Part shown: positions 1 to 54,819 of the stretch, one piece after another
Numbering within the stretch: the first letter of the stretch is position 1
How the letters are laid out: the number at the start of each line of letters is the position of its first letter
NCBI GenBank assembly: GCA_018830865.1
Contig: JAHJRN010000028.1
Coordinates: 1-54,819 of the forward strand
Source: Patescibacteria group bacterium
Lineage (GTDB): Bacteria > Patescibacteriota > Patescibacteriia > 2-12-FULL-60-25
Direction of reading: 5' to 3'
DNA: 54,819 nt
The notes under the pieces: generated by a model
What the model saw: only the letters and a program-made list of their open reading frames with translations
What the model was told of the DNA's origin: nothing
Database searches by the model: none
Program-made: the position numbers and the translations under genes

Positions 1-1086
1 CCGACGACGGTCCGTGCCGCCGGCCTCCCGTATTCCCTGCGTCAGGCCGTCGTCTGGGTACATTGCGGCGACCGGCAAGGATCGGGCGTCGTCGTGAACG
101 GCGAGGAGGGCTACGTCCTCACGAACGCGCATATCCTCCTGAACCTCGGCACCATGACGCCGGAGCCGTGCCGGGTCGGATTCGTCGACGACGGCGTCGA
201 GCCCGAGATCTACTACGAGGCCTCATGGGTGAAGTATTCGTATGAGGACTCGACGAACCGTGATGTCGCCATCCTGAAGATCGGACGTTCCGTCTCGAGG
301 CGCTCGCTCTCCTCGTTCCCCTTTATTCCCACGGACGAATTCTCCGAGGTCGGCGATACGCTGTCCGTCGTGGGCTATCCCGGCAGCGCGGAAGGTGCGC
401 AGACCGTCACGACCGGGAAGATCACCGGCCTCGAGCGCGGCATCGTGAAGACCGACGCGGAGATCACCCCCGGCGTCTCAGGTGGCGCGGGCATCGCCGC
501 GTCCGACGGCCTCGTCGGCCTCGCGACACGCATCCTATATCTCGAAATCGCACCCGGCGTCGAGGAGGTCGTGGACTACGAGCTGGTGGACATCCGGGCC
601 ATCCTCACGTGGATGGACACGTTCGGCACGGACGCGCACGACACCTACGTGACGCACCTCGACAGCGATCGGTACCATGCGCCGACGAACTTCATCGCAG
701 AAGGGAACCTCGCGTGCACCATGCTCGCGAAGAGCCCGCTCGAGAGCACGGTCTATTGCCTGCATTCCGATGGGACGCGCAGCGTGTTCCCGAACGACGC
801 GGCATACCATTCGTGGTTCTCCGATTTCTCCGGCGTGGTCACGGCATCGGCCACCGACCTGTCCGCGTACCGCCTCGTCTCGAACATCACGATGAAACCC
901 GGTTCGCTCGTGAAGATCGAATCCGACCCAAAGGTCTACCTCGTCACAGACGACATCGGCACGCTCCGATGGATCCAGAGCGAGGACCGCGCCGTCGAGC
1001 TCCTCGGCCACGGCTGGGCCGGATTCGTGACGGACATCCCCGTGAGCTTCTTCTCGAGCTACCGCCTCGGGTCACCGCTCCCTTGA
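1..1086 (+). CDS. Trypsin-like serine protease with C-terminal FPN/WY module, 5' partial
   Basis: The reading frame is open from base 1, so the start lies outside the window. The visible part is an S1C-like (DegP/trypsin) protease: the His site reads LTNAH (about 112-126), the Asp site DVAILKI (about 262-282), and the nucleophile GVSGGAG (about 472-492). Together these make a complete catalytic triad, so it should be active, probably outside the membrane. From about 750 to 1065 the protein carries a roughly 105-residue module (CLHSDGTRSVFPND, then WFSDF, then LRWIQSE) that recurs at the C-termini of the two secreted proteins encoded at 5378-6250 and 6275-7408. No PDZ domain is seen. The module probably serves surface attachment or targeting, which is inference. 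The stop codon overlaps the -35 box of the following tRNA promoter. Confidence 0.85.
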   Translation, partial: PTTVRAAGLPYSLRQAVVWVHCGDRQGSGVVVNGEEGYVLTNAHILLNLGTMTPEPCRVGFVDDGVEPEIYYEASWVKYSYEDSTNRDVAILKIGRSVSRRSLSSFPFIPTDEFSEVGDTLSVVGYPGSAEGAQTVTTGKITGLERGIVKTDAEITPGVSGGAGIAASDGLVGLATRILYLEIAPGVEEVVDYELVDIRAILTWMDTFGTDAHDTYVTHLDSDRYHAPTNFIAEGNLACTMLAKSPLESTVYCLHSDGTRSVFPNDAAYHSWFSDFSGVVTASATDLSAYRLVSNITMKPGSLVKIESDPKVYLVTDDIGTLRWIQSEDRAVELLGHGWAGFVTDIPVSFFSSYRLGSPLP

Positions 1087-1111
1087 TGCGACACGAAAAA
1101 TCCTCTACACT
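1083..1111 (+). promoter_or_regulatory. Promoter of tRNA-Ile
   Basis: TTGATG (1083-1088), 17-bp spacer, TACACT (1106-1111). The predicted start is about 7 nt upstream of the mature tRNA 5' end. The -35 box overlaps the TGA stop of the protease gene. Confidence 0.65.
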
Positions 1112-1124
1112 CGCCTTCGACCGC

Positions 1125-1199
1125 AGGCCCTTAGCTCAGCGGTAGAGCAGGCGTCTTATACACGCTTGGTCGCAGGTTCGAATCCTGCAGGGCCTACCA
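1125..1199 (+). tRNA. tRNA-Ile (anticodon UAU), CCA encoded
   Basis: A complete cloverleaf can be folded: acceptor AGGCCCT/AGGGCCT, D-arm GCTC/GAGC, anticodon stem GGCGT/ACGCT, T-arm GCAGG/CCTGC, discriminator A and genomic CCA. The 7-nt loop CTTATAC puts TAT at 1157-1159, hence anticodon UAU reading AUA. The body closely resembles bacterial tRNA-Ile2, which normally carries CAU modified to lysidine-AU. The UAU form should decode AUA without TilS. Fold and anticodon are read directly; the decoding consequence is inference. Confidence 0.93.
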
Positions 1200-1202
1200 T
1201 CG

Positions 1203-1229
1203 CAAACCCCGCACATCATGCGGGGTTTG
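1203..1229 (+). terminator. Terminator-like hairpin after tRNA-Ile
   Basis: An 11-bp perfect stem, CAAACCCCGCA (1203-1213) with TGCGGGGTTTG (1219-1229), encloses loop CATCA just 3' of the tRNA. The only T-run is inside the stem, so it may act as terminator or 3' processing signal. Confidence 0.65.
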
Positions 1230-1389
1230 TCGTATCGTCCACAAAATGGGAGGCGACACGTCTGCCGACCACTCTTGACGCGACGTCCGCGAACGCGTAC
1301 CCTTCGGCTTCCGTCCGTGCGCATGCGCGGGCGTCGCCCTTTCCACCGTCCGGACCTCCGGATATACAAAACCATCGGAAGGAACAGTG

Positions 1390-2709
1390 ATGACGGAGAG
1401 CTCGACACAGACGCCGATGGACGTCCCACCACCCGGATTCCTCGACCCGAACGACGATTCGGAACTGATCAACCAGTTCCCGAACCTCATCGATCTCCCG
1501 GACGATCTCGAACGGCGAAGTTACTTGGAAAACCGGTATTCGGTCATCAGGGGCGAGTCCGTCCGGTTCCGATCGCTCTGGAGGCATCTTCATCTCGTTC
1601 GCGGACGCGCGGTCCGCGCAGGACGTGCTGGCGAACTCGCGGAGATCACGCGGGACGCGCTGCATACGTTCTATCGGGACACGTACGCGCTCCGACCGGG
1701 CGACGTCGTGCGGGATGCAGCCCTCTTCGCGGACGCCGGAAACGCGGCGCGGGAGACGATCTCGTTCCTCCTGAACGAGTATTTCCCGCTTCATCTCCGC
1801 AAGGGGTTGGAGATGGACTCCCGGGTCGCCGGGACCCACGACCTGTTCGCGCTCCTCGATCTCTGCGCCACACGCGGGTCGAACGACATCGCCCGCCGAC
1901 GACGGTTCGAGGCACGGAGGCAGCTCACGCTCGCGCAGATCGAGTTCGAGATGCGCGTGGACCACGGCGATCCGCAACAGCTGGACGACGACATCGAGTG
2001 GCTCGTCCAGACGCTCGACCGCCGATTCTTCATGCCGGAACGTAGCGAGCAGGTCGTCATCGTCGCCGAGCTCGACCCGGAGAACGCCTACCGCACGAAG
2101 TCGTTCGAGGTCATCCCGAGCGCGAAAGCCGTATCGCGCGTCACCCCGACGCCGACCCGCTTCGTCCTGCCGCTGGAAATCCGCTTCTTCGAGGTGGACG
2201 GCCGTGAGATTCCCGTGTACTTCGAGGCTCGCGCCAAACAGCGTGCCGCGCTCAAGCTCATCGCGAAGCGCAACCGACACCACGAGATCCTCACCGACCT
2301 CCGCGGAGCGATGGCCGTCTTCTTCGACGAGGAGCACGACCTCATGGCCGGCATCGATAAGTTCCGCCGCGTCCTCGTCCGCGCACCGGGGTCGGTCTCG
2401 GGCGAGGCGTCGAACGCAAGCCGCGCCGGGGTACTCGATCCCACGAACATGCATTCGTCCGGGGAGTACCGCGCCCGGAAATTCGACGTCCGAATCCGGA
2501 ATCGCGGCTTCGAGCTGCAGTTCAAGTACCTCCCGTTCTTCGTGAACGAGATGGTCTCGCACGGTCGGGACAACCATCAGCTGTACCGCGTCTCCAAGTA
2601 TCTTGACCTCGTGTTCCCGGTCCTCTTCCCCACGAAGCGTTATGGGCTCGATTGGCGGGATTCCACCCTCCGTCAGCAGCTCCGCGACCTCCAGATCGCG
2701 AAGATCTGA
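1390..2709 (+). CDS. Hypothetical protein, 439 aa
   Basis: The start is ATG 1390, preceded by GGAAGGAA at 1377-1384; an in-frame GTG three bases upstream is less likely. The product is soluble and charged, with no signal peptide or membrane segment. I do not recognise the family with confidence. The C-terminal third (about residues 315-430) has an alternation of basic and aromatic strand-like stretches, with an E-x-Q-x-K segment (FELQFKYLPFF) followed by HGRDNHQLYR. This faintly recalls the closing part of RelA/SpoT-type nucleotidyltransferase domains, but the diagnostic acidic and substrate motifs were not convincingly found, so no function is assigned. It is followed by another unknown gene with its own possible promoter and a strong ribosome-binding site. 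Confidence 0.7.
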   Translation: MTESSTQTPMDVPPPGFLDPNDDSELINQFPNLIDLPDDLERRSYLENRYSVIRGESVRFRSLWRHLHLVRGRAVRAGRAGELAEITRDALHTFYRDTYALRPGDVVRDAALFADAGNAARETISFLLNEYFPLHLRKGLEMDSRVAGTHDLFALLDLCATRGSNDIARRRRFEARRQLTLAQIEFEMRVDHGDPQQLDDDIEWLVQTLDRRFFMPERSEQVVIVAELDPENAYRTKSFEVIPSAKAVSRVTPTPTRFVLPLEIRFFEVDGREIPVYFEARAKQRAALKLIAKRNRHHEILTDLRGAMAVFFDEEHDLMAGIDKFRRVLVRAPGSVSGEASNASRAGVLDPTNMHSSGEYRARKFDVRIRNRGFELQFKYLPFFVNEMVSHGRDNHQLYRVSKYLDLVFPVLFPTKRYGLDWRDSTLRQQLRDLQIAKI

Positions 2710-2725
2710 TCCGGCCCCCGGAACC

Positions 2726-2756
2726 TTGACGGGACGCGCATTCCATGGCATATAGA
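2726..2756 (+). promoter_or_regulatory. Possible promoter and strong SD of the 2781 gene
   Basis: TTGACG (2726-2731) is followed by CATATA at 17 bp or TATAGA (2751-2756) at 19 bp. A strong Shine-Dalgarno AGGAGGA lies just before ATG 2781, one of the few genes here with a canonical one. Confidence 0.45.
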
Positions 2757-2780
2757 TGACGTCCGTACTAGGAGGAACCG

Positions 2781-3311
2781 ATGGAACTTGGACACTGTGA
2801 GACGGAGTTTCCCCCACCCCCCACGTGCGTCGTCGATCTGCAGCCCTTTTCCGTCCCGGCACCGTACTTCGTAAGGATCGTCAGCGATGCAGGAGAACGT
2901 GCGCCCGACCTCCTCGCGAACCGCTACGCCATGGAGGCGTTCCTTGCGCTCTATTGCGTCGATGCTGTGCCGTTCCGCGAACCGGAACGACAGATTCCCA
3001 TCGCGCTGGACGAACACGTCATATCCGGATGCCTTGAGACGGCAAGCGACCTCCACTATGGTCGCGGCGGCATGATCTCGCGCCCGAACGGCGGGTCCGA
3101 CATCTCGACGAGTTTCCGCTTCGACACGCGTCCCGTCTGGCCACGGATCGAGACAGCCTTCCGGGACATCCTCTCCCTCGGCCCTCGCAGGAAGCTCCGA
3201 CTGCGCGACCTCGACGACCTTCTCTTCGTTCGTCATCCGGGCGACGAGGCATGGGCGTTCGCGCTCGCTATCTCTTATATGGTCCTGGCCATCAGAGGTC
3301 AAAAGACCTGA
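2781..3311 (+). CDS. Hypothetical protein, 176 aa
   Basis: ATG 2781 follows an AGGAGGA ribosome-binding site with good spacing, which fixes the start. The product is a soluble protein with a proline-rich N-terminus (EFPPPPTCVVDL) and a mixed alpha/beta appearance; no signal peptide, clear membrane helix, nucleotide-binding motif or metal-binding cluster is visible. The last 20 residues are hydrophobic and could form one helix. I do not recognise it. It ends just before an intrinsic terminator at 3318-3341, so it is the last gene of its unit. Confidence 0.65.
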   Translation: MELGHCETEFPPPPTCVVDLQPFSVPAPYFVRIVSDAGERAPDLLANRYAMEAFLALYCVDAVPFREPERQIPIALDEHVISGCLETASDLHYGRGGMISRPNGGSDISTSFRFDTRPVWPRIETAFRDILSLGPRRKLRLRDLDDLLFVRHPGDEAWAFALAISYMVLAIRGQKT

Positions 3312-3317
3312 CACTCG

Positions 3318-3341
3318 CCCCGGTCGCTCCGACCGGGGTTT
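3318..3341 (+). terminator. Intrinsic terminator after the 2781 gene
   Basis: A 9-bp stem CCCCGGTCG/CGACCGGGG with loop CTC (3327-3329) is followed by TTT. Confidence 0.7.
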
Positions 3342-3354
3342 CCATACCAGAAGG

Positions 3355-3383
3355 ATGACACCGCGCCCGTTGCGCGTTACACT
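3355..3383 (+). promoter_or_regulatory. Promoter of the RluA-family gene, leaderless
   Basis: ATGACA (3355-3360), 17-bp spacer, TACACT (3378-3383). Only 9 nt separate the -10 box from ATG 3393, so the transcript should begin within about 3 nt of the start codon. Confidence 0.65.
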
Positions 3384-3392
3384 CGGACCGAC

Positions 3393-4349
3393 ATGATCCA
3401 TACCTATCGCATCAAACCTCACGAAACGGACAGCCGTCTCGACGTCTTCCTGTGCGAGAAACTCAACGGACTGACACGGAGCGCTATCGCGAAACGGCTG
3501 AAGGCGGGCGCAGGCACCGTCAATGGCGACGCCGCGTCCGTCCATCGTTTTCTGAAAGCCGGAGACACGGTCGTCTTCGACGACGCAGAGGTCAAGGCCG
3601 GCGTGCCGCATCGTGCACCGATGTCGAAGACCGGCACGACGACCGTCGCGCCGCTCCGTATCGTCGACGAGACGGATGGGTGGGTGGTCATCAACAAACC
3701 CGCCGGCCTCATCGTCCATCCGGACACGATCACCAAGACCGGCACGCTCGTGGACGCGCTCATCGCGCACGATCCCGGCATCGCGAAGGTCGGCGACGAC
3801 CCGGAACGCCCGGGCATCATGCACCGCCTCGACCGCGAGGTGGGCGGTCTCATGGTCATCGCAAAGACGCAGGACGCGTTCGACGGATTGAAGAAGCAGT
3901 TCGCGGGACATACCGTTGAGAAACGGTACATCGCGCTCGTCCACGGGACGATCGCGAAGGATGAAGGCGACATCAAGTTCCGCATCGCACGGTCCAAGAC
4001 CAAGGCGCGCATGGCCGCACGGCCGGAATCCGAGGACGGCGGCAAGGCCGCATGGACCCACTTCAAGATCCTGCGCCGTTTCCGTAACGCGACGCTTCTC
4101 GAACTCGCCATCCTCTCGGGACGCACGCACCAGATTCGCGCGCACATGCTCGCCCTCGGCCATCCGGTCTTCGGCGACACGCTCTACACGAGCCAGGGCC
4201 AGAAACCAACGGCCAAAAAATTCGCGGTCACGCGCCTCCTTCTGCAGGCAGTACATCTCTCCTTCAAGGATCCCGCGACCGGCGAGGACCGGACGTACGA
4301 TCTCGCGCCCGACCCCGCATTCGACGTGACCATCACTCATCTTTCATGA
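3393..4349 (+). CDS. RluA/RluD-family pseudouridine synthase
   Basis: This enzyme isomerises uridine to pseudouridine in rRNA, most likely 23S rRNA by family precedent. An S4-type RNA-binding domain spans about residues 8-60 (TRSAIAKRLKAGAGTVNG). The catalytic domain follows, with the diagnostic HRLD motif at about 144-147 whose Asp is the nucleophile, then the family pattern KRYIALVHG and the substrate-loop GRTHQIRAHM. The length of 318 residues is normal. The start is supported by a promoter whose -10 ends 9 nt upstream. The stop overlaps the next gene's ATG (ATGA at 4346-4349), so the two are translationally coupled. The exact target uridine cannot be told from the sequence. Confidence 0.93.
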   Translation: MIHTYRIKPHETDSRLDVFLCEKLNGLTRSAIAKRLKAGAGTVNGDAASVHRFLKAGDTVVFDDAEVKAGVPHRAPMSKTGTTTVAPLRIVDETDGWVVINKPAGLIVHPDTITKTGTLVDALIAHDPGIAKVGDDPERPGIMHRLDREVGGLMVIAKTQDAFDGLKKQFAGHTVEKRYIALVHGTIAKDEGDIKFRIARSKTKARMAARPESEDGGKAAWTHFKILRRFRNATLLELAILSGRTHQIRAHMLALGHPVFGDTLYTSQGQKPTAKKFAVTRLLLQAVHLSFKDPATGEDRTYDLAPDPAFDVTITHLS

Positions 4350-4912
4350 ACAGTATGATCATCACCCTCTCCGGGGCACCCGGTTCCGGCAAGACCTCGG
4401 TCGCTAAGATTGTCGCCAGCCGTCTCGGCGTCCCGTTCCACTCCGTCGGCGACATCCGCGGAAAAATGGCGCTCGATCGCGGCATCACGCTCGACGAACT
4501 GAACCATATCGGCGAGGGCGATCGCACCACCGATACCGAGGCGGACGATATCCAGACAAAACTCGGCGAGACCGCGGGGTCGTTCGTCATCGAGGGGCGG
4601 CTCTCGTGGCATTTCATCCCGAACTCCTTCAAGGTCTACCTCGCCTGCGATCCGCACGAGGCCGCACGCAGGGTCTTTGAATCCCGCCGGACGGAAGACG
4701 GGCGCGACGACGAACCGGCATACGCGTCCGTCGAGGAGGCGGAGAAGGCTATCGCCGCCCGCGTGGCGTCAGACGTCCTCCGCTACCGCACGCACTACGG
4801 CATCGATTACCGCGACCCCGCGCATTTCGACCTCACCCTCGATACGACGAGCGTCCCCGGACCGGAAGCTGTGGCAGACAAGGTCCTCGCTGCGCTCCCC
4901 GCCGGGTCTTGA
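4346..4912 (+). CDS. Cytidylate-kinase-like P-loop kinase
   Basis: The product is a 188-residue nucleoside-monophosphate kinase. The Walker A loop GAPGSGKT occupies about residues 10-17, followed by the [14 protein letters not shown] segment typical of the shorter, archaeal-type cytidylate kinases and the [18 protein letters not shown] strand. The probable reaction is ATP + (d)CMP to ADP + (d)CDP in the cytoplasm; specificity is inferred from family resemblance. The first ATG overlaps the stop of the pseudouridine synthase gene; a second in-frame ATG at 4355 is possible. Its stop codon lies inside the -35 box of the rplS promoter. Another small-molecule or adenylate-type kinase is the main alternative. 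Confidence 0.75.
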
Positions 4913-4937
4913 CGCAAAGGGCGTCATTCGCTATTAT
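4909..4937 (+). promoter_or_regulatory. Promoter of rplS
   Basis: TTGACG (4909-4914), exact 17-bp spacer, TATTAT (4932-4937). The predicted start site is near 4944, leaving about a 10-nt leader before ATG 4954. The -35 overlaps the stop codon of the kinase gene. Confidence 0.75.
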
Positions 4938-4953
4938 CAGGCCACATTTCGAT

Positions 4954-5310
4954 ATGCCCGAACACATCTATCAGATCATCACGCCAGCCGACATCCGCTC
5001 CGGCATGGTGCTTCGCATCCACCAAAAGATCCGCGAGACCAACACCAAGGGGGAAGAGAAAGAGCGTATCCAGGTGTTCGAGGGCACCGTCATCAACCTG
5101 CGGGGCGCCGGAAACCAGAAGACCATGACCGTGCGCAAGATCTCGAACGGCGTCGGCGTCGAGAAGATTTTTCCGATTGCCCTGCCGACCATCGCGAAGG
5201 TCGAACTCGTGAAGCAACTCAAGGTCCGTCGCAAGGTCCTCTCCCACATCCGCACCTCCAAGCGCCGGATGAAGGAGCTGAAGCCGAAGGTCAAGCCGCA
5301 GGCCGCGTAA
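4954..5310 (+). CDS. rplS: 50S ribosomal protein L19 (bL19)
   Basis: The 118-residue product matches bL19 throughout: [36 protein letters not shown] and the basic C-terminal [12 protein letters not shown]19 sits at the interface of the ribosomal subunits. ATG 4954 is chosen although the frame extends upstream, because the N-terminus then matches family length and because the promoter at 4909-4937 would place any earlier ATG outside the mRNA. No Shine-Dalgarno is present, consistent with a near-leaderless message. In many bacteria rplS follows trmD, but here trmD is 40 kb away in this window. A strong hairpin follows. Confidence 0.95.
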
Positions 5311-5312
5311 AC

Positions 5313-5358
5313 AATCAAAAACAACACCGACCCACTTGGGTCGGTGTTGTTTTTGATT
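5313..5358. terminator. Bidirectional intrinsic terminator
   Basis: The stem has about 20 bp: the left arm ends ACAACACCGACCC, the loop is ACTT at 5334-5337, and the right arm starts GGGTCGGTGTTGT. It has A-run and T-run flanks on both sides. It separates rplS from the convergent gene at 5378-6250. Confidence 0.9.
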
Positions 5359-5377
5359 TTTGACTCTTTCGGCAGGA

Positions 5378-6250
5378 CTACAATCCCCTATCCTGATCGA
5401 TGGTGCGCGTCGCGTCCTTGATGATGTCGAGGGCGAGGTCCAAATGGCTCGCGACCGGCTCGCCGAACGTATAGTTCACGTAGAACGCCTCGCTCACGTC
5501 GTCCACGAACGTATTCCATTCCGTGCCGAACCATCCGCGAGCCACGTCCTCGGTCATGGCCCACCGCAACACGCCACCGCGCGTCACGATGTAGGTTTTG
5601 GTGTCGGTCTGGAACTTCAGCATGCGTGTGCCGGGCCGGTACGTCACGTTCCCGCCGATGGGGATGAGCGACATCTGGTCGATGGGGATGATCTTCACCT
5701 TGGAAAAATCCGCGTACCACGTGAAGTACGTCTTCTCGTTCGGGAACACGTAACGCTTTCCGTCTACGGCGTAGTAGTACACGGCCGTGTCGCTCAAGGT
5801 CTTACTGTCGTTGTCGTCCGGGATCTTGATGAGTTCGCCCGGCTGGAGGAAAATCGAGAGACCTCCGGAATACGTGGAGGTGACCGTACGATCGAGCATT
5901 GTCGCACCGACCTGCGCCGTGAATGTCGCTGTTCCGTCCTTCAAAGAGAACACGCGGAAGTACGCCTTGCCGAGGATGTCGGTGATGGTGGACTCCTCAC
6001 GAATCTCGTCCGCGACGCCGCGTGACGAATACAACTTCGTGGTCCAGCCTACGAGCGGAAGCATATTCGTATCGCGCGCGGTCACGGTGACGAGCGCGTT
6101 ATCGATGCCGTCGGCCTTCAGTTCTGCCTTGTCGATAGTGACGCGCGAATTCTCCGCATCGACGGACTGCGCCGACGTGACGAATGGCGTCAGTACGACG
6201 AGGAGCGCGCAGATGATGGATGCTGTCGTAAGGTATCTCATGGTCCTCAT
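5378..6250 (-). CDS. Secreted Ig-like protein with C-terminal FPN/WY module
   Basis: The 290-residue product starts with a signal peptide (hydrophobic TTASIICALLVVLTPFV, then TSAQS). Residues about 35-125 look like an invasin-type bacterial Ig fold (DGIDNALVTVTARD, VSTITDILGKAYFRV-like strands). The C-terminal 110 residues are the module also found in the protease at 1-1086 and in the neighbour at 6275-7408: YYAVDGKRYVFPNEKTYFTW, then NVTYRPGTRM, LRWAMTEDVA and a closing VNYTFGEPV. It is probably exported and cell-surface associated. An alternative start is ATG 6241, three codons in. It lies just downstream of the 6275-7408 gene with a short gap, so the two are probably paralogous neighbours in one unit. 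Function is unknown. Confidence 0.8.
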   Translation of the reverse strand: MRTMRYLTTASIICALLVVLTPFVTSAQSVDAENSRVTIDKAELKADGIDNALVTVTARDTNMLPLVGWTTKLYSSRGVADEIREESTITDILGKAYFRVFSLKDGTATFTAQVGATMLDRTVTSTYSGGLSIFLQPGELIKIPDDNDSKTLSDTAVYYYAVDGKRYVFPNEKTYFTWYADFSKVKIIPIDQMSLIPIGGNVTYRPGTRMLKFQTDTKTYIVTRGGVLRWAMTEDVARGWFGTEWNTFVDDVSEAFYVNYTFGEPVASHLDLALDIIKDATRTIDQDRGL

Positions 6251-6274
6251 ATATGTGCTTCTAGCTTCTCCCCC

Positions 6275-7408
6275 CTACAGGTTCTCGTCGATGGTCGGCG
6301 TGCTGTTCATCTCGGTCTGCACGTTGAACGGCGCGGACGGCGTGATGTCGGCACCATACGAATAATTCATGAAGAATGCTTCCGAGATATCATCGATTTT
6401 CTTGTTCCAATCCGCGCCGTAGAGCGCGGTCGCGTCGTCCTCGGTCTTCACCCACCGGAGCTCACTGCCCTTGGCGATGGCGTACACCATGGGGACGCTC
6501 GTGAACTTCACCATCCGCGACCCGGGGCGGTACGTGACGTTCGAACCGAGCGGAATGGCCGCAAGCGCCTCGGCCGTCACGTCCTGGACCGCGTCGAAAT
6601 CCGCGTACCAGGTGAAGTAGACCTTGTCGTTGGGGAACGCATGGCGCTTGCCGTCGCCAGCGAAGTAATACACCGCCTTGCAGGGGTGATTGGCCAGCGC
6701 TCCGGCCGGACACGCGAGCTTGATGAGCGTCTTCTGCTGCGGAGCGCCCGTCACGACCGCATCCGCGACCGAGACGGCCGTCGAGCCGCTCGTCCCGATG
6801 TTGTTCGCCGTGTCCTTGCATTGCGCATAGACCGAGACGGGACCTGCCACGGTGAACGTGTGCACCCGCGTCGCCACGCCCGTGCCGAGCGTCATCGCAC
6901 CCTGATCCGTGCCGCCCACATACAGGTTACATGAGGCGATACCGCCCGTGTCGGAGACGGAAATCGTGAACGTCACGGCTGCACTGACCGTCGCGGACGC
7001 CGGAGAAATCGAGCCCATGACCGGCGGCGTGATGTCCCCGCCCCCGCTCGAGCCGCCCTTGGCCCAGACTGCGGTGTTGGGTCCGGAGTTGAAGTTGCCG
7101 GCCGAATCGCGGCAGAAGACGAAAACCGTATAGATCTGCGAATTGGTGAACGTGAATGATTTGGACGCCTTGCCGGACGCGACGGTCATCGCACCCTTGT
7201 CGCTGTTGTCGACATAGAGGCTGCACGACGTGATGGAGCCCGCGCTGGACGAAACATTCGCCTGAAGCGTGACCGGGACATACGTCGTCGCGGACGTCGG
7301 CGTGACCGTGCCGATGGTGATGGCACTCGAGGCCGCGACGGCCGGGAATGCGCTGAACAACAGGCTGAGCGTCAACGCGTACGCGCCGAATCGTTGGAAA
7401 TGTTTCAT
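6275..7408 (-). CDS. Secreted protein with two Ig-like repeats and FPN/WY module
   Basis: Start MKHFQRFGAY at 7408 is chosen because it begins a normal signal peptide (ending AVAA) and because a TATCCT -10 box lies 9 nt upstream; the frame extends seven codons further. The mature part has two similar Ig-like repeats of about 95 residues (SITSCSLYVDNSDKGAM and GIASCNLYVGGTDQGAM), each with a Cys pair that could form a disulfide, separated by a GSSGGG linker. The C-terminal module matches its neighbour and the protease (YYFAGDGKRHAFPNDKVYF, NVTYRPGSRM, LRWVKTEDDA). It is likely an exported surface protein of unknown role. Confidence 0.8.
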   Translation of the reverse strand: MKHFQRFGAYALTLSLLFSAFPAVAASSAITIGTVTPTSATTYVPVTLQANVSSSAGSITSCSLYVDNSDKGAMTVASGKASKSFTFTNSQIYTVFVFCRDSAGNFNSGPNTAVWAKGGSSGGGDITPPVMGSISPASATVSAAVTFTISVSDTGGIASCNLYVGGTDQGAMTLGTGVATRVHTFTVAGPVSVYAQCKDTANNIGTSGSTAVSVADAVVTGAPQQKTLIKLACPAGALANHPCKAVYYFAGDGKRHAFPNDKVYFTWYADFDAVQDVTAEALAAIPLGSNVTYRPGSRMVKFTSVPMVYAIAKGSELRWVKTEDDATALYGADWNKKIDDISEAFFMNYSYGADITPSAPFNVQTEMNSTPTIDENL

Positions 7409-7417
7409 ACGCCCCCT

Positions 7418-7423
7418 AGGATA
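7418..7423 (-). promoter_or_regulatory. -10 box of the 6275-7408 gene, leaderless
   Basis: TATCCT read on the minus strand ends 9 nt before ATG 7408. No convincing -35 box is seen, so confidence is limited. Confidence 0.4.
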
Positions 7424-7437
7424 CCACAAGACACGCC

Positions 7438-10323
7438 CTAGAGAATCTCCTTCAGATACGGCGCCGTCAGGCTCTTCTTCGCCTTCGCGACCTCCTCGGG
7501 CGTGCCTTCGGCCATGAGTTCTCCGCCCTTCAACCCGCCCTCAGGGCCCATATCGATGACCCAGTCCGCGCTCTTCACGATATCGAGGTTGTGCTCGATG
7601 ACGAGGATGGTATTCCCCTTGTCCACGAGCGCCTGCAGGACGATGAGCAGCCGTTTGATGTCGTCGAAGTGCAGGCCAGTCGTCGGTTCGTCCAGGATGT
7701 ACAACGTCTTGCCGGTCGCTCGGCGCGAGAGCTCGGTCGCGAGCTTCACGCGCTGGGCCTCGCCGCCCGAGAGTGTCGTGGCGGGCTGGCCGAGACGCAC
7801 ATAACCGAGGCCGACCTCATGCAGGACCGAAAGCTTGTCGTAGATGAGGGGCTGATCCACGAAGAACCGACGCGCTTCCTCCACGGTCATGTCGAGCACG
7901 TCCGCGATAGTCTTGCCGCGCCAGTGGATCTCGAGCGCTTCCTTGTTGTACCGCTTGCCGTGGCACTCCGAGCACTCCACGTACACGTCCGGCAGGAACT
8001 GCATCTCGATCTTCACGTATCCTTCTCCGCCGCACGGCTCGCATCGGCCTCCACCCTTCACGTTGAACGAGAACTTGCCCGCGTCGTACCCGCGCATCTT
8101 GGCCTCCGGGATCTCGGTGAACAGGTCGCGGATGACCGTAAACACGCCCGTGTAGGTCGCGGGGTTGGAGCGTGGCGTGCGTCCGATGGGCGACTGGTCC
8201 ACGGACACGACCTTGTCGAGATTGTCGATGCCGTCGATCTTCTTATGCGGCCCGGGCAGGTCCTTCGCGCCGTAAAAATGGGCGGAGAGGGCGCGCGCGA
8301 GGATATCGAGCACGAGCGTGGACTTGCCCGAGCCGGAAACGCCCGTCACGCAGGTGAAGGTCCCGAGCGGCACGCGGAAGTCCACGTCCTTCAGGTTGTA
8401 TCCGCGCGCGCCCCGGACCGTCACGGCCTTGCCGTTCCCCTTGCGGCGCTTCTTCGGCGTCTCGATCTCCTTCTTGCCGAGGAGGTACGCGCCCGTGAGC
8501 GATTCCTTGTTGCGCTTGATCTCGGCGAGGGTGCCTGCCGCGACGATCTCTCCGCCGTATTCGCCGGCGCCGGGCCCGACGTCCACCACATAGTCCGCGG
8601 CGTCCATCACGGCACGGTCGTGTTCGACCACGATGACGGAATTCCCGATGTCGCGGAGCTGCTTCATCGTGCCGATAAGCTTGTCGTTGTCGCGCTGATG
8701 CAGGCCGATGGAAGGCTCATCGAGGATGTAGATGACGCCGGAGAGCTCGGAGCCGAGCTGCGCCGCGAGGCGGACGCGCTGAGCCTCGCCGCCGGAGAGT
8801 GACATCGCACTCCGATCCAACGTGAGGTACCCGAGCCCGACGTCGAGCAGGTTCTTGAGCCGCCGCACGATCTCGTGGGACGTCTGGTCCACCACGATGC
8901 GCTCGCGTTCCGTGAATCCATGCGTGTCCGGCTTGACCTCTACCTTGGCGCGCGAGATCTTGGACGGTTTCGCCTTGGTCGGCGCCTTGCCGAGCGACAC
9001 GAAGAACGTTGCGGCCTCGTCGAGCGACAGGCCGACCACGTCCGCGATGCCCTTGCCCGCGACCGTGACGAGCAACGCCTCCTGCCGCAACCGCTTGCCG
9101 TCACACACGGGGCACGTCAACACGCGCATGTATCCCTCGATCTCCTTCTGCACGTATTCGGAATCGGTCTGGCGGTATTTCTCCTCCAGCATCGCGAGGA
9201 TGCCGTCGAACGCGAGCGTCTTACCGTCCACGTCGTACGTCTCGTCGCCCGTCCCTTCCATGATGAGCTTCAGGGCCTTCGCTGGGATGGCGCCGACCAC
9301 GTCATTGACGGAAAACCCATGGCGGTTGCCGACGACCTCGAGCAGTTTCAGGTGCGACGTCTGGTTGCCGGCGATACGCGTCCACGGCTTGATGGCGCCC
9401 TGCGCGATGGTGAGGCGCTTGTTCGGGATGACGAGCTCGGGCTCGAGCACGAGCTTGGTGCCAAGGCCGGTGCAGGCCGGGCAGGCACCGTGCGGGGAAT
9501 TGAAGGAAAAGAGGCGCGGTTCGAGCGGCGGGAGCGACCGGTCGCACGACGCGCAGAAGAGCGACTGCGAGAACATCGTCTCGTCGCCCGCCTCCTCGTC
9601 GAGCGCGACCACGAGCCCGTTGCCGAGCTCCAGCGCCTGCTTCAGCGGCTCCATCAGCCCCTCGAGCGTCAGACTCGTCTTCGCCTCGATGCGGCGCACG
9701 ACGACCTCGACGGTATGGGGCTTGGTCTTGTCCGGCTTCACGCGGAGCATCTCGTCGATGTCCACGAGCGTCCCGTCGAACCGGACCTCCTTGAATCCCG
9801 CGTTGTCCGCCGCCTGCAGTACGACCCTATGCTCCCCCTTCTGCTCGCGGACCATGGGCGCGAGGAGCGTGACCGCATGCTTCGACGCGAGCGCGAGGAT
9901 GCGTTCGCCGATCTCACGCGATGACTGCTCCATCACTGGCGCGCCGCATGTCGGGCAATGTGCCCGGCCCGCGCGCGAGAAGAGGAGACGAAGGAAGTCG
10001 TACACCTCGGTTACGGTGCCGACGGTCGAGCGCGGGTTGTGCGACGAGGACTTCTGGTCGATAGCCACGGTCGGCGACAGGCCGACGATCTCGTCCACGT
10101 CCGGCTTGTCTTGGAGCTCGAGGAACTGCCGTGCATACGACGAAAGGCTCTCCATGTACCGGCGCTGCCCTTCCGCGTGGATCGTATCGAACGCGAGGGA
10201 AGATTTGCCGGAGCCGGAGAGCCCCGTGATCACGACCAGCTTGTTCTTGGGCAGGTCGATGGAGACGTTTTTGAGATTATGGACCCGCGCGCCGCGGATG
10301 GAGATGTGGTTCGAGGCAGACAT
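7438..10323 (-). CDS. uvrA: Excinuclease ABC subunit A
   Basis: UvrA recognises DNA lesions in nucleotide excision repair and loads UvrB. The 961-residue length is typical. Two ABC ATPase modules are visible: Walker [16 protein letters not shown] near the N-terminus and [15 protein letters not shown] in the second half, with signature [12 protein letters not shown] twice and Walker [12 protein letters not shown] and [11 protein letters not shown]. Zinc fingers are present as [16 protein letters not shown] with paired CxxC, and the C-terminal module [14 protein letters not shown] with [10 protein letters not shown]. The start at 10323 is supported by a promoter 12 nt upstream. No uvrB or uvrC is in the window. 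Confidence 0.97.
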
Positions 10324-10335
10324 AGACTGCCGCCG

Positions 10336-10364
10336 AGACTACCACAAGTCTTGCGATGGGGCAA
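10336..10364 (-). promoter_or_regulatory. Promoter of uvrA
   Basis: On the minus strand TTGCCC (10364-10359), 17-bp spacer, TAGTCT (10341-10336), 12 nt before the ATG. No SOS-type operator was recognised around it. Confidence 0.6.
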
Positions 10365-10403
10365 GAGGCGAGGTTCCACCCGGACATATCGACTGGCCTG
10401 TTC

Positions 10404-12434
10404 CTATTTTCCGCATGTGAACCTCAGAGGGTCACCGATTTTGATGTAGGAGCTCCCGGACGTGACGTCGACCGGCGCGTTCCCGGATTCCAAATGAAGG
10501 TCACAAAACAGGAGCTCCGGATTCGACCCGACTCCCGCCGCCGACCGAAGGTCATCGAGCGTCCAGAATGCCTTCCGGTTGGATGAGATGCCGCACATGA
10601 TCGCGACTTCCATGTCGGCCGAGTTCTCGTCGCCGTCTCCGTCCGTCTCGCCCCTCGACGCGCCCTTCTCCACATACCCAGAGAATCTCGTGGATGCCCC
10701 ACCACAACTATCCTTTCCAACCGCAGCGAACTCATCGAAAGCGCCCCCTTCCCCAGCCGTCTCCGACACGAACGAGACGAAGCCAATTCCCGGATCGTTG
10801 TATTGGATGCCGAGGGCGAACCCGAAGACGCCGCCTTCGTCCTTGCATTCGCTCTCCTCATCCGCGATGTCCTCCGGCGTCAGGCTAAACGAGAACGACT
10901 GCTTCCCCTGCTTCCTCGAATCGCCCTCGTCGCCCTGAAGCGTCGCGTCCTTGAATTTGTGGATGTTGTTCACCATCAGGAAGGAATCGATATTCTCCAA
11001 CTCTTTGTCTACGGCGTCGTTGCAGACGGTGAACATCACTATCTCCTCGACGTACCGCCCATCCGTGTACGTCACCATCCCAGAGAAATTCGCTTTCGCG
11101 CACGCATATCCCTTTTTCCCCGCGCATTCGGCCATCTTGCTCTCCTCCCCGACGCAGTAGACGCAGGCGAACCCTTTGAGTGGCTCGCACGACCGGCCGA
11201 AGCATCGGTTGGTGCCGAGCCCTTTGGCGTAGTATTCCACGTTGCACCGCGTGTCGTCTGCCAAGGTGACATACGGAGTACCCTCCGGAGAAACGTAGTT
11301 CGGCGATTCGCCGGCATCCGCGAACATGAGACTTTCGTTCCCCATGATGGCCTTGAGATTCGAACACCATTTCGAGTTGATATCGAGCTGCTTGTTGATC
11401 ATGAAGACCTCGAGCCGCTTCAGCTCCAGCGTCGCGGGGTTCACGGTCCAGAGGATGGTATAGGAACCGAGGACCAGCAGGAGGCCGACGCCCGCATCGA
11501 TCATGATCTCCTTGCCGCGCTTGATGTCGCCGAACGCGGACCCGAACATGTACCGAAACCCTCCGTACACGAACATCACGGCCGCGAAGATGGCGACGAT
11601 GGAGATGCCATACTGGAAAGCGGCGGCGATGTAGCCACGGAGCCCCTGCACCGTCGCGACGTTGCCGAGCGGGATGGACAGCGGGATCTGCGGCTCCGGC
11701 GCGATGCAACGGCCTTTGTCGGACGGGCATCCGTACCCCTCACGGAAGGCTTTAGGCGACCCGCCATATTCCTTCGTCGCGCACTCGGCCCGCGTGAAGC
11801 AGAGCGCGTTCACGGACGCGAGCGCCGTCGGCGTCGGAGCGTTCGCGCTCGCCGATTTCGGTAGGTTCCCCGCGCCGAAGGACTTATTGATAGTCAACCC
11901 CTTTTCCTTGCACGTCTTTTCGCACGAGTCGAAGGTCTCTCGCTCAGTCGAGACCATGTCGCCGACGTTCGGGTCGGTCCCTGTGCAAAGGCAACATGAA
12001 TAGCGCGCTCCCGGCTCGCCCGCACACGTCTCTTTTTCCTCCTTGCATGGCTTGTCGAACTTCGAGACCTTGTCATTCGAAACCGTCTCGATACAGCATC
12101 CGCCCGGCCCCTTGTCGCACATCGCCTGTTTCATCGCCTCCCCGGCCGCGACCGTGCAGGCGGAACCTGCCATCAATGTGACGAGGGAACCACCGATTGG
12201 GAGAAGCGAGACCTTCGCACACGTGACACAATAGTCAGGATGATCGATAATCTGGTCGCTCTCTGCAAGCAGCTCCGTGCACAGCGCGATACACATCCCT
12301 GGACATTCAAAGAGCATCTCCGCGTTGTCACAATCCGGAATCCCGAAACCATCACATTCGATTGCCTGAGCCGCAGGGATTCTTAGCGACCCGAGAATCA
12401 TCAGTGCAATCGTCACGACGACAATCTTCCTCAT
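10404..12434 (-). CDS. Cys-rich exported protein with VirB2/TrbC-like two-helix core
   Basis: The 676-residue product has a signal peptide ([21 protein letters not shown]), a Cys-rich domain (residues about 27-160, over 15 Cys, pairs such as GGCC and YSCCLC), then a two-helix membrane unit at about 258-320 ([20 protein letters not shown] ... [20 protein letters not shown]) with a short basic loop between the helices. That helical hairpin resembles the VirB2/TrbC pilin family of type IV secretion systems. A second Cys-containing extracellular domain of about 350 residues follows. Its ATG overlaps the stop of the DsbA-like gene, so the oxidoreductase probably helps fold it. The role in a pilus or secretion channel is inference; no VirB4/VirD4 is in the window. 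Confidence 0.7.
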
Positions 12435-13177
12435 ACCCCTTTCAGTTGACGAATCATCTCCTCAAGTACCTCGAGCGTCGGCGCGCCCGGGAGTCGGACC
12501 GTATTCACGAAGAGCGTCGGCGCCCCGCGTACGCCGGCAGCCAACCCATCCGCCATGGACGTCCGCACCTCCACTTCGGTCACGCGACCGGCCATACATG
12601 CGTCAAAGGCTTCTGTGTCCGCACCGACCGCTTCGGCATAGGTCCGAAGGCTCTCCGCATCCAACGCATCCTGATGCCGGAACAACATGTCGTGATACAT
12701 CCAATACCGATCCGCGTCACCGTACCGAAAGACGCAACGCGCGGCGATAGCCGCCCGGAGTGCGTCCGGATGGAGGGAGTCGAGCGGAAAATCACGTACG
12801 ACGAGCTCGACGTCATCCGGATGCTTCGCCAGGAACGCCCGGACGATCGGTGCCGCCTCGGCGGAATACGGGCATTGAAAATCCAGGAACTCGACGATGC
12901 GAATCTTAGGATTCGGGCTTCCGAGCCTCGGGTCCTTCCCTGTCCCAGCGATACGCCCCAGATCGATGTCGTCGACCGGCATCTGAGCGAGAAGCCTGGT
13001 GACGCTCGCCTTGAACGTGTCCTTAGCGAAGGGGTCCTCCTTACCGGCCTTGATGTCACGCATGAACCCGAGGACCTGCATCGCGAACAACACAAGGCCG
13101 ACGAACAGCAACGCCGTACAGACGAGGCCCGCGATAAGCCATGGATTCTTTTGAAGCCGTCCCCGAACAGTCGCCAT
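12431..13177 (-). CDS. DsbA-like thioredoxin-fold protein, single-Cys active site
   Basis: The 248-residue protein has one N-terminal membrane anchor (residues about 13-36) and an extracytoplasmic thioredoxin/DsbA domain (Thioredoxin_4 type). The active-site loop reads DFQCPYSAE, with Cys102 but Ser105 where the second Cys of CPxC is expected. The cis-Pro loop VRGAPTLFVN is intact. A monothiol site cannot form its own disulfide, so isomerase, reductase-linked or glutathione-like chemistry is more likely than oxidase activity. ATG 13177 is chosen because a TATACT -10 box ends 7 nt upstream, placing earlier codons outside the transcript. Its stop overlaps the start of the Cys-rich membrane protein gene, a probable substrate. 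Confidence 0.82.
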   Translation of the reverse strand: MATVRGRLQKNPWLIAGLVCTALLFVGLVLFAMQVLGFMRDIKAGKEDPFAKDTFKASVTRLLAQMPVDDIDLGRIAGTGKDPRLGSPNPKIRIVEFLDFQCPYSAEAAPIVRAFLAKHPDDVELVVRDFPLDSLHPDALRAAIAARCVFRYGDADRYWMYHDMLFRHQDALDAESLRTYAEAVGADTEAFDACMAGRVTEVEVRTSMADGLAAGVRGAPTLFVNTVRLPGAPTLEVLEEMIRQLKGV

Positions 13178-13184
13178 CACATCG

Positions 13185-13190
13185 AGTATA
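13185..13190 (-). promoter_or_regulatory. -10 box of the DsbA-like gene, leaderless
   Basis: TATACT on the minus strand ends 7 nt before ATG 13177. The -35 region is poor. It lies back to back with the secG promoter. Confidence 0.5.
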
Positions 13191-13199
13191 TCAGATGGA

Positions 13200-13228
13200 T
13201 TGACGCTTTGGCATCGGTCGGGTACCGT
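13200..13228 (+). promoter_or_regulatory. Promoter of secG
   Basis: TTGACG (13200-13205), 17-bp spacer, TACCGT (13223-13228), with about 13 nt of leader before ATG 13248. Confidence 0.55.
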
Positions 13229-13247
13229 TGCCGGACATATCACCTAT

Positions 13248-13469
13248 ATGAGGCAACTCCTGCTGCCCATCATCCAGGTCATCCTCTCCGGCCTGCTCGT
13301 GACCGCCATCCTGCTCCAGCAACGCGGCTCAGGCCTTGGGGCGGCGTTCGGTGGCGAAGGCAACGTCTTCCGCACGAAACGCGGGATTGAAAAGGGCCTG
13401 TTCTACGTCACAATCGGCCTGTCGATCCTCTTCTTCGCGACCGCGATCCTGAACGTCGCGCTCGCCTAG
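13248..13469 (+). CDS. secG: Preprotein translocase subunit SecG
   Basis: The 73-residue protein has the SecG layout: helix 1 (IIQVILSGLLVTAILLQQRG), a cytoplasmic loop with the conserved GSGLGAAFGGEGNVFRTKRG, and helix 2 (LFYVTIGLSILFFATAILNV). It assists SecYEG-dependent export. The frame is open 16 codons upstream, but ATG 13248 gives the normal N-terminus and follows the promoter. The next gene begins 5 nt after its stop, so they form an operon. Confidence 0.92.
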   Translation: MRQLLLPIIQVILSGLLVTAILLQQRGSGLGAAFGGEGNVFRTKRGIEKGLFYVTIGLSILFFATAILNVALA

Positions 13470-13474
13470 GGCCC

Positions 13475-15301
13475 ATGAACGCGCTCATCGTCCGTCTTCG
13501 GGCGCTCGTGAAGCGCGTCTTTTTCTGGTGGCCGTCGGCCGCGGCATCGGAGGAACGCGCGCCGGATGCGACAGCGGATCATGCGATGGTCGTGGCGGTC
13601 ACGTCCCCGCGCAAGATCCCAACGCTCCGTCAACTCCGCTACGCCTCACGCGTCCTGAACCAGACCGAACGCCGTATCGTGTGGCTTTCGGGCATCCTGC
13701 TCCTCGTGAGCCTCGGCCTCGTCGTCGGCGTGACGGCCGAAGAGCGGACCGTCCGCGTCCCCGTCGTCGGCGGGACCGTCAGCGAGGCGCTTATCGGCGA
13801 ACCGAACTCCATCAACCCCATCGATGCGCCGGGCAACGACGTGGACCGCGACATCGCCGCCCTTGTCTTCTCGGGCCTCTTTCGGATGAATGGGATGCAA
13901 CCCGAACCCGATCTCGCGGAACGATACGATTGGTCGGAGGACAGAAAGACCCTCACGGTCACCCTCCGCGAAGACGCGCGGTTCCATACCGACGAACCCG
14001 TCACGGCCGACGACGTCCAGTTCACCATCGAATCCATCCAGAATCCGGCGCGCTCGTCACCGCTCGCCTCCTCCTTCCGCAAGGTGAAGGCTATCGCGAC
14101 GGACGTGAGGACCGTGCAGTTCCAGCTCGAGAGCCCGGACCTCCAGTTCCTCGCTGCTCTCACGGTCGGCATCCTCCCGTCTGGGCTCTGGCAGGACATT
14201 CCGGCGGCGAACGCCCGCCTCGCCGACCTCAACATACGGCCCATCGGGTCGGGTCCGTACCGGTTCAAATCGTTCACCCGCGACGCGAAAGGATTGGTTC
14301 GTTCCTATACCCTCGAACGCTTCGACCGCTGGTACGGGGTGAAGCCATATCTCAAGACAATCGTGTTCCAGTTCTATCCCGACCGCAAGCAGGCGGAAGA
14401 TGCGCTCCGTGCGGACCTGGTGCAGGCGCTCGCGTTCTCCCCGCTGAAGGACGATACGCAGGGCGATTCGGTACGCTGGTACCGCATCCAACTCGAGCTC
14501 CCGCAAGAGACCGTAGCCTTCTTCAACCTGAAACAGAAGCTCCTCGCAGATGAACGCGTCCGCCGAGCGCTCACGGGTGTCGTGGACCGCCAAGAGATTG
14601 TCGAGGCGTGGCGCGGACGCGCCGTCCCGGTCGGAGGTCCGTACCCCTTCGCGACCGCGACCTCCTCGCCCGTCACGCTGGATGAGGCGCGTACACTCCT
14701 CGATGCCGCGGGATGGAAACTCTCGGACTCCGGAGACGTTCGGACGCTCTCGGGAAGCTCCACATCATCGACAAGCGGTGCACCCACGCTCGACCTCACT
14801 ATCCTCGTGCCTAACCAGGTCGAACTCGTCGCCGTCGCGGAGGTCCTCAAGCGTCGCTGGTCGCTCATCGGTGTCAAGGTCACGGTCGTTTCGCTCGAAC
14901 CTGAGACCTTCGTCCATCGAGCGACCATCGAACGCGACGGGCACGTGGTCGTCACCAACGTCCTCCTCGGTCCGGAGCAGGACCTGTTTCCGTTCTGGTG
15001 GAGCAGCCAGGCCTCGAGCCGCGGCCTCAACATCTCCGGACTCGGCGACCGCGACGTGGACATGGCGCTCGAGATGGTCCGCGACGCGACATCCACCGCT
15101 TCGCTACAGGATGCGCGTACCTCCCTCTCGAACACGATCCGTAAGATCTCGCCGGCGATCTTCCTCGTTCGCCCCTCGTCGCCCTACCTCGTCTCGAAAC
15201 AGATCCTCGGCGTCACCGAACAGGTCAGCGTCAGTCGCCCTGCGGACCGCTTCAATGACCTGATGAACTGGTACATGAAGACCGGGTGGCGGTGGAAATG
15301 A
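13475..15301 (+). CDS. Membrane-anchored peptide-binding protein (SBP_bac_5 family)
   Basis: The 608-residue product has a cytoplasmic basic N-terminus of about 65 residues, one membrane helix (IVWLSGILLLVSLGLVVGVT, about 67-87) and a large extracellular solute-binding domain of the DppA/OppA type: GTVSEALIGEPNSINPI, DIAALVFSGLFRMNG, and the family sequence around VTADDVQFTIESIQNP. It should bind peptides or similar ligands at the cell surface. No ABC permease or ATPase genes are adjacent, so it may act with a transporter encoded elsewhere or as a sensor/chaperone. It is co-transcribed with secG. The stop codon lies at the edge of a dispersed repeat that also supplies the stop of the adenylate cyclase gene at 21064. 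Confidence 0.87.
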   Translation: MNALIVRLRALVKRVFFWWPSAAASEERAPDATADHAMVVAVTSPRKIPTLRQLRYASRVLNQTERRIVWLSGILLLVSLGLVVGVTAEERTVRVPVVGGTVSEALIGEPNSINPIDAPGNDVDRDIAALVFSGLFRMNGMQPEPDLAERYDWSEDRKTLTVTLREDARFHTDEPVTADDVQFTIESIQNPARSSPLASSFRKVKAIATDVRTVQFQLESPDLQFLAALTVGILPSGLWQDIPAANARLADLNIRPIGSGPYRFKSFTRDAKGLVRSYTLERFDRWYGVKPYLKTIVFQFYPDRKQAEDALRADLVQALAFSPLKDDTQGDSVRWYRIQLELPQETVAFFNLKQKLLADERVRRALTGVVDRQEIVEAWRGRAVPVGGPYPFATATSSPVTLDEARTLLDAAGWKLSDSGDVRTLSGSSTSSTSGAPTLDLTILVPNQVELVAVAEVLKRRWSLIGVKVTVVSLEPETFVHRATIERDGHVVVTNVLLGPEQDLFPFWWSSQASSRGLNISGLGDRDVDMALEMVRDATSTASLQDARTSLSNTIRKISPAIFLVRPSSPYLVSKQILGVTEQVSVSRPADRFNDLMNWYMKTGWRWK

Positions 15302-15359
15302 TTCCGCGCAGCGAAGGCCATCCTGAGGAACCTGATTGCGACGAAGAATCTAAAGAACC
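15299..15359 (-). repeat. Dispersed 3'-end repeat, copy 1
   Basis: Starting at the TGA of the peptide-binding protein gene, the sequence (AAATGATTC, then CAGCGAA, ATCCTGA, GAACCT, GCGACGAAG-ATCT) can be aligned block by block with 21007-21067. Both copies abut and contribute the stop codon of an unrelated gene. Confidence 0.6.
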
Positions 15360-15369
15360 GTAACGCAAA

Positions 15370-15387
15370 ACCCGCCTGTCGGCGGGT
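15370..15387 (-). terminator. Terminator of tRNA-Leu
   Basis: ACCCGCC/GGCGGGT stem with a 4-nt loop, followed by a T-run on the minus strand, just 3' of tRNA-Leu. Confidence 0.7.
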
Positions 15388-15397
15388 GTTCGCGACA

Positions 15398-15484
<87 letters not shown>

Positions 15485-15528
15485 GCACCTCTTTCGTGCA
15501 GCGATGATGCCCGTGATTCGGTGCCCCG

Positions 15529-16506
15529 TCAAGCCCTGAACGCGAGCGACCCGAGGTAGGCAAGATACAGGCCGACGAACGCGATGCCCTGCCATCGGTC
15601 GATCTGATGCCGCTTGCCGATGAACAGCGTGAGGAACAGGATGACCGACGCGCCGACCGCTATGAGCGCATCGACCCCCGCGGCCGACGAGAACGGAAGG
15701 GACCTCACGGTCGCGCTGATGCCGAGGACCCAGAACACGTTGAAAATATTCGAGCCGACGACGTTCCCGACCGCGATGTCCGCTTCCTTCCGAAGCGCGG
15801 CATAGATGGACGTCACGAGTTCCGGCAACGATGTCCCGATCGCGATGATGGTGAGGCCGATGATGCGCTCCGAAATCCCCGCGAGCGTCGCGAGACGTGT
15901 CGCGCCGTCCACGGTCCAATACCCCCCGAGAGCGAGGCTCGCGATACCTAAAACAATCATCACACTTGCCTTGGACGTATCGAGGGACTTGGCCTCGGCT
16001 ATGACCCGCTCCGTCTGGGCGCGCGGCGTGCCTTGCGCGTTCCGCATCCCGTACGCGTAATACAGGAAGATACCGAACAGCACGAGAAGCGTCATGCCGT
16101 CGGTCCGATCGAGTCCGTCGGACGATGCGCCTGTCAGGAGCCGATCGCTCGCCATCACGAAGACGAGGGCGCTCGCGAGCAGGGCGAACGGTATCTCCTT
16201 CCAGACCGTATTGCGCCTCACGAGCAGCGGCCGAATCATCGCGGCGACGCCGAGGATGAGAAGGATGTTCGCGATGTTCGACCCGATGATGTTCCCGATG
16301 GCGATGTCCGTGGTCCCCCTCCACACAGAAAACGCGTTCACCAAGAACTCGGGAAGCGACGTCCCGAACGCGACGATGGTGAGGCCGATGACGACGGGTG
16401 GGACCTTGAAGCGACGTGCGATCGATACGGCACCCGTGACAAGGCCATCCGCACCCTTGATAAGCAAGAAGATGCCTGCGGCAATCATGAGGACGGCGAG
16501 GAGCAT
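15529..16506 (-). CDS. CaCA-family Na+/Ca2+ exchanger-like membrane protein
   Basis: The 325-residue protein has about ten membrane helices arranged as two inverted halves. Each half carries the alpha-repeat signature: GLTIVAFGTSLPEFLVN with GNIIGSNIANILLILG, and GLTIIAIGTSLPELVTS with GNVVGSNIFNVFWVLG. The acidic residues in GTSLPE are the ion ligands of this family. It probably exchanges calcium or another cation for sodium or protons at the cytoplasmic membrane (YrbG-like). It appears as a single-gene unit; a possible weak promoter lies about 15 nt upstream of the start. Confidence 0.92.
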   Translation of the reverse strand: MLLAVLMIAAGIFLLIKGADGLVTGAVSIARRFKVPPVVIGLTIVAFGTSLPEFLVNAFSVWRGTTDIAIGNIIGSNIANILLILGVAAMIRPLLVRRNTVWKEIPFALLASALVFVMASDRLLTGASSDGLDRTDGMTLLVLFGIFLYYAYGMRNAQGTPRAQTERVIAEAKSLDTSKASVMIVLGIASLALGGYWTVDGATRLATLAGISERIIGLTIIAIGTSLPELVTSIYAALRKEADIAVGNVVGSNIFNVFWVLGISATVRSLPFSSAAGVDALIAVGASVILFLTLFIGKRHQIDRWQGIAFVGLYLAYLGSLAFRA

Positions 16507-16558
16507 AACCCGGCCATGGTAGCATGCCGTACAGGGGCATTGTCACCGAACATGCGGG

Positions 16559-16587
16559 TTGACATTTTCCCCCTTCTCCTGTATCCT
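16559..16587 (+). promoter_or_regulatory. Strong promoter of the RNase J gene
   Basis: Consensus TTGACA (16559-16564), 17-bp spacer, TATCCT (16582-16587). The predicted start near 16594 leaves an unusually long leader of about 190 nt before ATG 16787, in contrast to the leaderless genes around. No known riboswitch was recognised in it. Confidence 0.75.
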
Positions 16588-16786
16588 ATCAGTAATCGTT
16601 CCACTCCCGTCGCAGATTTGCCCATCATTGAGCCAATTCCGACGGTCGTGAAACAACACAAGAACCCCTGTATCACAGTATTTTCGTATTGTTCTGACTC
16701 TCAACCCGTTGCTTTAGACGGGATGTCATCCATGTCATAACCGAATCCGGGACGCGATAACCGAACCGGAAAAACAGACAATCCAT

Positions 16787-18904
16787 ATGGATTTTTCAGC
16801 GAATTCCGCGACTCCCCCGTCCGGTGGACAAGGGGCTGGTTCCGGCAACTCCGGATCCCGATCGCGAGGTCCGTTTCGTCGACGTCCGCGGCACGGGAAC
16901 ACTTCAGGTAACCGACCGGGACAGCCGATGCGCGTTTCCACGCCCCAGGACACGTCATCCATTATTGCGAAAGCGGTGAAGCAGGCGTCGATCCGCAAGG
17001 CACAGGAGCCTCAGCCGAAGAAGGAAGATTCTAGGCCGCCACAGCAGAACCGTCAGCCCCAGCGCGGCAAAGGTCAACAGAAACCGCAAAAACCTCAAGA
17101 ACGCGGCGGCAAGCGCCGCGGAGGTGGCGGCGGACGTGGTCGTCAGGGCGGCGCATTCGAGCGTTCCCCGCGCATGAGTACATATAAGCATAAGCCGTTC
17201 CTCAAGACCGGCAAGGATACGGACGCGCTCGAGCATACGAGCGATCGGCTCCGCATCATGGTCCTCGGCGGCAACGAGGAGGTCGGCCGCAACTGCACGC
17301 TCCTCGAATACGGAAAGGACATCGTCATCATCGACATGGGCCTCCAGTTCCCGGACGAGGACATGCCGGGCGTAGACTACATCATCCCGAACACGGACTA
17401 CCTCAAGGGCAAGGAGAAGAACATCCGCGGCGTGATCATCACGCATGGGCACATGGACCACATCGGCGGCATTCCGCACGCCATGCCGCGCATCGGCAAC
17501 CCGCCGATCTACGCGACGGACCTCACTGGTGCCATCATCAAGAAGCGCCAAGAGGACCATCGCGAAGCCCCGCCGCTCCACATCCACACCATCAAGGCGA
17601 GCGACGTGCTGCAGCTCGGATCATTCCGCGTCGAATTCTTCGGGGTCGCACACTCCATCCCGACGGCCATGGGCGTGATCCTGCATACGCCGTGCGGCAC
17701 GATCGTCCATACCGGAGACTTCAAGCTCGATACGTCGGACAAGGCCCAATCTGTCGAGGAACGCGACAAGATGATCGCACTCGGACGCAAGGGCGTGCTC
17801 GCCCTGCTCGTCGACTCGACGAACGCGAGCTCACCTGGACGCCAGCTCCCCGAGGGCGAGATCCAGACGAACATCGACGAAATCATCGCAAAGGCCCCCG
17901 GCCGCATCATCATCGGGACGTTCTCGTCCATGATTTCCCGCATCAAGCAGATCATCGCCGCGTGCGAGCGTAACGGCCGCAAGGTCGCGGTGGAAGGTTT
18001 CTCCATGAAGTCGAACATCGCCATCGCGCAAGCGCTCGGCTACCTCAAGGTCCAGAAAGGCACCATTATCGATTCCAAGCGAATCAAGGACTATCCCCCG
18101 GACAAGGTCGTCATCGTCTGCACGGGCGCGCAGGGCGAGGAACGCGCGGTGCTCATGCGTATCGCCAACCGCGAACATCCCTTCATCGAAATCGAACCGG
18201 GCGACACGGTCGTGTTCTCCTCGTCGGTCATCCCGGGCAACGAGCGCTCGGTCCAGCGCGTGACGGACACGCTGTACCGTGAAGGCGCCGCGGTCGTGCA
18301 CTACAAAATGATGGACGTCCATGCCGGCGGACACGCCAAGCAGGACGACCTCAAGGAGATGCACGCCATGCTCAAGCCGAAGTACCTCATCCCCATCGAG
18401 GGACATCATTCTTTCCTGCGCGAGCATGCGAAGCTCGCCATGGCCGTAGGCTTCCCGCCGGAGAACATCTTCGTGGCGGACAACGGCCAAATCATGGAAT
18501 TCGACCGGCACGGCAACGGCCAGCTCACCAACCGCAAGGTGCCGACCGACTACGTGTTCGTGGACGGGCTCGGCGTGGGCGACACCAACCACATTGTGCT
18601 CCGTGACCGCCAGGACCTCGCGGCCGACGGCATCCTCATCGTCATCGCGGTCATCGCGACGCGGTCCGGGAGGCTCATGCATCTGCCGGACATCATCTCG
18701 CGCGGATTCGTCTACATGAAGGATCACCAGGAACTCATCCAGATGACGCGCAAAAAGGCGGCCGACATCCTGAAGGACAAGGACCCCCGTTCGGGCGCCA
18801 ACAGCTCGTTCCTCAAGGACAAGCTGCGCGACGACCTCGGCGAGTACCTCTACCACAAGACCCAGCGACGTCCCATGATCCTTCCGATCATCGTGGAAGT
18901 CTGA
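16787..18904 (+). CDS. rnj: Ribonuclease J with basic low-complexity N-terminal tail
   Basis: The 705-residue protein contains a metallo-beta-lactamase/beta-CASP nuclease core from about residue 153: MVLGGNEEVGRNCTLLEY, the zinc motif HGHMDHIGG at about 220-228, HTGDFKLD, the beta-CASP GAQGEERAVLMRIA, and a C-terminal HAGGHAKQDD motif. RNase J processes and degrades mRNA with endo- and 5'-exonuclease activity. The N-terminal 150 residues are rich in Gly, Arg, Gln and Pro (GGKRRGGGGGRGRQGG), a tail likely to bind RNA; it is absent from the Bacillus enzyme. An internal ATG at 17174 would remove most of it, but the promoter position favours the long form. No Shine-Dalgarno is visible. Confidence 0.93.
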   Translation: MDFSANSATPPSGGQGAGSGNSGSRSRGPFRRRPRHGNTSGNRPGQPMRVSTPQDTSSIIAKAVKQASIRKAQEPQPKKEDSRPPQQNRQPQRGKGQQKPQKPQERGGKRRGGGGGRGRQGGAFERSPRMSTYKHKPFLKTGKDTDALEHTSDRLRIMVLGGNEEVGRNCTLLEYGKDIVIIDMGLQFPDEDMPGVDYIIPNTDYLKGKEKNIRGVIITHGHMDHIGGIPHAMPRIGNPPIYATDLTGAIIKKRQEDHREAPPLHIHTIKASDVLQLGSFRVEFFGVAHSIPTAMGVILHTPCGTIVHTGDFKLDTSDKAQSVEERDKMIALGRKGVLALLVDSTNASSPGRQLPEGEIQTNIDEIIAKAPGRIIIGTFSSMISRIKQIIAACERNGRKVAVEGFSMKSNIAIAQALGYLKVQKGTIIDSKRIKDYPPDKVVIVCTGAQGEERAVLMRIANREHPFIEIEPGDTVVFSSSVIPGNERSVQRVTDTLYREGAAVVHYKMMDVHAGGHAKQDDLKEMHAMLKPKYLIPIEGHHSFLREHAKLAMAVGFPPENIFVADNGQIMEFDRHGNGQLTNRKVPTDYVFVDGLGVGDTNHIVLRDRQDLAADGILIVIAVIATRSGRLMHLPDIISRGFVYMKDHQELIQMTRKKAADILKDKDPRSGANSSFLKDKLRDDLGEYLYHKTQRRPMILPIIVEV

Positions 18905-18909
18905 AGAAA

Positions 18910-18976
18910 CGTTCGAAACGGATACCGCGTTCATCGCTATGGAACTCGCTTCCTCACGCGGTATCCGTTTCGAACG
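18910..18976. repeat. 21-bp perfect inverted repeat behind rnj
   Basis: Arms 18910-18930 and 18956-18976 (starting CGTTCGAAACGGATACCGCG) are perfectly complementary around a 25-nt loop. No T-run follows, so it is not a standard intrinsic terminator; it could be an mRNA-stabilising or processing hairpin at the rnj 3' end. The rest of the 18977-19154 gap shows no gene. Confidence 0.85.
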
Positions 18977-19154
18977 AAATACGATGACGCAGCACGCGTC
19001 GCGCCAGGCAAACCGACGCCTCTCGACCCACAAGAAGTCACGAATGTGCATGGTGGGCGATCGATGAGGCCTCTCGGCTTCCCCTGCCGCCACAGTTAGC
19101 GCGTGTCCTCGGACAATCCAAGAAAGAAAGAGTTGATGCTTGTCGCATCCCCGG

Positions 19155-19185
19155 AACCGAACCCCGCCATGCGGGGTTTTCGGTT
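19155..19185 (+). terminator. Terminator- or attenuator-like hairpin upstream of trpS
   Basis: CCCCGC/GCGGGG with loop CAT, extended by AACCGAA against TTTTCGGTT with a small bulge. It may end read-through from rnj or regulate trpS. No Trp-rich leader peptide was found. Confidence 0.5.
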
Positions 19186-19265
19186 TGACCGGCGAATAGA
19201 GGGACTCTTTCGACAAACTCAGGATGCGAAGTCAAATCCAGGAGCTGCCGAAAAGCAACGCTACG

Positions 19266-19294
19266 TTGCCTTTCCTCTCCCCGTCCGGCATCCT
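19266..19294 (+). promoter_or_regulatory. Possible promoter of trpS
   Basis: TTGCCT (19266-19271), 17-bp spacer, CATCCT (19289-19294), 15 nt before ATG 19310. The -10 is imperfect. Confidence 0.4.
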
Positions 19295-19309
19295 ATAGGC
19301 AACGGACAT

Positions 19310-20302
19310 ATGAAAGACCTTGTCTTCTCAGGCATCCAGCCCACGAGCGACCTGCATCTCGGCAACTACCTCGGAGCGCTGAAACAGTGGGTCGCCATCC
19401 AGCATGACCACCCTTGCCTCTTCTGCATCGTGGATCTGCACGCCATCACGGTCGCGCAGGACCCGAAAATGCTTCGTCAGAACATCCTCGGCGTCGCGGC
19501 GACGTATCTCGCGGCCGGCATCGACCCCAAGCGCTCGCATATCTACGTCCAAAGCGAGGTCCCCCAACACGCGGAGCTCGCATGGATCCTCGGGACCATC
19601 ACCAAGCTCGGCGAGCTGGAACGCATGACGCAGTTCAAGGACAAGTCGGGTAAACAGGGCGAACGCGTCGGCCTCGGGCTCTTCAGCTATCCCGTGCTCA
19701 TGGCCGCGGATATCCTCCTCTACGGCTCGACGGCCGTCCCGGTCGGTCAGGACCAGATGCAGCATCTCGAGCTCGCGCGCGTCATCGCACGCCGGTTCAA
19801 CGAGCGGTTCGGCGACACGTTCGCGATTCCACAGGCGCTCATCCAGAAAATCGGCAACCGCATCATGAGCCTGCAGGATCCCGCGAAGAAGATGAGCAAG
19901 AGCGACCCGATGGAGGGCGCGAAGATCCTGCTGCGCGACGATGCGGAGACCATCCGGAAAAAGATCATGCGCGCGGTCACGGATTCGGGCAAGGGCATCT
20001 CATACGATCCGGAGAAGAAGCCCGCGGTCTCCAACCTCATGACGCTCTACCACCACGCGAGCGGCAAAACCATGAAGGAGATCGAGAAGGAGTTCGCGGG
20101 TGCGGGCTACGGCGACTTCAAGAAGGCCGTCGCGGACGCCGTCATCGGCATGCTTGGACCGATGCAGAAACGGATGCTGGAATTCAGGAAGAATCCAGCT
20201 GAACTCAAGCGTATCCTCGATGCCGGACGCGACGCCGCGACGGAACAGGCCGAGAAGATGATGCGGACCGTCCGCACACGCGTGGGACTCGGACGTGAAT
20301 AA
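19310..20302 (+). CDS. trpS: Tryptophanyl-tRNA synthetase
   Basis: The 330-residue protein is a class I synthetase charging tRNA-Trp. The HIGH-type motif appears as PTSDLHLGNYLGA at the N-terminus and the KMSKS motif as KKMSKSDP near residue 195. VPVGQDQMQHLELAR, typical of bacterial TrpRS, lies between them. ATG 19310 (MKDLVFSGIQPT) is the family start; the frame is open 69 codons further upstream, but that part contains the hairpin at 19155 and has no similarity to the family. A terminator shared with the convergent DedA gene follows. Confidence 0.96.
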   Translation: MKDLVFSGIQPTSDLHLGNYLGALKQWVAIQHDHPCLFCIVDLHAITVAQDPKMLRQNILGVAATYLAAGIDPKRSHIYVQSEVPQHAELAWILGTITKLGELERMTQFKDKSGKQGERVGLGLFSYPVLMAADILLYGSTAVPVGQDQMQHLELARVIARRFNERFGDTFAIPQALIQKIGNRIMSLQDPAKKMSKSDPMEGAKILLRDDAETIRKKIMRAVTDSGKGISYDPEKKPAVSNLMTLYHHASGKTMKEIEKEFAGAGYGDFKKAVADAVIGMLGPMQKRMLEFRKNPAELKRILDAGRDAATEQAEKMMRTVRTRVGLGRE

Positions 20303-20314
20303 CACACCGAACGA

Positions 20315-20343
20315 AAAACGACCCTCATGGGGCCGTTTTTTTT
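20315..20343 (+). terminator. Intrinsic terminator of trpS
   Basis: AAAACG/CGTTTT and CCC/GGG stem with a small internal loop, followed by eight T residues. The A-run on the left allows function in both directions, serving dedA too. Confidence 0.75.
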
Positions 20344-20987
20344 GTGCCGTTCCAACGCTCGAACCATCGTTTCCAATGCCCCGTCTTCAGAAAGCTCACG
20401 ATGCCCGGAAGGATGGAGAGGAAAATGACGACGGCGATGACGATGTGGATGTGCTGTTCGATGTTCGGGATGGTCCGACCGAGGCCGTACCCGACACCGA
20501 GCATGGATCCGACCCATAGGAGGCCGCCCGTGATGTTGAAGAACGCGAACTTCCGGTACGTCATGCCTGCGACGCCTGCGACGAGCGGCGCGAACGTCCG
20601 GACGATGGGCACGAACCGCGCGAGGATGATGGTCTTGCCGCCGTGACGGTCGTAGAAGGCCTGCGTCCGCTCGAGATGGCGCTTCTTGAAGAACCACGAA
20701 TCCTCGCGGCCGAAGATGCGCCTGCCGGAAAGACGACCGATCTCGAATCCGGTCGCGTCGCCGATGATGGCCGCGAGCGCGAGCGCGACGAAGAGCGTCG
20801 CGATGTCGAGGTCCCCTTTCGCGGCGAAGAGACCGGCCGTGACGAGGAGCGAGTCGCCCGGCAGGAAGAAGCCGAAGAAGAGCCCGGTCTCCGCGAAGAC
20901 GATGGCCACGAGCGCGAAAATGCCGCCCCAACGGATAAGCTCGTCGAGGTTCTGGAGCTTGGAGAAAAAGTCGAGAAGGAATTCCAT
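20325..20987 (-). CDS. DedA-family membrane protein
   Basis: The 220-residue protein shows the DedA/SNARE-associated pattern: FAETGLFFGFFLPGDSLLVTAG, GDATGFEIGRLSGRR, and the re-entrant motif ARFVPIVRTFAPLVAGVAGM. Several members act as flippases for undecaprenyl phosphate or phosphatidylethanolamine; undecaprenyl-phosphate recycling would suit the glycan genes at 25.7-29.9 kb, which is inference. It is downstream of the cyclase gene on the same strand, across a repeat-bearing gap of 76 nt. The 3' end overlaps the bidirectional terminator shared with trpS. Confidence 0.92.
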   Translation of the reverse strand: MEFLLDFFSKLQNLDELIRWGGIFALVAIVFAETGLFFGFFLPGDSLLVTAGLFAAKGDLDIATLFVALALAAIIGDATGFEIGRLSGRRIFGREDSWFFKKRHLERTQAFYDRHGGKTIILARFVPIVRTFAPLVAGVAGMTYRKFAFFNITGGLLWVGSMLGVGYGLGRTIPNIEQHIHIVIAVVIFLSILPGIVSFLKTGHWKRWFERWNGTKKTAP

Positions 20988-21006
20988 AGGTAGACGTGTC
21001 TTGAAT

Positions 21007-21067
21007 CAGATCCTTCGTCGCACGATCAGGAGAGGTTCTTCAGGATGATTCGCTGTTCGCGAATCAT
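21007..21067 (+). repeat. Dispersed 3'-end repeat, copy 2, with hairpin
   Basis: It aligns with the reverse complement of 15299-15359 (AGATCCTTCGTCGCA, ATCAGG, TCAGGATG, TTCGCTG, CGCGAATCA). Positions 21045-21053 and 21059-21067 form a 9-bp perfect hairpin (ATGATTCGC) that contains the stop codon of the adenylate cyclase gene. Confidence 0.6.
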
Positions 21068-23052
21068 TTGCTGTGCATCACCCACACGCCGTTCCAGCCG
21101 GGCGGCGGGCGGTGTTCCTTCATGTGCCCCGCACGGCGGATGAGCGTCTGGCACGGTCCGTCCTTCGGCGCTGTCGTGGCGAGTGCCTCGCACTTCGTGA
21201 TGGCGTCGTCGAACTTCGACGCGAAGTAGGCGTCGAGCGCCTCCTCATACGCGGCGACAGTAATCCGGTCCCGCGCGGACACGCTCCCTTCCATCCCGAG
21301 GATCTCATAGACCAACACGGGCGCGCTCTTACCCTTCACGGCGACACGATCGATACGACGTGCGAGGACTTGGTCCTGCACCTCCATGTACGTCGCCTCG
21401 GACACGAGGATGCCGACGTCGTATTCCTTGGTCAAGCTCTCGAGTCGCGACGCGAGGTTCACGTCGTCGCCGATGACGGTGTAGTCGAACCGGGCTTCGG
21501 ACCCCATGTTGCCCACGATCATGTCGCCGGTGTTGATGCCGATGCCGATCTTGAGCTTCACGCCCTTGGGCAGGAGCTTGGACCGGTTCAGGTCCGTCAC
21601 TTCTTCCTGCATCGCGACAGCGGTCCTCACGGAGCGGAGCGCGTGGTCCTTCTGGTCGATAGGCGCGTTCCAGAACGCCATCACCGCGTCGCCGATGTAC
21701 TTGTCGAGGACGCCCTCATGTTCGAACACGACGTCCGTCATGCGCGTGAGATACAGGTTCATCACCTCGACGAGGCGTTCCGGCGGCATACCTTCCGCGA
21801 TGGATGTGAAACCGCGGATGTCGGAAAACAGCACGGACATGCGACGTTTCTCCCCGCCGAGCTTCAGCGTGGAGGGATCCTTCAGGATGCGGGAGACGAC
21901 GGAAGGCGTGACGTATCGTGAGATGGCATCGCGCAGGCGCGCGCGTTCGCGGTCGGACGTGATACGGCGTTCGAGCGTCACGGCGGCGTAGGAAAACGCA
22001 ATCGCCAGCGTCGGCCAGACCACGTCCATGATCCATCCACGGTCGAACAGGAAAAATGCGGAGATGAGGAGGGCAATCCAGAGAACGACCGTGAGCGGAG
22101 CGCCGATGCGAGCGTGCAGGAAGGCCGCGAGGAGGGCGACGAGGAGGGCGACGAGGAACAATCCTCCTGCCAGTGCATACGGCGGGATGGGCGTAAGCCA
22201 GCCGGCGTTCTTCAACGTGTCATAGAAAGAGGCATGGATCTCCACGCCCGGCATGGGCGTTCCGTCAGACGTCGGCACCAAGCGGTCATCGTGCAGGTCG
22301 GGAGCGGTCGAACCGACGAAAACGGCCCTGCCGCGGAACACCGCTGGTGGAACGGCGCCGGCAAGGACATCCGCTGCAGCCACGGTCTGATAGGTCCTTT
22401 TCGGCGGGCCGGCATATCCGATGACGACGCGATATGCGCGGTCCATCGAGGCCTTGCGCACGTCGATATCCGGTGACGTGATGTCGAGTGCCTGCACGGA
22501 GAACGCCCGAACCTCGCTTCCGTCCGGAGCATGAATGCCCACAGGGACGCGGCGGACCACGCCATCCGGATCCATGGGCGTATTGGAATGTCCGATGGCC
22601 CTTGCCACGGACGTGAGAATCGGAATCGGCGTCAAGGTCGCGGCAGGATCGAAGACGAGGCGCCCAGCGACCTCGATGACCGACAGCTCCACCGGCAGGA
22701 CGACGTTTCCCGCCTGTCTGATGGCATCCGCGAGCGACGCATCCTCCCACTCGTCAGACGGTTCCGGAAAATTGACGTCGTAGGCGATGGCGGACGCACC
22801 GGCCTCCGACAGGGTACGGATCAGCTTCGCGTGGACGGAACGTGGCCACGGCCATCGGCCGATGACCCCGAGGGAGGCATCGTCGATCGCGACGATGACC
22901 ACGGACATGTCGGGCTCCCGAGACAGGAAGAGTCGGTCGGTCGCTCGGTCGCTCCATGAACGGAGCGCACCGGTCAAGAACACGCCCGCGACCATAAGTC
23001 CGACCGCGCCTCCGACCAAGATCGGACGCCAAGGTGCTGTTCGATGCGTCAT
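21064..23052 (-). CDS. CHASE2-domain class III adenylate cyclase
   Basis: The 662-residue membrane protein has an N-terminal anchor (about 12-32), an extracellular CHASE2 sensor (RWPWPRSVHAKLIRTL, YDVNFPEP, VFVGSTAPDLHDD), three clustered membrane helices (about 310-380) and a cytoplasmic cyclase domain. All class III catalytic positions are visible: metal Asp in LFSDIRGFTS, second Asp in YIGDAVMAFW preceded by the purine-selecting Lys (LDKYIGD), an Asp in VIGDDVN, and the transition-state Asn and Arg in NLASRLES. It should make cAMP from ATP. A short TPR-like tail follows. Its ATG overlaps the FecR gene's TGA (ATGA at 23052-23049), so the two are coupled and probably act together in sensing. 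The frame extends 56 codons upstream inside the FecR gene, which is not used. Confidence 0.92.
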   Translation of the reverse strand: MTHRTAPWRPILVGGAVGLMVAGVFLTGALRSWSDRATDRLFLSREPDMSVVIVAIDDASLGVIGRWPWPRSVHAKLIRTLSEAGASAIAYDVNFPEPSDEWEDASLADAIRQAGNVVLPVELSVIEVAGRLVFDPAATLTPIPILTSVARAIGHSNTPMDPDGVVRRVPVGIHAPDGSEVRAFSVQALDITSPDIDVRKASMDRAYRVVIGYAGPPKRTYQTVAAADVLAGAVPPAVFRGRAVFVGSTAPDLHDDRLVPTSDGTPMPGVEIHASFYDTLKNAGWLTPIPPYALAGGLFLVALLVALLAAFLHARIGAPLTVVLWIALLISAFFLFDRGWIMDVVWPTLAIAFSYAAVTLERRITSDRERARLRDAISRYVTPSVVSRILKDPSTLKLGGEKRRMSVLFSDIRGFTSIAEGMPPERLVEVMNLYLTRMTDVVFEHEGVLDKYIGDAVMAFWNAPIDQKDHALRSVRTAVAMQEEVTDLNRSKLLPKGVKLKIGIGINTGDMIVGNMGSEARFDYTVIGDDVNLASRLESLTKEYDVGILVSEATYMEVQDQVLARRIDRVAVKGKSAPVLVYEILGMEGSVSARDRITVAAYEEALDAYFASKFDDAITKCEALATTAPKDGPCQTLIRRAGHMKEHRPPPGWNGVWVMHSK

Positions 23053-25112
23053 AGTCCCGTCGTCACGGATTTCGGAACGACCGTGAATACCACGTATCCC
23101 GACTCCATGACGTCGTTCTCCGTATAGCTTCCGGTGATCGTGACCGGACCGAGCCCGTCGACCCCGGCGACGAACGTAGTGCCGGAGATGGTACCGACGC
23201 TCGAATCGGACGAAGTCCAAACGGTCTTTGCCGTGACGGGTGCCGAGAACCCGGTCGAATACCAGGCCGTCGCGAGGAGCGGGACCTGACCCCCCTGCAC
23301 GACCGTCGTCTCACCCAGTGCCGACACGGAAAGCCGCGACAGTGCCACGGCATCGTTCACGTTGATGATCGTCCTTGCGGTCTTCGCCACGCCGTTGTCC
23401 GTGACCGTCGCTTCGATGGTCGCGGAGCCGGCTGTGGTCGCCGTGAGCGTGGGGCCGTTCAGTGTCCCGATGTTCCCGAAGATCCGGAACGTCGCGCGTG
23501 CGGTAAGGTCTCCTGTCGATCCGTCCGACCGGCTTCCGACGAGGCGCAGCTGCGACGTCGCGCCGACGTCGATGGGATTCGGCTGTGCGGCCAGGATGAT
23601 GCGATCCCATGGCGCCTCGTTCACCGGCGGTTCCGACGGCGGAATTGGCGGGGTCACGTCCACAGGCGTCGTGCCGGGTACCGTCCCGAATCCGGTCGGA
23701 TTTCCGTCCGGCGTCGGCTCGGTGCTCGTGGCCACGCTTTCCGTGGACGTCGCGCTGCCGAGGTCGTCCAACGCCATCGGAATCTCCGCCGTCGCGAGAC
23801 GCTGACGTAGTATCGCTTCACGCATCTCAAGCGCCCTGATCTTAAAGAGGATGGCGTGACCGCGCTCCGCCGTCGTTCCTGGGATGACCCCCTCGGCGTC
23901 GCGACGGCCGTTCTCGATTCCCTGATGCGCAGCTTCCAAGCTCAACGACGCCTCTTCCAGCTGCATGATTCCGATAAACCCCTCTGCCTCATCCATCCTG
24001 CTGTCCGCGGACAGAAGTCGACTGAACAAGGCCTGCGCCTCGTCGTCCTTCACAAGCTCCTGCTCCAGGTCCTCGAGCTTCAACTTGAAACGGTACAACG
24101 GAGACGCGGGCATGATGCCCTGCGTGAGAATCCGCATGTTCGCGACCTCGATGCGGAGATACGGCGCGGCTGCGGATGTCACCTCGGCCTCAAGTGCCTC
24201 CTTAGCGTCCTGCTCAAGCCGGTTGAACGCCTGAAGCGCGAGGCCGGACTTCCCCTCGTCGATCAAGGTCTTGATGCCGTAGAGACGCCGACCAAGATAG
24301 AAGGACGCGAGACGCGGCGCCTCGCCCCCAGCGAACGCGAGATGTGCACGTTCGGACAGCGCTGCAAGCGCATATAACGTCTGATCCGGCCTCACCCGAC
24401 CGCGATGCTCATACTCGATGGCGATACGGTCCGACGCGCGCGCGACGAAGGCATCGTCCGCATCCATGTTCCGCCTGAACCACTCCGAGGCCTTGTCATC
24501 CGCGCTCAACGGCTCCGTCGGAGAGATGTTGTCCGGATTCGCGGCCGTCTTGAATCCTTCGGCGACAATCTCGTCGGTCGGCGTACCGTTCCAGACCGTC
24601 TCGACCTCCACGAATCCCTTCGTGATCCACACGGAAGATCCGAATCCCCCCCGCGAGACGTCGAACGCCGTGCCGCGGACCGTGGATACGACATTGTTCG
24701 TCGAGACGGCATAGGTACTGTCGAGATTGAAGAGCCGCAGGATGCGCGACCAGACTCGTCCAGACGTGAGCTGCAGTCGCATCCGGATAGGCGCCGTGGC
24801 GCCGGACGACAGGTCCTCGACCCTCACGGCCGTATCCCCATCCAGACGCGCCTCACCGCGGCCGAAAAACGAGAGGGTGGCGCGACCGGTCACGTCAGTC
24901 CTGACCTCATCGGATGCGGACAGCACCGTGCCGGATTCAGCGGCACCCCATCTTTCGGTCCCGTCCCGTCGGACCTCGACGCCCGGCGCATCGACCCAAA
25001 GGGTCACGATGTCATCGCCCGCATCCGACACGTTACCGAGGGACCAGAACCAGATCCCGAACAGGACGAATGCGATAAGAACCACGAGGATGACGATGAC
25101 CGATTTCTTCAT
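23049..25112 (-). CDS. Membrane-anchored FecR-domain protein with bacterial Ig-like repeats
   Basis: The 687-residue protein has an N-terminal membrane helix (VIVILVVLIAFVLFGIWFW), a FecR domain at about 45-200 (GTVLSASDEVRTDVTGRATL, TSGRVWSRI, VSTVRGTAFDVS), a helical region at about 220-430 including a DUF5667-like stretch (GIMPASPLYRFKLKLEDLEQ), a low-complexity linker rich in Thr, Pro and Val, and two Big_2-like folds at the C-terminus. FecR domains sit outside the membrane and transmit signals. The overlap with the cyclase gene suggests a sensor pair: this protein perceives surface or envelope state, the CHASE2 cyclase responds with cAMP. That pairing is inference. Start MKKSVIV at 25112 gives a normal anchor. 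Confidence 0.82.
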   Translation of the reverse strand: MKKSVIVILVVLIAFVLFGIWFWSLGNVSDAGDDIVTLWVDAPGVEVRRDGTERWGAAESGTVLSASDEVRTDVTGRATLSFFGRGEARLDGDTAVRVEDLSSGATAPIRMRLQLTSGRVWSRILRLFNLDSTYAVSTNNVVSTVRGTAFDVSRGGFGSSVWITKGFVEVETVWNGTPTDEIVAEGFKTAANPDNISPTEPLSADDKASEWFRRNMDADDAFVARASDRIAIEYEHRGRVRPDQTLYALAALSERAHLAFAGGEAPRLASFYLGRRLYGIKTLIDEGKSGLALQAFNRLEQDAKEALEAEVTSAAAPYLRIEVANMRILTQGIMPASPLYRFKLKLEDLEQELVKDDEAQALFSRLLSADSRMDEAEGFIGIMQLEEASLSLEAAHQGIENGRRDAEGVIPGTTAERGHAILFKIRALEMREAILRQRLATAEIPMALDDLGSATSTESVATSTEPTPDGNPTGFGTVPGTTPVDVTPPIPPSEPPVNEAPWDRIILAAQPNPIDVGATSQLRLVGSRSDGSTGDLTARATFRIFGNIGTLNGPTLTATTAGSATIEATVTDNGVAKTARTIINVNDAVALSRLSVSALGETTVVQGGQVPLLATAWYSTGFSAPVTAKTVWTSSDSSVGTISGTTFVAGVDGLGPVTITGSYTENDVMESGYVVFTVVPKSVTTGL

Positions 25113-25158
25113 AGGATATCGGATGGATGGTACCACACGACTTCAGCACCGCGAAGGG

Positions 25159-25187
25159 TTGACGCAGGACCTGATTCATGCTATATT
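25159..25187 (+). promoter_or_regulatory. Promoter of RNase P RNA
   Basis: TTGACG (25159-25164), 17-bp spacer, TATATT (25182-25187). The predicted start at about 25194 coincides with the 5' strand of helix P1. Confidence 0.8.
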
Positions 25188-25195
25188 CTTGTTCG

Positions 25196-25658
25196 TTCGG
25201 GCCGGACAGATGACCACCCCGACGTCATGTCGGGGAGGAAAGTCCGAACACCGTCCGCCTCAGCGATGGGGCGGTCATGGAGAGCCGCTAACGGCGGCCA
25301 GGAGCAGGATGAACGGACGGACACGTGCCCAACGTTCTCTAAAGCCTAGGGAAAGTGCCACAGAGACGATACTAACTTGCGAGGAGCACGTTATCCTGAA
25401 GGCGCCCAGCGCGCCGAAGGATCTCTCTCCTTGCGGGCCAAAGGTGAAAAGTACGGGGACCACCCCGTTCCTCCGGCGGTGACGTCGGAGCGTGGTAAAC
25501 CCTCTCCGGTGCAAGAGCAAGACCTTCGATTCACGTCGGAGGAACTGGTAGCTCGCATGACCCCGTCAGCAATGTCGGGGCTAGACAGATGGTCATCGCC
25601 CAAACACCTCCTCACAGAGGCATATGGGAACAAAATTCGGCTTATCGTCCGACCCGAA
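25196..25658 (+). ncRNA. rnpB: RNase P RNA, bacterial type A
   Basis: This is the catalytic RNA that matures tRNA 5' ends. The diagnostic 5' core GAGGAAAGTCCGAACACC lies at 25235-25252, preceded by helix CCCCGAC/GTCGGGG; the central AGGGAAAGTGCCACAGA core follows near 25350, GGTAAACCC near 25495, and the 3' core CTAGACAGATGG near 25581-25592, then AAATTCGGCTTAT. Helix P1 is long: TTCGGGCCGGAC (25196-25207) pairs with GTCCGACCCGAA (25647-25658) with one mismatch. Promoter and downstream hairpin frame it exactly. No protein-coding gene should be called here although a long frame continues into it from the sugar transferase. Confidence 0.96.
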
Positions 25659-25664
25659 CATGAG

Positions 25665-25688
25665 CGCCGCCCGATACACAGGGCGGCG
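25665..25688 (+). terminator. Hairpin behind rnpB
   Basis: An 8-bp stem CGCCGCCC/GGGCGGCG with an 8-nt loop. The T content afterwards is modest (TTGATGTTTG). Confidence 0.6.
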
Positions 25689-25703
25689 TTGATGTTTGTG
25701 CGG

Positions 25704-25709
25704 TATACT
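25704..25709 (+). promoter_or_regulatory. -10 box of the sugar transferase gene
   Basis: TATACT ends 12 nt before ATG 25722, implying a leader of about 5 nt. No clear -35 is seen. Confidence 0.5.
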
Positions 25710-25721
25710 GCACCCGACAGC

Positions 25722-27155
25722 ATGCGCATCAAGCGAATCGACCTCACCTTCACGGCGCTCCTCCTGCCGCTCGACGTTTTTGCGTTGTTCGGCGCTGGCC
25801 TCGCGGCGTACCTCCTCCGGTATTCGCGCTACGTGACCGAGGTCCTTCCTATCCTCCAGAACCTTCCCTTCGCCGACTACGTCCGGACCGTCGCGCTGTT
25901 CGTCGGCGTCTGGCTCGTCCTGTTCGCGGTCGCGGGACTCTACGTGGCGCGCCCGCGAAAAGCCTGGAACGAATTCGGCCGCGTGGCACTCGCCTGCACC
26001 TCCGGCACCATGGTCCTCATCGCGTCCGTGTTCTTCACGCGCGAGCTCGTGACGTCGCGGTTCATCGTCATCGCGGTCTGGGCGTTCTCCATCCTGTTCG
26101 TCTTCCTCGTCCGCCTCGTCCTCCGCGTCATCCGGCATCTCCTCCTCCGCAACCGCATCGGGCACCTCAAGCTGGTCGTCATCGGCTTGTCCAAGGCCGC
26201 GGACGGCATCGTGAACGAATACGTGACGCGGCCCATCCTCGGCTACACGGTCGTGAAGCGCTTCGACGGATGGAACGACGAGACGCGCCGCGGACTCGAG
26301 CGCCTCCGTCGCGCCGGCGGCGTGGACGTCGTCCTCCTCGCCGAACCAGACATCCCGAAACAGGAGGCCCTCGAGCTCATCGCCTACACCGAGGACCAGA
26401 ACCTGACGTTCCACTACCTCGCCGACCTCTTTTCCGCGGCGTTCATCAACATCGAGGTCTCGACCGCGACCGGCGTCCCCATCGTCGAGGTGAAGCGTAC
26501 CCCACTCGAAGGCTGGGGCCGCATCACGAAACGCGGGTTCGATATCCTGTTCGCCGTCGTCCTGCTCATCCTCACGTCCCCGCTCACGCTCCTCGCGATG
26601 ATCTTTATCCTCCTCGAGGACGGATGGCCCGTCGTCTTCCAGAACGAACGCGTGGGCGAACGTGGCGCGACGTTCCGCCTCCTCAAGCTCCGCTCCATGT
26701 TCCAAAAGTATTCCATCGGCCCGCAGTTCAGAAATCGATCCCGCAAGAACCTTCAAATGGAACGCAAACTCATCGCCGAGCGCAGCATCAAGCATGGACC
26801 GGTCTACAAGATCGCGGACGACCCGCGCGTCACGCGCATCGGCCACGTCATCCGGCGCTGGTCCATCGACGAGCTCCCCCAATTCTGGAACGTACTGAAA
26901 GGCGACATGTCCATCGTGGGCCCACGTCCGCATCAGCCGCGTGAAGTCGACCGATACCGGCCGGACCAGCGACGCGTGCTCGCCATCCGTCCAGGTATCA
27001 CCGGCCTCGCGCAGATTTCCGGACGCAGCGACCTCGAATTCGACGACGAGGTCCGCCTCGACATGTGGTACATCGAGAACTGGTCGCTCCTCCTCGACCT
27101 CTACATCGCGCTCAAGACCCCGTTCGTGGTCCTATATAGGAAAGGGTCGTATTGA
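25722..27155 (+). CDS. Polyprenyl-phosphate sugar-1-phosphate transferase
   Basis: The 477-residue protein has the two-part layout of WbaP/PglC-like long initiating transferases: four N-terminal membrane helices (about 10-125), a Rossmann-like CoA_binding_3 domain (LKLVVIGLSKAADGIVNEYV), a further membrane helix (ILFAVVLLILTSPLTLLAMI) and the catalytic domain with KRGFDI, FQNERVGERG, LLKLRSM, the D-E pair in RRWSIDELPQFWNVL, and MSIVGPRPHQP. It transfers a sugar phosphate to undecaprenyl phosphate, the first step of a surface glycan. ATG 25722 is chosen because the upstream open frame lies inside rnpB. Two glycosyltransferases follow downstream, as expected for a glycan locus. Confidence 0.93.
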   Translation: MRIKRIDLTFTALLLPLDVFALFGAGLAAYLLRYSRYVTEVLPILQNLPFADYVRTVALFVGVWLVLFAVAGLYVARPRKAWNEFGRVALACTSGTMVLIASVFFTRELVTSRFIVIAVWAFSILFVFLVRLVLRVIRHLLLRNRIGHLKLVVIGLSKAADGIVNEYVTRPILGYTVVKRFDGWNDETRRGLERLRRAGGVDVVLLAEPDIPKQEALELIAYTEDQNLTFHYLADLFSAAFINIEVSTATGVPIVEVKRTPLEGWGRITKRGFDILFAVVLLILTSPLTLLAMIFILLEDGWPVVFQNERVGERGATFRLLKLRSMFQKYSIGPQFRNRSRKNLQMERKLIAERSIKHGPVYKIADDPRVTRIGHVIRRWSIDELPQFWNVLKGDMSIVGPRPHQPREVDRYRPDQRRVLAIRPGITGLAQISGRSDLEFDDEVRLDMWYIENWSLLLDLYIALKTPFVVLYRKGSY

Positions 27156-27180
27156 CCACGTCGCTCGCGAGCGACGTGGT
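27155..27180. repeat. 26-bp perfect palindrome after the sugar transferase
   Basis: ACCACGTCGCTCG followed directly by its reverse complement, from the last base of the TGA stop to the T of a following TTGACA (27180-27185). It could be a terminator hairpin or an operator. No T-run follows directly. Confidence 0.8.
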
Positions 27181-27224
27181 TGACAAAGAAGCTGGAACGG
27201 GGTACCGCCTAGGCGGGTCTTTTT
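27180..27224 (+). promoter_or_regulatory. Possible promoter with an attenuator-like hairpin
   Basis: TTGACA (27180-27185) has TACCGC at 17 bp, a weak -10. Overlapping it, ACCGC/GCGGGT with loop CTAG followed by TCTTTTT looks like a terminator. Either promoter or terminator, but hardly both at once. Confidence 0.35.
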
Positions 27225-27246
27225 GTATCAGAAACAGGAGCAATCC

Positions 27247-27660
27247 ATGACCGACGATTCACATCGCACGGTGTCCCATGACCTGAACCAGCGGCGTACC
27301 GAGCCTCTTACCCAGTCCCTCTTCCCGTGTACACGCGAGCTCCTCAACGATTCCGCGTTCCTGGCGTCGCTCGAACATGTCGCGCCCGCAGACGTTCTCA
27401 AGACGTACGTCGACCCCGTCGATTTCCTGTTCTGTGAGATCAAGACGAGCTATCGCGTGGTCTGCGAGCGATTCTACGCGCAGAAATGCGCCGCGCTCTG
27501 CGCCCTCCCCATCTGCACGCCCGAGCGCATCCGCCGATGGGATACGCTCCTCATGGGAGCTCTGCTCCTCGCCGACGAATTCCGGCGCCAAGGCAAATCC
27601 CTTCCGTGGGACCAATTCCGCCAACTCGTGTTCCAGACGGCGGACGGCGTCAACCTCTGA
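27247..27660 (+). CDS. Hypothetical protein, 137 aa
   Basis: ATG 27247 follows AGGAG at good spacing; the frame extends eight codons upstream but over the likely terminator. The product is soluble, probably mostly helical, with five Cys (FLFCEIKTSYRVVCERF, QKCAALCALPICT) that lack a clear metal-binding spacing. No signal peptide or membrane segment. I do not recognise the family. It sits alone between the sugar transferase and the first GT4 gene and is closed by a strong terminator, so it may not belong to the glycan pathway. Confidence 0.65.
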   Translation: MTDDSHRTVSHDLNQRRTEPLTQSLFPCTRELLNDSAFLASLEHVAPADVLKTYVDPVDFLFCEIKTSYRVVCERFYAQKCAALCALPICTPERIRRWDTLLMGALLLADEFRRQGKSLPWDQFRQLVFQTADGVNL

Positions 27661-27687
27661 CTGGCCGACACGACCGACTCCCCTCCG

Positions 27688-27711
27688 ACGACCCGCCCAC
27701 GGGTCGTTTTT
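27688..27711 (+). terminator. Intrinsic terminator
   Basis: ACGACCCG/CGGGTCGT with loop CCCA, followed by TTTT. Confidence 0.85.
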
Positions 27712-27733
27712 CGTCGCCATCGGGGAGTGTCGC

Positions 27734-27763
27734 ATGACAAACGTGCTACGCGATGCGTAAGAT
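27734..27763 (+). promoter_or_regulatory. Promoter of the first GT4 gene, leaderless
   Basis: ATGACA (27734-27739), 18-bp spacer, TAAGAT (27758-27763), 7 nt before ATG 27771. Confidence 0.55.
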
Positions 27764-27770
27764 AGGCGGG

Positions 27771-28922
27771 ATGGAAACGCCGATCCAAGCCACGATCCCC
27801 TCCATGAACGCGTCCGCGAGACGGCCCGCGAGGCGCGTCGCACTCGTGCATGACTATCTCGTGCAGGACGGCGGGGCCGAACGCGTCTTGGGCGTCCTGC
27901 AGACGATGTTCCCCGACGCGCCGACGTTCGTGCTCATCCACGACGCCGGCCGGAGCCATGCACAGTTCCGCGGACGGGATATCCGCACGTCGTTCCTCGA
28001 CCGCTGGCCGTTCGCGCACCGCGCCTACCAGTGGTACCTCCCGCTCATGCCCATCGCGGTCGAGCATCTCGACCTATCCGGGTTCGACCTCGTCATCTCC
28101 TCGTCCAGCTCGTTCGCCAAAGGCGTCATCGCCGCGCCAGACAGCATCCACGTCTGCTACTGCCATACCCCGACGCGGTTCCTCTGGCAGGAGCGCATCG
28201 GCTACCTGAACGACCTCCCCCAACCGCAGATCATGCGGCTCCTCCTCCCGCCGCTCCTGCACCGTCTGCGCCAATGGGACCGCCTCGCCGCGGAACGGCC
28301 GGACGTGATGCTCACGAACTCCGAGACCAGCCGCGCGCGCATCAGACGATACTACGGCCGAGAGAGCCACGTCATCCATCCGCCCGTAGAAATCTCGTCG
28401 ATCCCGATCGGCTCCGGCCCCGGCGCATATTGGCTCGCGGGCGGACGGCTTGTCGGGTACAAGCGGTTCGACCTCGTGGTGAAAGCGTTCGCGAAACTGA
28501 ACCTGCCGCTCAAGGTCTTCGGTATCGGACCGGAGCTCGCCAAGCTCCGCGCCATCGCCGGACCGAAAACGGCGTTCCTCGGCCACGTCGACGATGCGAC
28601 TAAAGCGACGCTCTATCGCGATGCTATCGGCTATGTCAGCCCCCAGATCGAGGATTTTGGCATCACCATCATCGAGGCCATGGCCGCCGGCCGACCGGTC
28701 GTGACCTTCGGACAAGGCGGCGCCAAGGAGACGGTCCTCCCGGGCGTCACTGGCATCCATATCGAAGCCCAGGCCTGGGAAGACATCGGTGACGCCATCA
28801 TCCGCTTCGACGCGTCGCGTTTCGACCCCAAGGCCATCCGTGCGCATGCCGAGACGTTCTCAACCGAACGCTTCGCGGCCAAGATGCGTGAATTCCTCGA
28901 CCTTCATGCGCTGGCTAGTTGA
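27771..28922 (+). CDS. GT4-family glycosyltransferase
   Basis: The 383-residue protein has the GT-B fold of group 1 transferases. The N-terminal domain carries HDYLVQDGGAERVL, the acceptor-side motif common to GT4 enzymes, and FDLVISSSSSFAKGV. The C-terminal nucleotide-sugar domain has AGGRLVGYKRFDLVVKA, and the E-x7-E type motif in SPQIEDFGITIIEAMAAG. It should add one sugar to a lipid-linked or extracellular glycan. The start at 27771 is chosen since an ATG six codons upstream lies inside the -10 box. Its 3' end overlaps the second GT4 gene by 17 nt. Confidence 0.9.
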   Translation: METPIQATIPSMNASARRPARRVALVHDYLVQDGGAERVLGVLQTMFPDAPTFVLIHDAGRSHAQFRGRDIRTSFLDRWPFAHRAYQWYLPLMPIAVEHLDLSGFDLVISSSSSFAKGVIAAPDSIHVCYCHTPTRFLWQERIGYLNDLPQPQIMRLLLPPLLHRLRQWDRLAAERPDVMLTNSETSRARIRRYYGRESHVIHPPVEISSIPIGSGPGAYWLAGGRLVGYKRFDLVVKAFAKLNLPLKVFGIGPELAKLRAIAGPKTAFLGHVDDATKATLYRDAIGYVSPQIEDFGITIIEAMAAGRPVVTFGQGGAKETVLPGVTGIHIEAQAWEDIGDAIIRFDASRFDPKAIRAHAETFSTERFAAKMREFLDLHALAS

Positions 28923-29943
28923 CGCGCGTCCCCTCACGGACGCGACAAGCGGGGGCGTCGGCCGCGTCTCGCGACACCTCCTCAAGGCGTTCACGCGTCT
29001 CGCAACCGACGACGAGACCGTCCTTGCGACGACCGGTTCCCAACCGCCGACGACGGACGTGCTTCCGACCGGATCGAACGTACGTCATGTCCATCTACGC
29101 GTTCCGAACAAGCTCTGGAGCCTCGGATGCATGACCGGATTCGCGGCAATCGACGAGACGTGTGAACGCCGTGCCGGAACCGTCGACGCCACGTTCCTCC
29201 CGAATCTCGGGTTCGTCGGCGAACTCCGTCGTCCCACCGTCCTCCTTCTCCACGATCTCTCGTTCCTCATCGAACCACGATGGTTTTCCCGACGCGCGCG
29301 GCTCTGGCATCAGGCCGTAGACGCGACCGCGCAGATCCGACGCGCCACGCACCTCCTCGCCGTGTCCGAAACGACCAGGTGCGACGCGATGCGTCTCCTC
29401 GACATCCCCGGCGACCGCATCACCGTCATCCCCATCGGCGCGACGTTCGAATCCGTCGCTCCACGCTCCACGCTCCACGCTCCACGAGCCAGATACGTCC
29501 TCGCGCTCGGCGCCGACGATTCGCGCAAGAACGCCGCGACCGCCACCGAAGCCGTCGCCGCGTTGCGACACGAACCCAGATTCGAAGATGTCGAGCTCGT
29601 GCTCGTCGGATCACCGACGTGCCCGCGGCCATCCGACGCCGAACTCGCCGACCTGTATCGTCACGCATCCGCCTTCCTCTATCCCTCGTGGTACGAAGGA
29701 TACGGCCTGCCGCTTCATGAGGCCGCTGCGTTCGGCACGCCCTGCATCGCCTCGACCGCTGGCGCCCTGCTGGAAACCGCCCCACCCGGAACCCTCTTCG
29801 CCGACCCGGCCAAACCTCACCACTGGGTCGAGGCCCTGAAGATAGCCCTTTCGATCCAAACGCAGGATGTTCGTATTTCCGCTCAACCGTGGGACCAAGC
29901 CGCCTCTATTCTCCTCGCGACTCTTCGAGGTGTCACGCATTGA
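28906..29943 (+). CDS. GT4-family glycosyltransferase with heptanucleotide repeat
   Basis: The 345-residue protein is a second group 1 transferase: N-terminal MRWLVDARPLTDATSGGVGR, LLLHDLSFLIEP, then the donor domain with ADDSRKNAATA and the signature YPSWYEGYGLPLHEAAAFGTP. ATG 28906 lies inside the end of the preceding GT4 gene, so translation is coupled. At 29458-29485 a 7-nt unit (GCTCCAC) is repeated four times in the linker between domains; gain or loss of units would shift the frame. The stop TGA lies inside the -35 box of the next promoter. Sugar and acceptor specificity are unknown. Confidence 0.9.
   Translation: MRWLVDARPLTDATSGGVGRVSRHLLKAFTRLATDDETVLATTGSQPPTTDVLPTGSNVRHVHLRVPNKLWSLGCMTGFAAIDETCERRAGTVDATFLPNLGFVGELRRPTVLLLHDLSFLIEPRWFSRRARLWHQAVDATAQIRRATHLLAVSETTRCDAMRLLDIPGDRITVIPIGATFESVAPRSTLHAPRARYVLALGADDSRKNAATATEAVAALRHEPRFEDVELVLVGSPTCPRPSDAELADLYRHASAFLYPSWYEGYGLPLHEAAAFGTPCIASTAGALLETAPPGTLFADPAKPHHWVEALKIALSIQTQDVRISAQPWDQAASILLATLRGVTH
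29458..29485 (+). repeat. Four-fold heptanucleotide tandem repeat
   Basis: GCTCCAC four times in a row within the second GT4 gene, encoding part of SVAPRSTLHAPRA. Confidence 0.85.
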
Positions 29944-29968
29944 CAATCTCCCCGTTTTTTGGTATGAA
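29940..29968 (+). promoter_or_regulatory. Promoter of the large repeat protein gene
   Basis: Consensus TTGACA (29940-29945), 17-bp spacer, TATGAA (29963-29968). About 30 nt of leader precede ATG 30006. The -35 overlaps the stop of the GT4 gene. Confidence 0.65.
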
Positions 29969-30005
29969 ATACCCATAAAGAAGGGTTTTATTCCTTGAGA
30001 ATCCT

Positions 30006-32570
30006 ATGCACCGCACACTCATCATGGCGCTCCTCGCGCTTACGACCGCCCTTTCGGTCGGCCTCTCGGCCGGAACCGCGTCCGCCACCACGAATCCGTG
30101 GACGTGGACCGACATTTCGAGTCAGGTCGAGCATCGGACGCAGCGTCCGGTCTGGGCCATGGCCTACGCTTCCCCGTATTGGTTCTACACCGACGGGCTT
30201 GAGCTGTGGAACGGCGGCCAGGTGTACCGCACCGACGGCACGAACATGACGAACGTCACGCTGAACGTCCGCAACGCGGGCCTCTCGCGCGTGGACGAGA
30301 TCGTCACCGACGGCCGCACGGTCGTGTTCCTCAAGAACGTCTATCGTCTCGACAACACGGTCGAGGCCGTCGCCTACCGCGACGGAACCTATACGAACAT
30401 CACGTCCGAGATCCGCAAGCCGCTCGACTCGAACGAGGGCATCAGCTCCCTCGTCGGACGCAACGGCACATGGGTCACGGTCACGACGCGCGCCCGCTTC
30501 GTGAAGTACGGCGAGACATTCTCGACCTACACGCGCATCACGATGCCGTCGGAGGTCAAGACGCTGTACTCCAGCGACGCGTCGCTCCTGTACAGCTCGC
30601 ACGACCGCTATGATCGCGGCTGGGAGACGGGTTCGTTCGCCGGCATCGCCGTCGCGCCGGTCGGCAGCAAGTTCCTCATTGCGATCGATGAACGTTTCCT
30701 CACGTCCGGATCGCTGTACGCGAATTTCTACGTCTACGACAACTCCTACATCTCGAGCATCGGCCGTCCCGATTCGACGACCGATAACGTCTATGCGATG
30801 TCGTCCAACGGCTCGCAGGCGCTGATTGTCGCCGACCGCATCAATGCCGGCGGCGACAACGGGACCGTCTACACGTACGACGGTTCCTCGTGGAGGGAGA
30901 TGTCGTATGACCAGTGGTTCTACAATGCGGCAGGAACGCGCCTGTCCAAGGACACGACCTTCCCCGATCGCTCCAATTTTGAGATTTCCTGGAACGGCAC
31001 CCGCTGGACCATCGTCTCCGGCCAGGAACTCTACCAGGTCGCCAACAACACATTCGAGAAGATCGGCCCGATGCGCGACTACTTCATCACGAGCGCGTCG
31101 AACGGCGCCGGCATGTCCCTCATGGGCGGCGCAGTGTCCGTCCTCGGATACAACCAGCCCATCTTCCCGCTCAACGCCAAACTCGCGCGCGTCACGGAGA
31201 GCTACGTGAGCGTCCCGACGACGCAGACGACCACGAACCCGGTCGGCACGGCCTACAACATCTCCGCCTGGCAGTGGCTCGACCCGAACCAGACGAGCAT
31301 CCAGCGCAACCAGTCCTTCACCTACACGGTGCAGGCGCAACACGCCGACGGCCTCTCCCGTGCTGAGATCTGGGTGAACGGCGTCAACCGCAAGACCTGC
31401 GCGCTCGCCGCGACCTCCGCGAACCAGACGTGTTCCATCACGCTTGCGGGCACCGAGTTCAACATGAACACGCAGGTCGCGATGAACGCCAAGATCGTCG
31501 GCCGCGACGGCGAGTACCAGCAGCTCTGGACGCCGCTCACCTACATGTACGTGTCCGAGACGACGCCGTACGTGTCGACGTATTACCCGTCGCAGACCAG
31601 CTCCTACAGCATCGACGCCTGGCAGTCGTTCTCGAACGGCGTCTCGACCATCCGTCGGGACCAGGTCTCGACCTATACCGTCACGGCCCAGCACCCGTAC
31701 GGCCTGTCCCGCGCCGAGATCTACGTGAACGGCATCCTGCGCAAGACCTGCACGCTCGCCAGCACCTCGACGAACCAGACGTGCTCCCTCGCGATCTACG
31801 GTTCCGACTACGCCGCGGGCTCGAGCGTCGCCGTGAACGCCAAGATCGTCGGCCGCGACGGCGAGTACCAGCAGCTCTGGACGCCGCTCACCTACATGTA
31901 CGTGACGGACTCCTCGACCTCGGTCGTCACCCCGTCGAACCCGCCCGTCACCTCGGTCTGGTCCTCACCCGGCACGACCGTGCTTGACCGCGTGACCTAC
32001 CAGGTGACCGCCTCGGACCCGAACGGCATCCGACGCATCGAGATCTGGGTGAACGGCGTCGTCCGCCGCACCTGCACGTTCGCCGACGCCGTGTCGGACG
32101 CCTCGTGCAGCTGGGACGTTCTTGCGTCCGACTACGCGAACGGTTCCGAGGTCTTCGTCAACGCGCGCGTCGAAGACGCGACCGGTGCCGTGACCTGGGC
32201 CGACTCCCGCAGCTGGCGCGTCCAGACGAACGTCTTCACGGTCCTCCCGACCGCGCCGGTCGTCACGCAGGCCGCCCCGACGTACCCGACGTCCAACCTT
32301 CCGGGCACGCTCTCGGTGACCACGGACCACGCGACGGGCTACACGGCCAACGACCGCATCACGTTCACGGCCACGGCCACCGACGGCAACGGCATCGACC
32401 GCATCGATCTCTACGTCGAGGGAGAGCTCGTGAAGACCTGCTACGGCACCGGGACCTGTTCCTGGACCGGCGGTCCGTACGGCTCCTCGTACGTGAGCTA
32501 CGGCGCGACCATGGTCGACAAGGCCGGATACGCCATCTGGACCGGCTACATGACCATCAAGAAAATCTGA
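30006..32570 (+). CDS. Large secreted protein with four Ig-like repeats
   Basis: The 854-residue protein begins with a signal peptide (LIMALLALTTALSVGLSAG, then TASA). Residues about 28-400 contain W/Y- and G-rich strands reminiscent of a beta-propeller (LELWNGGQVYRTDGTN, YRDGTYTNITSEI, TVYTYDGSSWREMSY). From about 410 four repeats of about 100-117 residues follow, each with LSRAEIWVNGVNRKTC-type strands and a Cys pair, ending in YMYV. Repeats 1 and 2 share a 71-nt stretch identical at DNA level (31483-31553 and 31834-31904), a sign of recent duplication or gene conversion. No anchor motif is visible at the C-terminus. The position behind two glycosyltransferase genes makes a glycosylated surface protein plausible, which is inference. 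A terminator follows. Confidence 0.78.
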   Translation: MHRTLIMALLALTTALSVGLSAGTASATTNPWTWTDISSQVEHRTQRPVWAMAYASPYWFYTDGLELWNGGQVYRTDGTNMTNVTLNVRNAGLSRVDEIVTDGRTVVFLKNVYRLDNTVEAVAYRDGTYTNITSEIRKPLDSNEGISSLVGRNGTWVTVTTRARFVKYGETFSTYTRITMPSEVKTLYSSDASLLYSSHDRYDRGWETGSFAGIAVAPVGSKFLIAIDERFLTSGSLYANFYVYDNSYISSIGRPDSTTDNVYAMSSNGSQALIVADRINAGGDNGTVYTYDGSSWREMSYDQWFYNAAGTRLSKDTTFPDRSNFEISWNGTRWTIVSGQELYQVANNTFEKIGPMRDYFITSASNGAGMSLMGGAVSVLGYNQPIFPLNAKLARVTESYVSVPTTQTTTNPVGTAYNISAWQWLDPNQTSIQRNQSFTYTVQAQHADGLSRAEIWVNGVNRKTCALAATSANQTCSITLAGTEFNMNTQVAMNAKIVGRDGEYQQLWTPLTYMYVSETTPYVSTYYPSQTSSYSIDAWQSFSNGVSTIRRDQVSTYTVTAQHPYGLSRAEIYVNGILRKTCTLASTSTNQTCSLAIYGSDYAAGSSVAVNAKIVGRDGEYQQLWTPLTYMYVTDSSTSVVTPSNPPVTSVWSSPGTTVLDRVTYQVTASDPNGIRRIEIWVNGVVRRTCTFADAVSDASCSWDVLASDYANGSEVFVNARVEDATGAVTWADSRSWRVQTNVFTVLPTAPVVTQAAPTYPTSNLPGTLSVTTDHATGYTANDRITFTATATDGNGIDRIDLYVEGELVKTCYGTGTCSWTGGPYGSSYVSYGATMVDKAGYAIWTGYMTIKKI

Positions 32571-32591
32571 ACGCGATGACCGCAATCGAAC

Positions 32592-32613
32592 ACACCCGCC
32601 GACCGGCGGGTGT
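32592..32613 (+). terminator. Intrinsic terminator
   Basis: ACACCCGCC/GGCGGGTGT with loop GACC, followed by a T-rich tract. Confidence 0.8.
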
Positions 32614-32647
32614 TTCGTTTCTCTTTCTTGCTTCTTTCTTCTCGCTT

Positions 32648-33331
32648 CTAGTCGTCGGTCGGAGCGATCTCCTTCTCTTCCGTGTAGAACGCGATCTCGC
32701 CGTCGAGAATCTCCAGAGGGACCTGTTCGCCCTTGAACAGGATGCGGTCCTCGAAGTGCCGCATCTTCGACAACACCTCATCCTGGGCCGCCACGGGCAA
32801 GGATTCGGCAAGGTCACGCAACCGCCGGAACCGTTCCCGATACGCCTCCATCCCGCGGACGCCGTCCTTGACGAGGAGCCCCAGCGCCTCATGCTTCTCC
32901 TTCCAGACGTCCTCAGCGACCTGATCACGGACATGCGTGACCTCGAACATCTCGTCATCTTCCCGCAACGCCGTCCCGACGTCCTCATGCTGCAGGACCT
33001 CGTCGAGCGTCTTCGCGCCGACGCCCTTGCGGAACCGGTTCATCAGGACTTTGGTCGATGGCCGAACCATGGCCGTCACGCGTTTCCACTCCTCTTCCGA
33101 TCCCTCGTGCGACAGATAGTACCGGACGGCGTGGCGTGCCGGCCACGTCACGATCGCAAGGGTTCGCGCCGCAGCCGCGAGGTCTTCGGTCGGAGGGTCG
33201 TTCCCGTCATGATGTCCCTTCACGAAACGTTCCGCTTCGAGACGTTCCTTCTTCCCCGCATAGGCAGATGCCATGACAAGAAAATCGATGACACGCGGCG
33301 CGTCGGAAAGGTCGAGAAAGAGGACTGGCAT
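32648..33331 (-). CDS. Hypothetical helical protein, 227 aa
   Basis: The product is a charged, mostly helical cytoplasmic protein beginning MPVLFLDLSDAPRVIDFLV and ending in an acidic tail. There is no signal peptide, membrane segment or recognised catalytic motif, and I do not know the family. ATG 33331 is chosen over an upstream start 16 codons earlier because a TATACT -10 box ends 7 nt before it. It is a single-gene unit convergent to the large repeat protein gene. Confidence 0.65.
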   Translation of the reverse strand: MPVLFLDLSDAPRVIDFLVMASAYAGKKERLEAERFVKGHHDGNDPPTEDLAAAARTLAIVTWPARHAVRYYLSHEGSEEEWKRVTAMVRPSTKVLMNRFRKGVGAKTLDEVLQHEDVGTALREDDEMFEVTHVRDQVAEDVWKEKHEALGLLVKDGVRGMEAYRERFRRLRDLAESLPVAAQDEVLSKMRHFEDRILFKGEQVPLEILDGEIAFYTEEKEIAPTDD

Positions 33332-33338
33332 GCGACCA

Positions 33339-33344
33339 AGTATA
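33339..33344 (-). promoter_or_regulatory. -10 box of the 32648-33331 gene, leaderless
   Basis: TATACT on the minus strand, 7 nt before ATG 33331. The -35 region (TTCAGT at 17 bp) is poor. Confidence 0.5.
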
Positions 33345-33410
33345 CCCGAAAAGCCCGCGCAACTGAACCGTGAATCCAAGCCTCACCGCTGACCATCTGC
33401 GCGTGAACGT

Positions 33411-33541
33411 ATGGACAATCCCGGATTGCGCTCCTGATCATCTCTCTCACGTCCTCTCCCTGGACCCTCTCGTGCCCTCCCGGTTCGTGCGGGTCCCCTC
33501 GGATCCTCTCGTGACGCTGGTTCGTCTGGGTCTTTTTTTAT
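33411..33541 (+). other. Non-coding stretch with T-run upstream of rpsA
   Basis: The region holds an ATG-led eight-codon frame (from 33411), two related segments containing CCTCTCGTG (around 33470 and 33505), an imperfect hairpin GGACCC/GGGTCC and a run of seven T at 33535-33541. It may be a small terminated transcript or an old leader; nothing is certain. Confidence 0.3.
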
Positions 33542-33556
33542 CCCAAACCCATCCCC

Positions 33557-33585
33557 TTGCCCGTTCCAGCGTTTTCCTGTACGGT
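33557..33585 (+). promoter_or_regulatory. Promoter of rpsA
   Basis: TTGCCC (33557-33562), 17-bp spacer, TACGGT (33580-33585). The leader is about 90 nt and contains GCAGGAGGC 13 nt before ATG 33683, one of the few clear Shine-Dalgarno sites here, though with wide spacing. Confidence 0.6.
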
Positions 33586-33682
33586 CTACGCACTTCGCTA
33601 AGAAGCTCCGGTCATCGCCGCAATCCTTATAACTCATGGCGAACGGAGGCTTCCTGTCACGCAGGAGGCTAAACAATCCAAT

Positions 33683-34804
33683 ATGTCTGTTCTACCTACG
33701 GAAACCAAGCCGGAGGCCGTGGCGATGTCCGAGATGGACGTCCTTCTTGCCGATTCCCCCATCTTCCCGAAGCAGGGCGATGTCGTGAAAGGCACGGTCA
33801 TTTCGGTCGGACGCAACGAGGTCCGCATCGACGTGGGCGGCGTTGCGATAGGTCTCGTCCGTGGCCCGGAGCTCGACCCGAACGCGCACCTCGCTCTCGG
33901 CGACGAGGTCGAGGCGACGGTCATCGACCTTGACAACGAATTCGGCGAACTCGAACTGTCCCTGAAGGGTGCCGGACGCCGAAAGTCCTGGGACAAGCTC
34001 AAGGAACTCTTCACGGGTGGAGGTGTCATTCAGGTGAAGGTCCTCGACGCCAACAAGGGCGGCCTCATCGTCCGTCTCGAAGGCGTGACCGGATTCCTAC
34101 CCGTCTCCCAGCTCTCGCCGGACAACTACCCACGCGTCGCAGGCGGCGAAAAGGCGCGTATCCTCGAGAAGCTCAAGGAACTCGTCGGCGCGAGCATGGA
34201 TGTGAAGGTCATCGACATGAACGAGGAGGAAGAGAAGCTCATCGTCTCGGAGAAGGCCGTATGGGAGACGAAACAGGAAGGCGTCATCTCCAAGCACACC
34301 ATCGGCGAGGTCATCGAAGGCGAGGTCACGGCCGTCACGGATTTCGGCGCGTTCGTCCGCTTCGACGAGAACCTCGAGGGTCTCGTGCACATCTCGGAGA
34401 TCGCCTGGCAGCGCATCGACCACCCGCACGACGTCCTGAAGCCCGGCGATCGCGTGCGTGCCGAAATCATCAACATCGAAGGCTCCAAGATCTTCCTCTC
34501 CATGAAGAAGCTCGTACCTGACCCGTGGAAGAAGGTGAGCGAACGGTACGAACTGAACCAGGTCGTGAAGGGCCGCGTGCTCAAGATCAACCCGTTCGGC
34601 CTGTTCGTCGAACTCGACCCGGAAATCCACGGCCTCGCACATATCAGTGAACTCGCTGCGAAGCCGGTGAAGGACGTAAACGAGATCGCGCGCGTCGGCG
34701 ACGAATTCGACTTCCGCATCGTGTCCATCGACCCGGAGAGCCACCGTCTCGGCCTCTCGCTCAAGAAGGTCAAGGAAGAGGAACCAGAGAAACAGGAGGC
34801 ATAA
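33683..34804 (+). CDS. rpsA: 30S ribosomal protein S1 (four S1 domains)
   Basis: The 373-residue protein is a chain of four S1 (OB-fold) RNA-binding domains beginning at about residues 31, 115, 203 and 288. Each shows the G-x-V-x2-V ... GxxGxV/L pattern, clearest in [30 protein letters not shown] and the last [21 protein letters not shown] (given here as contiguous family-typical segments, each read from the sequence). It is shorter than the six-domain Escherichia form, as in many non-proteobacteria. S1 brings mRNA to the 30S subunit; how it works with leaderless mRNAs is an open question here. ftsH begins 9 nt after its stop. Confidence 0.92.
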
Positions 34805-34813
34805 GCCGGGCGT

Positions 34814-36658
<1,845 letters not shown>

Positions 36659-36665
36659 CTCCCCC

Positions 36666-36695
36666 AACCCCCTCTTCGTCCAAGAGGGGGTTTTT
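36666..36695 (+). terminator. Intrinsic terminator of ftsH
   Basis: AACCCCCTCTT/AAGAGGGGGTT with loop CGTCC, followed by TTTTT. The same arms recur at 37759-37785 and, with changes, at 51877-51904. Confidence 0.92.
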
Positions 36696-36707
36696 GGTTT
36701 TCCTGTG

Positions 36708-36713
36708 CTATAC
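36708..36713 (+). promoter_or_regulatory. Extended -10 promoter, leaderless
   Basis: TGTGCTATACT places TATACT at 36708-36713, 10 nt before ATG 36724. No -35 is seen, since the preceding terminator occupies that position. Confidence 0.5.
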
Positions 36714-36723
36714 TTTTCCTACT

Positions 36724-37737
36724 ATGATCCGCTCCTCCCATCATCGACCCATCTATCGAGAGGTCGTCTTCCATGCGTTCCGGACCGCATGGCAGGAAAA
36801 ACGTTTTTGGCCCATCTCCCTGCTCGCGGGCATCCTCGTGACTGCCGGCTCGTACGACGTCATGCTGAACGCCCTCGCACACATCACGTCGCAGGGACCG
36901 TTCCTCGCCGTCTCCACGGGCTCCGCGTTCGTCCAGCGGCTCGCCGACTCGTCCACCACGGGTCTCGAATGGTTCATCGGCGTCGCAGGCGGCATCGAAG
37001 CCCTCCTCTTCCTCGCGATCCTCATGATCTTCTTCGGAGGTATCTCGTGCATCGCGCAGGGCGCGCTCGTCTACGCCATCGGTGCGCACCGCCGCGGCGA
37101 ACGTACGAAGCTGAAGGACGCGTTCCGCGTGGGCGCCGACGCATTCTGGCCCATCGTGGCGATGAACGTGATGCTCATCGCGCTCGTCTGGATCCTCCGG
37201 TTCCTCGTGGCGTTCCCGCTATTCCTCGCGCTCGACAACACGACCACGACTACGTACCTCATGTACCTCGCGTCGTTCATCGTCTTCATCCCGGTCGCGT
37301 TCTGCCTCGCCATCCTGCAGGTCTTCGCCCTCAACGCGATGATCCTCCAGGGCGCGAACATCGGCGACGCCATCCGGCGCGGATACGTGCTTCTCGCGCG
37401 CAACTGGGTGGTCGTCGTGGAAGCGGCGCTCCTGCAGGCCGTCCTCTCCATCGGGGTGTGGCTCGCGTTCCTCGCGGCGTTCATGTTCGTCATGATCCCC
37501 ATCTTCGCATTCATCGTGACCTCCGCGCTTATCCAGTCCATCGGCCTCTTCACGTTCAGTCTCGTCATCGGCACGCTCATCTTCGTATGCGGCGCCGTCG
37601 TCGCGGCGGCCTTCACGGTCCAGCTCCAGTACGCGACGTGGACACACCTGTACAAGGCGCTGGGCGAAGGAGGCGTCGTCCCCAAGATCCACCGCGTGGT
37701 CCGCAGCCTGACCGGATTCTTCGGCATCAAAAAATAA
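36724..37737 (+). CDS. Multispanning membrane protein, 337 aa
   Basis: About six hydrophobic helices are visible: FWPISLLAGILVTAGSY, IEALLFLAILMIFFGGIS, FWPIVAMNVMLIALVWIL, YLASFIVFIPVAFCLAILQV, LQAVLSIGVWLAFLAAFMFV and the pair around ALIQSIGLFTFSLVIGTLIF. The C-terminus is basic and cytoplasmic. No catalytic motif is seen; the layout resembles the loosely related DUF975/GDPD-membrane-domain type proteins common in small genomes, but I cannot name it. ATG 36724 is chosen because of the -10 box 10 nt upstream; the frame extends ten codons earlier. It is bracketed by two near-identical terminators, so it is a monocistronic unit. Confidence 0.75.
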   Translation: MIRSSHHRPIYREVVFHAFRTAWQEKRFWPISLLAGILVTAGSYDVMLNALAHITSQGPFLAVSTGSAFVQRLADSSTTGLEWFIGVAGGIEALLFLAILMIFFGGISCIAQGALVYAIGAHRRGERTKLKDAFRVGADAFWPIVAMNVMLIALVWILRFLVAFPLFLALDNTTTTTYLMYLASFIVFIPVAFCLAILQVFALNAMILQGANIGDAIRRGYVLLARNWVVVVEAALLQAVLSIGVWLAFLAAFMFVMIPIFAFIVTSALIQSIGLFTFSLVIGTLIFVCGAVVAAAFTVQLQYATWTHLYKALGEGGVVPKIHRVVRSLTGFFGIKK

Positions 37738-37758
37738 CGGAGGAATCGTAACTCCCCC

Positions 37759-37788
37759 AACCCCCTCTTACTCCAAGAGGGGGTTTTG
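37759..37788 (+). terminator. Intrinsic terminator
   Basis: AACCCCCTCTT/AAGAGGGGGTT with loop ACTCC, followed by TTTT. Arms and the 8 bases before them are identical to the terminator of ftsH. Confidence 0.9.
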
Positions 37789-37946
37789 ATTTCTTTAGAT
37801 CTTCCTTTTTGCCACATCGGAAAAGGAAGCGAAAAAGGATGTTGGGGGCGGCAGAACTCGCTCAACGCGCAGGATGTCGAGGAGATGCCTGCGCTATATC
37901 GCTCGAACAGGCTGGCGCCCCCAAACCCCGGGGGATACGAGGAAGA

Positions 37947-37976
37947 ATGACAAACCCTCCACATCTCGGATACAAT
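37947..37976 (+). promoter_or_regulatory. Promoter of the pilB/gspE-like gene, near leaderless
   Basis: ATGACA (37947-37952), 18-bp spacer, TACAAT (37971-37976), 10 nt before ATG 37987. An in-frame ATG at 37975 lies within the -10 and is therefore unlikely to be used. Confidence 0.65.
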
Positions 37977-37986
37977 GCCCGCAGAT

Positions 37987-39834
37987 ATGGCGAAACCTCC
38001 ATCCAAATCCACGCAGTCCATCGAAGAACTCTTCAAGAAACAGGAAGAGGTTGCGGCCCCTGCCCCGCCGAAGGGCTACGTCGCCGGTGGCGCCGCGAAA
38101 GCGGTCAAGAAACCGACCGCGACCGTGAAGGCGGCGTTCGAGCTGACGAAGGAGGAGAAGCTCAAGGAGAAGATGGGCGAGATCGAGCTGGGCGAGATGG
38201 AACGTCGCGCGCAGGAGAAGGCCGCGTCCGTCGGACTGCCCTACATCGATCTGAAAGGATTCCCGGTCGCGCCCGAGGTGCTCGCGCTCCTGCCGCGTGA
38301 GGAGGCCGAGCGCACCCGGACCATCGCGTTCCTGAAGCAGGAGGATGAGATGCGTATCGCCACCACGAAGCCGGGCAAAGAGGCCGACGCCATCGCCCAT
38401 CGTCTCGCGACGGAACAGGGCGCCAACATCCAAATCTACCTCGTTTCGGACCCGAGCATGGACGCGGCGCTGAAGCTGTACGACGCCCTGCCCGAAGTGA
38501 AGGAGGTCATCTACGGCGTGCGCATCGACGAGCAGGCGCTGAAACGCTTCGAGGACGAGGTCACGGACTTCCGCCAGCTGCAGGAACGCCTCGCCAAGGT
38601 CTCGACCACGGACATCATCACCCTCCTCATCGGCGCCGCGCTCAAGAGTGGCGCGTCCGACGTGCATATCGAGGCCGAGGAGAACGACGTGAAGGTGCGC
38701 CTGCGCCTCGACGGGCTCCTGCAGGACGCGGCCAAGATCCCCCGCGAGGCCTGGAAGCAGATGATCAGCCGGCTCAAGCTCCTCGCCGGCGCCAAGATCA
38801 ACGTGGAGGGCGTCCCACAGGACGGACGCATCACCATCTACCTCGCGACCGAGAAGATCGACATCCGCGTCTCGTTCCTGCCCACGGCGTACGGCGAATC
38901 GGTCGTCATGCGTATCCTGCGGCCCAAGGCCATCGCACTCGAATTCGCGAACCTCGGCATCCGCGGCAAGGCGCTGGAGCAGCTCACGCGCGAAATCGAG
39001 CGGCCGAACGGCATGGTGGTCACGACCGGTCCGACCGGATCCGGCAAGACGACCACGCTGTACGCCACGCTGAAGAAGCTGAACACGTCGGACGTGAAAA
39101 TCATCACGCTCGAGGATCCCATCGAATACAAGCTTGAGGGCATCAACCAGAGCCAGGTCGACCATGAGAAGAAATACGACTTCGCGCGCGGGCTGCGCTC
39201 CATCCTCCGCCAGGACCCGGACATCGTGATGGTCGGCGAAATCCGCGACCTCGAGACCGCGGAGATCGCCATCCAGGCGTCGCTCACGGGCCACCTCGTG
39301 CTCTCGACCATCCATACGAACTCCGCGGCCGGCGCCGTCCCCCGCTTCATCTCCATGGGCGTGAAGCCGTTCCTGCTCGCGCCGTCCATCAACGCCATCA
39401 TCGGCCAGCGGCTCGTACGGCGGCTCTGCAAGGACTGCAAGGTCAAGACCGAGCTCCCGCCAGCCGTGCTCGCGCAGGTGAAGGCGACGTTCGAGGCGAT
39501 CCCGAAGAATTCCGGCTACACCGTCGACCTCGGCAAACTCGCGTTCTTCGACGCGCCGAAGGAAAAGAACATGTGCACGACATGCAATGGCCTCGGCTAC
39601 AAGGGGCGCATCGGCATCTACGAGGTCCTTAGCATGAGCAAAGACATCGAGAACCTCATCCTTTCGGGTAACGTCTCGGAATACCAGATGGCAGACGCCG
39701 CGGCGAAACAGGGCATGATCACCATGACGCAAGACGGCCTCCTGAAGGCCCTAGACGGCCTCACGAGCGTCGACGAGGTGCTCCGCGTGGCCGAGATCGA
39801 GGCGGTCGTGGAAGACGTCCCGTCGGAGACGTGA
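37987..39834 (+). CDS. pilB: Type IV pilus assembly / type II secretion ATPase (PilB/GspE family)
   Basis: The 615-residue hexameric motor has an N-terminal MshEN-like domain (about 60-140), a middle domain (TDIITLLIGAALKSGASDVH, DVKVRLRLDGLLQD) and the ATPase: Walker A GPTGSGKTTTLYATL, the Asp box around TLEDPIEYKLEG, Walker B DIVMVGEIRDLETA and the His box TGHLVLSTIHTNSA. The tetra-Cys zinc motif CKDCK ... CTTCNGLGYKGR separates extension ATPases (PilB/GspE) from retraction PilT. It powers pilus extension, and in this group of organisms pili are thought to serve host contact and DNA uptake. No pilin, PilC or PilT genes are in the window. The first residues are low-complexity and Lys/Ala-rich. 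Confidence 0.92.
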   Translation: MAKPPSKSTQSIEELFKKQEEVAAPAPPKGYVAGGAAKAVKKPTATVKAAFELTKEEKLKEKMGEIELGEMERRAQEKAASVGLPYIDLKGFPVAPEVLALLPREEAERTRTIAFLKQEDEMRIATTKPGKEADAIAHRLATEQGANIQIYLVSDPSMDAALKLYDALPEVKEVIYGVRIDEQALKRFEDEVTDFRQLQERLAKVSTTDIITLLIGAALKSGASDVHIEAEENDVKVRLRLDGLLQDAAKIPREAWKQMISRLKLLAGAKINVEGVPQDGRITIYLATEKIDIRVSFLPTAYGESVVMRILRPKAIALEFANLGIRGKALEQLTREIERPNGMVVTTGPTGSGKTTTLYATLKKLNTSDVKIITLEDPIEYKLEGINQSQVDHEKKYDFARGLRSILRQDPDIVMVGEIRDLETAEIAIQASLTGHLVLSTIHTNSAAGAVPRFISMGVKPFLLAPSINAIIGQRLVRRLCKDCKVKTELPPAVLAQVKATFEAIPKNSGYTVDLGKLAFFDAPKEKNMCTTCNGLGYKGRIGIYEVLSMSKDIENLILSGNVSEYQMADAAAKQGMITMTQDGLLKALDGLTSVDEVLRVAEIEAVVEDVPSET

Positions 39835-39848
39835 AGCGACAGGGGAAG

Positions 39849-40283
39849 TTACGCGCCTTTGATATCGACGCGGATGGTCTTTTTTCTTTTCAACCACCCC
39901 TTGATATTCTCCGGCCACTCGATGGCCACGGCCGTCTTTCCGTCCGCGAGCTCCTCGTCGAGGTCGAGCGCGAGGATTTCGGACGGATGTTCGATGCGAT
40001 AGGCGTCGACATGCACAAGGCGCTTCAGCGGTCCGCGGCGATGCAACGGATAGGAGCGGATGAGAGCGAAGGTCGGGCTCCGTGGCACGCGCGTCGCGCC
40101 GAGCGCCTTGGCGAGCGCCTGCACGAACGTGGTCTTGCCCGCGCCGAGCGGTCCGGACAGCGCGAGGATGTCGCCGGGCTTCAGCGTCGACGCGACGTAG
40201 GCGGCAAGGTCGCCCCAGTCCGATGCGGACGGGACGCGGAAGCGCTTGCAGTCGGCACCGTCGTGTATCGTGACCATTCTCAT
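39849..40283 (-). CDS. tsaE: tRNA threonylcarbamoyladenosine biosynthesis ATPase TsaE
   Basis: The 144-residue protein has Walker A GPLGAGKTTFVQALAKALG, then SPTFALIRSY and HVDAYRIEHP, all typical of TsaE. It cooperates with TsaD and TsaB in making t6A at position 37 of ANN-decoding tRNAs. ATG 40283 overlaps the tsaD stop (ATGA at 40283-40280); the long open frame upstream of it is inside tsaD and is not used. No tsaB or tsaC is in the window. Confidence 0.92.
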   Translation of the reverse strand: MRMVTIHDGADCKRFRVPSASDWGDLAAYVASTLKPGDILALSGPLGAGKTTFVQALAKALGATRVPRSPTFALIRSYPLHRRGPLKRLVHVDAYRIEHPSEILALDLDEELADGKTAVAIEWPENIKGWLKRKKTIRVDIKGA

Positions 40284-41308
40284 AGGTCCATCTCGGGTTC
40301 GGCATCCATCTTCTTCCAGTCGTGCGACTCCCCTCTGATGAGATGCCAGGCTCCAGCTGCCGCGATCATAGCCGCGTTGTCGGTGTGGAAGCCGCGCGCC
40401 GGAGCCAACAGTCGGACCCCCTCGAGGTCGCGACGGACAGCCCGCGTCATCCGCTCTTGGAGATACGTGTTCGCGGACACGCCGCCGACGATGCAGATGG
40501 CGGTCGGCTTGACCTGCTTCGCGGCCGCGACGGTCTTCGCGATGAGGACATCCACGATCGCTTCTTGAATCGACGCGCAAAGATCCGCGACAACCCCCTT
40601 GTCGGCCTGCTTCCGTTTCGGCAGCTCGTCCCACACGCGAGCGATCGCGGTCTTCAATCCGGAGAAACTCATGTCGAACGACGCGTCGTGCAGCATGGGA
40701 CGTGGGAGGTCGAACGCGGTCGGGTCGCCGTCTTCCGCGGCCTCGGCGATGGCTGGTCCACCCGGATAGCCGAGGCCCATGAGCTTGGCCGTCTTGTCGA
40801 ACGCCTCCCCTGCCGCGTCGTCACGCGTGCGGCCCAGCACTTCATACGACCCGAAGTCCTTCATGAGCACGAGCTCCGTGTGCCCGCCCGAGACGAGGAG
40901 CGCGAGAAGAGGGAACACCCACTGCCGCCGGTTGCCGGGCACGAGCCACGCGGACGCGAGATGCCCTTCCAAATGGTTCACGCCGACGATGGGCTTGCCG
41001 GTCGCGAACGCGAGCGCACGTGCCGCCTCGACGCCCACGCGAAGCGCAGTCGCGAGCCCCGGCCCCTTGGCCACCGCGATGGCGTCGAACGCTCTGCCTC
41101 GACGCTGGAAGATGGCACGATCGAGGAGCGCCACGATCTCCGCGACATGGAGACGCGCCGCGACCTCGGGGACGACCCCGCCGTAGACGGCGTGGACCGG
41201 AATCTGCGAGGCCGTCTCATGGAACACGCGGCGCACCGCATTCCCGGCGACATCAAGAATCGCGACGGACGTCTCGTCGCAGGAGGTCTCGATGCCGAGG
41301 ATACGCAT
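40280..41308 (-). CDS. tsaD: tRNA N6-adenosine threonylcarbamoyltransferase TsaD
   Basis: The 342-residue enzyme transfers threonylcarbamoyl to A37 of tRNA. The N-terminus MRILGIETSCDETSVA is diagnostic, the metal-binding pair appears as NHLEGHL, and the ASKHA ATPase features LLVSGGHTELVLM and CIVGGVSANTYLQ are in place, with a late DNAAMIAAAGAW. It forms an overlapping pair with tsaE. The start codon lies 7 nt behind a -10 box. AUA-decoding tRNA-Ile (here with UAU) is among the t6A substrates by family knowledge. Confidence 0.97.
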   Translation of the reverse strand: MRILGIETSCDETSVAILDVAGNAVRRVFHETASQIPVHAVYGGVVPEVAARLHVAEIVALLDRAIFQRRGRAFDAIAVAKGPGLATALRVGVEAARALAFATGKPIVGVNHLEGHLASAWLVPGNRRQWVFPLLALLVSGGHTELVLMKDFGSYEVLGRTRDDAAGEAFDKTAKLMGLGYPGGPAIAEAAEDGDPTAFDLPRPMLHDASFDMSFSGLKTAIARVWDELPKRKQADKGVVADLCASIQEAIVDVLIAKTVAAAKQVKPTAICIVGGVSANTYLQERMTRAVRRDLEGVRLLAPARGFHTDNAAMIAAAGAWHLIRGESHDWKKMDAEPEMDL

Positions 41309-41315
41309 GGCGCCA

Positions 41316-41344
41316 AGGCTACCCGTTTTTCCCCTTCGCGTCCA
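41316..41344 (-). promoter_or_regulatory. Promoter of tsaD-tsaE, leaderless
   Basis: On the minus strand TGGACG (41344-41339), 17-bp spacer, TAGCCT (41321-41316), 7 nt before ATG 41308. Confidence 0.55.
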
Positions 41345-41357
41345 CCCCTAATACCCC

Positions 41358-41416
41358 ATGTCATCCTCCCCGAAGGGGTCACGCCAGAGGGGGTGAGGGC
41401 GTTCGGAGGATGACAT
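41358..41416. repeat. Inverted repeat between tsaD and the phosphoribosyltransferase
   Basis: ATGTCATCCTCC (41358-41369) and its perfect complement (41405-41416) flank a 35-nt core with the small hairpin CCCCGAAGGGG. The outer arm AGGATGACAT recurs in the repeat at 45736-45746. Confidence 0.7.
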
Positions 41417-41436
41417 TTCGGATGTCCGACGCGGAC

Positions 41437-41465
41437 GTGACATCTGCCGGCGTGTCGGTTAGGAT
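41437..41465 (+). promoter_or_regulatory. Promoter of the phosphoribosyltransferase gene
   Basis: GTGACA (41437-41442), 17-bp spacer, TAGGAT (41460-41465). The leader is about 23 nt, with GAAAGGGA as a possible ribosome-binding site. Confidence 0.5.
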
Positions 41466-41494
41466 AGGCGTCCACACAGCCGAAAGGGATCGCC

Positions 41495-42007
41495 ATGATG
41501 ACGGACGGACCGAAGAAGATCTACGTCAGCTGGAACACGTACTTTGACCTCCTGCGCACGCTCGTTCAGGCGATCCAGTCCTCGGAGTTCCATCCGAAGC
41601 AAATCGTCTGCATCGCCCGCGGCGGCCTCATCCCCGGGGAAATCCTCTCCCGCGCGATGCACGCGCCCCTAGCCATCATCTCCGTGGCCAGCTATCCGGA
41701 CCAAAAGACAGAACAGGAAAAGATGATGTTCAGCCGCGACCTGACCACCGCGACGCCGCTCCGGCGCCGGTCCGTGCTCGTCGTCGACGACCTGACCGAA
41801 AGCGGCAAGACGCTCCAGATGACCAAGGAGTGGCTCTGCTGGTGGTACGAAATCCCGAAGCATGAGGTGAAGACCGCCACCCTGTGGCACAAGACCTGGT
41901 CGGCCCTCACCCCGGATTTCTACGCCGAGACCGTCACGCCCGACCCCGACACCGGGGTACGCCCCTGGATCGAACAGCCGCAGGAGCTGTTCGCGAATAA
42001 GCTGTAA
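41495..42007 (+). CDS. Purine-type phosphoribosyltransferase
   Basis: The 170-residue protein has a type I PRTase fold: IVCIARGGLIPGEILSRAM in the N-terminal half and the PRPP-binding signature VLVVDDLTESGKTLQ at about 90-104. It resembles the xanthine/hypoxanthine transferases (Gpt-like) that salvage purine bases using PRPP. The exact base is not decidable from sequence. The C-terminal half, with several Trp residues (WLCWWYEIPK, WHKTWSALTP), matches the hood of this subgroup. Two adjacent ATG codons compete as start. Salvage would suit an organism with limited nucleotide synthesis. Confidence 0.85.
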   Translation: MMTDGPKKIYVSWNTYFDLLRTLVQAIQSSEFHPKQIVCIARGGLIPGEILSRAMHAPLAIISVASYPDQKTEQEKMMFSRDLTTATPLRRRSVLVVDDLTESGKTLQMTKEWLCWWYEIPKHEVKTATLWHKTWSALTPDFYAETVTPDPDTGVRPWIEQPQELFANKL

Positions 42008-42064
42008 GGAAAATGGTTCTCGACCTAACGCGCCCTAAAAAAGCGCGTTTAATTTTTTCAAGTT

Positions 42065-42973
42065 TCAGTATCCAAATATCTCGTCCAGTCTCCCACTTTT
42101 AAGCATGCTTAAATTTATAACATAGTCGATTGAATTCATAGCCGCCTCTAGAGAATTCTTCATTTTGAGCCAGCCCGGTCCATCTGTTACCCAGACAAAA
42201 CGCACGTTACTATGTTTTAAATACTTATTTAAATCGATATACTCTCTAGCAATTGAATTCGGCTTTGATCCCGAACTTGTATAACAATTAACCTCGAACA
42301 GTGTGAGCTTATTATGCGGTCTATCAAACACTGCAAAATCAAATCTTCTCTCTCCCCGTCTTTTCAAAAAAACCTCATGAAGAACAAGTGCGGTCCCAAA
42401 TTTATCATTAATTTTTGAAGTTGTGGCCTCTGGCAAATATTCAAGTGACCGCTTCTTACAGAAATCCGCAATAATTGTGTCAGCTAATTTTTCCATGATC
42501 TTCCCCGTACGATTCTTTCTAGCATTCGAATCAAGTCCTACTTCAACACCGAACACATAATCTTCAAGCCTTATAATCTTATTAGATTGAAAAATATCTC
42601 TAATGCCAGACTCGGTAAAAAAATCCCACATCGCAACCTTATCTTCAACTGAAAGCTTAACTTTCTTATCAAAAAGATGACTTCGCTTTTCAGGAAGTAG
42701 TGTATGCCTATCGATTATCGGTAATTCATCGATCTTCTTTTTTCTAGTCGCTATTAATACTAGCAATGCACTCCTTGTCTCGGGATATTTCTCAATTATT
42801 TGAAAAAACTTTTTCTCAAACTCATCCTGCTCCCCAATTAACGAATTAAGAATGTTGAGTTGAATTTTGAGTTCGAATGCTTTTTTGTAGCTATTTTCAA
42901 AATCAGCAAAATAATCCCATGTAATTATGGATTTACGAAGCGTCTGTATGAATCCGTCTAAGTCGTTCTTCAT
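42065..42973 (-). CDS. DpnII/MboI-like type II restriction endonuclease
   Basis: The 302-residue protein resembles the DpnII family, which cuts 5'-GATC. A PD-(D/E)xK nuclease core is seen in GERRFDFAVFDRPHNKLTLF followed by EVNCYTSSGSK (Asp, then Glu-x-Asn/Lys). The preceding segment EVGLDSNARKNRTGKIMEKL and the YIDLNKYLK segment fit the family. It is markedly AT-rich (stretches of A and T, ATA and AAA codons) against its GC-rich neighbours, a sign of horizontal acquisition. The ATG overlaps the methylase stop (42973-42970), so translation is coupled and methylase comes first. Recognition of GATC is inferred from the family. Confidence 0.82.
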   Translation of the reverse strand: MKNDLDGFIQTLRKSIITWDYFADFENSYKKAFELKIQLNILNSLIGEQDEFEKKFFQIIEKYPETRSALLVLIATRKKKIDELPIIDRHTLLPEKRSHLFDKKVKLSVEDKVAMWDFFTESGIRDIFQSNKIIRLEDYVFGVEVGLDSNARKNRTGKIMEKLADTIIADFCKKRSLEYLPEATTSKINDKFGTALVLHEVFLKRRGERRFDFAVFDRPHNKLTLFEVNCYTSSGSKPNSIAREYIDLNKYLKHSNVRFVWVTDGPGWLKMKNSLEAAMNSIDYVINLSMLKSGRLDEIFGY

Positions 42974-43761
42974 TGCAGAATGTCCTTTATTCTCATTATC
43001 GAAAGATCCAAATATTTACCTTCTGTATCAAGACCGATAAATGTTCTTTGACTTTGAGTTGCCGCTATACCTGTCGTCGAACTCCCGGTAAATGGATCGA
43101 GAACCAAATCCCCCCTCTTCGTACTCGCCAAAACAACACGATTAAGCAGAGCGAGTGGCTTTTGGGTTGGATGCTTCCCAAATTTCTTTTCCTCTGGTTT
43201 TGGAGTGCCAATCGCCCAAACTGAACGCATCTGTTTCATGGGCCTCTTTATAGAGTCTTCGGGCCACTCCCCCTCTTTCATCGTCCGATAATCGAAATGA
43301 TGCTTTGCCTTCTTCTCCTTCCTCGCCCAAATCAGCGACTCATGACTCGCGGTAAAATATCGACAGCTCAAATTCGGTGAAGCATTCGGCTTGAACCACG
43401 CGATGTCATTCAGTATGTGGTACCCCAACGCCTGGATAGCGTGGCCACACTGATAGATCGAGTGGTACGTTCCACTTACCCAGAGCGTACCCTCTGGCTT
43501 TAGAACACGATGACATGCCTCAAGCCAAGCGTAGTGAAAATCGTAGTCATCCTTGAACCCCTTACTCTTATCCCAGTCACCCTTATCAACCTTCGCCCTT
43601 CGTCCGGCATGAACGGTGAACCCGCCATTTGAGAGGTTGTACGGCGGGTCAGCAAAAATCATGTCCACCGACTCGGGTTCCATCTGTCCCATGAGCCCGA
43701 TAGAATCTCCGAGGTAGAGGGCGAAGTCCTTATGCTTAAAATAGGGCTTATTTTGGATCAT
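42970..43761 (-). CDS. DpnA-like DNA adenine N6-methyltransferase
   Basis: The product (263 residues from ATG 43761) is a beta-class adenine methylase with permuted motifs: catalytic DPPYNLSNGG near the N-terminus, SAM-binding DPFTGSSTTGIAA near the C-terminus. KGDWDKSKGF, PNLSCRYFTASHESLIWARK and KHPTQKPLALLNRVVLASTK match DpnA (the second methylase of the Streptococcus DpnII system), which also methylates single-stranded DNA. The main double-strand methylase DpnM is not present, so this single enzyme must protect the host. ATG 43773 is an alternative start. GC content is intermediate. GATC sites are plentiful across the window, so no avoidance is visible. Confidence 0.88.
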   Translation of the reverse strand: MIQNKPYFKHKDFALYLGDSIGLMGQMEPESVDMIFADPPYNLSNGGFTVHAGRRAKVDKGDWDKSKGFKDDYDFHYAWLEACHRVLKPEGTLWVSGTYHSIYQCGHAIQALGYHILNDIAWFKPNASPNLSCRYFTASHESLIWARKEKKAKHHFDYRTMKEGEWPEDSIKRPMKQMRSVWAIGTPKPEEKKFGKHPTQKPLALLNRVVLASTKRGDLVLDPFTGSSTTGIAATQSQRTFIGLDTEGKYLDLSIMRIKDILQ

Positions 43762-43815
43762 TTTTGTATACATTCCCAAAAGCGATCGGATCGTACCACT
43801 AACGGAATAATAGAT
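43756..43815 (-). promoter_or_regulatory. Restriction-modification promoter region with four GATC sites
   Basis: TATTAT (43811-43806 on the minus strand) is a likely -10, with a poor -35. GATC occurs at 43756-43759, 43784-43787, 43789-43792 and 43812-43815, the last directly adjoining the -10. Methylation-dependent feedback on the operon is possible. Confidence 0.4.
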
Positions 43816-43843
43816 CACAACCTAGCGACGTTTTCATAACAAA

Positions 43844-43861
43844 CACCGCCCTTGCAGGCGG
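43844..43861 (-). terminator. Terminator of tRNA-Glu
   Basis: ACCGCC/GGCGGT with a 6-nt loop, followed on the minus strand by GTTTGTT, 10 nt behind the tRNA. Confidence 0.6.
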
Positions 43862-43870
43862 TCTTTGTTC

Positions 43871-43945
43871 TGGTAGCCCCTAGGGGAATCGAACCCCTGT
43901 TAACGGCTTGAAAAGCCGCTGTCCTAACCATTAGACGAAGGGGCC
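43871..43945 (-). tRNA. tRNA-Glu (anticodon UUC), CCA encoded
   Basis: The minus strand folds with acceptor GGCCCCT/AGGGGCT (one G-U pair), discriminator A and CCA. The anticodon stem GCGGC/GCCGT encloses TTTTCAA, so the anticodon is UUC. T-arm AGGGG/CCCCT encloses TTCGATT. Confidence 0.94.
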
Positions 43946-43989
43946 AAGCGGCAGGAATATATCAAAACGATCAGGTTCGGTCAAGATAC

Positions 43990-44340
43990 CTAGAGCAATC
44001 GTTTTACCGTCAACGGCATGCCTTTTGGATGGTCGACCCGAATGCTCGGCCTGACGGAGAGCAAACCTAGAGAGTTGAGTGTATTGACCTCTACGGCGTT
44101 CGCTTCGTCGCGGACCGGGATGAACGTGACGTACTGTGGGTCATCGCCGGACTCCCAATCGATCTCCTCGTAGAACTCCTTGAGGTAGAGCTGACCGCAC
44201 GCGCAGCACCGGACGAGACGTCGGCTGAAGTGCGAATCTTCTTCGAACGTCCGGATGACTTCGATGGATCTGAATATGTCGTCGCGGGTCAGCGGTTCCA
44301 GGGTCCAGAGGTGGCATTTGGGGATGAGGTGTCCGTTCAT
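43990..44340 (-). CDS. Hypothetical protein, 116 aa, with a CxxC-like motif
   Basis: The small cytoplasmic protein contains RLVRCCACGQLYLKEFYEEI, where CCACG could form half of a zinc site, plus Cys9 in PKCHLW. No signal peptide or membrane helix. I do not recognise the family. It starts 20 nt behind a strong terminator hairpin that ends a structured leader with its own consensus promoter (44589-44561), an arrangement typical of genes controlled by transcription attenuation. The ligand or signal is unknown, and the protein gives no hint. Confidence 0.65.
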   Translation of the reverse strand: MNGHLIPKCHLWTLEPLTRDDIFRSIEVIRTFEEDSHFSRRLVRCCACGQLYLKEFYEEIDWESGDDPQYVTFIPVRDEANAVEVNTLNSLGLLSVRPSIRVDHPKGMPLTVKRLL

Positions 44341-44359
44341 AGGGCTATCACGTTAGATG

Positions 44360-44555
44360 AATGAAAACGAAAAAGCGGCTGAGAGATGGTATCCAGCACA
44401 GAAGGCTGAATGAAATCTCCCAACCGCTAGCGGTCAGTCGCACGACCCATCTGGCTCCCGGCAGATTTCCCCGGTCGCCTATCCCGACAGCGCGTCGGAA
44501 AGGATCATGTGGCCCATTGGTCTGCGGGCGACAGTGTTGTCTGCAAGGAACGACA
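44360..44555 (-). ncRNA. Structured leader RNA or small RNA, no known family
   Basis: Transcription from the promoter at 44589-44561 should start near 44554 and meet a strong terminator at 44428-44374 followed by TTTTTCGTTTTC, giving an RNA of about 190 nt with no convincing frame. Within it GTCGCC and GGCGAC enclose a hairpin CCGAC/GTCGG (loop GCGCT), and ATCTG/CAGAT forms another. A segment GAAATCT (plus-strand 44463-44469) is complementary to AGATTTC (plus-strand 44412-44418), which overlaps the left arm of the terminator and could act as anti-terminator. The protein gene at 44340 follows directly. It could be a riboswitch-like attenuator or a free small RNA. No known riboswitch, 6S, SRP or tmRNA signature was found. 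Confidence 0.6.
44374..44428 (-). terminator. Strong intrinsic terminator inside the leader
   Basis: A 14-bp stem (AGCGGTTGGGAGAT with ATCTCTCAGCCGCT, two wobble pairs) holds a 27-nt loop with an inner CAGC/GCTG hairpin, followed by TTTTTCGTTTTC. Confidence 0.8.
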
Positions 44556-44560
44556 CTCCA

Positions 44561-44589
44561 AATATACCGTTTTTCGGGGGTTTTGTCAA
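44561..44589 (-). promoter_or_regulatory. Consensus promoter of the leader RNA
   Basis: On the minus strand TTGACA (44589-44584), exact 17-bp spacer, TATATT (44566-44561). It is the closest match to the sigma70 consensus in the window. Confidence 0.85.
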
Positions 44590-44612
44590 GAAAAACATAC
44601 CTCTCTCCTACC

Positions 44613-44822
44613 ATCCGACAGGCTACGGCTGACGTGAAGGTCCTTCGACTCGTCGGACTCGCTCAGGAAGCGAATGGCTTATATAAGAGTCGCGTCCCAT
44701 ACATATAAGAGTCGCGTCCCGAGGTCATCCGAGGGATCTTCAAATCTACCGTCTCTATCCGACAGGCTACGGCTTACTTGAAGGTCCTTCGACTCCGCTT
44801 CGCTTCACTCAGGAAGCGACTA
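44613..44822. repeat. Intergenic composite repeat, two partial direct copies
   Basis: ATCCGACAGGCTACGGCT followed by GAAGGTCCTTCGACTC and CTCAGGAAGCGA occurs at 44613-44675 and again at 44757-44820. Between them is GCGTCCCGAGGT...CCGAGGGATCTTC (44706-44742), also found at 45614-45644. AGAGTCGCGTCCC is present twice near 44685-44718. No gene is seen in this gap apart from the leader RNA promoter. Confidence 0.75.
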
Positions 44823-44851
44823 CCCTGTTTCTCCGTCGGGAGATGAGAGTG

Positions 44852-45541
44852 TCATGGCGCCCCCTTCATCTTCCCCTTCCTCCACTCCTCCACGTTCTTA
44901 TGATGTCCGGTCAGGAGCTGCTTTGGGACCTTCCAGCCGAGATAGACTTCCGGGCGGGTGTACTGCGGGTATTCGCGGGTGGTGCCGTCGCTCCAGGATT
45001 CCTGATCGAGAGAAGTTTCCTTACCGAGGACGCCGGGGCGTAGGCGGGCGACGGCGTCGGTCATGACGAGAGCCGCGAGCTCGCCGCCGGTGAGAACGTA
45101 CGGGCCGATGGCGAGTTCCTCGTCGCAGAGTTTCGCGGCGACGCGCTCGTCCACGCCTTCATACCGTCCGCACACGAACACGAGGCGGTCGTACGTCGAG
45201 AGGCGTCGCGCGTCCTTCTGCGTGAAGAGTTTGCCTTTGGCGCTCGTCAGGACGACGCGCGTCTTCTTGGCCTTCGCGGTCTTCACGCCCTTCTTCGTCC
45301 GCAGTCCCAAAGACACCAGCGCCTCATGGATGGGCGCGACCTTCATGACCATGCCGGGGCCGCCGCCGAACGGGCGGTCGTCCACGCTCTTGTGGCGGTC
45401 GTGCGTCCAGTCGCGGAGCTGATGCGCCTTCACGACGAGAAGCCGCTTCTTCTGCGCGCGGCCGAGCATCGCGGCGTCCGCATACGGGGAGACCATCTCC
45501 GGAAAGATGGTGAGGATGTCGATGCGGAGGGGTTTGGACAT
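44852..45541 (-). CDS. trmD: tRNA (guanine-37-N1)-methyltransferase
   Basis: The 229-residue SPOUT methylase methylates G37 of tRNAs reading CNN codons and prevents frameshifting. Typical segments are RIDILTIFPEMVSPY at the N-terminus, DDRPFGGGPGMVMK, the knot region VFVCGRYEGVDERV and GPYVLTGGELAALVMTDAV. It lies on the same strand and downstream of rpsP and the KH gene, the usual cluster, but rimM and rplS, which normally accompany it, are not here. The gap to the KH gene (276 nt) is filled by a repeat, so it may have its own promoter. Confidence 0.96.
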   Translation of the reverse strand: MSKPLRIDILTIFPEMVSPYADAAMLGRAQKKRLLVVKAHQLRDWTHDRHKSVDDRPFGGGPGMVMKVAPIHEALVSLGLRTKKGVKTAKAKKTRVVLTSAKGKLFTQKDARRLSTYDRLVFVCGRYEGVDERVAAKLCDEELAIGPYVLTGGELAALVMTDAVARLRPGVLGKETSLDQESWSDGTTREYPQYTRPEVYLGWKVPKQLLTGHHKNVEEWRKGKMKGAP

Positions 45542-45610
45542 GGGGCAATGATGGCACAGACCGTCGAAGATGTCATTACGCCTACTGGTCGTCGCGTCCT
45601 GACATATGAA

Positions 45611-45747
45611 TTTTCGCGTCCCGAGGTACCCCGAGGGATCTTCCAGTCAGCCGCGGCCCTCCGATATGTCGCTGCGGCTCGCTGGAAGGTCCTTCGGCTC
45701 GTCGGACTCGCTCAGGATGCGAAGGTTGTATTACGGACTCGCTCAGG
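45611..45747. repeat. Intergenic composite repeat, third copy
   Basis: GCGTCCCGAGGT, CCGAGGGATCTTCCAG, then CTGGAAGGTCCTTCGGCTCG and CTCAGGATGCGAAG. It parallels the copies at 44613-44822. The arms GGATCTTCCAG and CTGGAAGGTCC pair, as do the different arms of the other copy, showing compensatory changes. Confidence 0.75.
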
Positions 45748-45817
45748 ATGACATGCTGTTTTGATGTCGAATCAAAAAACCGACCCCATCAGAGGGGCCG
45801 GTTCTTGTCTTTTTCTC

Positions 45818-46198
45818 TTAGATGCCGAGGTCGGCGAGGTCGTCGTCGGTGACGAGGCCTGCGTCGCCATGCCGGGTCTCTTCGCGGGGGGCCGCCGGGA
45901 CGCTCCCGTTCTCCGCCCGACCCTCGTGATGCGCACGGCGCATGTTCTCGGGCTCGTAGATCTTCAGGTTCACGCGGGCGTCCGTCTTGGCGCCGACGAT
46001 CTTGAGAAGGATCCGAAGCGCGCGGGCCGTCTGCCCTTGGCGTCCGATGACATATCCCATGTCATCCTGATTGATGAACAGCGTGAGGAGCACGCCTCGT
46101 TCGTCGACGGTCCGTTCCGTGCGGACGTCTTCCGGGTGATTCACGATGGACTTCACCACGTATTCAATAAACTCCTGTTCGGTAAACGTTTCTGCCAT
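45818..46198 (-). CDS. KH-domain RNA-binding protein (KhpA-like)
   Basis: The 126-residue protein has a single KH domain: FIEYVVKSIVNHPEDVRTER, then the GxxG loop in GYVIGRQGQTARALRILL. It resembles the KhpA/YlqC proteins found between rpsP and trmD in many bacteria, which bind RNA broadly. A longer acidic C-terminal tail (about 35 residues) than in KhpA is present. It stands downstream of rpsP across a hairpin that may reduce read-through. Confidence 0.9.
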   Translation of the reverse strand: MAETFTEQEFIEYVVKSIVNHPEDVRTERTVDERGVLLTLFINQDDMGYVIGRQGQTARALRILLKIVGAKTDARVNLKIYEPENMRRAHHEGRAENGSVPAAPREETRHGDAGLVTDDDLADLGI

Positions 46199-46274
46199 AC
46201 GGCTAGATTAATTGTGAAGGAGACATCGAGACGACGCCTCATGGCGAAAAGGATAGCATGGGCCCTCCTACGTG

Positions 46275-46297
46275 AAAAGGGCCCGATGGGCCCCTTT
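46275..46297 (-). terminator. Hairpin between rpsP and the KH gene
   Basis: Nine pairs, AAGGGGCCC against GGGCCCTTT, with loop ATC and a short T-run on the minus strand. Probably a partial terminator that sets the ratio of S16 to KH protein. Confidence 0.6.
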
Positions 46298-46298
46298 C

Positions 46299-46616
46299 TT
46301 ACGCCTTTTTTTCCGCCTTCTTGGCGATCTTCTCCTTGCGTCGCGTGGAGATGACGACCTTGCGTCGCTTCTCGCCCTCGACGATCTTGCGATCCACGAA
46401 CAAGTTCCAGACCGTCTCGGAGCACTGCGCGCCCTTGCCGATCCAGTGCTTCACGCGATCCTCCTTGACCTCGAAGGTCGAGGGGGAAGTGCGGGGGTTG
46501 TAATGGCCGAGGATTTCGAGAGCCTTGCCCCACGGATCACGCGTCTTTTCGGAGACGATGAACCGATAGGTCGGCTGCTTGCGCTTGCCGATGCGGGTCA
46601 GTCGGATGGTCAACAT
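46299..46616 (-). CDS. rpsP: 30S ribosomal protein S16 (bS16)
   Basis: The 105-residue protein matches bS16 from MLTIRLTRIGKRKQPTYRF through EILGHYNPRTSPSTFEV and DRVKHWIGKGAQCSETVWNL, with a Lys-rich C-terminal tail. It helps assemble the 30S body. The leader of about 75 nt contains a hairpin (GTCCT/AGGAC with inner GGGG/CCCC) that could be a feedback site; this is inference. Confidence 0.97.
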   Translation of the reverse strand: MLTIRLTRIGKRKQPTYRFIVSEKTRDPWGKALEILGHYNPRTSPSTFEVKEDRVKHWIGKGAQCSETVWNLFVDRKIVEGEKRRKVVISTRRKEKIAKKAEKKA

Positions 46617-46697
46617 GCGGGTCTATATCGGATGAGGGAATGAAGAGGTCCTGTGCGGGGCTACCAGACCCCAAAGGACGTGCATGACGGTGGCGTG

Positions 46698-46726
46698 AGG
46701 ATACGGAATTCCGCGAAAAATGTCAA
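46698..46726 (-). promoter_or_regulatory. Promoter of rpsP
   Basis: On the minus strand consensus TTGACA (46726-46721), 17-bp spacer, TATCCT (46703-46698), about 75 nt before the mature start of the coding region. Confidence 0.7.
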
Positions 46727-46775
46727 ACCCGCCCGGGGTGCGGGCGGGTCGTCATAGGGGTGGGATCCATTGACC

Positions 46776-47573
46776 CTACGGCGTCGTGCTGGTCGTGGTT
46801 TCGAAGTCGACGCGCGCATCCTTCAGGTCCTGAAGTGCGTCCTGTGCCGCAATACGGAACGTGTCACGCAGGTCCCGGAACGCCTCGTCACGCGCATCCT
46901 TTGCTTCCCGGGTCGCTTCGATGTACGTGTCACGCGCGGCGTCACGACTGGCGTTGAGCGTGTCACGCGCGGCCTCGACCGCGGCGCGATACGTCTCACG
47001 TGCAGCCATCCGTTCCTCCACTGGTGCGTCGCAATCTTTGAGATACGCCTCGAACGCCTCATCCACGGCGTCGCGACGGGCGTCGGAAGCCTTCTCCATC
47101 GCCTTGAGACGGACGTCGGATGCGGCCTTCATCGCGTCGCGGAACGTCTCGACAGCGTCCGCATGTGCATCCTGCCGCGTCTCGATAACGTCGTCGAGCG
47201 CTTCGCGATACGCCTCGACCGCGGGCTTCAGCGCTTCCGGAATCCTTTCGTCGCGTTTGACGCGGCGCTCCTCCATCCGTTGTTCCGCTTCGGACCGCGT
47301 CTGCTCGCGCTTCGCCTCGACATACGCAAGCCGTTCCTCCTGCCTGTTCCGGATCTCCTCCCGCCGCGCGTCCGCCTTCTGGCTCACGTCCTCGCGTCCA
47401 GCGCGTTGACGGACATGCAGGGCGTTGAGCCGTGCGTTGCAGAGATCCCGACCGACACGCTCGGTGACGCTCAATCCCGCCTGCTGTTGCTGCTGGGCGG
47501 AGGCGGCGAGCGGCGACGCGAACACCATGGCTACGGTCGCGGCCGTGAGGAGCGAGAGGCGCAGATGCTTCAT
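46776..47573 (-). CDS. Exported coiled-coil protein, 265 aa
   Basis: A signal peptide (LRLSLLTAATVAMVFASPLA, then ASAQ) is followed by a Gln run (QQQQQ) and then about 220 residues of highly charged helix rich in Arg, Glu, Ala and Asp (EEIRNRQEERLAYVEAKREQ, ASDVRLKAMEKASDARRDAV), in repeated short units. Almost no hydrophobic core other than Ala and Leu spacing is seen, so an elongated coiled coil in the envelope is likely. The C-terminus is Thr-rich (FETTTSTTP). ATG 47573 is chosen because a TATTAT -10 ends 8 nt upstream. I cannot name a family. Confidence 0.72.
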   Translation of the reverse strand: MKHLRLSLLTAATVAMVFASPLAASAQQQQQAGLSVTERVGRDLCNARLNALHVRQRAGREDVSQKADARREEIRNRQEERLAYVEAKREQTRSEAEQRMEERRVKRDERIPEALKPAVEAYREALDDVIETRQDAHADAVETFRDAMKAASDVRLKAMEKASDARRDAVDEAFEAYLKDCDAPVEERMAARETYRAAVEAARDTLNASRDAARDTYIEATREAKDARDEAFRDLRDTFRIAAQDALQDLKDARVDFETTTSTTP

Positions 47574-47581
47574 ATGCTCCG

Positions 47582-47609
47582 ATAATAGCACACCTCGGAC
47601 GTCATGCAA
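47582..47609 (-). promoter_or_regulatory. Promoter of the coiled-coil protein gene, leaderless
   Basis: TTGCAT (47609-47604), 16-bp spacer, TATTAT (47587-47582), 8 nt before ATG 47573. The -35 overlaps the 3' end of the glutamate dehydrogenase gene. Confidence 0.55.
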
Positions 47610-48831
47610 CGTCGTCCTGCGCCTTCCGGATGCGCTCGAGCCCGACGATGAACGCGGCCTCGCGATACGTCACGGCATACGTCTTCGCGGCCTCCATGAC
47701 CGCGTGACTCGCATCATCCATCAAGGCTTCGAGGCGCGTCAGCACGCCCGCTTCGGTCCAATGCTCGTTGATGCGGTTCTGTTCCCATTCGAGGTACGAC
47801 GTCGCGACGCCGCCCGCGTTCACGAGCACGTCCGGCACGACCGGGATGCCGCGCTTCGCGAGGAGCGCGTCGGCCTCGGGCGCGGTCGGCCCGTTCGCGA
47901 CCTCGAGGACCATCCGGCATGACAGGGCCTCGGCGTTCGCGTCCGTGATCTGGTTCTCGAGCGCGGACGGCACGAGCACCCCGCACGGCAGGCGGAGCAG
48001 TTCCTCGTTCGTGACGGTGCGGCTTCCGTGCGGCTGGCCGAGATGACCGGTCGACCGCTTCGCCTGGATGAGCGCCGGGATGTCGAGGCCGTTCTCGTCA
48101 TGGAGCGCGGTCCTGGAATCGGACACGGCCACGACCTTGTAGCCGTGATGATGGAAGAGCCGAGCGATCTCCTGCCCCGCGTTGCCGAAGCCCTGCACCG
48201 CCACGGTCGCGGTCTCCGGATCCATGCCGTGCGCCGCGCGGAACGCCTCGAAGACGCGGAACGCCCCATGCCCGGTCGCGGCGCCCCGTCCCTCGGACCC
48301 GCCGTTCGGGATGGTCTTGCCCGTGATGACGGCCGGCGAGGGCGTACCGACGATCTTCGCGTATTCATCCGCCATCCAGTCCATGATCTGCGGGGTCGTG
48401 TTCACGTCCGGGGCCGGCACGTCCTTGTCCGGTCCGATGACGTCCGCGATGGCACGGATGAAGGCGCGAGAAAGACGCTCGAGCTCACCGATGGAGAGGT
48501 CCTTGGGGTTCACGGTCACACCGCCCTTGCCGCCGCCGAACGGGACGTTCACCACCGCGCACTTCACGGCCATCCAGAAGGAGAGGGCCTTCACCTCGTC
48601 GAGATCGACCTGGGGGTGGAACCGAAGGCCTCCCTTATACGGCCCGCGCGCGTTCGAATACTGCACGCGGAAGCCGTGGAAGATGCGCTGGCTCCCGTCG
48701 TCCATCGCGACCGGGACGTGCACGTCGACGATGCGTTCGGGCTGGCGCAGACGCTCGAGGTTCGGCGCGGGCAGGTGCATGGCGGTCGCGGCGAGGTCGA
48801 GCTGCCGCATGGCGTTCTGGAAAGCAGACAT
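47602..48831 (-). CDS. gdhA: Glutamate dehydrogenase (Glu/Leu/Phe/Val family)
   Basis: The 409-residue enzyme interconverts glutamate and 2-oxoglutarate plus ammonia with NAD(P). Substrate-side motifs are ARGPYKGGLRFHP and the catalytic Lys in VPFGGGKGGV, with Asp in PAPDVNT. The Rossmann part has ATVAVQGFGNAGQEIARLF followed by VVAVSDSRTAL. The start at 48831 (MSAFQNAMRQLD) is the family start; the frame extends 25 codons beyond, past the promoter. It appears monocistronic. In a gene-poor lifestyle it would serve amino-acid use or ammonia handling. Confidence 0.94.
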   Translation of the reverse strand: MSAFQNAMRQLDLAATAMHLPAPNLERLRQPERIVDVHVPVAMDDGSQRIFHGFRVQYSNARGPYKGGLRFHPQVDLDEVKALSFWMAVKCAVVNVPFGGGKGGVTVNPKDLSIGELERLSRAFIRAIADVIGPDKDVPAPDVNTTPQIMDWMADEYAKIVGTPSPAVITGKTIPNGGSEGRGAATGHGAFRVFEAFRAAHGMDPETATVAVQGFGNAGQEIARLFHHHGYKVVAVSDSRTALHDENGLDIPALIQAKRSTGHLGQPHGSRTVTNEELLRLPCGVLVPSALENQITDANAEALSCRMVLEVANGPTAPEADALLAKRGIPVVPDVLVNAGGVATSYLEWEQNRINEHWTEAGVLTRLEALMDDASHAVMEAAKTYAVTYREAAFIVGLERIRKAQDDVA

Positions 48832-48860
48832 AGAAAAAGATAGTTCGACGTTAAGACAAA

Positions 48861-48889
48861 ACTGTAGGACTCCGTCGCGGACTTGGCAA
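48861..48889 (-). promoter_or_regulatory. Promoter of gdhA
   Basis: TTGCCA (48889-48884), 17-bp spacer, TACAGT (48866-48861), about 23 nt of leader. Confidence 0.6.
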
Positions 48890-48917
48890 CGGATTCCCTG
48901 ACGCATGCGTCGCGCCC

Positions 48918-49154
48918 TTATCCTCCTTCGATCCCTTTCACCAACGCCGCTTCCTGGAGGGCGACGGCGACGAAGGCGTCCGCGTCGTCCCGTTTCGCCG
49001 CCTCCTGCTTGGCCAAAAACAGGCCATGGAGCTTCGGGAGTGCCGCGAGGAGGAGCTCCCGGTCCTTCTTCGGTGGCTCTGGCGCCTCGTTCATGATCCG
49101 GACGAATTCCGGATCCGCGTTCGGGACATTCTGCATGATGAGGTCGATATCCAT
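48918..49154 (-). CDS. Hypothetical protein, 78 aa
   Basis: ATG 49154 lies one base after the stop of the 49156-50412 gene, so the two are coupled. The product is a small, helical, charged protein (MDIDLIMQNVPNADPEFVRI at the start, LPKLHGLFLAKQEAAKRDDA in the middle). The frame continues upstream for 45 codons inside the previous gene, which is not used. I do not recognise it. No membrane segment or cofactor motif. Confidence 0.6.
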   Translation of the reverse strand: MDIDLIMQNVPNADPEFVRIMNEAPEPPKKDRELLLAALPKLHGLFLAKQEAAKRDDADAFVAVALQEAALVKGIEGG

Positions 49155-49155
49155 A

Positions 49156-50412
49156 TCACTGTCTCGGTATGGCCTTCTTCTGCGGGAGCGTCGGACGGTC
49201 GATGACCGTGACCATGACGTATCCTTTTCCGCCTTCGTCTCGCATCGGATACAGCCGCGCGCCTTCGGACCCGGTAAGCAGCGGAGCAATCTCCATGAAC
49301 AGATTCTGATAGGCCCCTTCCTCCGGAGTCAGAACTTTGACAGGGGCTGGCCTTTTCGGAAGATTCCGTTTCGGTTGTGCCGAATACGCCGGCGGGTCGG
49401 GCAGATGCTTCACGATGGCGAGATGGAGCGGCTGTCCCGCCGTTCCGCCTTCCGCAGCTTCCGGGATAAAGGCTCCGGTGACTCCGGACGAAACCGCGTC
49501 GTGCAGGATGCTGTCCTCGAATCCGTACGCATCCGAATCCGGCGGGATATCCGGCCGTTCGAATGCCATCAGCAGGAGGCGGACCTTGGAATCCTCGGGC
49601 CCACGGATGGGTGTATGCCATTCGACGCGTACGCCCTCATATGGGGACAGGGCCGGTGCCATCATCAGGAAACCGCGGTCCAGCATCGACGCCCGCGTCT
49701 CGCCCGGCCGCTCATGCACGACGGAAATCAATGCGGTCGGCCGACGTTCCCCTTCGAAGAACGTGAGACGCGTGACCTTCGGGTCGATCGGCTTCGTCTT
49801 CATCTCCTTCAGCCGCAGCTGTCGGTCGCGTTTCATGAAACGGCGTATCTCCGCCCGATCCTCGTTCTTGACCGCGCGCTTGTAGGCGGATTCATCCGGG
49901 TCATAGACCCCCTCCTCCCACCTCCACCATTGCCGCATCCCGGGATGTTCGGTCTTCGGCTTGATTCCGATCGTCGCAGCCCCGCCTTCGTGGCCAGCCT
50001 TCACGCCCGACATGAATTCGAACCCTCTCGTCATCCGGCCTTCGCCCGTCGCTGCGGCGCTCACGGCTTCGGCGAACCCGCCCGCCGTCAGGGTCGGCCG
50101 TTTGCCGGCCCGCGTCGGCGATGTCGTCCGTGCTTCATCGGACCGGACTTCCTTGGCCATACGCGCCTCATCCTCTTCGGACGGCTCTTCGTTGTATCCG
50201 GGGTACTGTGCCTCCCGATCGGCGAGTGAGATGCCGCCGATCTTGAACGACGCGCATCCCTGCGATGAGAGCGCGAGCATGGCCGCGACGGCCCACCGGC
50301 CGGCCGGACCTTTCGCGGCGCGCTTCAGGAGGTTCTCCTCACGGCGCATCGGATCCAGGGGAGACTTCGTCTCGACGGACGGGCGTGCGAACGGATTCGG
50401 CATCTGTTCCAT
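49156..50412 (-). CDS. Hypothetical membrane-anchored protein, 418 aa
   Basis: After a cytoplasmic basic stretch of about 38 residues a hydrophobic segment with a lipobox-like end follows (RWAVAAMLALSSQGCASF), so it is either a lipoprotein with a long n-region or a single-span anchor. The exterior part is charged and has a WRWEEGVYDPDE segment, a mid region with FLMMAPALSPYEGVRVEWHT, and a Pro-rich linker (KRNLPKRPAPVKV). No enzyme motif is recognised. ATG 50412 is chosen; ATG 50403 is an alternative. It is upstream of the 78-residue gene and downstream of the trxB terminator. Confidence 0.65.
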   Translation of the reverse strand: MEQMPNPFARPSVETKSPLDPMRREENLLKRAAKGPAGRWAVAAMLALSSQGCASFKIGGISLADREAQYPGYNEEPSEEDEARMAKEVRSDEARTTSPTRAGKRPTLTAGGFAEAVSAAATGEGRMTRGFEFMSGVKAGHEGGAATIGIKPKTEHPGMRQWWRWEEGVYDPDESAYKRAVKNEDRAEIRRFMKRDRQLRLKEMKTKPIDPKVTRLTFFEGERRPTALISVVHERPGETRASMLDRGFLMMAPALSPYEGVRVEWHTPIRGPEDSKVRLLLMAFERPDIPPDSDAYGFEDSILHDAVSSGVTGAFIPEAAEGGTAGQPLHLAIVKHLPDPPAYSAQPKRNLPKRPAPVKVLTPEEGAYQNLFMEIAPLLTGSEGARLYPMRDEGGKGYVMVTVIDRPTLPQKKAIPRQ

Positions 50413-50431
50413 GCGGCAAGTGTGACACAAA

Positions 50432-50452
50432 ACCGCGTGCCTCGCACGCGGT
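50432..50452 (-). terminator. Intrinsic terminator of trxA-trxB
   Basis: ACCGCGTGC/GCACGCGGT with a 3-nt loop, followed on the minus strand by TTTTGTG. Confidence 0.75.
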
Positions 50453-50481
50453 CCGTTTCCTGTTCGATGATGTCGACGGCG

Positions 50482-51417
50482 TCACGCATCGTGCTCCTTG
50501 GCCGCGAGGTACTTCTCCGCGTCGAGGAACGCCATGCAGCCCGAGCCGACGGCCGTGACAGCCTGGCGGTAGCGGAAATCCTGCACGTCGCCGCCGGCGA
50601 AAACGCCCGAGACGCTCGTGAGGGACGTGCCGGGCTGGGTCTTCACGAAGCCCTTCTCGTCGAGATCGACCTGCCCCTTGAAGATACCCGTATTCGGCAC
50701 ATGCCCGATGGCCGCGAACACGCCGTCGACGGCCAAATCCCGCGTCTCGCCGGTCTTCGTGTCGCGGAGCTTCACGCCCGTGACGTGCCCGACGTCGACG
50801 CCCAGCACCTCCACGACCTCCGCATTCCAGACGACCTCGATCTTGGGATTCTTGGCCGTGCGGTCCTGCATGATCTTGGAGGCCGTGAACGCGTCGCGGC
50901 GATGGATGATGGTGACCTTGTCCGCGAACCGCGTCAGGAAATTCGCCTCCTCCATGGCCGCATCGCCGCCGCCCACGACCGCGACCTGTTTCCCCTTGAA
51001 GAAGAACCCGTCGCACGTGGCGCAGGCGGACACGCCCTTGCCGTACAGCGCCTTCTCGCTTTCCAGACCTAATCGCCGCGCGGATGCGCCGGTCGCGATG
51101 ATGACCGCCTCGGCCTCATGCGTCGTACCGTTGGCCGTGACCTTGAATGGCGACGACGAAAAGTCCACGGACGTGACGTCCTCGGACAGGACCTCGGCGC
51201 CGAACTTCTTCGCCTGCGTGCGGCACCGATCCATGAGATCGGTCCCGAGGATGCCGTCCGGGAAGCCCGGGAAATTCTCGACCTCGGTGGTGGTGATGAG
51301 CTGGCCGCCCGGTTCCGGCCCCTCGAAGACGAGCGGTTCGAACGACGCCCGCGCCGCATAGATGGCGGCGGACCACCCGGCCGGCCCGGACCCGATGATG
51401 ATGAGTTTGCGGGACAT
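50482..51417 (-). CDS. trxB: Thioredoxin reductase
   Basis: The 311-residue flavoenzyme reduces thioredoxin with NADPH. The FAD-binding motif is [18 protein letters not shown] at the N-terminus, the redox site [10 protein letters not shown] in the middle, the NADPH motif [17 protein letters not shown] after it, and the C-terminal FAD contact [19 protein letters not shown]. Start ATG 51417 (MSRKLIIIG) is preferred to a GTG two codons upstream. It begins 7 nt after the trxA stop, forming an operon with it. Confidence 0.97.
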
Positions 51418-51424
51418 ACGCACG

Positions 51425-51748
51425 TCAGCTTGCGTGTTTCATCACGCGCTCCTTCAGGGACTGCTTCTCCATGGTGCCCGCGATCTGCTCTACGACCTGC
51501 CCGCCCTTGAAGACGAGGAGAGTCGGAATGGACATGATGCCGTACGTCTGTGCGGACTGGCCGTTCTCGTCGACGTTGCATGTGCCGATCTTGAAGGTCG
51601 CGCCGTCGATCTCCTCCGAGAGTTCCTCGATGACCGGGGCCATCATGCGGCACGGACCGCACCACGATGCCCAAAAATCCACGAGGACGGGCGTGGGCGA
51701 TTTCAGGACCTCCTCCTCGAAGTTCGCGTCGGTGAAAATATGTTCCAT
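51425..51748 (-). CDS. trxA: Thioredoxin
   Basis: The 107-residue protein has the standard fold with active site [15 protein letters not shown] and cis-Pro in [11 protein letters not shown]. It reduces cytoplasmic disulfides and is regenerated by TrxB from the adjoining gene. The start is supported by a promoter whose -10 ends 9 nt upstream. Confidence 0.97.
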
Positions 51749-51757
51749 AGTCGTTCA

Positions 51758-51786
51758 AGACTACGCCCATGGGACGGACGAGGCAA
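51758..51786 (-). promoter_or_regulatory. Promoter of trxA-trxB, leaderless
   Basis: TTGCCT (51786-51781), 17-bp spacer, TAGTCT (51763-51758), 9 nt before ATG 51748. Confidence 0.65.
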
Positions 51787-51876
51787 GCGGATGAATGACG
51801 GGGACCGTCTGTGACATCAGAATTCCTCCATCCTCCCCTTGACCACGTTGATTTCACGGGGAAGACCGCATACACA

Positions 51877-51904
51877 AACCCCCTCTTGGGCGTAAGAAGG
51901 GGTT
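51877..51904 (-). terminator. Intrinsic terminator of infB
   Basis: An 11-bp stem AACCCCTTCTT/AAGAGGGGGTT (one wobble) with loop ACGCCC, followed by TTGTG on the minus strand. It is related to the terminators at 36666 and 37759. Confidence 0.7.
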
Positions 51905-51920
51905 GGGGACGTTACGATCC

Positions 51921-53936
51921 TTACCGCGGGAGGTCGATGTGACGCTCCTTCACCTCACGATGGTAGACCTCGATGCGGTCGCCGGGCTGAATCTTCACCT
52001 TGCCCTTGAACGCGAGGCCGCACTCCTGCCCGCCATGCACCTCGTTGACGGTCTGCTTGCCGGACTGCAGGGACTCGATGATCCCTTCGCCGACAGGTTC
52101 CTCGCCACGCCAGATGCGCGCGCTCTCGCCCGCCACGAGCTTCCCGTCCAGGGACTTCCCGCCCACGACCATGCGGCCGCTCTCGGTGCGGAAGACGGCG
52201 ACGACCTCGAAATTCCCGAGCGGCGTCACGATGACCTCCGGCGGCACGAGGATGTTGAGCCGTTCGATGACGTCGTCGAAGAGACCATAGATGATCTTGA
52301 ACTGCTTGATGTCGACGTTCTTGTCGCGCGCCAAGGCCGCGGCCTGCGGGGTCGGCACCACGTTGAAGCCGTAGACCACGCTCGGCTGGGCGTTCTCGGC
52401 GCGGAGGATGTCCGATTCGTTCACGTTGCCGAGGCCCTTCTGGATGACCTCGACGCCCACGTCGTCGTGCTGGATCTTTTCGAACATCCCGAGGAGCGCC
52501 TCGAGCGAGCCGAGCACGTCGCACTTGAGCACCACGTTCAGCACCTTCTTCCCCGTCTCCTTCTTCTCCTCTTCCGTCGGCGCGATGCGGGTCGCCGAAA
52601 GCTGCTGCGCGACCTCGCGCGCGGACTTCAGCTTCTTCACCTCGAGCGTCTTCGGGTCCTCCGGGACTTCCATGATATCGCCGACGGCCGGCGCAACCTT
52701 GAAACCGAGGATCTTCACCGGCGTACCGGGCGGCGCCTCGTCGAGCATGACACCGGTCCAATCGCGCATCGCGCGCACGCGTCCGTACGCCGCGCCTTCG
52801 ATGCCGAGATAGTCGTTCCGCTTCAGCGTCCCGGCCTGCACCAGCACGGTCGCGACCGGGCCTTCGCCCTTGTCCACGTGCGCCTCGATGACGGTCCCGG
52901 CGGCATGACGCGTCGGATTGGCGACGATCCTGTCCGCGTTCATGTCGGCGACGAGCAGGATCATGTCGAGCAGGTCGTCGATGCCCATGCCGGTCTTGGC
53001 CGCGATCTTCGCGATAGGCACGGTGCCGCCCCACGCCTCGGTCGTCACGCCATTCTCCCCGAGCTGTGCGAGCACGCGTTCTGGATCCGCGTCGTCCTTG
53101 TCCATCTTGTTCAATGCGACGATAAACGGCAGGTGCGCGGCCTGGATGATGTTGATGGCTTCCTTGGTCTGCGGCTGGACGCCGTCGTCCGCGGCAACGA
53201 CCAGGATGGCGATGTCCGCCACGCGCGCGCCGCGCGACCGCATGACCGTGAAGGCCTCGTGCCCCGGCGTGTCGATGAACGTGAGCTTACGCCCCTTCTT
53301 CTCGGCCTGATACGCGCCGATATGCTGCGTGATGCCACCGGCCTCGCCCGCCATGACGTTGGTCTTCCGGATGGCGTCGAGCGTCTTGGTCTTTCCGTGG
53401 TCGACGTGGCCCATGACCACGACGATGGGCGGACGCGCCACGCAGTCCTCCGGCTTGTCGCTCTCGAGGATGCGCTTCACGCGGTCATCCACGATCTCCG
53501 CTTCCTTCGACGTGTCCTCGACCTCCCGGCTGGCCTTGAACCCGAGCTCCTCCGCGATGATGGCCGTGGTCTCGAAATCGAGCCGCTCGTTCTGCGCCGC
53601 GAGGATGCCCGCGCGCATGAGCTGCTGGATGACCTTCGTGACCGGAAGGTTGAGGTGTCCCGCAAAATCGCGCACCGTCATGACCGACGGCAACGTGACC
53701 GCCTTCAGCTCCTCGGCAACGCCGCCGGGACCGGTCGGACGGCCGGCGGAGGCGAGGAGGGAATCGCGCAGACGCTCACGACGTTCGTTCTCGATCCACT
53801 TGCGGGCGATCTTCTCGCCGACCAGGTCGTCCACTTTGATGGCGCGCGCGCCAAGATCGAACCCGAGCTCCGGCAGTTTCTGGAGCATTTCGTGCGGTGT
53901 GATGCGCAATCGGCGCGCAAGGTCGGAGACATTCAT
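51921..53936 (-). CDS. infB: Translation initiation factor IF-2
   Basis: The 671-residue GTPase brings initiator fMet-tRNA to the ribosome. Two small IF2_N-like domains precede the G domain (DLARRLRITPHEMLQKLPEL and MTVRDFAGHLNLPVTKVIQQ). The G motifs are GHVDHGKTKTLD, GGITQHIGAY (switch I), DTPGHEAF, NKMD and the following SA-type region. Domains II-IV with the C-terminal tRNA-binding beta-barrel (GDRIEVYHREVKERHI) complete it. Start ATG 53936 (MNVSDLARRL) is chosen because the -10 box ends 7 nt before; the frame is open 12 codons earlier, within the promoter. IF-2 is directly relevant to leaderless initiation. No nusA or rbfA is nearby. Confidence 0.97.
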   Translation of the reverse strand: MNVSDLARRLRITPHEMLQKLPELGFDLGARAIKVDDLVGEKIARKWIENERRERLRDSLLASAGRPTGPGGVAEELKAVTLPSVMTVRDFAGHLNLPVTKVIQQLMRAGILAAQNERLDFETTAIIAEELGFKASREVEDTSKEAEIVDDRVKRILESDKPEDCVARPPIVVVMGHVDHGKTKTLDAIRKTNVMAGEAGGITQHIGAYQAEKKGRKLTFIDTPGHEAFTVMRSRGARVADIAILVVAADDGVQPQTKEAINIIQAAHLPFIVALNKMDKDDADPERVLAQLGENGVTTEAWGGTVPIAKIAAKTGMGIDDLLDMILLVADMNADRIVANPTRHAAGTVIEAHVDKGEGPVATVLVQAGTLKRNDYLGIEGAAYGRVRAMRDWTGVMLDEAPPGTPVKILGFKVAPAVGDIMEVPEDPKTLEVKKLKSAREVAQQLSATRIAPTEEEKKETGKKVLNVVLKCDVLGSLEALLGMFEKIQHDDVGVEVIQKGLGNVNESDILRAENAQPSVVYGFNVVPTPQAAALARDKNVDIKQFKIIYGLFDDVIERLNILVPPEVIVTPLGNFEVVAVFRTESGRMVVGGKSLDGKLVAGESARIWRGEEPVGEGIIESLQSGKQTVNEVHGGQECGLAFKGKVKIQPGDRIEVYHREVKERHIDLPR

Positions 53937-53943
53937 GTGCCGC

Positions 53944-53972
53944 ATTCTACGGAAAAACGCCGTTTTGGTCAA
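53944..53972 (-). promoter_or_regulatory. Promoter of infB, leaderless
   Basis: TTGACC (53972-53967), 17-bp spacer, TAGAAT (53949-53944), 7 nt before ATG 53936. Confidence 0.7.
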
Positions 53973-54002
53973 TAGACGCGGCCCATGTCATGATACGGCC
54001 AT

Positions 54003-54653
54003 ATGGACCGTATCCTCCTCATCGACAAACCCGCCGGCATGACGAGCCACGATGTGGTAGACCGTGTACGACGCGTCTTCGAGACGCGTCGGGTCGGCCA
54101 CGCCGGAACACTCGACCCGTTCGCGACCGGGCTCCTCATCGTGGGTGTGGGCGACGCGACGAAACGTCTCCAATCCTACGTCGGCATGGACAAGACCTAC
54201 GAGGCGACCGCCCGTCTCGGTGCGACGAGCGATACGTTCGACCCGGAAGGGGTCGTGACCGCGACCGTAGGGGCAATTCATGAATTGCCCCTACGGGACA
54301 TCGAGCGGGTCCTCGACCTGTTCCGCGGCGGATACGAGCAGAAGGCGCCATTACATTCCGCGAAGAAGGTCGGCGGGAAGAAGCTGTACGAACTCGCGCG
54401 GAAAGGGACGGCGACCGAGGAGATGCGGCCGACCAAGAAGGTGGACGTGAGCGAACTCGTCGTGACGGACTATACCTGGCCCAGTCTCTCATTTCGCGTA
54501 CGCTGTTCCTCCGGTACCTATATACGCTCGCTCGCGGACGACATCGGCCGAGACCTCGGCTGCGGCGCCTACCTGACCGGATTGCGAAGGTCCGCCATCG
54601 GAGACCATCGCATCGAGGACGCGACAGCATTGGAAGACCTCTCCGGCGTTTAG
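54003..54653 (+). CDS. truB: tRNA pseudouridine-55 synthase, short form with palindromic insert
   Basis: The 216-residue enzyme makes pseudouridine 55 in the T-loop of tRNAs. Typical segments are IDKPAGMTSHDVVDRVRR, the catalytic GHAGTLDPFATGLL with Asp38, DKTYEATARLGATSDTFD and CSSGTYIRSLADDIGRDLGCGAYLTGLRR. It lacks the C-terminal PUA domain of longer TruB enzymes. At 54265-54296 a 32-bp perfect palindrome lies in frame and encodes VGAIHELPLR in the loop after SDTFDPEG; this peptide is not part of the family and looks like an inserted mobile repeat. The gene is divergent from infB, with 66 nt between the starts. Confidence 0.94.
   Translation: MDRILLIDKPAGMTSHDVVDRVRRVFETRRVGHAGTLDPFATGLLIVGVGDATKRLQSYVGMDKTYEATARLGATSDTFDPEGVVTATVGAIHELPLRDIERVLDLFRGGYEQKAPLHSAKKVGGKKLYELARKGTATEEMRPTKKVDVSELVVTDYTWPSLSFRVRCSSGTYIRSLADDIGRDLGCGAYLTGLRRSAIGDHRIEDATALEDLSGV
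54265..54296. repeat. 32-bp perfect palindrome inserted in truB
   Basis: The left arm CCGTAGGGGCAATTCA is followed directly by its reverse complement. It is read in frame as VGAIHELPLR, and I recall this kind of palindrome as a dispersed element in environmental bacterial genomes. Confidence 0.9.
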
Positions 54654-54662
54654 AATCGAAAT

Positions 54663-54710
54663 GGAACAGCCGCTATGCTGTTAGTGCAGCTAACACATAC
54701 ACGACTGTCC
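54663..54710 (+). other. Probable left end of an insertion sequence
   Basis: Just behind truB the sequence GGAACAGCCGCTATGCTGTT contains no gene and is followed by the small inverted repeat GTTAG/CTAAC. It has the look of an IS terminal repeat next to the transposase start at 54712. The right end is outside the window. Confidence 0.4.
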
Positions 54711-54711
54711 C

Positions 54712-54819
54712 ATGAATATCGTAGACCGTGTCCCTCGGGATGCCAAACTTCGGTCATTGATGATGCACGCCACCTTCGGGAAGCGGCCCCTCTGTCCCAG
54801 GTGTGGCTCAAGTCACATC
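54712..54819 (+). CDS. IS1595-like transposase, 3' partial
   Basis: From ATG 54712 a frame runs open to the window edge (36 codons). It reads MNIVDRVPRDAKLRSLMMHA and continues with a zinc-ribbon start, RPLCPRCGSSHI, which fits the N-terminal Cys-pair domain of IS1595/ISXO2-type transposases. The second Cys pair and the DDE domain are beyond the edge, so family and integrity remain open. Immediate position behind truB suggests an insertion into the intergenic region. Confidence 0.6.
   Translation, partial: MNIVDRVPRDAKLRSLMMHATFGKRPLCPRCGSSHI

Follow-up and report, generated by a model that had tools for sequence, protein, structure and literature searches.

Several described systems resemble a leader RNA encoded on the minus strand of the window, a stretch of 54,819 nucleotides from a Patescibacteria group bacterium (GCA_018830865.1, contig JAHJRN010000028.1). 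Transcriptional ON riboswitches in which a pseudoknot withholds a terminator arm are similar to it in several respects. Both have a junction domain whose loops are invariant and which itself forms the antiterminator, followed by an intrinsic terminator and a coherent gene set downstream. Unlike these riboswitches, the leader RNA matches no Rfam class in sequence or structure. The ykkC group, with its guanidine-I, PRPP and ppGpp riboswitches, is similar in its possible ligand and in its metabolic theme of alarmones. However, copies of the leader RNA were found nearly all in Patescibacteria and have no Rfam match. The architecture of the ykkC group, as described, also differs. T-box leaders likewise carry a terminator/antiterminator switch in a 5' leader, whereas the gene set found here is not related to amino acids and the leader RNA again has no Rfam match. 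The last likeness is in the proteins. HD proteins encoded behind the RNA have the small alarmone hydrolases (SAHs) and MESH1 as their best PDB matches. Unlike in the known enzymes, here the HD domain shares a gene or operon with small accessory domains, and the RNA stands in front.

The window and the relatives of the leader were searched against all 4227 Rfam families under gathering and E-value thresholds, and no class was matched. This includes the covariance models of the T-box leaders, the ykkC group and, at the window leader, 6S RNA. Chance matches to miRNA-like hairpins and to a viral snoRNA were set aside. An earlier note on this DNA, made from the sequence alone, could not place the leader in a known class and had named a match to a known small RNA such as 6S as evidence against its reading; it was right on the former, and no such match was seen. 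In the open-access papers searched, no description of the leader RNA was found, and no riboswitch class special to Patescibacteria was reported. The leader RNA is outside every described class tested, and it is predicted to work like a riboswitch or attenuator. It is most likely a cis-acting transcription attenuator belonging to a new riboswitch class, a reading of sequence evidence to which a probability of about three in four can be given.

The leader lies behind a sigma70-type promoter at 44561-44589 (minus strand, as are all features of the leader). It consists of a -35 hexamer, TTGACA (44584-44589), a 17-bp spacer and a -10 hexamer, TATATT (44561-44566), just as the earlier note had described it. 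In the relatives, the -35 and -10 hexamers score a mean of 9.4 of 12 matches, against 6.9 in shuffled flanks, and the -10 hexamer is mostly found about 20-30 nt upstream of the first hairpin, P0. With its start placed from the promoter, the leader reaches to the end of the terminator T tract (44370-44553), and it includes a covariance-model match at 44371-44533 (E 4.6e-35). Its fold of -81.6 kcal/mol beats 200 of 200 dinucleotide shuffles (z = -3.2). The earlier description of the leader as foldable and frame-free is thus half correct, as an 88-codon open reading frame (44348-44614) is open across it. It is not a conserved gene, as is shown by the indels and stops in the relatives.

The intrinsic terminator (44370-44427) has an outer stem of 13 bp (44415-44427 with 44375-44387), a 6-bp inner stem and a T-rich tail, with a free energy of -31.2 kcal/mol. 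The terminator and its tail had been recognized in the earlier note, which gave the stem as 14 bp and the distance to the ATG as 20 nt. The end of the T tract (44370) and the ATG (44340) are in fact 29 nt apart.

Four helices precede the terminator. P0 is the 5' hairpin (44512-44529). P1, the closing stem of a three-way junction (44502-44509 with 44441-44448), encloses the hairpins P2 (44482-44501) and P3 (44453-44479), and the near-invariant loop of P3 contains GAAATCT (44463-44469). Double changes were found at 5 of 6 pairs in P0 (55 distinct sequences), 9 of 9 in P1, 6 of 6 in P2 and 5 of 7 in P3. Two alignments were used, A3 (15 sequences, plain MAFFT) and A4 (58 copies, 55 distinct). For P0-P3 and the terminator in A4, 94.5% of cells are paired, compared with 36-46% when the partners are slid by one to three columns. 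Double-change cells number 454, where shuffling gives a mean of 123, and the covariation score is 0.53 against 0.20; A4 leans towards the model structure, to which it was fitted, and A3, aligned by MAFFT only, gives the same picture. RNAalifold, run on the relatives, agrees with P0-P3 and the terminator. The 5' leader contains a conserved, covarying aptamer-like domain, as is characteristic of riboswitches.

Two further elements involve the left arm of the terminator. The antiterminator hairpin, P4 (44422-44435), follows P1, takes in the first part of this arm and pairs GACCGC (44430-44435) with GCGGTT (44422-44427). It is paired in 91.9% of cells, with changes on both sides at two pairs. The pseudoknot, PK (44412-44469), pairs the P3 loop GAAATCT with AGATTTC (44412-44418), and it is this full complementarity, overlapping the left arm, that the earlier note had pointed out. 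A 7-nt complementarity in about 190 nt could alone be due to chance, and it is the retention of PK in 55 of 55 distinct sequences that places it beyond chance. Four variants use G-U pairs, and a single double change, GAGGTCT/AGATCTC, occurs in a copy (L032) that was found by the model and not by the sequence pattern. Only one double change is seen because the PK sequence is nearly invariant, and this invariance is partly by construction because most copies came from a pattern that fixes the PK bases. The full-length covariance model, R2, was also built mainly from such copies.

When transcripts are cut just after AGATTTC, before the right arm of the terminator, the minimum-energy fold includes P4 in 50 of 52; for full leaders it includes the terminator in 52 of 52. 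P4 and PK on one side and the terminator on the other are mutually exclusive because they need the same bases. The two exclusive folds that the earlier note had proposed are both preserved across the relatives. The leader can be predicted to alternate between these folds, one of which would be able to control expression, as in a riboswitch.

From these features we infer that the leader regulates in living cells, in which direction it would switch and what kind of signal it would read. The nascent leader would first fold P0, the three-way junction P1/P2/P3 and P4. The P3 loop would then grip the left arm of the terminator through PK, the arm would be unavailable and RNA polymerase would read through into the gene. 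When the junction and PK are not stabilized, the left and right arms would pair into the 13-bp terminator and transcription would stop before the gene. A diffusible signal, probably a small molecule, would stabilize the junction and PK, making the leader an ON switch. The existence of such a signal is suggested by the junction, which is elaborate and strongly conserved, and by its invariant loops. A plausible signal would be one connected with the substrate of the usually controlled RelA/SpoT-type HD hydrolases, for example an alarmone.

The conserved RNA is about 160 nt long, and about 55 distinct sequences of it were collected across many lineages of Patescibacteria. Among 38 related genomes searched at the DNA level, 8 have a match, the genome of the window included. 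In an alignment of these first eight matches, for which one sequence was trimmed (L008, with an insertion in the terminator loop shortened), the leader is conserved and the flanks are not. R1, a covariance model of the conserved part, gave matches in 27 of the 381 genomes searched in the class, of which three to five are weak and three are apparently false. Weak matches in G055, G155, G370, G431, G836 and G850 were dropped as they have only the terminator or nothing in common with the leader. Matches on the reverse strand (for example, 44309-44431, plus) were also dropped and are a product of terminator symmetry. With R2, matches were obtained in 8 of the 41 genomes searched in the family and in a few from other classes. 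When 84,980 species genomes were scanned with the sequence pattern, 48 stretches were recovered. Nearly all of them bear the titles of Patescibacteria lineages (Uhr-, Magasanik-, Taylor-, Nomura-, Peregrini-, Falkow-, Staskawicz-, Moraniibacteria, and others), and one viral contig was among the matches. RNA-bearing genomes have one true copy apiece. Neighbors in the same genus are often without the RNA, and thus it is an accessory element.

Some single copies are of interest in their own right. One copy (L087) is on a viral-classed contig, IMGVR_UViG_3300025323_000435 (about 4879-5044, minus), and precedes a gene for a 79-aa protein. Two others are on contigs titled Micavibrio (L061, DYDB01000001.1) and Gastranaerophilales (L069, JAQVCB010000067.1). 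These are either misbinned Patescibacteria contigs or cases of horizontal transfer. The copy with the PK double change, L032 (genome G079), is a diverged relative in which both the pseudoknot and P4 show compensatory changes and the gene context differs, and it may be at the edge of a wider RNA family.

Proteins encoded downstream of the RNA form a single homology cluster of 39, and those encoded upstream form none. The cluster is composed of RelA/SpoT-type HD domains and small domains that are found alone, in the same operon or fused together. At least one match to six domain profiles lies downstream on the same strand within 1.6 kb in 47 of 52 usable loci. In the control, taken upstream or on the opposite strand, the count is 1 of 54. 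The profiles of the accessory domains were derived from these loci themselves, and the HD family is independent of them. An HD domain is among the matches in 38 of the 52 loci. The usable loci with no member of the set are L031, L043, L078, L087 and L109. Of 29 RNA-bearing genomes, 20 have a match to the independent Pfam profile HD_4 directly behind the RNA, although such matches occur at only 1-5 places per genome. In some loci, including the window, no HD gene is behind the RNA, and the six-profile survey found no single protein domain common to all loci. The architecture of a riboswitch or other attenuator, as suggested in the earlier note, is supported by these comparisons. The sequence, the structure and the position before a coherent gene set are conserved, and the homologues, which the note had proposed to collect, covary and keep their place upstream of related genes.

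The downstream HD proteins match Pfam HD_4 and the RelA/SpoT family. Their best PDB matches are 7qoe, 4yf1, 7qoc and MESH1 (3nr1), and the HD, ED and D motifs are kept in most of them. By domain and motif they belong with the small alarmone hydrolases, and hydrolysis is their predicted activity. Models of defense systems gave no match to the downstream proteins.

In the window, the gene behind the RNA (43990-44340, minus) encodes a 116-aa protein with a C-x2-C domain, here called CHLW, and relatives of it are also downstream of the RNA elsewhere. Searches of Pfam, NCBIfam and PADLOC gave no match to this protein, and the PDB gave no notable one. Its fold is predicted with confidence (pLDDT 91), but structural comparison found no clear relative (Foldseek best E 0.12; VIA-align Z at most 5.0). 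The protein belongs to the accessory domains of the RNA-linked gene set. Relatives are found alone behind the RNA in L040, L062, L069 and L074, and as the C-terminus of HD proteins in L039, L082 and L086. A CHLW profile matched 8 of the 381 genomes of the class, all of them among the 27 RNA-bearing ones (hypergeometric 2e-10, or 4e-7 in the family alone, both optimistic given the relatedness of the genomes). In 7 of the 8 genomes the gene is directly behind the RNA, and with the co-occurrence this indicates that the protein and the RNA travel together. In genome G007, a CHLW gene (C48:45252-45599, L130) has no RNA in front, and the RNA of this genome is elsewhere, before an HD gene.

Other explanations of the leader can be weighed against this evidence. 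With its strong promoter and strong terminator, a full-length form that folds into the terminated state, and one copy per genome in a patchy distribution, the leader could be taken for a trans-acting small RNA whose downstream genes are incidental neighbors. This is improbable, as a same-strand gene of the set follows in 47 of 52 loci behind unrelated upstream genes. In addition, the terminator retains the complementarity of its left arm to the upstream loop and to P4, and the terminator of a plain small RNA needs neither. Ribosome stalling on a leader peptide is highly improbable. The 88-codon frame is open through the window copy, but no start codon or frame is kept among the relatives, in which indels of any length occur in P2 and in the loop of P4. 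Control by a protein or a tRNA (protein-dependent antitermination, autoregulation or a T-box-like mechanism) disputes only the small-molecule part of the proposal, not attenuation itself, and is unlikely. In its favor, the products include small C-x2-C domains, a macromolecule could be bound by the invariant loops, and CHLW is found only in RNA-bearing genomes and once unlinked, as if it depended on the RNA. However, PK already accounts for the GAAATCT loop, Rfam gives no T-box match and the loci share no product domain. As no protein domain is common to all loci, a diffusible signal is preferred over autoregulation by one product.

For a riboswitch that reads such a signal, an alarmone or a related nucleotide is the leading guess for the ligand, given the link to alarmone-type hydrolases. 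The RNA would then bind (p)ppGpp or (p)ppApp and turn on the hydrolase that destroys it. The matches of the HD proteins to RelA/SpoT hydrolase domains, SAHs and MESH1 and their retained motifs are consistent with this, as is the finding that 56 of the 58 genomes searched have a RelA_SpoT synthetase domain. The guess is kept tentative because SAHs also take NADPH as a substrate (PMC9765508), and because in two genomes, G717 and G744, which possess the RNA with an HD gene behind it, no synthetase domain was detected, which weakens the case for ppGpp. The loci without an HD gene behind the RNA, the window among them, also count against it. More doubtful is the full proposal, in which a Patescibacteria riboswitch class senses an alarmone or other hyperphosphorylated nucleotide and switches on a co-inherited module that removes it. 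This module would consist of a small alarmone hydrolase and interchangeable small domains such as the CHLW protein. The leader RNA is a concrete, testable candidate control element in a mostly uncultured group and is tied to alarmone-type hydrolases. It also defines a set of co-traveling genes, among them one for a protein domain confined to the RNA-bearing genomes. Should the ligand prove to be an alarmone, the RNA would be a new way for bacteria to read such a signal directly.

Many copies have a second short conserved block in the first 60 nt past the terminator, either CAAAGGTCGAACG or TAGTCCGCAAC...GGGAGCATTAGCAGAT. It was seen in L049, L075, L052, L048, L089, L084 and L087, and in L079, L086, L082, L055 and L015, and is absent from the window copy. 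The block would be present only on the read-through mRNA and may be a second element acting at the level of translation. In the window, the 116-aa gene is directly followed at 42065-43945 by a tRNA-Glu and the methylase and endonuclease of a DpnII-type restriction-modification pair, an arrangement that resembles an accessory island situated at a tRNA. Immediately upstream of the promoter, at 44620-44830, there are duplicated stretches, with GTCGAAGGACCTTCA...GCCGTAGCCTGTCGGAT present twice and GGGACGCGACTCTTATAT also present twice.
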